A program made the position numbers and the translations under genes. From Enterococcus hirae ATCC 9790 (GTDB lineage: Bacteria > Bacillota > Bacilli > Lactobacillales > Enterococcaceae), in NCBI RefSeq assembly GCF_000271405.2, contig NC_015845.1:1-28699 (forward strand): a stretch of DNA of 28,699 bases. Reading direction: 5' to 3'. Shown piece by piece: positions 1 to 28,699 of the stretch (positions within the stretch are counted from its first letter, which is position 1; every line of letters starts with the position of its first letter). The notes below the pieces were generated by a model. That model had not been told where the DNA came from. It made no database searches and saw only the letters and a list, made by a program, of their open reading frames with translations.

Positions 1-1646
1 ACCACCATGTCAGTGCATTCGGTCAAGACGTCGATGCTCGTTTTACGATTAAAGACTATAAAGAAGCAAAAGATGTCAATGGGAACACAGCTTCAGATGG
101 AACAATTGCTTTCAATACAAGTGGACAAGTAGGGGCGTATCAAAATCGGATCAATGAAGCCACGTACACGGTTGAGTTTCTAAAAGCAGGTACAAATGAA
201 CCAATCAGTTTAGATGGATTCTACACCTTTTCTGATATCGATTGGACGCAATATATCACGCTTCATAAAGATATGTTAGACAAAGTGACAGGTGTTCTTG
301 CTGATTCGACTTGTTGGCTTGATCTAACGGAAAACGAAGATGGTTCTAAAACGTTCGCTGAAACTGAAAATCAAGGTAGTGACGACTATGATCTAACAGC
401 TATGTTTACAGTTCTGTTTAAAGACTTATCGAAGTTTGATGTTACTTTTGGTGCTGCGGACACAGTAACTGATTTGCCTGTAGAAACAGATTGGGGTGCT
501 TGGGATTGGTTTGGAAATACGGCGGTAAAACCAGCAAAATCAGAAGACCCTAACCCTACGAAAGCAGTGACTGATAAAGACGAAACAAATGTGGTGAATA
601 ATCATTTAGATACTATGAGTGATACATTTACTTTTAATATCACTCAGAACATTTTAGGTGAGTTACCACAGTTTTATCATACGTCATTTGAAATGAAAGA
701 TGAATTGATTCCTGAATTAGAACGTACGTCTGATGTAAGAATTGTTGATGAAACGGGTAAAGATCGTACGCACTTCTTTACTGACAAATCTAAAGATAAT
801 GTGATCGATGTCGTAGCCACAGAAGAAGCTTTAAAAAACCAAGAGTTTTACGGTCATACCTACACGTTCAGTTTCGATGCAAAAGTTCGTGAAGGTATGA
901 GTCTTGAGAAGTACTATGACAAAGAAGATAATAAGTACCATTTCCCAAATCAAGCAAAAACTATAATTAATGGAAAAGAAAAACCAACCAATGAAACAGA
1001 CACCGATATCGATGAAACACCAGACAATGATCCAGTCAAGAAAATTATTGACTCTGAAGGTAAAGAAGTTGATTTAACTCAAGCTAAACAAGGAGATACT
1101 GTTGAGTTCGTCATTTCGAATCCAGAAGGTGTACCTTATTCTGCGATTGGTCAAAAAGTGACGATTTCCGATGATTTAGAAGACGTTTTACAATTAGAAG
1201 ATAAAACGGTCAAGGTGGAAGTGGCTGATTTAGGTGAAGACGCAGAGTTCAAAGATGTGACCGATCAAGGAACATTGACGACAGATGATAAAACAGGAAA
1301 AGTCAGCTGGTCAGTTGACGGATCACTTTTAGCTGGAAAACAATACCGCTTAACGATTGGTGGTACAGTGAAAGAAAATGTTGATTTCTCAAGCTATGTA
1401 GACGATTCAGGGAATATCACTATTCCTAATGTTGCACACCAAATAATTGGTGAAACAGATAAACCAACGAATGAGGTAAATGTAGTAGTAGAACAAGAAA
1501 AACCACGTATTTTACCACCAACTTCTGTAAAATCAGATAATGGACAAAATATGGTTATCGCTGGTTTTTCAGGCGGTTTGATTGTTTTAGGTTTATCGAG
1601 TGTGGTTTATTTGCGAGGTAAAAAGAAACATGAAATCAATAAATAA
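1..1646 (+). CDS. C-terminal part of wall-anchored adhesin (continues from 28291-28699 across the circle junction)
   Basis: The frame is open from base 1 (codon split, next codon at base 3) to the stop at 1646. Read together with 28291-28699 it gives a 684-residue surface protein, and this segment is about residues 138-684. Visible are two repeated domains ending in FPNQAKTIING (about residue 450) and IPNVAHQIIGE (about 611), each followed by PTNE. This pattern is seen in isopeptide-forming domains of antigen I/II-like adhesins. A sorting signal follows: LPPTS at 1512-1526 (residues 641-645), a hydrophobic stretch and a KKKH tail. LPPTS has Ser where LPXTG has Gly. The sortase gene overlaps its 3' end. 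Likely role (inference): cell-cell contact in mating. It is not recognisably PrgB, although GbpC-like beta-rich sequence is possible around residues 190-320. Confidence 0.8.
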   Translation, partial: HHVSAFGQDVDARFTIKDYKEAKDVNGNTASDGTIAFNTSGQVGAYQNRINEATYTVEFLKAGTNEPISLDGFYTFSDIDWTQYITLHKDMLDKVTGVLADSTCWLDLTENEDGSKTFAETENQGSDDYDLTAMFTVLFKDLSKFDVTFGAADTVTDLPVETDWGAWDWFGNTAVKPAKSEDPNPTKAVTDKDETNVVNNHLDTMSDTFTFNITQNILGELPQFYHTSFEMKDELIPELERTSDVRIVDETGKDRTHFFTDKSKDNVIDVVATEEALKNQEFYGHTYTFSFDAKVREGMSLEKYYDKEDNKYHFPNQAKTIINGKEKPTNETDTDIDETPDNDPVKKIIDSEGKEVDLTQAKQGDTVEFVISNPEGVPYSAIGQKVTISDDLEDVLQLEDKTVKVEVADLGEDAEFKDVTDQGTLTTDDKTGKVSWSVDGSLLAGKQYRLTIGGTVKENVDFSSYVDDSGNITIPNVAHQIIGETDKPTNEVNVVVEQEKPRILPPTSVKSDNGQNMVIAGFSGGLIVLGLSSVVYLRGKKKHEINK

Positions 1647-2352
1647 GAAAAAAATAGGTATTGGAGCAATAAGCATTTTGCTTATTGCTTTTATCTTTAT
1701 AGGCTTTTGTTTGAAGAATAGTAATCAACAAAATTCTACAACTACAAGCGAAACTTCTTTAAAAGATGAATGCACCAAAGCTTCTAAACAATCGAATGTC
1801 GCGTGTGATAGTCAGGTTGATAAAAATACAAAAGGCACAGAAAACAGTGCAAATTCTCAAGGAGATAATCAACTAAATAATGAAGATTTCTCAACAATGG
1901 AGAGACCTACAATTCAAGAAATTAACGAAGCTCAGAAGCATAGCGAAAAAATGAAGGATCAATTTATTGGAGAAATTGAGATCCCGTCGATCAATTTAAA
2001 GTTAAATATTTTAGAAGGAACGACTTATCAAAAAATGTTGTATGGTGCGACAACGTTGTTACCAAATTCGATTATGGGTCGTGGAAATTATGCTCTAGCA
2101 AGCCATAATATGGGCGTTGAAGGGCAAATGTTCACGTCTATTCATAAGTTGCAAAAGGGCGCTGATATCATATTGAGAGATCAAAATGGGGAATCTTATC
2201 GTTATAAAGTGGTTTCAAATGATGTAGTTGACTATAAAAACACTGATAAGTTGAATTTAACTAAAAAGCCAACTGTCACATTAGTTACGTGTCAATCTGT
2301 TCAAACAACGGATAATCGTGTCGTTGTGCAAGCAGAGTTGGTGCAAAGCTAA
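1630..2352 (+). CDS. Class A-like sortase paired with the adhesin
   Basis: This 240-residue membrane-anchored transpeptidase probably fixes the upstream LPPTS protein to peptidoglycan. Residues 10-28 form an N-terminal signal anchor, and residues 29-100 are a Ser/Thr/Asn-rich linker. The sortase barrel follows, with catalytic His159 in ALASHNM, Cys221 in TLVTC and Arg230 in DNRVVV. The TLVTC spacing and the lack of a C-terminal membrane segment suggest class A rather than pilin class C. The ATG at 1630 was chosen over an upstream TTG-type start at 1600 because GAGGT lies 10 bases upstream and the gene then overlaps the adhesin by only 17 bases. Tight coupling to one substrate with a variant motif suggests a dedicated enzyme-substrate pair. 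Confidence 0.88.
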   Translation: MKSINKKKIGIGAISILLIAFIFIGFCLKNSNQQNSTTTSETSLKDECTKASKQSNVACDSQVDKNTKGTENSANSQGDNQLNNEDFSTMERPTIQEINEAQKHSEKMKDQFIGEIEIPSINLKLNILEGTTYQKMLYGATTLLPNSIMGRGNYALASHNMGVEGQMFTSIHKLQKGADIILRDQNGESYRYKVVSNDVVDYKNTDKLNLTKKPTVTLVTCQSVQTTDNRVVVQAELVQS

Positions 2353-2406
2353 AATAGTTAATCATTTTGTTCCGTTAGTAAATTTGATGAATTAAGGTGT
2401 TATCTT

Positions 2407-2967
2407 ATGGAATTAACGTTTCTTGGTGAAGAAATTGGCGTGTCAGAATATTTATATCGGTACGAAGAAATGGTTTTGTATGTGTTGAGAGAAGCAAGCT
2501 TTGCAGATTTAAATTCCGAGTATTCACAGGCATTATTAAAAGCTGAATTGCGTAAGGCAGAAATTGATTGGTATGAATTTTATCAGTTAAATAGACGTGG
2601 ACCCGATTATTCCTATTTACAGGAACAGATTACTAAGTTTGGTGTCAATCGTTTAAGTTTATTTGATCGTAGAGACGAAGAATTGACTGTTGATAATTTT
2701 GTTCATTTTCATATTGAATCGCTGAAATCAGAAAAACTCTTATCAGCTTTGGTATTTTTAGAACAGGACTTGAGTTTTATTGAAGGATATGAGAGGAAAA
2801 AGGCGACTGAATACTTTGAAGAACGAGATCAGTATTTAAAAGGTTATGAGAGTGATCGTATTTCTATTAATAAAACTATGCAACAATTGGGGTATAGGTA
2901 TTTGAGAGATCACTTTTTAATTGATCCATTGATTGATTCTTATAGAAAGAGTCAAATAAAAAGTTAG
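2407..2967 (+). CDS. Hypothetical acidic transfer-region protein
   Basis: This is a 186-residue soluble protein of unknown function. It is rich in Glu, Asp, Tyr and Leu, predicted mostly helical, and has no signal peptide or membrane segment. It has an ATG start with AAGGTG about 10 bases upstream. It lies between the sortase and a membrane-protein gene, all in the same direction, with 54 bases to the sortase and 12 to the next gene. The acidity and position recall the ArdA antirestriction slot of Tn916-like elements, but I see no ArdA motif, so I do not assign that function. Confidence 0.6.
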   Translation: MELTFLGEEIGVSEYLYRYEEMVLYVLREASFADLNSEYSQALLKAELRKAEIDWYEFYQLNRRGPDYSYLQEQITKFGVNRLSLFDRRDEELTVDNFVHFHIESLKSEKLLSALVFLEQDLSFIEGYERKKATEYFEERDQYLKGYESDRISINKTMQQLGYRYLRDHFLIDPLIDSYRKSQIKS

Positions 2968-2979
2968 AGGTGGTAAATT

Positions 2980-3711
2980 TTGAAAGTAGCCATTAGAGAG
3001 AAAATAAGTTCATTTTTTGATTTGATGAAGAACGCGAAGTATTGGCAAATTCAAGGATTAAATATTGTTTACGTGATAAAGTATTTTAGTTTATATGTCT
3101 TAGTTGCAGGGTGTATTTTTTTCTTTGTGTTGTTATTTGAGAATGAAATGAGTACTTACTTTGGCGAAGAAGTTAGTGTGAAATTGGCAGAATTAATTAT
3201 TAACTATCTTTTGATCTGTCAAAGTATAAATTTAATTGTGCTTGGTTTTGGAGTTTATCACTTTTCTTTTGTGAAGTTTTTAAAGGCGTTCTTAATGACA
3301 ATTATTTTAGTTGTATTTTCATACTTAAAAGAGCCATTTGTAAGCAATCCTGATCTTATTTCAACGTACAGCTTTATTTATTCATTATGTTTATGTGGCA
3401 TTGTTTATTGCTGTAGTGACATAATTATTTTAGTTTTTTGGGAAAAATTAAGAAAACAGATTCGTGTTGAAATTGAGATTGGTAAAGAGGATTTTCACTA
3501 TTTAGAAGAACCTTTTACTGTTGAAATACCTGAGCAATGGGTCTCTTTCTTAGAAGTTCCAAGATTTAGTATCAATTATTGGAACTATAAGATGATTGGT
3601 AACTTAGATTTCTATGAAATGGATATAAAGCTAAAGTATTCTTTAGCTGGTGTCACGTTGCCTAAAAAGTCTTATCTACTGATGAACAGTCAACAGATGG
3701 TTTATAAATGA
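2980..3711 (+). CDS. Hypothetical membrane protein of the transfer operon
   Basis: This 243-residue protein has a TTG start preceded by AGAGGTGG at 2966-2973. Four hydrophobic helices are visible, at about residues 28-52, 68-90, 98-115 and 126-153. A hydrophilic C-terminal half of about 90 residues follows. The stop overlaps the start of the next gene (ATGA at 3708-3711), which implies translational coupling. No family was recognised. By position it is an accessory membrane component of the mating channel or of surface exclusion, but that is inference. Confidence 0.6.
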   Translation: MKVAIREKISSFFDLMKNAKYWQIQGLNIVYVIKYFSLYVLVAGCIFFFVLLFENEMSTYFGEEVSVKLAELIINYLLICQSINLIVLGFGVYHFSFVKFLKAFLMTIILVVFSYLKEPFVSNPDLISTYSFIYSLCLCGIVYCCSDIIILVFWEKLRKQIRVEIEIGKEDFHYLEEPFTVEIPEQWVSFLEVPRFSINYWNYKMIGNLDFYEMDIKLKYSLAGVTLPKKSYLLMNSQQMVYK

Positions 3712-4094
3712 TCAAAATAGAATTTAGCCGACCTTTACACCGTATTCTTCATGATGAATATGGTTTTTTAGCATTCCCTAGTAGCCCCGGTGAAAAGGAG
3801 AGAAAAGAATACGAACGAGTATGTAAGTTGCTGAATCGAACGGATTTACCTTTTAAACCCTATGTTCCGGTGATGTATGAAAGACGATTATCAAATGTAA
3901 CTAGTTTAATGATTGAAGGAGAAGTCAAATACACAGATACAGGAATATCTTTGGGTTACCGATATGATTTTTACAAAACTCGCTATATTTTAGGAAGCTC
4001 CCCGCAAGAAGTAAAGGTTTATTGCAGAGAAGCAACTAGAAAAGAATTATTGCAAGCTCTCAAAGATTTTAAATTTTTAAAGAAAGGAGAATAG
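3708..4094 (+). CDS. Hypothetical transfer-operon protein
   Basis: A 128-residue soluble protein, start ATG overlapping the upstream stop by four bases. It is basic and rich in Tyr and Arg, with no signal peptide or membrane segment. The middle part (about residues 60-100) looks beta-rich. No motif was recognised. It is likely co-translated with the membrane protein before it and may be its cytoplasmic partner. Confidence 0.55.
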   Translation: MIKIEFSRPLHRILHDEYGFLAFPSSPGEKERKEYERVCKLLNRTDLPFKPYVPVMYERRLSNVTSLMIEGEVKYTDTGISLGYRYDFYKTRYILGSSPQEVKVYCREATRKELLQALKDFKFLKKGE

Positions 4095-4099
4095 ACGTA

Positions 4100-4324
4100 T
4101 TGGATTGTGAAGAAGAAAAGCTGAAATCGAAGTATTTCTCAAAAAAATTAAGAAAATTACGTTTAGAGCATGGTTTTGTCATAGAAGAAGTAGCGTTGTT
4201 ACTTGGTGTATCTGGTAATACTATTCGCAATTATGAAACGAATAATGGAAAGCCTTCGATTGATCGTTTAATAAAGTTAGCAAATGTTTTTAATGTTTCT
4301 CTGGATTATTTTTTTACAGAATAA
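4100..4324 (+). CDS. Small XRE-family helix-turn-helix protein
   Basis: A 74-residue protein that is almost entirely one Cro/CI-type HTH domain. Residues 15-72 contain KLRKLRLEHGF, then VALLLGVSGNTIRNYETN and the closing LIKLANVFNVSLDYFF, the standard XRE layout. The start is TTG, preceded by AAAGGAG, and no ATG fits. It sits inside the transfer block five bases after the previous gene and 44 bases before tcpC, so it may fine-tune operon expression. No operator could be assigned. Confidence 0.75.
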   Translation: MDCEEEKLKSKYFSKKLRKLRLEHGFVIEEVALLLGVSGNTIRNYETNNGKPSIDRLIKLANVFNVSLDYFFTE

Positions 4325-4368
4325 TAGATTTTTTTTAGAAAATTAGTGATCACTGAAAGGAGTCAGTA

Positions 4369-5382
4369 ATGAGATTTATCAAAATCAAAAAGAAGCAAAA
4401 GCAAGAAGTCCTTAAAGAGAAAAAAGAAGTAAGCCCTAAAACCGCTAGAATGATCTTTTTAGCGGTTTTAGCTTGTTTGGTCATAACTGCCCCAATGGGA
4501 TTTTTAATGGGTAGGAGCGCAAATGTGAAGGCTCTTAGTAATCAAAAAGAGTTAAAGCAGTTAGAAAATTCGATTGATAATCGTACCGATCAATTAAATC
4601 CTTTTTTGGCAGAACAATTTATGGATGATTTTGTAAAAACGTATATGAATAAATCGGACAATGAAGATGAATTTGATCAACGTCAAGAGAAATTAAGTCA
4701 GTATATGGTAGACAATCTACCAACTGAAGAATTTACAAATGTGAAGCAAGAATTGCTTGATTATCGTTTATACGATTTTGAACAGGAATCTTCGTCTTAT
4801 ATTGCTAAGTATACAGTGAAATATAAAGTGTCTTATCCAGTAGAAAAAGAACGTACAGTTAAGAAAAAATCTGGAAAAAAAGAAACTGAAGAAAAAGAAA
4901 AGTATACAGAAACGGAAACTAAAGAAGAAACAGTATTGTTGAATATTCCTTTTGTACAAAAAGAAGGAAAGTCAAAAGTGATTGCTTTACCTTATTATTC
5001 TGCTATTGGTGATCTCAATTTAGAGGGTGTCGAGGGATTCAATCGTAATACAGATCACTTAACGAAAGTTTCGGAAAAAGACAGCGGAAAAGTAATGGAT
5101 TTTGTTAAAGAATTCTATGAGGTTTACACTTCTGGAGATTTAAAACAAGCAACGTATATGATGGATTCTCCACAAGTGATGGAAGGGGAATTTGAGATCA
5201 CAGACTCAAGTCCTGAAATTTATCAAGACGGTAAAACGTACGTGGTTTATGACACGATCAATTTAAGAGAAAAAGGAACAAAAAATGAACATAAGGAACA
5301 AGTTGTAATCAAGATTGAAGAAAAAGATGGAAACTTTTATGTTCAAGAATTTAATCATGATTTTGGAGGAGAAAACGAATGA
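4369..5382 (+). CDS. TcpC-like (VirB8-type) conjugative transfer protein
   Basis: This 337-residue bitopic membrane protein has a basic cytosolic N terminus (residues 1-27), one membrane helix (about 28-50) and a large extracellular part. The last 100 residues (KVMDFVKEFYEVYTSGDL onward) have the NTF2-like look of TcpC/Orf13 family proteins, which form a channel scaffold as VirB8 does. A Lys/Glu-rich insert at about residues 160-190 is low complexity. AAAGGAG precedes the ATG. The stop overlaps the next start (ATGA at 5379-5382). Gene order C-D-E-VirB4-VirB6-hydrolase matches the tcp locus of clostridial pCW3 and Tn916 orf13-17 in function, though not in exact order. Confidence 0.8.
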   Translation: MRFIKIKKKQKQEVLKEKKEVSPKTARMIFLAVLACLVITAPMGFLMGRSANVKALSNQKELKQLENSIDNRTDQLNPFLAEQFMDDFVKTYMNKSDNEDEFDQRQEKLSQYMVDNLPTEEFTNVKQELLDYRLYDFEQESSSYIAKYTVKYKVSYPVEKERTVKKKSGKKETEEKEKYTETETKEETVLLNIPFVQKEGKSKVIALPYYSAIGDLNLEGVEGFNRNTDHLTKVSEKDSGKVMDFVKEFYEVYTSGDLKQATYMMDSPQVMEGEFEITDSSPEIYQDGKTYVVYDTINLREKGTKNEHKEQVVIKIEEKDGNFYVQEFNHDFGGENE

Positions 5383-5696
5383 AAATCACGAAAAATTTAA
5401 AAACAAAAATCTTATCTGGAGTAATGGCAAGTCCATTGCTAACTAGTGTGTCAGTTTTTGCTGAAGAACAAGCTGATCCTAGTGCAAAGAGTTTTACAGA
5501 CTATGTATTATCGGATTGGGTTTCGCCTTTCTTTGCTCTGGTAGTTGCGTTTCTTGTTATTAAGTTATTTATAGATCAAAACTGGGTCAAAGGTGCTTTA
5601 CTGCTTGTTGGTGGAGCGATCGTTTATTTCTTGATTAAAGACCCACAAGCTTTTTTAGATACGTTAAGTACTATTCCAGAAAAATTTGGATTTTAG
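5379..5696 (+). CDS. TcpD-family small membrane protein
   Basis: This 105-residue protein has a likely signal peptide (basic start, hydrophobic core, VFA then EE at about residue 28) and two hydrophobic helices at about residues 48-64 and 70-86. Size, topology and place between TcpC and TcpE match the TcpD family of Gram-positive transfer systems, a small inner-membrane component in the position of VirB2/VirB3-like proteins. GGAGG lies just before its ATG inside the end of tcpC. Confidence 0.7.
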   Translation: MKITKNLKTKILSGVMASPLLTSVSVFAEEQADPSAKSFTDYVLSDWVSPFFALVVAFLVIKLFIDQNWVKGALLLVGGAIVYFLIKDPQAFLDTLSTIPEKFGF

Positions 5697-5705
5697 GTGA
5701 AAAAT

Positions 5706-6140
5706 ATGAGGGAAGAAAAACAACCAATAAAACAAGTTTTTGATTATAAGGAGCCTTTTCAGGCTCCTTATATGGTTAGGGAAATTACGAAGAAATTACG
5801 TTTGAGAAATGCCATTTCAGGTCAGACTATTTTTGTTTTTGGTTTTACAGCCTTGTTATGTCTTGTCCTTTTTTATCCCTTTTTAGGATTCAATCAATTT
5901 TATATGATGTTGAGTATAGCGATTCCTTATGGAATGGTTGAATTGTTTAATCGTGTTGAGCCTGATGGAAAGAAAGTCCATGTTTTTTTACTCGATTACC
6001 TACGTTTTGTAATGATTTATCAAATAGGGAAAAAAGTGATCCAACAAACGGATTTAATCAAAATCAGAGAGACAAAGATGATCTATAAGAAAGAAAAAAT
6101 AAAAGAGTTAAGTGTTAAAGACTCCAGAAAGGGGAAATAA
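5706..6140 (+). CDS. TcpE/PrgI-like conjugation protein
   Basis: This 144-residue protein begins with a soluble segment (KQPIKQVFDYKEPFQAPYM), followed by two close membrane helices at about residues 43-62 and 66-84 and a basic C terminus. This is the layout of TcpE/Tn916 Orf17 and PrgI-type proteins that partner VirB4. I chose the ATG at 5706 (AGGTG eight bases upstream) over a GTG at 5697 that lacks a proper ribosome site. A perfect 11-bp hairpin lies inside codons 14-23 (5745-5772). Confidence 0.72.
   Translation: MREEKQPIKQVFDYKEPFQAPYMVREITKKLRLRNAISGQTIFVFGFTALLCLVLFYPFLGFNQFYMMLSIAIPYGMVELFNRVEPDGKKVHVFLLDYLRFVMIYQIGKKVIQQTDLIKIRETKMIYKKEKIKELSVKDSRKGK
5745..5772 (+). other. Perfect 11-bp hairpin inside the start of the tcpE-like gene
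   Basis: Bases 5745-5755 pair fully with 5762-5772 around a six-base loop, with core AAGGAGCC/GGCTCCTT. There is no U tract, so it is not a standard terminator. It could be a processing, stability or translation-control site, and its arms also carry an AAGGAG ribosome-site-like sequence. Confidence 0.6.
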
Positions 6141-6141
6141 G

Positions 6142-8652
6142 ATGGTTTTAAGTATTCCAGTAGCTAAAATATATAAAAATTTCTTGGTAACAAAAGATAA
6201 TGAAGTTTGGGCATATTATAAAGTACCACTCATTTCGATCACAGGGCAAAATAGAGAGAAACAAGAGAAGCATAAAGAGGTTTTAAATCAATTTTTTCAG
6301 GGTCTAAAAAGGTACAAAGATATTGATATTTCTTTGGAGCCTGTTTCTTTTGATTTAGAGCGAAGAATGGAAGAACTAAGTAAAGATTTTTCTTCTAAAT
6401 ACAGTGATTTATCTAAAAATATTAGTGAACGGACGGTACAGATTTTAGAACGTGAATTAGGTTTATTAACAAATGAGCGTTTGATTGTAGGTGTGAAGCT
6501 AAGTGAAGTTTTTTCTTCTGAGACTTTAAAGGAAAAATCGCTGGAATTGATGGATCAAGTTGTTTCACGTACGTTGTCTTTATTTCACTATCAGTTAGAA
6601 GTGGATCAAGCATTTTTTGAACGATTTGGTATGTTAGAGGAAATGTTATTCCAACGTTTTGGAGCAGTGCAAGGTGTACGTTTAAGTGAGCAAGAATTAA
6701 TTCACCACGTTCATTATCCCTTTGTACGAGGGTTAAAAAGTGCCTTATCACATGAGCCTTTAAATTTTAATGATACCTATTCATTGACGGATACAATTAT
6801 CAATCCACATGATAATCAAGGCATTTTAGAGTTAGTAACAAGAGAAGGAAAAAGTTATATTGCTATTTTACCAATTCATAAGTTCATGAAAAATATGCGA
6901 TTCAATCATGTAATCGAGCGTGTTCAGGAGTTGCCGTTTCCTGTAGAGTTTCAATTTAAAGGGCGATTTGTTCCGCTAAAAGGAACAAATGGCTTGCAGG
7001 GAAAATCGAATCGTGCAAATAAACGATTAAAGAATTTTGCCAGAGAGTCCCAGCAAACGGGAGATTCTGAAGGCAAAAAAGGTCGTTTCAATCGGTATAT
7101 TTTAATGGATTTAGATGAAAAGATTGAAGAACGTATCCCCATTATCAAATGGCAAGCTGCGTTTGTTGTATTTGGTTCTAGTGTAAAGCAATGTCGCAAA
7201 CGTTCTGCCCAGTTGATTGATTATTGTGAGGCTTTGAAGGTAGAAGTCGTAAACGGACTAGCGGATCAAGATAAATTATTTCACTACTTTTTAGCTGGGC
7301 AAAAATCAAGCTTATTCAAAAGCTGGGTACATTATACGACTGCTGAAGGAATTGCAGAAATGATGGTCGGAACAAATAATCGGATTGGAGACCAAGTGGG
7401 ATTTCCGATTGGTCGAGTGTCTACGATGAGTAATGTTGCTGGTTTAAAGCCTGAACAGATCGCTCGAGCCTGTAGAAAAGTTGTGATGTTTAATCCAAGA
7501 CTAGCAAACCAAGCAGATATTGCTGGTAAAGCTTCTAGTTCGCCCCATATTGCGATTACAGGTCCAACTGGTGGCGGTAAATCATTTTTAGCGAAGTTGA
7601 TATTCTTTTATTGTAGCTTGCTGAAAGGGAAGGGATTATATATTGATCCGAAGTCGGAATACAAAGAATGGCTGATAAAAGTTGAACAAGACCCTTATTA
7701 TCAAAAAAATTATCCCTTGTTTGTTTCGTATATTCGTTCGTTTAACTTTGTTACTTTGAATCCTGATAACCATGAAAATCATGGTGTGCTTGATCCAATG
7801 AATTATTTGAGTGGTGCAAATGTTCAAGATACGTTAGAAACTATTTTTGAGCAGATTTATGATTTTACAGATCGTGAAGACGCTCGGACAGATATGTTGC
7901 GAGGAATTAAGCAAATAGTTGCGGATAAGTCAGAAGGCAAACAAGTTGGTTTAATGAGCGTACTTGACTATATGCTTAATTGTGAGAACCAAGAGACGAA
8001 AAAGTCAGGTCGTGCAATTTATGAACGTGTCGAAGGTTCGATTTTGGAATTAGCATTTTCGCGTGGTGAAAGTGAAGGTCTGAATCTTAACTCTAAAATA
8101 ACTATTTTAGAGGTTGCGGGGTTAGATATGCCAACTGCAAAGGAAAATCCTAGAAATTATACCTCTAGTCAGCGTAAGTCGGTGGCATTGATGATGTGTT
8201 TAGGGAAGTTCTGTGAACAATTTGGTAGTAACCGGTCTGAAAATACGTTTGTTTTGTTTGATGAAGCTTGGATTTTTAGTAGTTCAGAAGGTGGTCGTAA
8301 AATTATTAAATCCATGCGAAGAATCGGACGTTCTTATAATAATATGATGGTACTAATTACACAAATGATACAGGACACCAAAACTGAAGATGATTCAGGT
8401 AACTTTGGACGTATCTTTGCTTTTGATAATCCAGATGAGCGTGAGGATATCTTACGTCATATGGGGTTAGAGGTTACAGATATGAATATTGATTGGTTGA
8501 AAAAAACACCGCAATACCATTGCCTTTATTTAGATATTTATGGAAGAGTGAATCGAATGTTGGTTTATTGTCCGTTTGAAGAAGTATTGGAAAGCTTAAA
8601 AACTGTCAATAAAAATGCTAGTGGTAGCGCAGAAGAAATGTTTATTTCTTAG
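6142..8652 (+). CDS. VirB4-family ATPase of the transfer channel
   Basis: This 836-residue ATPase powers substrate or channel assembly at the inner face of the membrane. Walker A is GPTGGGKS at about residues 474-481. Walker B is FVLFDEAWIF at about 703-712, followed by ITQMIQD, a sensor-like segment. The N-terminal 450 residues match the VirB4/TraE/Tn916 Orf16 domain. Length is normal (Tn916 Orf16 is about 815). The ATG at 6142 was chosen over an in-frame start at 6112 because AAAGGGG lies at 6128-6134. It starts one base after the TcpE stop. Confidence 0.93.
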   Translation: MVLSIPVAKIYKNFLVTKDNEVWAYYKVPLISITGQNREKQEKHKEVLNQFFQGLKRYKDIDISLEPVSFDLERRMEELSKDFSSKYSDLSKNISERTVQILERELGLLTNERLIVGVKLSEVFSSETLKEKSLELMDQVVSRTLSLFHYQLEVDQAFFERFGMLEEMLFQRFGAVQGVRLSEQELIHHVHYPFVRGLKSALSHEPLNFNDTYSLTDTIINPHDNQGILELVTREGKSYIAILPIHKFMKNMRFNHVIERVQELPFPVEFQFKGRFVPLKGTNGLQGKSNRANKRLKNFARESQQTGDSEGKKGRFNRYILMDLDEKIEERIPIIKWQAAFVVFGSSVKQCRKRSAQLIDYCEALKVEVVNGLADQDKLFHYFLAGQKSSLFKSWVHYTTAEGIAEMMVGTNNRIGDQVGFPIGRVSTMSNVAGLKPEQIARACRKVVMFNPRLANQADIAGKASSSPHIAITGPTGGGKSFLAKLIFFYCSLLKGKGLYIDPKSEYKEWLIKVEQDPYYQKNYPLFVSYIRSFNFVTLNPDNHENHGVLDPMNYLSGANVQDTLETIFEQIYDFTDREDARTDMLRGIKQIVADKSEGKQVGLMSVLDYMLNCENQETKKSGRAIYERVEGSILELAFSRGESEGLNLNSKITILEVAGLDMPTAKENPRNYTSSQRKSVALMMCLGKFCEQFGSNRSENTFVLFDEAWIFSSSEGGRKIIKSMRRIGRSYNNMMVLITQMIQDTKTEDDSGNFGRIFAFDNPDEREDILRHMGLEVTDMNIDWLKKTPQYHCLYLDIYGRVNRMLVYCPFEEVLESLKTVNKNASGSAEEMFIS

Positions 8653-8663
8653 GAGGTTTGTGA

Positions 8664-10574
8664 ATGTTTGAAGATTATTTTGATATTGATTCGATTCTAT
8701 CTTATATCGTACAAGCACCTTTTTTCTCAGGATTAGATGAGAAAGCAGTTGGTGCTTTAAATGGGCTTCTCAATATCCTTTTTGGAATTGGGAAGTCTAT
8801 TGTTTTATCTGGGAATTATTTGATTAAAAATGTGTACTCCGTTGATATATTGAATGATTCTATTGATAAAGTATTTGGTTCTGGAGAACAAGTTTGGGAT
8901 AGTATATTTAAAACTTTTGGCGTAGTCTTTTTAAGTATTCTTTTCGTTTATGCGGTACGTGATCTTTTAAAATTTGGGATTGAAAAGATATTTATGCGTT
9001 TATTGATATTTGGATCATTAGTTGTGGTGGCGACTGGTTTTTATTCAAGTGGTTCCAAGTGGTTAAAAGATATCAATACCATTTCGAGTGATATGCAAAA
9101 TGAATTAGTTTCTGTCATGGCTCCAGATATTTCAAAAGATACGGATAAGTTAGCGAGTGATTTAGGACTAACACCGCCGACTGAGACAACGGATAAAATT
9201 GAGAATATGTTGTATTACAGATTCGTGTTAGAACCATTTGCGCTATTTAACTATGGAAAAACAGATATTTCAAAAAAAGATTATACAGAATTGACTGCTA
9301 AGAAAGGAAAATATGATGATGAAGTTGATGACATAGAAGATAAAGTTGAAGATAATTCTAAAAAAAATGCTTATTTAACAGGGAAAAAATTAGGGGATAA
9401 ATATTTGATCCTGCTTAATTCAGGAATTGATTACGTGATTGTAGCAGGTGTGATTCTCTTGATTTCGGTCATGAATTTCTTGGCTCAGATTTTTATTCTT
9501 GCTTTGGTATTAATTTCACCAATTTGGGTAGCGTTGGCGCTATTACCAGATAACGAACATGTGTTAATGAATGGTATGAAATTAATTTTAGGCTCATTTG
9601 GATTGAAAATTGCTTTAGGTGTAGGCTTTGGGTTTATTTTTATGATTCTTGATTTTATTGACTCAGCGTTTGGGCTTACGTCGATCACTGCAATTGTTGC
9701 AAGTCTTATTATTAAAATTATCTTGGCATTTCTTGTGATCAAGAATTTCCATTGGTTTAAAAATGCAATTACAAAAGCAGAAGTGGATCATGTACCTGAT
9801 ATGAAATTGAAAAAACAAGGGCTTGATCGAGAAAACAAACGAAAAGAGTTAAATCCTGATAATTATACTGGAGGCGGTATTGGAAATACAGGAGGTTTTT
9901 CTAATCGAGAAGGGTATGGAAATAATGCGTATGCAGATAACGTTCAATTGCAATCAGCCTTAGATGATGATACTTCTGACAATAGGAACTTCGGTGAACA
10001 TATTATGCGAGGAATGGGGTATGTTGCTGGGCGAGGTGTAGGAAATGCCGTAGCCGATAAAATCGGTGATAAAGCAAAAGATTTATATGAAGATTCAAAA
10101 CTTCAAAATGTAGTAGATACAACGAAATCTTTTGCCAATTCCCCTTCAGATTACTTAAAAGAACGAGTTTCTCCCTATACGTCTGCTTATACTGAAGGGA
10201 ATTTGGAAGGTTTAAATAAGACGTATGGTATTGGAGAAAGCGAAAATCAAGATATTCGTATGAATGAATCAGAGGAAGAAGAGAATAAAGAGCAACACGT
10301 ACAACCGGTTGATCCTAATGAGTTTGAACAAGAGCTCGCTTCATTAAGAGGAGAAGAAGTATCAGAGTTTGAAAGACCGGTGAATGTGTATGACCAAGAA
10401 ACTGATTCGGTTCAAAATTTTGATTCGAGTAATAAAAAAATAAATCATTCCCATTTAGATGAACGTGTCAACGATTTGGAACATTTGTCTTTAAGTAGTG
10501 TGGATCGTTCTGAGGTTGATTCAGAAAATTTGATGATGGAAAGAGAGGAAGAATTAAATGAAAATGATTCGTAG
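8664..10574 (+). CDS. VirB6-like polytopic transfer protein (Orf15/TcpH/ConG type)
   Basis: This is a 636-residue membrane protein. Hydrophobic helices lie at about residues 30-55, 88-105, 112-130, 250-280, 282-300, 312-335 and 338-362. A long acidic and Gly/Asn-rich cytoplasmic tail (about 370-636) follows. This layout is that of VirB6-like proteins of Gram-positive elements, which shape the translocation channel. AGGAGG precedes the ATG. In ICEBs1 the equivalent protein is the target of the exclusion lipoprotein, which matters for the lipoprotein gene at 12292. The stop lies inside the start region of the hydrolase gene. Confidence 0.82.
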   Translation: MFEDYFDIDSILSYIVQAPFFSGLDEKAVGALNGLLNILFGIGKSIVLSGNYLIKNVYSVDILNDSIDKVFGSGEQVWDSIFKTFGVVFLSILFVYAVRDLLKFGIEKIFMRLLIFGSLVVVATGFYSSGSKWLKDINTISSDMQNELVSVMAPDISKDTDKLASDLGLTPPTETTDKIENMLYYRFVLEPFALFNYGKTDISKKDYTELTAKKGKYDDEVDDIEDKVEDNSKKNAYLTGKKLGDKYLILLNSGIDYVIVAGVILLISVMNFLAQIFILALVLISPIWVALALLPDNEHVLMNGMKLILGSFGLKIALGVGFGFIFMILDFIDSAFGLTSITAIVASLIIKIILAFLVIKNFHWFKNAITKAEVDHVPDMKLKKQGLDRENKRKELNPDNYTGGGIGNTGGFSNREGYGNNAYADNVQLQSALDDDTSDNRNFGEHIMRGMGYVAGRGVGNAVADKIGDKAKDLYEDSKLQNVVDTTKSFANSPSDYLKERVSPYTSAYTEGNLEGLNKTYGIGESENQDIRMNESEEEENKEQHVQPVDPNEFEQELASLRGEEVSEFERPVNVYDQETDSVQNFDSSNKKINHSHLDERVNDLEHLSLSSVDRSEVDSENLMMEREEELNENDS

Positions 10575-11687
10575 AGGAAGCTTAGGCTTCCTTTTTTGTG
10601 TATCATTGGCACGATTTTTTCGCTTACTGGTGTGTTTAGTACAAATGAAGTAAGTGAGGGGACAGGAGAAGAAGGAGTGTATACAGGTGTTTTTACAGAG
10701 GATTTACCTTCATTTCCAGAAATAAAGGGTACAGGGAATATTCCAGATGATGTGGCACAAATGGCTGTAGGATCGGCTGTAAAGTATCACCTATTGCCAA
10801 GTGTCATTATTAGCCAGTGGGCGTATGAGAGTGAGTGGGGACATTCGCCGTCTGCAAAGAATGATAATAATTTTTTTGGGATCACATGGTTTGAAGGCTG
10901 TCCGTTTCCTAAAGGCTCCGCTCGAGGGACAGGCGGTTCAGAAGGTGGAAATTATATGAAATTTCCGAATAAAAAATCAGCCTTTAGCTATTATGGATAC
11001 ATGGTGGCTTCACAATCGAATTTTAATGCATGTGTAGGGAATAAAAGTCCTAGTGAATGCTTATTGATACTAGGAAGAGGCGGGTATGCTTCAGCTGGTA
11101 TTACAGAAAGTAGCCCTTATTTTACAGGCTGTATGTCAATCATTCAATCGAATAATCTGACACAATATGATGATTTTGCGATCCAAAAATGGAAAGATTT
11201 TGGGAGTAATATAGGTGGTTCAGTTGGTGGTGGCTGGGGCTGGCCGTTCCCTGAAGCTGGGCAAGGTTCTTTTACAGGCGGTCAATTATTTGGAAAAAAT
11301 GCAGGCGGAGAATTTCGTGAGAACGGCTTTCATGATGGATTAGACTTTGGCTCTGTCGATCACCCGGGAAGTGAAATTCATGCGATACATGGTGGTACAG
11401 TGACGTATGTAGGTAATCCTAATATTGCTGGGCTAGGAGCGTGTGTCATTGTGATTAATGATAGTGGGTTAAATATGGTTTATCAGGAATTTGCGACTAG
11501 TACCAGCAATGCAAAAGTAAAAGTAGGCGATAAGGTGAAATTAGGAGACGTAATCGGTACACGTGATACGGAACATTTACATTTAGGGATTACGAAGAAA
11601 GACTGGTTACAAGCGCAATCAAGTGCATTTACTGATGATGGAACGTGGCTTGATCCACTTAAAGTGATTACAACTGGAAAATATTGA
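10558..11687 (+). CDS. Bifunctional peptidoglycan hydrolase (glucosaminidase-like plus M23 peptidase), apparent one-base frameshift at start
   Basis: This enzyme opens the cell wall for the mating channel. As written, the frame opens at a TTG at 10596 (363 residues) with no ribosome site and half a membrane anchor. An ATG at 10558 with AGAGGAAG seven bases upstream runs in another frame and meets it at a T6 tract (10592-10597). One extra T would join them, giving 376 residues that start MKMIRRGSLGFLFLCIIG, a full signal anchor. Residues about 45-195 (from TTG) resemble a GH73-type glucosaminidase: VIISQWAYESEWGHS with a candidate Glu, then NFFGITW and GGYA. Residues about 245-350 are an M23 endopeptidase with HDGLDF and HLHLG zinc ligands. 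Slippage or a homopolymer miscall are the two explanations. Confidence 0.82.
10576..10597 (+). terminator. Terminator-like hairpin plus T6 inside the hydrolase start
   Basis: GGAAGC TTAG GCTTCC followed by six T forms a compact intrinsic-terminator shape inside the first codons of the hydrolase gene. It could lower expression of downstream genes or, together with the T run, promote transcript slippage. Confidence 0.5.
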
Positions 11688-11704
11688 TAGGTAAGGTGAT
11701 TAGA

Positions 11705-12226
11705 ATGAAAAAAATGATTATAGTCTTAGTTTTGCTTAGTATTGGTGGTTTGCTAGGCGCTCAGTATGGCACAGAAAAAAATAGAAAGATAGAAGAAGAT
11801 TATCAGCAAAATATTTCCGAGGTCAGTAAAGAAAGAGATAAATATAAGTTAGCTTTGGATAGTATGGATCAAGAAGAAGAAAACAATAGCACCAATGAGA
11901 ACGTGAATAAAGAAAGAGAAAATAATTTATCTGATTTTACAGATAAGTTGTTAAATTTTGATTCAATTGATGATCGGAATAAGGCAATTAGAGATTATTT
12001 GACGACTAATTGTATCAAAGAACAAGGAATTGATGTAGAGATCAATGCAGATTTTGATAGTACTGGCACAATTAATGGTATTTATCAAGATACAGCTGAT
12101 TTGGAACATTATATCATTCTTGGAAAAGATAATAGTCGAGGTGCAGAACATGATGTTTTGATCGATGTTGTATTTGAAAATAACAAGATTGGGAATTTTA
12201 AAATCCAATATATGGAAATGAGATAA
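11705..12226 (+). CDS. Membrane-anchored coiled-coil protein of the transfer operon
   Basis: A 173-residue protein with an N-terminal membrane helix (about residues 4-20), a charged coiled-coil-like stretch (22-85) and a C-terminal domain of about 80 residues with alternating beta-like sequence. ATG 11705 was chosen because AAGGTG lies just upstream, although the frame also extends to a TTG at 11684. No family was recognised. The place after the hydrolase corresponds to that of YddI in ICEBs1, which is only a positional parallel. Confidence 0.65.
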   Translation: MKKMIIVLVLLSIGGLLGAQYGTEKNRKIEEDYQQNISEVSKERDKYKLALDSMDQEEENNSTNENVNKERENNLSDFTDKLLNFDSIDDRNKAIRDYLTTNCIKEQGIDVEINADFDSTGTINGIYQDTADLEHYIILGKDNSRGAEHDVLIDVVFENNKIGNFKIQYMEMR

Positions 12227-12239
12227 ATGTTATTTCATA

Positions 12240-12268
12240 TTGTAAAAAAACAACTGATATTCTATAAT
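12240..12268 (+). promoter_or_regulatory. Sigma-A-type promoter for the lipoprotein gene
   Basis: TTGTAA at 12240-12245, a 17-base spacer and TATAAT at 12263-12268, ending 23 bases before the lipoprotein ATG. It separates that gene from the transfer operon and would allow expression when transfer genes are silent. Confidence 0.75.
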
Positions 12269-12291
12269 TTATATAGAAAGAAGGTTATAAA

Positions 12292-12690
12292 ATGAAAAAG
12301 AATATTGTTCTTTTACTTAGCCTATTATTAGGGGTATTGGTTATTTCTGGTTGTTCTTCTAATAACAAAAGTGAAGAGACACAAAAAGTAATTGATAAAA
12401 TTGTAGAAAAACAAAATAAGATAGCAAATTCAGATGATGATGATAAAGGAAAATATCACTATACAGAAGATGATTTTAGTTTTTTGATTTATTATGATAA
12501 AGATCAACAATTGTATTTAGTAGATTCTTGGATACCATTTGAGAATAAACCTAATGATATGCGACGTAAATGGGGTGTATCCTTAGATGAGGAAGAACCA
12601 AAACGATTCACGTATGATTCAGATTTTAATGATTATAAAAAATCTGGTGATTATGAAGTAGTTTATAAGTCAGGAAAATTTGCAGATTAA
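12292..12690 (+). CDS. Lipoprotein, candidate entry-exclusion factor
   Basis: This 132-residue protein has a clear lipoprotein signal: MKKN, a Leu/Val core and the lipobox ISGC at residues 18-21. The mature part is a small charged Tyr-rich domain. AGAAAGAAGG precedes the ATG. It is the last gene of the transfer block and has its own promoter. In ICEBs1 the last conjugation gene, yddJ, codes for a lipoprotein of similar size (about 126 residues) that blocks redundant transfer by acting on the VirB6-like ConG. Exclusion is therefore a reasonable inference, but sequence kinship was not tested. Confidence 0.72.
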   Translation: MKKNIVLLLSLLLGVLVISGCSSNNKSEETQKVIDKIVEKQNKIANSDDDDKGKYHYTEDDFSFLIYYDKDQQLYLVDSWIPFENKPNDMRRKWGVSLDEEEPKRFTYDSDFNDYKKSGDYEVVYKSGKFAD

Positions 12691-12692
12691 AG

Positions 12693-12740
12693 AAAGAGCC
12701 TTTAACAGCTATTTGTATAGTTGTTGAGGGTTCTTTTTTA
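12693..12740 (+). terminator. Intrinsic terminator closing the transfer block
   Basis: An imperfect hairpin pairs AAAGAGCC at 12693-12700 with GGGTTCTTT at 12727-12735, followed by a T run. It lies directly after the lipoprotein stop. Confidence 0.7.
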
Positions 12741-13046
12741 TTGTTCGTGAATAGTTTAAAAAATTTTGTCTGCAGTTAAAAAATATGACAAACGTTTGAT
12801 TATAAAACCGAATGAAATTTCTCTCCTGGTGACATTAAAGTTCGTTTTTATAAAAAATCTGATTAACTCAACTTTCTGTCAGCGTTCTTTTTAGTATTAC
12901 ATAAAAATGTTTTTAATTACTTGTTTGATCGATGTTCAACCATATTTATACATATGTAAGTGTGTAAAAAAGAGAAATATGATAATTTATCTTTTATCTA
13001 TTACTAGGAAGAAATAAACATTTGAAATGTTCCCCTTTACAAATGA
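12741..13046. other. Intergenic region between lipoprotein and uvrX
   Basis: I see no gene here. It is AT-rich and contains a CAAACGTTTG palindrome near 12789 and, at 12975-12998, one copy of the AAATATGATAATTTATC element also found beside the partition genes. Confidence 0.5.
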
Positions 13047-13065
13047 GAACGTATGTTTGTATAAT
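13036..13065 (+). promoter_or_regulatory. uvrX promoter with LexA (SOS) box
   Basis: TTTACA (13036-13041) and TATAAT (13060-13065) form the promoter. AGAACGTATGTTTG (13046-13059) lies between them and matches the Firmicute LexA consensus CGAACRNRYGTTYG at 13 of 14 positions. LexA bound there would block RNA polymerase, so the operon should be damage-inducible. Confidence 0.85.
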
Positions 13066-13089
13066 CAAGATGAAATGGGGGAGAATGTT

Positions 13090-14415
13090 ATGCTTGATTA
13101 CTCAAATGAACCAATAAATGATTACTACTTGATTGATATGAAGTCGTTTTATGCGAGTGTTGAGTGTGTAGAAAGAAATTTAAATCCATTAACAACTGCT
13201 TTGGTTGTTATGAGTCGGGCGGACAATACTGGCTCAGGTCTCACTCTGGCAGCTTCACCAACTGCCAAAAGCAAATATGGAATCACGAATATTAGCAGAC
13301 CTCGTGATCTACCCTACCCGTTACCAAAGGAGCTTCACATTGTTCCGCCAAGAATGAATTTATATATTAAAAAAAATATGGAGGTAAACAGTATTTTTCG
13401 GCAATACGTTGCAGATGAAGATTTGTTGATTTATTCAATCGATGAGTCGATTCTGAAGGTGACAAAGTCGATGAACCTATTTACTACACAAGGAACTAGA
13501 AGTGAGAGACGAAAACAATTAGCAAGACAGATACAGTTACACGTTTACCGTCAAACTGGTTTGATTGCCACAGTCGGTATCGGTGACAATCCACTTTTAG
13601 CTAAACTAGCCTTAGACAATGAAGCAAAGCATAATAAAGGATTTATGGCAGAATGGACGTATCAAAATGTGCCAGAAAAAATTTGGTCTATTAAAGAAAT
13701 GACAGATTTCTGGGGCATTGGATCACGAATGAAAAAAAGGCTTAATCATATGGGAATTATGAGTATTAAAGACTTAGCAATTTGGGATCCATACTCTATC
13801 AAGCGTCAATTAGGCATTATTGGACTACAGCTCTATTTTCATGCAAATGGGATTGATCGGACAGATATAGCTGTACCACCAGAACCAACGAAGGAGAAAT
13901 CTTATGGGAACTCACAGGTGTTACCAAAGGATTACACCAGAAAAGAAGAAATAGAGATCGTGGTTAAGGAAATGGCAGAACAAGTTGCTGTACGCATTCG
14001 TCAACATAACTGTAAGACTGGTTGTGTTCATTTATATATTGGTACGTCGATCCTAGAAAATAAGTCAGGATTTTCCCACCAAATGAAAATTCCTATAACG
14101 GATAATACAAAAGAGCTTCAGTACTACTGTTTGTATCTTTTTGATAAGTACTATGAAGGACAAGAGGTTCGACACGTCGGTGTGACATACAGTAAATTAG
14201 TTTATACGGATTCCCTTCAGTTAAATTTATTTAGTGATCCTCAAAAGCAGATTGATGAGGAAAATTTAGACAAGATTATTGATCTCATACGTCGAAAATA
14301 TGGTTTTACGTCAATAGTTCATGCTTCTTCGCTTTTAGAAGGTGCAAGGAGTATAACCAGAAGTACATTGGTTGGTGGGCACGCAGGGGGCAACGGAGGT
14401 CTTAATAATGATTGA
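13090..14415 (+). CDS. uvrX: Y-family DNA polymerase, UvrX/ImpB-MucB type
   Basis: This 441-residue error-prone polymerase is of the plasmid/phage UvrX group and performs lesion bypass under SOS. Palm motifs are LIDMKSFYASVE, with metal ligand Asp16, and SIDES, with Asp118 and Glu119. The helix-hairpin-helix segment FWGIGSRMKKRLNHMGI (about residues 210-226) and a little-finger domain follow. The ATG at 13090 was chosen because GGGGGAG lies upstream and it sits below the LexA-boxed promoter; the frame extends upstream to 13027 without a better site. It overlaps the YolD-like gene by eight bases. Confidence 0.92.
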   Translation: MLDYSNEPINDYYLIDMKSFYASVECVERNLNPLTTALVVMSRADNTGSGLTLAASPTAKSKYGITNISRPRDLPYPLPKELHIVPPRMNLYIKKNMEVNSIFRQYVADEDLLIYSIDESILKVTKSMNLFTTQGTRSERRKQLARQIQLHVYRQTGLIATVGIGDNPLLAKLALDNEAKHNKGFMAEWTYQNVPEKIWSIKEMTDFWGIGSRMKKRLNHMGIMSIKDLAIWDPYSIKRQLGIIGLQLYFHANGIDRTDIAVPPEPTKEKSYGNSQVLPKDYTRKEEIEIVVKEMAEQVAVRIRQHNCKTGCVHLYIGTSILENKSGFSHQMKIPITDNTKELQYYCLYLFDKYYEGQEVRHVGVTYSKLVYTDSLQLNLFSDPQKQIDEENLDKIIDLIRRKYGFTSIVHASSLLEGARSITRSTLVGGHAGGNGGLNND

Positions 14416-14755
14416 ATATAATGATCGAGGACGTTTAAAATGGGCTGGGTTTTATCTTTCAGATCACACTGAAAAGATCGATGCAGATGTCGAACAACGG
14501 GCAAACCAAAATCTAGCTAAAGAACAAATGACGACTGAAGAAATTACGGCTATATTGAACGTTGCAGTTCTTAAAAGAAAAACTGTTTGTATCCAGAAAG
14601 AAGAACGTGATTCTGAAGGTTATTATCCAGATGATATTATTGGTAAAATTAATGGATATGACGAATTAGGAATATTTGTCGGAGATTATAAAGTTCACTA
14701 TGATGAAGTACGCCATATTGAGATTCAAGAGTTAGATAAATGGAGTCAGCTATGA
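14408..14755 (+). CDS. YolD-like protein
   Basis: A 115-residue protein with the YolD-type opening NDRGRLKWAGFYLSDHT (compare RGxxKWxxF in the family) and a small beta-rich domain ending HYDEVRHIEIQELD. YolD-like genes usually accompany uvrX/yqjW-type polymerases, and this one overlaps uvrX by eight bases. GGAGGT at 14396-14401 sets the start at ATG 14408. The biochemical role is not firmly known; a link to translesion synthesis is assumed from context. Confidence 0.85.
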   Translation: MIEYNDRGRLKWAGFYLSDHTEKIDADVEQRANQNLAKEQMTTEEITAILNVAVLKRKTVCIQKEERDSEGYYPDDIIGKINGYDELGIFVGDYKVHYDEVRHIEIQELDKWSQL

Positions 14756-14952
14756 ATATAATTCAGCAATACGAATGCGGATATATTACTTATGAAGAGT
14801 TGTTAGAGGATATTTGGGGTTACGGACAGCAATTGATTAACGAGGTTGGTGTTGATTGCTTCAGTTTCTATGTTGCTGCGGCTTCTGGTTATCATACCTA
14901 TTCGTATTATATTAATAGTTATGTATTTAATTATTCCGAAAAGAGAATATGA
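14752..14952 (+). CDS. Small third gene of the uvrX operon, unknown
   Basis: A 66-residue Tyr-rich protein whose ATG overlaps the YolD stop (ATGA 14752-14755), so it is translationally coupled. It has no recognised domain. The sequence around residues 30-60 is rich in aromatic residues and Ser and is only mildly hydrophobic. Confidence 0.6.
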   Translation: MNIIQQYECGYITYEELLEDIWGYGQQLINEVGVDCFSFYVAAASGYHTYSYYINSYVFNYSEKRI

Positions 14953-15009
14953 AAATTATTCTTTTTGTATAGTGATTAAGCCTTGCTACAATGCTGTTCA
15001 AATATAATT

Positions 15010-15098
15010 ACACATTTACACAAGTACACAATTGTAAATGTGTAAATATGATAAAAGATAAATATGATAATTTATCTTTTATCATATTTATCTTTTTT
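15010..15098. repeat. Inverted repeats downstream of the partition operon
   Basis: Two nested features lie here. ACACATTTACA pairs with TGTAAATGTGT across 15010-15044. Next to it, an AT-rich palindrome built on GATAAATATGATAA and TTATCATATTTATC occupies about 15053-15098. The second may end transcription of both facing operons and carries one copy of the partition-type element (15060-15083). Confidence 0.65.
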
Positions 15099-15402
15099 AT
15101 AAATTTGAGAGAGTTTTAAAAGCTCTTTTTTTATCAGCGTCTAAAGAAGTTTCTACATAGTGATCGATCATTGATTCAATCATTTCGTAAGAAAATTTAT
15201 TGTCAGTGAGCTTCATTAAAATATCAATTTGATCTTTTGTTTGCCTAGATACTTTAATATTAGCGTCTTGATTTTTTACAACAGGATTTTTAGCTTTTCT
15301 CGTTTGTTTTTTTACAGCTTGTACACTATCAGCAGATTGATTTGGTGTAATTTTCGTATTTTTAATTAAACCAGTAGGTCTTTTTTTATTAGTATCAGTC
15401 AT
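15097..15402 (-). CDS. Partition partner protein, ribbon-helix-helix type (PrgO-like)
   Basis: A 101-residue basic protein encoded directly after parA on the minus strand, three bases apart. The N-terminal 45 residues are disordered and Lys/Gln-rich. The last 55 contain IKVSRQTKDQIDILMKL and an SYEMIESMIDHYV helix, as in RHH DNA-binding domains. Small RHH proteins with this layout (PrgO in pCF10-type plasmids) bind centromere repeats and activate ParA. The AT-rich repeats on both sides of the operon are the likely sites. Confidence 0.78.
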   Translation of the reverse strand: MTDTNKKRPTGLIKNTKITPNQSADSVQAVKKQTRKAKNPVVKNQDANIKVSRQTKDQIDILMKLTDNKFSYEMIESMIDHYVETSLDADKKRAFKTLSNL

Positions 15403-15405
15403 ATC

Positions 15406-16248
15406 TTATTTTTCTCCTTCAAAATAATTTATACGATCTAATAATTCGTCTGAAACAATATTATATAAATCTATTACTTTTTTATCATGTCGATCATATT
15501 CAGTAATTCCAGTATTGTCAAAACGTTTTAGACGTGCCATATTTGGTATCTTTGTATTGAAGATATTTTCTTCTCCAAAAACTTGAGTAGCATTTTCTAA
15601 TACAAAGTTATCAAGGCTTGCATTTCCGTCCATGAGAACTGGTAAAACTCCGACTATTTCAAAGTTTCCGTTATACTCGTTTGCTAGTTTTTGTAGATCA
15701 TTTAAATACTCAATTGCACCGTCTAGTGATAACTCTTGTGTTTGCAATACAATTAAAACGTAATCTGAAGCTAATACAGCACTATCTGTTATATATGATT
15801 TTGTAGGTGGAACGTCTATGAAAATATAATCATATTTTGCTTTTAGTGGTGTAAGAAGTTGTTTAAAATGATTAATTTTAGTAGTAGTGATCTTATTAAA
15901 ACTAGGATCAGTTTCTTCTACTAGTCCATAAGTTAAATCTAAGAATGTACTATAATTAGCAAAATCAATATAACTAGGTAACAAAGAAAGGTTAGGCATA
16001 ATCTCTGTTTCTATATCAGATATGTCACCTTCTTTGATTGCTGTCATTAAAGTTTTATCAAAGCTAAAAACTTCGTCACTATGAAGCTTTTTAGTTCTTA
16101 ATAGAACAGTTGTAGCATTTGCTTGAGGGTCTAAATCTACGACTAAAGTTTTGTATCCTTTTTTAGCTAGTTCGTAAGCATTTAAAATATTGTTTTTTGT
16201 TTTCCCTACGCCACCTTTGTAGTTACCTACTGTAAGTGTAATTGCCAT
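15406..16248 (-). CDS. ParA-family partition ATPase (PrgP-like)
   Basis: This 280-residue ATPase drives plasmid partition on the nucleoid. The deviant Walker A motif is KGGVGKT at residues 10-16, VVDLDPQANAT lies at about 35-46, and YIFIDVPP is the Walker A'/B strand near residue 140. There is no N-terminal DNA-binding extension, so it is of the small type Ib-like kind. The start ATG (complement of 16246-16248) has AGGAGGT upstream. It is the first gene of the operon, facing the repeat cluster at 16280-16505, and is probably repressed by its partner bound there. Confidence 0.9.
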   Translation of the reverse strand: MAITLTVGNYKGGVGKTKNNILNAYELAKKGYKTLVVDLDPQANATTVLLRTKKLHSDEVFSFDKTLMTAIKEGDISDIETEIMPNLSLLPSYIDFANYSTFLDLTYGLVEETDPSFNKITTTKINHFKQLLTPLKAKYDYIFIDVPPTKSYITDSAVLASDYVLIVLQTQELSLDGAIEYLNDLQKLANEYNGNFEIVGVLPVLMDGNASLDNFVLENATQVFGEENIFNTKIPNMARLKRFDNTGITEYDRHDKKVIDLYNIVSDELLDRINYFEGEK

Positions 16249-16274
16249 TAGTAGTTACCTCCTAAAAATTTATC

Positions 16275-16510
16275 TATAGCTATATTATCATATTATCATA
16301 TTTAAATAAATAGCTATAGATAAATATGATAATAGATAAATATGATAATTTATCTATTATCATTATCTATAACGGTTGTTAAACATTGATACATTAACAT
16401 TTTGTAGCTTAAATAAAAAAAGATAAATATGATAATAGATAAATAGATAAAAAGATAAATATGATAATAGATAAATAGATAAAAAGATAAATATGATAAT
16501 ATGATAATCG
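16275..16510. repeat. AT-rich iterated repeats upstream of parA (centromere/operator candidate)
   Basis: Units built on GATAAATATGATAAT recur in direct and inverted order. A palindrome around TATAGCTATA lies at about 16275-16335. Two full copies and one partial copy of a 32-base direct repeat (AAAAAGATAAATATGATAAT plus AGATAAATAGAT) lie at about 16420-16505. Related single copies lie at 12975-12998 and 15060-15083. This pattern fits a parS-type centromere and autoregulatory operator; it could also include the vegetative origin. Confidence 0.75.
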
Positions 16511-16523
16511 TAAAAAAAAGAGG

Positions 16524-16552
16524 TTGCGCAGAAAATTTTTTTACGTTATGAT
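16524..16552 (+). promoter_or_regulatory. Promoter of the large structured RNA
   Basis: TTGCGC at 16524-16529, a 17-base spacer and TATGAT at 16547-16552. The predicted transcript start is near 16559, at the edge of the folded region. Confidence 0.65.
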
Positions 16553-16558
16553 TTTTTT

Positions 16559-17219
16559 GTAAAATTAAATAAAAAAACTGCCCACGAACTGCAATTCGTG
16601 ACCAGCCAAAAACGAGTTGAAAAACTCGAAACATATACGTTGGCTCTATTATAGCATATTTATTGCTATAATGGTAGTTTTTTAAGACAAGAGAGGACAA
16701 ACTCTTGCTAGTTTTTACTAGAAATAAAGGGACAGGTCATATGCCAGCCGATTCTATAAAATGGCGTTGCGGACATAAGCAAAGGTTACTCTCATGACTT
16801 TGTGTCCTAAGGGTGGTGGCGACCGTTAACGGCTAGGGTGGCAAACAGGATTCCGAAAGAATCGGTAATTGTCATTCAATGCTGCGATTGGGCTGTTTGA
16901 TCGTAGGGAATGACAATGTGTGAAAGCACCAACTCATGAGAGATGTTACTAGTGGCTCCAGGGCGTCGGCATGACGTTAGACTTTTAGCAGGTTGTACTC
17001 TGATCGATGTTTCATATTTTTTGAAATGTCCTTCTTAGGGTACAACTATGCCCAACACCAAAACGCACAACAATCAGTTAGAATTACCGGGTGCAGAATT
17101 GCAACTGTTTTTCTAATTTTTTTAGTTAATTGAGGAACTAACGGGGGATTCAATAATAGTTTAAGACTATTTATGCAACAAGTAGTAGAATCACTAGTGT
17201 TAAGCCTTTGGCTTTTTTA
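16559..17219 (+). ncRNA. Large, densely structured non-coding RNA candidate (about 660 nt)
   Basis: No plausible gene is present and GC is higher than in the flanks. The 5' 112 bases form a four-way junction: 16572-16579/16676-16683 closes arms 16583-16588/16595-16600, 16604-16609/16640-16645 (enclosing 16613-16618/16623-16628 with a GAAA loop) and 16648-16656/16664-16672. Downstream are stems 16771-16775/16803-16807 with 16780-16784/16798-16802, 16868-16877/16908-16917 (10 bp) and 16992-16998/17040-17046. The loop CTCTCATGA (16789-16797) is complementary to TCATGAGAG (16934-16942), a likely pseudoknot. A terminator ends it. The style recalls giant ornate RNAs (ROOL, GOLLD) of Lactobacillales mobile elements, but kinship is unproven. 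Confidence 0.7.
17202..17219 (+). terminator. Intrinsic terminator of the structured RNA
   Basis: AAGCC TTT GGCTT followed by TTTTAC forms a short hairpin with a U tract, between the folded region and the next ribosome site. Confidence 0.65.
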
Positions 17220-17252
17220 CTTTTCGGAACAAATGATAATGGAGGGTTTAGT

Positions 17253-17894
17253 TTGAATGATAATTTACAGTTAATGATGGATCAAATTGATCGAGTTATT
17301 TCAATGTATCAATGGACTGTGGGTATATTTATATCGATAATATTGGGATCACTTGGTTTATTTGGTCTTATACAGTTTAAGTTAAAAAAATCTCAAGAGG
17401 AAAATATAAAAAAAGAAATTTTTACTCGTTTTAATGAAGTTACAGCTGAGTCATTAGAACCTTTGATATTAGCTTCTATTGATCAGATATATTGGTCAAG
17501 TACAACAGAATATCAAAGAAATGCCGATCTTTTTTTTAGATATCTTGAATTAAGTAAAAAATATAATTTTTCTGAGGATGTAAAAAAATATATATATTGG
17601 TTTAAGTTTTCCGTTCCTAGAGCTTTTTTTGTTACATTTGAGAGAATCTTTGACTTACCTTTGTCAGATGGGTATGGGGCGAGTAATGAGGCTAATGAAC
17701 TTAGTAATTTGTTTAAGGAAAATGGCGAATTTACCAAATTACCTGACCCGGAAGAAGTTTCTATTTTGGTAAAAGAGATTAGCCGTCTTAGAGAAGAAGC
17801 TAATCTGGATAATTATGGTGATTTTGAGAGAGTATTAAAAGATTATAGAGTGTTTTATGATGATGTTAATAATTTAAATTTGGATATATTATAA
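17253..17894 (+). CDS. Hypothetical single-pass membrane protein
   Basis: A 213-residue protein with a short N terminus, one membrane helix (about residues 20-43, WTVGIFISIILGSLGLFGLI), then a Lys/Glu-rich linker and a mostly helical soluble domain. Start TTG 17253 was chosen because GGAGGG lies at 17241-17246; an upstream in-frame TTG at 17208 falls in the terminator hairpin. No family was recognised. It lies alone between the structured RNA and the type II toxin-antitoxin pair and may be expressed by readthrough or from an unseen promoter. Confidence 0.65.
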   Translation: MNDNLQLMMDQIDRVISMYQWTVGIFISIILGSLGLFGLIQFKLKKSQEENIKKEIFTRFNEVTAESLEPLILASIDQIYWSSTTEYQRNADLFFRYLELSKKYNFSEDVKKYIYWFKFSVPRAFFVTFERIFDLPLSDGYGASNEANELSNLFKENGEFTKLPDPEEVSILVKEISRLREEANLDNYGDFERVLKDYRVFYDDVNNLNLDIL

Positions 17895-18083
17895 CAATTT
17901 GATTTTTTCTTAGTATAGTTTTTTCACAAACTTTTAAAGGTGAAAAACGAGTGATTTGGTTGTATTTTTAACTATACCAATTTCAATTCACAAAGTTAAG
18001 TTATAAATCGTTTGGTAATACTGATACTTGGTATATTCGAGATTATGTAAACTAACTAAATAAATAACATTTCTATATGTTCT
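17895..18083. other. Intergenic region with inverted repeats
   Basis: No gene is seen. GTATAGTT (17913-17920) pairs with AACTATAC (17970-17977), and TATACCAA (about 17973) has its inverse TTGGTATA near 18028. The stretch is AT-rich, and its role is unknown. Confidence 0.4.
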
Positions 18084-18139
18084 GTAATTACTTGTAATTA
18101 CGAAGTTTTTTTGCTACAATGTACTTACTAAGTAATTAC
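18084..18139 (+). promoter_or_regulatory. Promoter and triple GTAATTAC operator of the type II toxin-antitoxin operon
   Basis: TTGTAA (18092-18097), a 17-base spacer and TACAAT (18115-18120) form the promoter. The palindrome GTAATTAC occurs at 18084-18091, 18094-18101 (over the -35) and 18132-18139 (just past the -10). This layout suits autorepression by the AbrB/MazE-like antitoxin alone or with its toxin. Confidence 0.8.
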
Positions 18140-18164
18140 TAGATATTGGAAATGAGGAATATAT

Positions 18165-18494
18165 ATGATTACAAAAACAAGAAAACAAGGTAATTCTATT
18201 ATGTTGACAGTTCCTAAAGACTTTAATGTTCCGAATGGAGTAGAAGTTGAGGCAAAACTTGTAGAAAATGGCATTCTTTATGAATTTGTTGAACCACAAA
18301 AGGAATTCTTTGATTTTAGTGAAGATATTTTGTCTGATATAATCGCTGAAGGCTACGATAAAGATAAAATCCTTGTAGAGTTTAAGAATAGAAAAAACAA
18401 TTTGGTCTCTTCTTTTAGAAATATTGCTACAGATACACTTACTAATTCTAATGCTATGACTAAAGAGGAGCTGGCAAAAGAAATTGGGTTATGA
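18165..18494 (+). CDS. AbrB/MazE-like antitoxin
   Basis: A 109-residue protein whose first 45 residues form a SpoVT/AbrB swapped-hairpin DNA-binding domain: KTRKQGNSIMLTVPKDFNVPNGVEVEAKL. The longer C-terminal part (about 50-109) is charged and should neutralise the toxin encoded next. GAGG precedes the ATG. An AbrB-fold antitoxin with a RelE-fold toxin is a known hybrid pairing. It overlaps the toxin frame by 11 bases. Confidence 0.85.
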   Translation: MITKTRKQGNSIMLTVPKDFNVPNGVEVEAKLVENGILYEFVEPQKEFFDFSEDILSDIIAEGYDKDKILVEFKNRKNNLVSSFRNIATDTLTNSNAMTKEELAKEIGL

Positions 18495-18771
18495 GATCGT
18501 TCCTTCAAAACATGTAATTAAGTATCTAAAAAAGATAAAAGAAAAACCTTTAAAAGAGAAATTTTTAAATATGATTTATGATGAGATTGCAGTTGATCCA
18601 TATTCAGGAAGTCAAAAGACTGGGGATTTATCAGGTATTTGGTCTAAGGGATTTAACTACGCAGGAACTACTTATAGAATTGCTTATGAAATTGAAGAAA
18701 ATATGGTTATTCCTGTATTGTTATGTGGAACACATGAAAATTTCTATGAGCAGTTAAAGAATATCAACTGA
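18484..18771 (+). CDS. RelE/ParE-family toxin
   Basis: A 95-residue protein of the RelE/ParE fold: VPSKHVIKYLKKIKEKPLKEKF helices, then YAGTTYRIAYEIEENMVIPVLLCGTHENFYEQL, the usual beta-strand core with Arg and a His/Phe-Tyr tail. RelE members cut mRNA at the ribosome and ParE members poison gyrase; the sequence alone does not settle which. Start TTG 18484 lies inside the antitoxin gene with GAGGAG about 12 bases upstream, and the nearby ATG 18491 is out of frame. Low-efficiency initiation would favour antitoxin excess. Confidence 0.85.
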   Translation: MGYEIVPSKHVIKYLKKIKEKPLKEKFLNMIYDEIAVDPYSGSQKTGDLSGIWSKGFNYAGTTYRIAYEIEENMVIPVLLCGTHENFYEQLKNIN

Positions 18772-18865
18772 TAAGAAGTATCTGTCTTCGTAGAATGGAG
18801 TAGTATTTTTTGTCTATTGCTAAATCATAAATTTTTTCAGGAAAACAACGCAGCAGAAAATAAAG

Positions 18866-18928
18866 TGCTATAATATTTTTGGACTTTATAAATCAAAGGA
18901 GAGGTCGTTCGTCAAAAGAATGGCTTCT
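18866..18928 (+). ncRNA. Short RNA from an extended -10 promoter (module copy 1)
   Basis: TGCTATAAT at 18866-18874 is an extended -10. A transcript from about 18881 would end at a hairpin AAGAA TGGC TTCTT with a T run near 18914-18931, giving about 50 nt. It has no toxin frame. It stands where the toxin mRNA stands in copy 2, so copy 1 looks like an antitoxin module with a rewritten sense RNA. Confidence 0.4.
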
Positions 18929-18994
18929 TTTTTATGTCTTTTAATGGTTCTACATAGGAACTATGTTTGTGCATAGCTTCTTTTAGTAATTATA
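18914..18994 (-). ncRNA. Antisense-RNA gene, par-type module copy 1 (orphan)
   Basis: The minus-strand -10 TATAAT is at 18989-18994. The transcribed part carries GAAGCTATGC, CATAGTTCCTATGTAGAACC, closely matching RNA II of copies 2 and 3, then reaches the hairpin at 18914-18928, which has a T run on this strand too. No toxin is adjacent. Confidence 0.5.
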
Positions 18995-19050
18995 GTTTAG
19001 TAAATTAGTATCTCGTGAAAGATAGCAAGGTTCATGTCGTTTGAATATGG

Positions 19051-19270
19051 TATAATCGTGAGGTAGAGAAGTGAAAAGATAGTGGCTAGTCTCTTGAAAA
19101 AGGGGTGATGCCTATGGTTCATAGCTTTATCCCTAGAAGGGAGTAGGCAAGTGTCAACTTTTGAAGCAATTCAACTGATGATCGCTTTTGCGACGTTAGT
19201 TTTGCTGATTATTGACCATAAAGACCAAAAAAAATAACCATCTAACACTTTGACCGGTTATAGATGGTTA
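19051..19270 (+). ncRNA. Toxin mRNA (RNA I) of par-type type I toxin-antitoxin module, copy 2
   Basis: TATAAT at 19051-19056 gives a start near 19063. The 5' part folds: GCCTA (19110-19114) with TAGGC (19144-19148) closes a CTATG/CATAG hairpin (19112-19124) and CCCT AGA AGGG (19131-19141), which hides part of the toxin ribosome site. A 10-codon leader frame (ATG 19114, stop 19144-19146) ends four bases before the toxin start. The shared hairpin AACCATCTA/TAGATGGTT (19236-19269) ends the unit. The layout parallels the par locus of pAD1. Confidence 0.65.
19151..19237 (+). CDS. Small hydrophobic type I toxin (holin-like/Fst-type)
   Basis: A 28-residue peptide from a GTG start with AAGGGAG seven bases upstream: a short STFEAIQLM head, a membrane helix (IAFATLVLLII) and the charged tail DHKDQKK. 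This head-helix-tail plan is that of putative holin-like toxins common in Enterococcus and Lactobacillus. Expression would depolarise the membrane or disturb the envelope, and the convergent RNA at 19236-19356 should block translation. Confidence 0.8.
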   Translation: MSTFEAIQLMIAFATLVLLIIDHKDQKK

Positions 19271-19356
19271 AATCCGTATTATAACAGTCACCGTCTTTTT
19301 AACGGTTCTACATAGGGGCTATGTTGACGCATAGCTCCTTTTTCATTATCATTATA
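19236..19356 (-). ncRNA. Antisense antitoxin RNA (RNA II), copy 2
   Basis: The minus-strand TATAAT is at 19351-19356. The RNA starts near 19344 and shares direct-repeat blocks with RNA I (GAAAAAGG, CATAGC, CCTA..TAGAA). It ends at the AACCATCTA/TAGATGGTT hairpin followed by T8 on this strand. As in par, the two convergent RNAs pair through direct repeats and the common terminator. Confidence 0.7.
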
Positions 19357-19491
19357 GCCTATATGATTGATTTATGCTAGTAAAGGACTGTCTTTTATTG
19401 TTAAATTTAATCTTTTAAAAATGTATTATATGTTATATTTTAAGTAACCTAAGTTTTTGTATAGTATTTTTCACATGGAGATGAGTTACAT

Positions 19492-20064
19492 ATGTTTTTT
19501 AAAAGTAAAATAAAAAAATTGAATCAGGAGATCGATTCCTTATCTAATGAATATAGATGGTTGGAACGGGTTAGACAGATAGACTTATTGAGAAAAGAAA
19601 ATGAAAGATATTCTAAAAAATATCCAATATATGATTTTGAAGAGGAAAATGTTATTGTTGTAGACAATCTTTATTTCATTCCTTGTCCAACGCTCTTTAT
19701 TTATAAAATTATTAAAAGACCTATTGAAAGCTGGATGTTTTCCCCGAATGCAGGATTAGATGGTTTTGATTGGGCAATTTTAATTGGGCGTGTTGAATGT
19801 TCTCAAATAATAAACAATAATCTAAAAATTGAAAGATTATATGTATCTGAAAAATATAGAAATAAGGGAATAGCAACTTATATGATGAACAGAGTTATAC
19901 ATTGGGCAAGGGGTGAGAAACTTTCTTCTTTAAGTCTGGTTGCTAAAACGAAATCCGATCCGTCTACTAATGAGTTATCTCAAAAAAATTTGTTACTTTT
20001 TTATGATAGTCTTGGATTTAAACCAATTAAACAGAGATCTAATCACTTAAAATATATTTTTTAA
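19492..20064 (+). CDS. GNAT-family N-acetyltransferase
   Basis: A 190-residue protein with an N-terminal coiled-coil-like segment (about residues 5-45), then a GNAT domain. The acetyl-CoA loop is LYVSEKYRNKGIATYMMNRV (about 118-137), and the end is NLLLFYDSLGFKP (about 165-177). GGAGATGAG precedes the ATG. It sits between copies 2 and 3 of the par-type module as cargo. The substrate is unknown: small-molecule or drug acetylation, or a GNAT-type toxin, are options. No DUF1778-like antitoxin is next to it, which argues against the last. Confidence 0.8.
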   Translation: MFFKSKIKKLNQEIDSLSNEYRWLERVRQIDLLRKENERYSKKYPIYDFEEENVIVVDNLYFIPCPTLFIYKIIKRPIESWMFSPNAGLDGFDWAILIGRVECSQIINNNLKIERLYVSEKYRNKGIATYMMNRVIHWARGEKLSSLSLVAKTKSDPSTNELSQKNLLLFYDSLGFKPIKQRSNHLKYIF

Positions 20065-20081
20065 TTTTCTTGCAAAGAGTC

Positions 20082-20144
20082 ATGTTTGTAATTGTTGTTT
20101 TGACGTTAGTTTTACTGATAATTGAGCATAAGGACAAAAAATAA
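20082..20144 (+). pseudogene. Shortened type I toxin gene, par-type module copy 3
   Basis: A 20-codon frame from ATG 20082 keeps the helix and tail (LTLVLLIIEHKDKK) but lacks the STFEAIQLM head and has no ribosome site or RNA I promoter. The 3' part and terminator are nearly identical to copy 2. It is probably a decayed toxin beside an intact antitoxin RNA. Confidence 0.65.
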
Positions 20145-20261
20145 CCATCTAACACTTTGACCGAGAGTAGATGGTTTGAAAAAAAATTATTTATTTCAGT
20201 CACCGTCTTTTTAACGGTTCTACGTAGGGGCTATGTTCGCGCATAGCTCTTTTTTATTATA
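20142..20261 (-). ncRNA. Antisense antitoxin RNA, copy 3
   Basis: The minus-strand TATAAT is at 20256-20261. The RNA body (GAGCTATGCG, ACATAGCCCCTACGTAGAACC) closely follows copy 2, and it ends at AACCATCTA/TAGATGGTT near 20143-20175. With a degraded toxin it may act as a spare antitoxin in trans. Confidence 0.6.
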
Positions 20262-20310
20262 GTCTGTTTTATTAATTATCGCTAGCAAGGGACAGGTTTT
20301 ATTGATAAAT

Positions 20311-21258
20311 TTATCCCTTCAAAAGGTAGTGTACTTTTTGAACTTGCGGAGGATTTCCTTTTCGATCTACCATTCTTTCGTAACTGCTCTTGAAAAAAGG
20401 ATAGAATCGAGTGTGATCTAAAACAATCTTTAGTCCGTCGATATAATTACCTAATTCGGCTAATTTTTTTTGTTTTTCTTCTTGTTTCTCTTCTTTGTAA
20501 ATATCAATTACAGCAGTAAAGTAGTAATACCAAATGTGATAGCTGGCTTGTCCAAATGTAGTGGCGTATTTTTCTACGTTTTTCAGTAATTCTTGAGCCA
20601 TAGCGAAGTCTTTATTATCAATAAGCATATCTGCAAAATTGACGAAACAAATCCCAGTGTATTTCAAGTAGTAAGAGTTGTGAAATTTACGTACGTTGAT
20701 ATCTAGATCCAAAATTTTTGGGAAAAGTGATTTGATTTGATCCATACTTAGATAAGCAGTAAAATCTCCTAAAAATTCTAAGTCGTAGGAGGTTAACTTT
20801 GTGCTGTAATTAATTCGATTATAGTTTTCATTGATATAAAGTTGATCGACCTTAGGAATAATAGAACTTTGCTCTGAAAAGTGTTTCTGCAATAAGTATT
20901 TAAATCGTATTAAGGCTGGAGCAAGTTTTTTTTGATCTACTAAAGTTTTGTAGAGTTTTTCTGGACGAGTGATCGGTACAGAAGCTTTATTTTCGATGAT
21001 ATAGTCATATTCTTGGATAAGTAAAGCTGTTTCTGGATCGTCATTGAAATTGCTGTAGTCAATAATATCTTCTATACGAGCATTTAAGCGGTGTGCTAGT
21101 TGCTCGATAGCAACAATCGTTAACCGAGTTTTTCCTTGTTTGACTCGACTATAAGTGAGCGGTGTAATGATCCCTTGAACTAATTCTTTTTGTGTCATGT
21201 TGCGTGCAAGGCGTAATTTCTCGATTCCGTCGATAAAGATTAAGTTTGAATTATACAT
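20311..21258 (-). CDS. PrgX/TraA/Rgg-like peptide-responsive regulator
   Basis: A 315-residue protein with an XRE-type HTH at about residues 10-66 (IEKLRLARNMTQKELVQGI, then SRVKQGKTRLTIVAIEQLAHRL) and a long helical TPR-like C-terminal domain. Length and layout equal PrgX (317 residues) and other Rgg-family receptors that bind short peptides. The ATG (complement of 21256-21258) has AAAGGCTG upstream. It is divergent from the peptide gene at 21402, just as prgX is from prgQ in pCF10. It likely represses or activates the promoter of the peptide/transfer leader. Similarity to PrgX is by architecture; the ligand is unknown. Confidence 0.82.
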   Translation of the reverse strand: MYNSNLIFIDGIEKLRLARNMTQKELVQGIITPLTYSRVKQGKTRLTIVAIEQLAHRLNARIEDIIDYSNFNDDPETALLIQEYDYIIENKASVPITRPEKLYKTLVDQKKLAPALIRFKYLLQKHFSEQSSIIPKVDQLYINENYNRINYSTKLTSYDLEFLGDFTAYLSMDQIKSLFPKILDLDINVRKFHNSYYLKYTGICFVNFADMLIDNKDFAMAQELLKNVEKYATTFGQASYHIWYYYFTAVIDIYKEEKQEEKQKKLAELGNYIDGLKIVLDHTRFYPFFKSSYERMVDRKGNPPQVQKVHYLLKG

Positions 21259-21356
21259 AGATTAACAGCCTTTCATAAACGATATTAAAAATTGATATAA
21301 TCAAAAAATTAGTTTTTTTTTTCAAAAAATGGTGGTAGTTTTATAACATAAATCGG

Positions 21357-21378
21357 TGTATTAATACAGATTTATAAT
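21357..21378 (+). promoter_or_regulatory. Peptide-gene promoter with palindromic operator
   Basis: The perfect 12-bp palindrome TGTATTAATACA (21357-21368) sits four bases before TATAAT (21373-21378). No good -35 is present at the right distance, so activation, or repression by the PrgX-like dimer over this palindrome, is plausible. Confidence 0.6.
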
Positions 21379-21401
21379 ATTAGTCAAAAGAGGTGAAAAA
21401 A

Positions 21402-21464
21402 ATGTTTGATATTTTTGATCTTTTTGGAGTAAAACCAACAGACGCTCAAATCGCTGGACAATAG
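21402..21464 (+). CDS. 20-residue candidate signal or leader peptide
   Basis: MFDIFDLFGVKPTDAQIAGQ, ATG 21402, preceded by AGAGGTG eight bases upstream and by a promoter and operator. It is the first frame divergent from the PrgX-like regulator, the place held by prgQ and iad in pheromone plasmids. Unlike those it has no basic signal-peptide start. The Asp/Phe/Leu-rich head resembles short hydrophobic peptides of Rgg systems. It could equally be a leader peptide. Confidence 0.55.
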   Translation: MFDIFDLFGVKPTDAQIAGQ

Positions 21465-21578
21465 AAATAAAAATCTAATGTTTTTTTATATTTTTTTTCA
21501 TAGTCTCTATATCCTTATTTAATAATAATTACGATTATGATGTCAAAATAAACGTTTATGATATCGAAAAAAATATTA

Positions 21579-21619
21579 CGAACGTATGTTTGCTAAAAAG
21601 TTGACTGTTATGTTAATAT
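21579..21619 (+). promoter_or_regulatory. Consensus LexA box on a promoter before the second structured RNA
   Basis: CGAACGTATGTTTG at 21579-21592 matches CGAACRNRYGTTYG at all positions and shares 13 bases with the uvrX box. It overlaps a possible -35 (TTGCTA, 21590-21595) with TAATAT 18 bases downstream (21614-21619). The expected start is near 21626. Confidence 0.72.
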
Positions 21620-21625
21620 ATGTTT

Positions 21626-22078
21626 GCAAGAATGAAACGTTGAGTTCTTGCAAAGCAAAAAAAAAAACTTCCCCCTTGACAATTATTTTAAACAAGGGTA
21701 AAGTCAAAAGCGAGTTGATTGTGATTTAAAACACAGTCGATTATGTGTACGTTGAAAAATAAAATGAAGGAAGGCTTCAAGGCTCAGGGCTGGTAACCCT
21801 TCGACGCCAGAGAAGCCACAAGACCTAGCCAACACTAGGCTCCTTCACGTTATGGCTTACGCCACAACGCTAACATAATACCATAAGACGACAGATTCTT
21901 CTAGGATTTTCCACTATTTAACAGTATTCTTGTGTAATTTTTTTGAATACGAAAAATTCTGCAAATGACTAGATCTGAGGCTTTTCTTAGGTTTATTGGT
22001 TAGTAAGGGACGTTTTTTATTGCTATAACTGTGAAAAAGGGAGCTAGTTGCTATTAGGCAATTAGTTCCCTTTTTTTT
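21626..22078 (+). ncRNA. Second structured RNA / long leader candidate
   Basis: It starts with a hairpin (21623-21632/21645-21654, 10 bp). Stems 21673-21678/21693-21698 and 21715-21723/21731-21739 (with G-U pairs) follow. Next comes a multi-branch fold: 21765-21771/21841-21847 encloses 21773-21778/21812-21817 and 21824-21828/21834-21838, and a further hairpin is 21848-21856/21861-21869. It ends with a strong terminator at 22036-22077. No gene fits. Its 5' module resembles that of the RNA at 16559. Confidence 0.6.
22036..22077 (+). terminator. Strong, probably bidirectional terminator/attenuator
   Basis: AAAAAGGGAGCTA at about 22034-22046 pairs with TAGTTCCCTTTTTTT around a loop of about 15 bases. 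A runs on one side and T runs on the other allow function on either strand. It lies between the regulator region and the transfer genes, as IRS1 does behind prgQ. Confidence 0.75.
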
Positions 22079-22079
22079 G

Positions 22080-22500
22080 ACGTTATCACAATCAACTCGT
22101 CTTTCTTAACGATTGATCCTTGATAACTGAATACTGAACAAGAAACAATCCAGTAATAGCTTATTTCTTGTTCTACTGTTACGCAAATACTGTTGTAAAT
22201 GCGCTTAGTATAACCTAGGAAATTATACTATAGCATGTTTATATTATTTTGTGTAGGGGTTGGCTTACAGTAGCTGGTAAGCACTCCTTATAAAAAACAA
22301 TTTCGTGTAATTGGCTAACGAAAGATGATAGTACTATATGGAGCTTGTGAGGTCGTGAGAATAAGCAAGTGTACTTGACTGACAAAGAGTCTGCCTTTCA
22401 GGTAGTGCAATCCGAGCAGAAATGCCATGACGATTCCTGAAATAAGATTGCTCCAGTAGCAATGGCACATTTTACGAGTTTGAAAATAAATGAGGTGTGC
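22080..22500 (+). other. Structured intergenic leader before the transfer genes
   Basis: There is no gene. Hairpins are GAACAAGAAA/TTTCTTGTTC (about 22137-22174, 10 bp), TAGTATAA/TTATACTA (about 22208-22233), GCTTAC/GTAAGC (about 22263-22281), CAAGTGTACTTG (about 22366) and ATTGCT/AGCAAT (about 22447-22463). ATCACAATCAACTCG at 22085-22099 is the exact inverse of 21711-21725. The stretch is probably transcribed as part of the operon leader. Confidence 0.5.
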
Positions 22501-22502
22501 TG

Positions 22503-22886
22503 ATGAATTATATTGATTATTTTAATCAACAAGTAGAAATCTATTTTAAAGAGTTAATGTTACACCATAGAAAAGTCTATGAAAGAAATCGAATTTTTTT
22601 GGAGAAGCAGGGAGATCAAGAATATTTACGTAAATTTGAAGATGATTTTGAAGAGAGTAGAAATTGTTCAAAAGCTATTCTTAGATCTAGTTTGCAGATC
22701 TTACCAAGTAAGCTGGAAGATCAAAAATTTAGCAATCAACGTGAATGTCAGAAATTTTGTAATGATGTGATCTATAAGCAAGTTAAACCTTATTTAGCTT
22801 ATGGAATAGAACTGGAAGAAGCCAATTTACGTGCTACAGCGAATCAATATATTCGCATAATCAAAGAGAAAGAAGGAAAAGAATAG
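22503..22886 (+). CDS. Hypothetical first protein of the transfer operon
   Basis: A 127-residue helical, charged protein with no signal or membrane segment. ATG 22503 was chosen because TGAGGTG lies five bases upstream; the frame opens six bases earlier at a GTG. Its stop overlaps the next GTG start (TAGTG), so the two are coupled. No family was recognised. It is the first cistron after the long leader, a place often held by regulators or early-acting transfer proteins. Confidence 0.6.
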   Translation: MNYIDYFNQQVEIYFKELMLHHRKVYERNRIFLEKQGDQEYLRKFEDDFEESRNCSKAILRSSLQILPSKLEDQKFSNQRECQKFCNDVIYKQVKPYLAYGIELEEANLRATANQYIRIIKEKEGKE

Positions 22887-23206
22887 TGGATTATTTAAAG
22901 CTTAAACCAAAAGAAACTTTTGGTACGTTGTCCTTTGTCGGAAAACCAATTAAAGGTGCAGAATATATGCAAGGATCAGGACAAGACCGTAAACATGTTG
23001 GAAATTATGTTCGTATGCTAAGTTCTCGCCAAGCAGAAACACTTGAATTTATTGTTGATCCACGTATTAATTTGTCTGAATTTAAATTTGGTGATGTGGT
23101 AACAATTGAAGATGTAAAAGCAGAGCCTATGGTTGAAGCTACTAGAAATGGCGCAATTAAAGGGTGGCGCTTATTTGTACAAAGTATTAAAAAGGGAAAT
23201 GCTTAG
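22886..23206 (+). CDS. DUF961 family protein (Tn916 Orf23-like)
   Basis: A 106-residue protein with the DUF961/YdcP pattern: KETFGTLSFVGKP near the start, LEFIVDPRINLSEFKFGDVVTIEDV in the middle, then a beta-rich end. Paired small DUF961 proteins open the transfer operons of Tn916 (Orf23, Orf22) and ICEBs1 (YdcO, YdcP). Their exact role is not established. Start GTG 22886 has AAGGA upstream. The related protein encoded next shares the KETFGEL opening. Confidence 0.85.
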   Translation: MDYLKLKPKETFGTLSFVGKPIKGAEYMQGSGQDRKHVGNYVRMLSSRQAETLEFIVDPRINLSEFKFGDVVTIEDVKAEPMVEATRNGAIKGWRLFVQSIKKGNA

Positions 23207-23222
23207 GAAGGGGAATTTATAA

Positions 23223-23639
23223 ATGCCAAAGAAAAATGAACTAAACGTTGGTATGGAAATTGATTCAAAAGAAACCTTTGGAGAATTAATTTTTTTACGT
23301 ATGAAATCAGCAAAAGCGGAAGACGATGTGGATACAGGTGAAAAAAATGTGAATGCTTATCGCTATGTGGTGCAATCGAGTAAACAATTATCCGAAGAAA
23401 TTATTACGATCCCAGCTGAAAATGGTTTTCGAGAATTTCAATATGGCGATAAAGTGGAACTCATTAATCCTACCGCTAATCTTCTTGGCTTCGGAGGAAA
23501 TGGAAATTTTGCAAGTAGCTATATTCAGGTTTTTGCTGAAGATATCGTAAAAGTAAATAGTTTAACGAATAATCAAAAAAATGAAGCAGTGAAAGCTAAT
23601 AGCGAAACAGGTAACTCAAAAAATGAATCACAAAAATAA
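23223..23639 (+). CDS. DUF961 family protein (Tn916 Orf22-like)
   Basis: A 138-residue protein with the opening DSKETFGELIFLRM, the EFQYGDKVELINP segment matching FKFGDVVTIEDV of the upstream paralogue, and a Ser/Asn/Lys-rich tail after residue 110. GGAAGGGG precedes the ATG. It comes before the coupling protein and oriT, as in Tn916-like elements. It probably arose by duplication of the same ancestral gene. Confidence 0.83.
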   Translation: MPKKNELNVGMEIDSKETFGELIFLRMKSAKAEDDVDTGEKNVNAYRYVVQSSKQLSEEIITIPAENGFREFQYGDKVELINPTANLLGFGGNGNFASSYIQVFAEDIVKVNSLTNNQKNEAVKANSETGNSKNESQK

Positions 23640-23651
23640 TGGAGTGATCGT

Positions 23652-23945
23652 GTGAATGTATTAGAGCAAGATTTAAAATTTCGTTATCAACTATTAGGAC
23701 GTATGGTTCAAGACGTTCAATACTGTACACGTTTGATCAAGAATGCCAAAGAGGAAAATAGAGAGTATGATTTCGCCTTTATTTTAGATAATCACCTTTG
23801 GGGAGCTAGAGAGAATCATTTTAAAACGATGAGAGATATTTTGAATAGTTTTTCAAATGATGAACAAATTGATTGGTATTCCCTTGAAGAAATGGCGAAA
23901 GACCACTCTTTGCTGGAAGAATTAACAGGCATGTCTATAGGTTAG
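23652..23945 (+). CDS. Hypothetical protein, paralogue of 24036-24344
   Basis: A 97-residue acidic helical protein, GTG start with GGAG upstream. The segment MVQDVQYCTRLIKNAKEENREYD matches VQEVQYCIRILRECREANKEID of the gene at 24036, and both end in WYSL, then LLEEL or QLEEL, then a short Ile-Gly tail. The family is unknown. Tandem duplication inside the early transfer region suggests a dosage or heteromer role. Confidence 0.65.
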   Translation: MNVLEQDLKFRYQLLGRMVQDVQYCTRLIKNAKEENREYDFAFILDNHLWGARENHFKTMRDILNSFSNDEQIDWYSLEEMAKDHSLLEELTGMSIG

Positions 23946-24035
23946 TTCCTTATTTTAAATAATTACAAAAAGGAATTGTGTATGGTTCATTACTTGTTGA
24001 TCCAAGACTAAATAAAAGAAGAGGTTGAGAAAAAA

Positions 24036-24344
24036 ATGGACTCTGAAAAAAAAGATTCTGTAAAATTTAGTTTGGCTGATAATATTTATACTTTTGGTGT
24101 TTGGGTACAGGAGGTTCAGTATTGTATTCGAATATTAAGAGAATGTAGAGAAGCAAACAAGGAAATTGATGTAAGAGCGTTTTTGAATTTGCGATTATCG
24201 TGCGGTATTGATGGTCAATTCCCTGAAATGAAAAAAATGTGGAATAGTATTCCAGAAGAAGACCAACCAGAATGGTATTCTTTATTACAACTGTACCATG
24301 AAATCAGTCAGTTAGAAGAATTAGCACAAATACCGTTTGGATAG
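24036..24344 (+). CDS. Hypothetical protein, paralogue of 23652-23945
   Basis: A 102-residue acidic protein, start ATG with AGAGG upstream. It shares the VQ-VQYC-R core (about residues 24-44), the Trp-Tyr-Ser-Leu segment and the closing LEELAQIPFG with its neighbour. About 90 bases separate the two, with a nine-codon frame of doubtful meaning. No function could be assigned. Confidence 0.65.
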   Translation: MDSEKKDSVKFSLADNIYTFGVWVQEVQYCIRILRECREANKEIDVRAFLNLRLSCGIDGQFPEMKKMWNSIPEEDQPEWYSLLQLYHEISQLEELAQIPFG

Positions 24345-24371
24345 CTTTATAGTTTTAGAAAGGAATGAAAT

Positions 24372-24566
24372 ATGGAATATTTTTTATTTGATTCAAGTCA
24401 AAATAAATATCTTGCTCGGTTAGAAAATTCAAAAGAATACGGTTTTCTAACTCGTGAGGAAGAGAAGGCATATCGTTTTTCAGAAGATGATATTGACCTA
24501 GCTTGGCATACAGCATATCAATGCGCATGGTTAGGGCTAGGTCAATTTTTTGTTTATGGAGAATAA
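24372..24566 (+). CDS. Small hypothetical protein
   Basis: A 64-residue acidic protein with an aromatic C terminus (AWHTAYQCAWLGLGQFFVYGE). ATG 24372 has AAAGGAATG upstream. It is the last plus-strand gene before the coupling-protein gene and ends five bases from the end of a convergent minus-strand gene. The family is unknown. Confidence 0.55.
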   Translation: MEYFLFDSSQNKYLARLENSKEYGFLTREEEKAYRFSEDDIDLAWHTAYQCAWLGLGQFFVYGE

Positions 24567-24571
24567 ATCAA

Positions 24572-24745
24572 TTATTCTTTTACAATTCTGTACTTGTTTT
24601 TACTTTCGCCGAGTAAACCACTGGTTTTATCACGAACATAGCTTTCAGCTTCCTTGAAATCAACATTTCGTAGAACAGTTACCCAATTTGAAAAGAATAG
24701 TCCTGTATTATGTTCCACACGATAAGTTGAAAAAAATAAGCCCAT
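24572..24745 (-). CDS. Small convergent gene, 57-residue unknown protein
   Basis: ATG at the complement of 24743-24745 has a near-ideal ribosome site, GAAGGAGGTG. The product (MGLFFSTYRVEHNTG start, YRIVKE end) is basic and has a beta-alpha look. It is the only minus-strand gene inside the transfer block. The perfect ribosome site and clean frame argue for a real gene. TATAAAT lies upstream on this strand (near 24758-24764). No function was recognised; an antagonist or small regulator is possible. Confidence 0.6.
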   Translation of the reverse strand: MGLFFSTYRVEHNTGLFFSNWVTVLRNVDFKEAESYVRDKTSGLLGESKNKYRIVKE

Positions 24746-24805
24746 ATAAACACCTCCTTCTATTTATAATGATAGAACTGTTGTTATTAAAAAGAAGATA
24801 ATTTT

Positions 24806-26260
24806 TTGTATTTTAAAGGGGGCTATAATATTTCTAAATTTTTTAACTACAGAGGAATTAAAATAAGAAAAATCCATTTGAATATCTATAGGTTATATCT
24901 ATTTATGATGGCTTTACCTTTTTTACTTGGGGTAGGCTTTTTTTGTTACTTTAATATCTATCCTATTTTAAAACCTATGATTGATAGTGGAAATTATCAA
25001 TATAGTGTGTTGATAGTGCCAGCAATTGAAGTAGTTGGAATGCTTCTGTTTATTTTCGTGTTTTTATCGTTTATCAGAAGAATTTCTAAAGTTCGTGGGA
25101 AGTATTTTGTACGTGTATTACACCGACAAATGTTAGCGCAGATGATCGTTAGTCGAAACTGGGTAGATCGTAAAACGAAAAAAACGTCTGATGGAAAGAC
25201 ACGAGAAGTAATTAAGTTTCCAAAGATGTACTACAAACATAGAAAGTTTACAACGTTGATTACAGTTCCGACAGATGGTAAAAGGTATCACGAACAGATG
25301 TTGAGAATCGGACCAGTTTTAGAGCAAATGTTTTTTGCAGATTTGATCGATTCAAAAAGTGAGCTTGGCTTTACAGAATATGAATTATTAATAGGATTAG
25401 GTACAAATCGTATCTCGATAACTGATGTAAAAGTGACGAAGACGTCTATTCAAATTATGAAAGATTTTACTTGGGATTTTGCTAAAATGCCCCATATGTT
25501 AATTGGTGGGGGTACTGGTGGAGGGAAAACATTTTTCTTATTCACTCTTATTTTACATTTATCTCAAATAGGTACTGTATATATTTGTGATCCAAAAAAT
25601 GCAGATTTAGTTGCAATTGGAGAACTACCAGCGTTCAAAAATCATGCTTTTAGTGGGGTTGATCGTATTGTCCGTTGCTTAAAAGACGCTGAAAAAGAAA
25701 TGATTCAACGTTTTGCGTATATGAAGACACACCCAAATTATAAGTGGGGTGCGGATTACACTTACTATGATATGGCGCCATATTTTGTGGTTGCTGATGA
25801 ATGGAGTGCGTTAATGGCAGAAGTGAATGATGATTTTAGAAAACGTCAAGAGATCATGAAGCCTTTAACACAGATCATTTTAAAAGGACGTCAAGCTGGA
25901 GTATTTATGATTTTAGCCACACAAAGACCAGATACTGAAGATATTGACGGTAAATTAAGGGATCAATTTAATTTACGTGTTTCATTAGGGAAGTTAGAAG
26001 GTACTGGTTACGCAATGATTTTTGGTAAAGCTGGAGAGAATAAGAACTTCTTTAATAATGAGGTACGTGGACGTGGCTATATTAGTGACGGAGGAATGCC
26101 AAGAGAGGCTTATTCTCCATTAGTGCCTAAAAGTTTTGATTTTAAGGAAGCTTTATCTAAAATACCAAACATGATTGAAGAAGATTATTCTCGATTAAGT
26201 TTATCAGAATCTGAGAAAGAGCAACTCGAAAAAGAATTAGAAACAAAAGGCGGAATTTAA
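24806..26260 (+). CDS. FtsK/SpoIIIE-type coupling protein (Tn916 Orf21/TcpA-like)
   Basis: This 484-residue (as framed) membrane ATPase hands the relaxase-DNA complex to the channel. Two membrane helices are at about residues 28-52 and 64-86. Walker A is GGGTGGGKT at about 233-241, YICDPKNADLVAIG follows, Walker B is FVVADEW at about 325-331, and ATQRPD is an FtsK-type signature. Length fits Tn916 Orf21 (about 460). The start is unclear: the TTG at 24806 has only a weak AAGAAG upstream, whereas GGGGG (24818-24822) points to an in-frame ATT at 24830. oriT follows directly. Confidence 0.92.
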   Translation: MYFKGGYNISKFFNYRGIKIRKIHLNIYRLYLFMMALPFLLGVGFFCYFNIYPILKPMIDSGNYQYSVLIVPAIEVVGMLLFIFVFLSFIRRISKVRGKYFVRVLHRQMLAQMIVSRNWVDRKTKKTSDGKTREVIKFPKMYYKHRKFTTLITVPTDGKRYHEQMLRIGPVLEQMFFADLIDSKSELGFTEYELLIGLGTNRISITDVKVTKTSIQIMKDFTWDFAKMPHMLIGGGTGGGKTFFLFTLILHLSQIGTVYICDPKNADLVAIGELPAFKNHAFSGVDRIVRCLKDAEKEMIQRFAYMKTHPNYKWGADYTYYDMAPYFVVADEWSALMAEVNDDFRKRQEIMKPLTQIILKGRQAGVFMILATQRPDTEDIDGKLRDQFNLRVSLGKLEGTGYAMIFGKAGENKNFFNNEVRGRGYISDGGMPREAYSPLVPKSFDFKEALSKIPNMIEEDYSRLSLSESEKEQLEKELETKGGI

Positions 26261-26264
26261 CACA

Positions 26265-26595
26265 CTAAATTTGTTGATGGGGGCTGTAACGATAACAGCG
26301 TTTTGAGCGTTTTTGCTGGGTTGAAAAGTTTTCCGAAGTTGTTTGCTTACTGTGCGGAGCGAACAAGGTCTCCTTGTGAGAGGTGGGCGCTCCAGCGCCC
26401 ACCGTTGAACGCAACGACGAACCCGAGGTCTCCTCGGGTGAGGAATAGACAGTAAGCTTACAAATTCGTGAAAGGCTACGGTTTTGAGCCATTTTCAAGC
26501 AAAAACATAGGGAAAAACGGGCTTGGCGAGCTTTGCTCGTCAAGCTGTGACCCCCGTATTCTAACAGGGGGGTAGTGGAGATAAAAAATTCATGT
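26265..26595 (+). other. oriT: Origin of transfer (oriT), Tn916/ICEBs1 type
   Basis: This GC-rich stretch lies between coupling protein and relaxase. The outer arms GCTTACTGT (26345-26353) and ACAGTAAGC (26449-26457) enclose hairpins ACAAGG/CCTTGT, GGTGGGCGCT/AGCGCCCACC (26382-26403) and ACCCGAGG/CCTCGGGT. Then comes GCTTGGCGAG/CTCGTCAAGC (about 26520-26545). Last is ACCCCC GTATTCTAACA GGGGGGT (26550-26573), very like the relaxase nick region of ICEBs1 and Tn916 (ACCCCC..CTAACAGGGGG). Nicking is expected inside this last element. Confidence 0.88.
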
Positions 26596-26596
26596 A

Positions 26597-27880
26597 TTGG
26601 TGGTTCTAAAGATTGATATATCAGCTTTTTCATTGGTTGCACACTCTCAAAAAAAAATCGCGATTTTGACAACTAAATTAAGTGGGGGAGAAACGATTGA
26701 TAATTTAGTATTAAATGACTTAGGAAGAAGTATAAAATCTTCAAGAATAAGATTTCGTATGACGCAAACGGAGTTTGCTAGGGAAATTGGTGTGAGTCGC
26801 CAGATTATCAGTGAGTTAGAGCGTAATATAGTAAGGGTTTCTGATGAAACGTTGAATAAAATACTTGATTATATTGCCATGCAGGATCGACATGATCCAT
26901 TAGAATGTATTATTGATTATCTGAGGGTTACATTTCCTGTAAATGATGTTGCTGGCATATTTAGAGACGTTTTAAAGATAGATAAAGCTTATTTTGCCGA
27001 AGTAGATTCTCATATGTACGGTTATATAGGCGGTTATCAGCTAGATTATATTCAAGTGTTATATTCAAAGAAAAATGATGAACGTGGTGTATTAATTCAA
27101 TTATCAGGGCAAGGTTGTCGTCAATTTGAAGCCTTTCTTGAAGCGCAAGGTCGAACATGGTTCGACTTTTTTTATTGCTGTTTTGACTACAACTGCCGAG
27201 TAACAAGGCTTGATTTAGCGATTAATGATTACAAAGAATATTTAAGCATACCGACACTTTTAAATAAGGTCTTTCGACAGGAATTAATTTCACGATTCCG
27301 TAAATTTGATTTTAATGGTTCTGGCAGTATTTCTGAAAAGAAACAGGAAGGTACAAGTATCTATTTTGGATCTAAAAAAAGTGAGTTTTATATTACTTTT
27401 TATCAAAAAAATTACGAGCAAGCGAGAAAGCTAGGGATTCCTGTTGAAGAAGTTCCGATAAAAAATCGTTATGAAATGCGGTTTAAGAATGAACGTGCAA
27501 TGTTAGTGATAAAAGAATTCATGAAATCGGGTGATTTAGCCAGCATTATTCTAGGAATAATGAAGGATTATTTACTGTTTACTGACCGAAGGGTAGGCGT
27601 TAGTCGGAAGTATTGGAATGTGAATCGAAAATGGCAGTATTTCTTAGGTGACGCTGAAAAAATGCGTTTAGCTGTCGAACCGAATGAACAGCTTTATGAA
27701 CGATCAAAAAATTGGTTTAAGAGGACGGCTGCAGCTACTGCAAAAGTGATACAAGAAATTGATGAAATCAAAGGCACACAAGAATTTCAAGAAATTATTG
27801 ATGAAATTGAATTGAGTGAGAAGCACCAGCACGTTATCGAAGTACAAACAACAAATATTAAAGATATGATTTGTGCGTAA
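26597..27880 (+). CDS. Rep_trans-family relaxase with N-terminal HTH (Tn916 Orf20/NicK-like)
   Basis: This enzyme nicks oriT, covalently holds the 5' end and starts rolling-circle transfer. An XRE-type HTH spans about residues 40-95 (IKSSRIRFRMTQTEFAREIGVSRQIISELER). The Rep_trans domain follows at about 105-330 (YLRVTFPVND, TRLDLAINDYKEY, YEMRFKNERA). As framed from TTG 26597 it has 427 residues with no close ribosome site. GGGGGAG at 26684-26690 precedes an in-frame ATT at 26696, just before the conserved domain. ICEBs1 NicK also supports autonomous replication, which matters because no other initiator was found here. Confidence 0.92.
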   Translation: MVVLKIDISAFSLVAHSQKKIAILTTKLSGGETIDNLVLNDLGRSIKSSRIRFRMTQTEFAREIGVSRQIISELERNIVRVSDETLNKILDYIAMQDRHDPLECIIDYLRVTFPVNDVAGIFRDVLKIDKAYFAEVDSHMYGYIGGYQLDYIQVLYSKKNDERGVLIQLSGQGCRQFEAFLEAQGRTWFDFFYCCFDYNCRVTRLDLAINDYKEYLSIPTLLNKVFRQELISRFRKFDFNGSGSISEKKQEGTSIYFGSKKSEFYITFYQKNYEQARKLGIPVEEVPIKNRYEMRFKNERAMLVIKEFMKSGDLASIILGIMKDYLLFTDRRVGVSRKYWNVNRKWQYFLGDAEKMRLAVEPNEQLYERSKNWFKRTAAATAKVIQEIDEIKGTQEFQEIIDEIELSEKHQHVIEVQTTNIKDMICA

Positions 27881-27914
27881 CTATTTCGTTCTGATATACC
27901 TTTAGGAAAAAATT

Positions 27915-28058
27915 ATGCAAAGGTTGTTAAATATGGATTTGTTTATGTGCTTTATCTTGATCTATTTTATATTTTATTTTCACGATGAAGATGAAATGGG
28001 TAGTTTTTTTGCTGTATTAATGCTTGGAATATATCTTTTAAAGCTTTTGTATTTTTAA
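27915..28058 (+). CDS. Small membrane protein of the transfer operon
   Basis: A 47-residue protein with two hydrophobic segments (about residues 8-23 and 31-46) around a HDEDEMG turn. ATG 27915 has AGGA eight bases upstream. It has the same direction and close spacing as its neighbours. It may match one of the small proteins that follow orf20 in Tn916-like elements, but no family was recognised. Confidence 0.55.
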   Translation: MQRLLNMDLFMCFILIYFIFYFHDEDEMGSFFAVLMLGIYLLKLLYF

Positions 28059-28077
28059 TTGAGTGGGGGGATTTGTC

Positions 28078-28272
28078 TTGGAACAAAAAATTTTAGATTG
28101 GCTAGAAACAAAACATAAAAAGCAAGTTTCAGTTACTGAACTTATTTCAGATTGGGAAATGAGTGATCGTGAAAAAAAAGAATTTTTAGGATCAATGAAA
28201 CATTTTCAAACAATTAAATTAGCCTATGTTTATCGGGATAATCAAGTTCATTCTTATTTAGTTGTTGAATAA
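28078..28272 (+). CDS. Small winged-helix-like protein
   Basis: A 64-residue protein that looks like a minimal winged helix: ILDWLETKHKKQVSVTELI, then DREKKEFLGSMKHFQTIKLA, then a two-strand wing YVYRDNQVHSYLVV. Start TTG 28078 was chosen because GGGGGG lies seven bases upstream; the frame extends to a GTG at 28063 that overlaps this site. It lies 18 bases before the adhesin gene and may bind DNA. Confidence 0.6.
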   Translation: MEQKILDWLETKHKKQVSVTELISDWEMSDREKKEFLGSMKHFQTIKLAYVYRDNQVHSYLVVE

Positions 28273-28290
28273 AATTAGGAGGAGAAAATT

Positions 28291-28699
28291 TTGAATCAAT
28301 ACAATAAAATCAAAAAATCGTTATTAATTGGGGCTACAATTTTAGGAATTACTGCTAACAGTTCAGTCATTTTGGCTACTACAAATAGTGGATCAAGTGC
28401 TGGTTCTTTAGAGAAGGGTGTCACGCTTAATTCCAATCAGTTAAAACAAGCTAGGAAGTTAACGCAAAACAACAATACCAAGAAGCTCGTCGATGATGAC
28501 AATACGACAGTTGTTTCTGATAATACGACGATTTCACCAGAATACAGCTTTTTTGTTCAATATATTCAGGGCAAAACGACTGTAGAGACATTTGGTGAAG
28601 GTTGGAGCGAAGGTATACACACTGCAGAAAATGAAAAAGACTCTAAAGGGATCAGTATTCCTGTAGATGAGGTTGTTAAAGGGAAGACTGGTGTAATTT
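28291..28699 (+). CDS. N-terminal part of wall-anchored adhesin (continues at base 1)
   Basis: TTG start with AGGAGG at 28277-28282. The first 30 residues are a signal peptide (MNQYNKIKKSLLIG, hydrophobic core, VILA then TTN). A Ser/Asn-rich stretch (31-80) follows, then the start of a folded domain (EYSFFVQYIQGKTTVE). The frame is open to the last base, and the leftover T joins AC at bases 1-2 to give a Tyr codon, continuing in the frame that ends at 1646. Confidence 0.82.
   Translation, partial: MNQYNKIKKSLLIGATILGITANSSVILATTNSGSSAGSLEKGVTLNSNQLKQARKLTQNNNTKKLVDDDNTTVVSDNTTISPEYSFFVQYIQGKTTVETFGEGWSEGIHTAENEKDSKGISIPVDEVVKGKTGVI

Follow-up and report, generated by a model that had tools for sequence, protein, structure and literature searches.

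Plasmid replication started by RNA is already known from ColE1 (class B), in which a long folded RNA (RNA II) serves in place of a Rep protein and is checked by an antisense RNA (RNA I) to its 5' part. An antisense RNA also acts in pT181 and pIP501, where it frees a terminator in the leader. In the pheromone plasmids (pAD1 type), repA occupies the spot where the RNA described below is found. Theta replicons that lack a Rep are already known from Gram-positive bacteria in pLS20 and pTE15. pLS20, the type of theta class E, is reported to encode no Rep and to give minireplicons that work in polA5 and recA4 strains (PMC4490491); a second article puts its replicon at ~1.1 kb and finds no replication gene of the typical sort in it (PMC9743546). 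That second article also describes pTE15 of L. reuteri as having a 1,311-bp Rep-less minireplicon beside ParA-like RepB and RepC (PMC9743546). The RNA family that may lie behind such replicons appears to be undescribed, since it has no matching Rfam model and no description was found in the titles and abstract openings of the papers searched.

The window analyzed here, i.e., the whole stretch of 28,699 bases, is an entire contig, the second of two in a 2.86 Mb genome, and is probably a complete enterococcal plasmid. Between a divergent parA and an uncharacterised gene it carries a covarying, pseudoknotted RNA of ~550 nt. We consider it reasonably likely that this RNA is the replication initiator of plasmids that lack a Rep, and that its synthesis is, by prediction, throttled by a short antisense RNA.

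Surroundings of the RNA in the window

Judged by similarity of the RNA (BLASTN, plasmid records), plasmids of Enterococcus mundtii are the closest relatives of the window. The features discussed in the text are collected in Table 1. The RNA site is flanked by the minus-strand parA with its A+T-rich repeats and by the uncharacterised gene at 17208-17894; from its sequence, the repeat block is probably the partition site. GC content, taken in windows, is 0.40-0.50 over 16700-17049 and 0.13-0.39 across the remainder of 15900-17900. The plasmid also encodes a Y-family polymerase and a Tn916-like transfer set of TcpC, TcpE, a VirB4-like ATPase, FtsK, and the MobT-like protein, the last being the sole Rep-like protein found when 30 of the 47 listed ORFs were scanned. 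Overall, the surroundings of the RNA point to plasmid replication.

Two other RNA matches were noted downstream: the Listeria sRNA rli28 (RF01492, 125 bits) at 19041-19221 on the plus strand, here on an enterococcal plasmid, and the antitoxin RNA RatA (RF01776, 59 bits) at 19266-19354 on the minus strand, where a type I toxin-antitoxin pair is possible. An AbrB-like/ParE-like toxin-antitoxin pair at 18165-18771 is closely similar to one on pWNCR9, another plasmid carrying the RNA (L012, 7889-8495).

Table 1. Features of the RNA locus and of related genes in the window (positions are those of the window).
Feature	Position	Strand	Basis
DUF5388-like small protein, presumed ParA partner	15097..15402	-	PF17363 22 bits, under cut-off 26.1
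ParA-type ATPase, PrgP-like, divergent from RNA	15406..16248	-	Pfam AAA_31 1.4e-36; NCBIfam PrgP 174 bits, cut-off 400 not reached
A+T-rich repeat block (AGATAAATATGATAA units) between parA and RNA	16260..16510		sequence
-10-like box TAAAAT, no clear -35	16560..16565	+	sequence; ~TANAAT in relatives by eye
5' A-tract + CTGCC, predicted antiterminator; 16572-16582 pairs with 16673-16683	16571..16582	+	minimum-energy fold
Giant RNA, ends approximate	16572..17125	+	start from -10-like box, end from similarity limit in relatives
Leader hairpin 1, CACGAA-CTGCAA-TTCGTG, loop variable	16583..16600	+	terminator scan, leader comparison
Attenuator: 11-pair stem 16646-16656/16664-16674, then T run 16678-16683	16646..16683	+	terminator-like site in scan
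Extended -10 TGCTATAAT, predicted antisense RNA promoter	16648..16656	-	TGNTATAAT exact in 25/34 leaders
Helix 1, 16688-16693/16702-16707, loop AGGACAAA	16688..16707	+	both-side changes in 5/6 pairs, 97.2% cells paired
Helix 3, 16741-16746/16762-16767	16741..16767	+	both-side changes in 5/6 pairs, 92.1% cells paired
Hairpin 16780-16784/16798-16802, pseudoknot 5' half in loop	16780..16802	+	65.0% cells paired in alignment
Pseudoknot 5' half (CTCTCATGA)	16789..16797	+	24/24 relatives, 14 distinct helices
Most conserved core, TAAGGGTGGTGGCGACCGTTAACGG..GGGT; motif common to Lactobacillaceae and pLS20	16808..16839	+	alignment, patterns, model
Long-range helix closing core, 16836-16839 (GGGT)/17050-17053 (GCCC)	16836..17053	+	97.9% cells paired, one-side changes only
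Pseudoknot 3' half (TCATGAGAG)	16934..16942	+	same test as 5' half
3' stem GTTGTACTCTGA / TTAGGGTACAAC, T-rich hairpin between	16992..17046	+	counted pairs 16995-17003/17035-17043
MobT-like protein with Rep_trans domain	26597..27880	+	Rep_trans 4.3e-56; NCBIfam MobT 336 bits, cut-off 600 not reached

Extent, fold, and covariation of the RNA

An earlier note on this DNA had claimed a giant structured RNA and no gene in 16559-17219, and stop-free stretches in the sense direction of the RNA (16572-17130) indeed reach no more than 50 codons. Its length of ~660 bases proved too generous: the relatives limit the RNA to about 550 nt rather than 661, the conserved core stopping near 17066 and similarity stopping at 17104-17127 in several relatives and at ~17235 in two. 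The same note had given the RNA its own promoter and terminator. The consensus promoter scan listed no sense promoter at the RNA start, but the TAAAAT box supports a start near 16572; a terminator-like site does exist, at 17202-17214, but it falls outside the conserved part.

The RNA folds at -186.9 kcal/mol, against an average of -158.0 when it is dinucleotide-shuffled 20 times (z -5.4). In the minimum-energy fold, the pairing of the 5' A-tract region with 16673-16683 encloses three hairpins, and the four-way junction recognised earlier thus holds as a prediction of that fold.

Alignments A1 and A2, the latter of 24 members, were drawn from 30 places having the 3' motif, six of which (L009, L014, L019, L025, L026, and L027) were omitted because they were partial or nearly identical to others; never entered were L001 (which is the window), L007 (a near-copy of L006), and L011 (a near-copy of L004). 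RNAalifold on A2 gave 42 pairs, with changes on both sides in 27. Covariation was assessed over the RNAalifold pairs plus three helices that include the pseudoknot, i.e., 59 pairs in 24 sequences. Over this set, 85.7% of cells were paired, compared with 70.4% in shuffled alignments and 37-42% when the pairs were slid; the covariation score was 0.503, compared with 0.232 in shuffles (none of 500 as high) and 0.10-0.19 when slid. The number of further pair types was no higher than in shuffles (90 vs 89.3, with 235 of 500 as high). The covarying pairs that the earlier note had proposed to look for in homologues are thus present, and no conserved protein frame, which it had named together with a lack of covariation as grounds for doubt, was found. 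Within the 42 pairs, G·U cells exceed A·C cells by 109 to 6, and it is for this reason that the RNA of the plus strand is taken to be under selection.

The nine-base match between the two halves of the pseudoknot, also claimed previously, is exact. Eight to ten contiguous pairs (G-U allowed) occur at the same two places in each of the 24 aligned relatives, and when the 19 distinct loop/partner sets were re-paired 5000 times, no re-pairing did as well. Note that A2 does not align the pseudoknot in register (46.6% of cells), and that the count of 24 of 24 was made without register. A nine-pair helix is also present in the Lactobacillaceae, where it is not significant alone because the sequences are near identical; in pLS20, the pseudoknot of the window was not found, nothing there being above chance.

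ROOL, GOLLD, and all other Rfam families searched gave no match at gathering level over 16559-17219, and the kinship with ROOL or GOLLD suggested earlier was not supported. Relaxing E to 10 over 16300-17300 gave only chance-level matches, and so did a search at E up to 1 in the relatives L041, L043, and L046, with two matches. ARRPOF likewise gave no match to the RNA, as far as the copy of Rfam used includes that family.

The leader

From its sequence, the leader looks like an antisense copy-control module. Hairpin 1, read on the minus strand, is terminator-like and followed by a T run, which is the predicted 3' end of an antisense RNA; together with the extended -10, this predicts an antisense RNA of ~70 nt running from ~16641 down to 16571. 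In the minimum-energy fold, the attenuator T-tract and the 5' A-tract are paired to each other, and a switch between the two structures is predicted. The exact extended -10 is absent from nine of the 34 leaders compared, which include near-identical ones; one of the nine, L018, misses it by a single base. By eye, another type of leader occurs in L012, L024, L028, and L031, and none was recognised in L006, L020, L021, and L022.

Hairpin 1 retains its stem while the loop varies among the otherwise close relatives L045-L050, L054, and L056 (by eye); loop changes of this kind are found in the specificity determinants of antisense systems. In addition, the 16-base center of hairpin 1 is exactly reverse-complemented between types: L004 and L005 relative to L003, L010, and L017, and the window, L002, and L009 relative to L018. 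The center (window 16583-16600) thus appears as if inverted among plasmids.

Distribution of the family

BLASTN searches covered 72,556 plasmid records. With the window RNA itself as query, the matches were 21 records from Enterococcus, about 72-96% identical, and chaining from these relatives added plasmids of Carnobacterium, Jeotgalibaca, Virgibacillus, Vagococcus, and Aerococcus. The 3' stem pattern was found in one stretch of IMG/VR and in 10 of the genome collection, three of these on one Desemzia contig. The core pattern, which the window's own variant does not match, gave 15 places in 11 of 395 Lactobacillales genomes, and the reversed pattern gave none. The core pattern revealed a Lactobacillaceae branch of seven loci, scored at 41-44 bits by model R1. 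With L046, one of these loci, as query, BLASTN matched 432 plasmid records, of which 304 are from Lactiplantibacillus; in 193 the match spans at least 80% of the query; a piece of L046 in which the expected 3' stem was not seen was not used. Going by similarity, hundreds of plasmid records from lactic acid bacteria and related groups contain a relative of the RNA. A phage origin was considered and rejected, there being no BLASTN match in 50,697 phage records and only the one IMG/VR contig by pattern.

Several individual records merit mention. On one large contig (G145:C1), three RNA matches at 784370, 857493, and 930616 (L044, L053, and L055) lie exactly 73,123 bases apart, a spacing that could come from a tandem array of an integrated plasmid or from an assembly artefact. 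In L056, a Lactobacillaceae plasmid, a small BRCT-domain gene (11942-12220) directly follows the RNA. A plasmid filed as Arthrobacter (L014, 4287-4393) has the 3' part of the RNA only (85% to L008) together with a full Rep_3 protein. Contigs titled Myroides (MAG; L025) and Proteus (L028) have RNA copies close to L006 and to that of Vagococcus salmoninarum (L024); binning or sample contamination is possible.

The pLS20 record contains a 1.4-kb stretch without an annotated gene beside the divergent alp7A, which we take to be the tested replicon. Model R1 matches pLS20 inside this stretch, at 19.2 bits (E 0.0017 in 66,774 bases, 0.011 in a 435-kb search), a short and weak match. In the 435-kb search, the next matches scored 13.9 (elsewhere in pLS20) and 12.5 bits; the two above pLS20, at L006 6387-6468 (23.3 bits) and L021 23167-23205 (21.3 bits), each share a record with the main copy and are probably fragments of a partial second copy. 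Six of seven pLS20-type loci score 16.5-20.3 bits with R1. The pLS20-type alignment covaries (changes on both sides in 31 of 183 pairs, seven sequences) and, like the family of the window RNA, ends in a hairpin with a T-rich loop and the 3' motif. The latter (TCAGC..TCTGNYAG) occurs once in pLS20 (L034) and in none of 200 shuffles, although the motif was chosen after looking. The pLS20 region and the window RNA family are probably distant kin on these sequence grounds, which fall short of proof. R1 finds nothing in pTE15, which was thus rejected as a member of the family.

Partition genes, initiators, and GC skew in the carriers

A ParA or AAA ATPase adjoins the RNA on the opposite strand in 14 of 21 annotated regions (L002, L003, L005-L008, L010, L011, L013, L015, L018, L019, L021, and L056). 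Among the others, only a DUF5388 gene is annotated in L016, no parA is in view in L012, L014, and L020, the regions of L009 and L017 are truncated by the end of the record, and L004 is unannotated.

The initiator families searched were Rep_3, RepA_N, Rep_trans, Rep_OBD, RepL, and Rep_1. In 20 records, Rep_3 was found in four, RepA_N in two, Rep_trans in seven others (one of which has partial matches only), and none of the three in seven. These last are plasmids of 9.6, 37.5, 47.8, 50.1, 52.7, and 103.7 kb and a 26.8-kb contig from a viral collection. Rep_OBD was found in none of the 20, and RepL in none of 20 in a slightly different set; Rep_1 also gave no match in 20 records, but neither did its controls, and this result carries no weight. 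Of the six carriers of Rep_3 or RepA_N, one has its Rep_3 cut to 140 aa, another has only a 219-aa frame, and L014 holds only the 3' part of the RNA. A complete Rep_trans protein is encoded in the window and in six relatives, and in principle their replication could depend on it.

A further set comprised 13 genomes or records; of these, Rep_3 was found in four and RepA_N in three, and neither in L056 or pLS20. Because some of these are draft genomes, a contig does not equate to a whole plasmid. The initiator shares the contig of the RNA in G078:C3 (Rep_3, at two places) and in G094:C279 (a 161-aa RepA_N frame); in G239, RepA_N and the RNA are on different contigs. PLSDB assigns replicon types to L003, L007, L008, L017, L020, and L056.

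The RNA-carrying plasmid pWNCR9 (9,614 bp) lacks an annotated parA. Of its 13 annotated proteins, 10 were scanned, and an initiator domain was found in none of them; going by their annotation, those left over are FlaR, an AbrB-type regulator, and a RelE/ParE-type toxin. A DUF536 gene on this plasmid resembles the kind found behind the repB gene in L014, and it is thus possible that pWNCR9 lost a Rep in the past.

Of 15 plasmids, 14, among them pLS20, have a positive total GC skew when read along the strand of the RNA. In seven of the 15 the detrended skew minimum falls no more than 10% of the plasmid length away from the RNA core, and in five no more than 2%, compared with random expectations of 3 and 0.6, but these plasmids are partly related and not independent; in addition, pP6-2 was used as 32,327 of its 32,902 bases, and one base occurs twice at the join of pLS20. 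In the window itself the minimum is 19% of the length (+0.19) away from the RNA, and GC skew was judged only partly useful as proof of an origin.

Discussion

With respect to mechanism and ALTERNATIVES, the evidence taken together suggests that the RNA initiates replication and that its own production is what the antisense attenuator controls. Transcription would begin at the A-tract near 16572. The 5' A-tract would pair with the attenuator U-tract, allowing RNA polymerase to read through and the whole RNA to be made; when the ~70-nt antisense RNA, starting near 16641 and ending at hairpin 1, covers the A-tract, the attenuator would be freed and transcription would stop. More copies of the plasmid would give more antisense RNA, and copy number would be held. 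The same copy-number logic operates in pT181 and pIP501. The completed RNA would fold into its pseudoknotted core, and RNA near the conserved 3' stem (UAGGGUACAACUAUGC) may stay hybridised to the template as an R-loop and open the DNA. The least certain step is the last, in which the R-loop would provide the host replisome with a primer or a loading site.

The strongest doubts about an initiator RNA come from those carriers that have a Rep, from the window's own Rep_trans protein, and from the thinness of the pLS20 match. Each of the other explanations considered is nonetheless weaker, in the order in which they are given here. If the RNA were an ornate cargo of the ROOL or GOLLD kind, perhaps cage-forming and with no part in replication, the plasmids would be copied by some other, unrecognised protein. 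A similar size, the Lactobacillales plasmid habitat, the rich pseudoknotted structure, and the presence of a Rep in some carriers all fit such a cargo, as does a 520-nt plasmid RNA of L. salivarius that is reported to be very abundant and deletable, its high level accompanying a high megaplasmid copy number (PMC5643018). We nevertheless judge this unlikely: the RNA has no Rfam match, is all but absent from the phage and IMG/VR collections, and is frequently tied to parA, and a cargo would have no need of an antisense/attenuator leader. That leader, together with the neighboring parA and repeat block, could also belong to a regulatory or incompatibility RNA of partition or copy control, the plasmid then replicating by its Rep_trans protein, complete in the window and six relatives, or by another initiator. 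This would, however, leave pWNCR9 with the RNA but with neither an annotated parA nor a Rep among the proteins scanned, and it does not account for the carriers in which Rep_trans, Rep_3, and RepA_N were not found. Furthermore, all antisense copy-control RNAs known to us are far smaller than the conserved pseudoknotted core of ~380 nt, and we regard a purely regulatory RNA as slightly less likely again than a cargo.

Finally, the structure might act as DNA, a folded single strand serving as an origin, primosome, or single-strand initiation site and never as a transcript. Hairpins are common in origins, and in the 3' part the sequence, and not just the structure, is conserved; but the excess of G·U over A·C cells is the mark of a plus-strand RNA fold, and the layout of attenuator and antisense RNA presupposes transcription. 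A DNA structure is accordingly very improbable.

A replication initiator RNA is therefore the reading that we prefer. Its extension, that the giant pseudoknotted RNA is an unrecognised kind of replicon spread across plasmids of the Lactobacillales and Bacillales, is more tentative, and we would put its chances a little short of even. In full, it would make the RNA an initiator and a plug-in replacement for repA beside parA, with copy number set by antisense attenuation and incompatibility changed by inversion of one leader hairpin, and it would unite the orphan Rep-less theta replicons, including pLS20, in a single RNA-driven class. Plasmids seemingly without a replication gene stay untyped or mistyped. 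If the RNA is the replicon, sequence typing gains a replicon class that covers many plasmids from bacteria of food, the gut, and the environment. How pLS20 can replicate with no Rep, a long-standing question, would become directly testable, and copying of the class that contains it, without a replication protein, would be explained. A large structured RNA would gain a function, while ROOL and GOLLD have structures but none, and small protein-free vectors for lactic acid bacteria would follow.

Comparison with known systems

The ornate RNAs ROOL, GOLLD, OLE, and ARRPOF resemble the window RNA in size and complexity and, for ROOL and GOLLD, in habitat; the window RNA differs from them in having no Rfam match, in being often linked to parA, and in its antisense-type leader. 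The layout of pTE15 is the same as that of the window RNA region. With respect to class E, the window has an RNA beside a divergent parA, without an ORF of note, and yet a Rep_trans protein is present. pLS20, which according to the review has no Rep, is like the window in its gene-free stretch beside a divergent partition gene; it shares with the family GAATGGYG-N4-CGRCC..TTAACGG and the 3' TCAGC..TCTG.TAG. It differs in that the match to the core is short, the window's pseudoknot was not found in it, and its partition gene encodes the actin-like Alp7A and not a ParA.

There is no known sequence relation between ColE1 and the window RNA. Because a polA5 strain is reported to support pLS20 (PMC4490491), unlike ColE1 with its extension by Pol I, such extension is not assumed here. 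An antisense RNA of the ColE1 type is predicted in the window family from the minus-strand extended -10 (25 of 34 leaders) and the minus-strand terminator-like site, but control in the window looks like attenuation, whereas that of ColE1 consists of blocked primer folding. The parts predicted in the leader are those of pT181 and pIP501; their controlled product, however, is the Rep mRNA, and that of the window would be a non-coding RNA.
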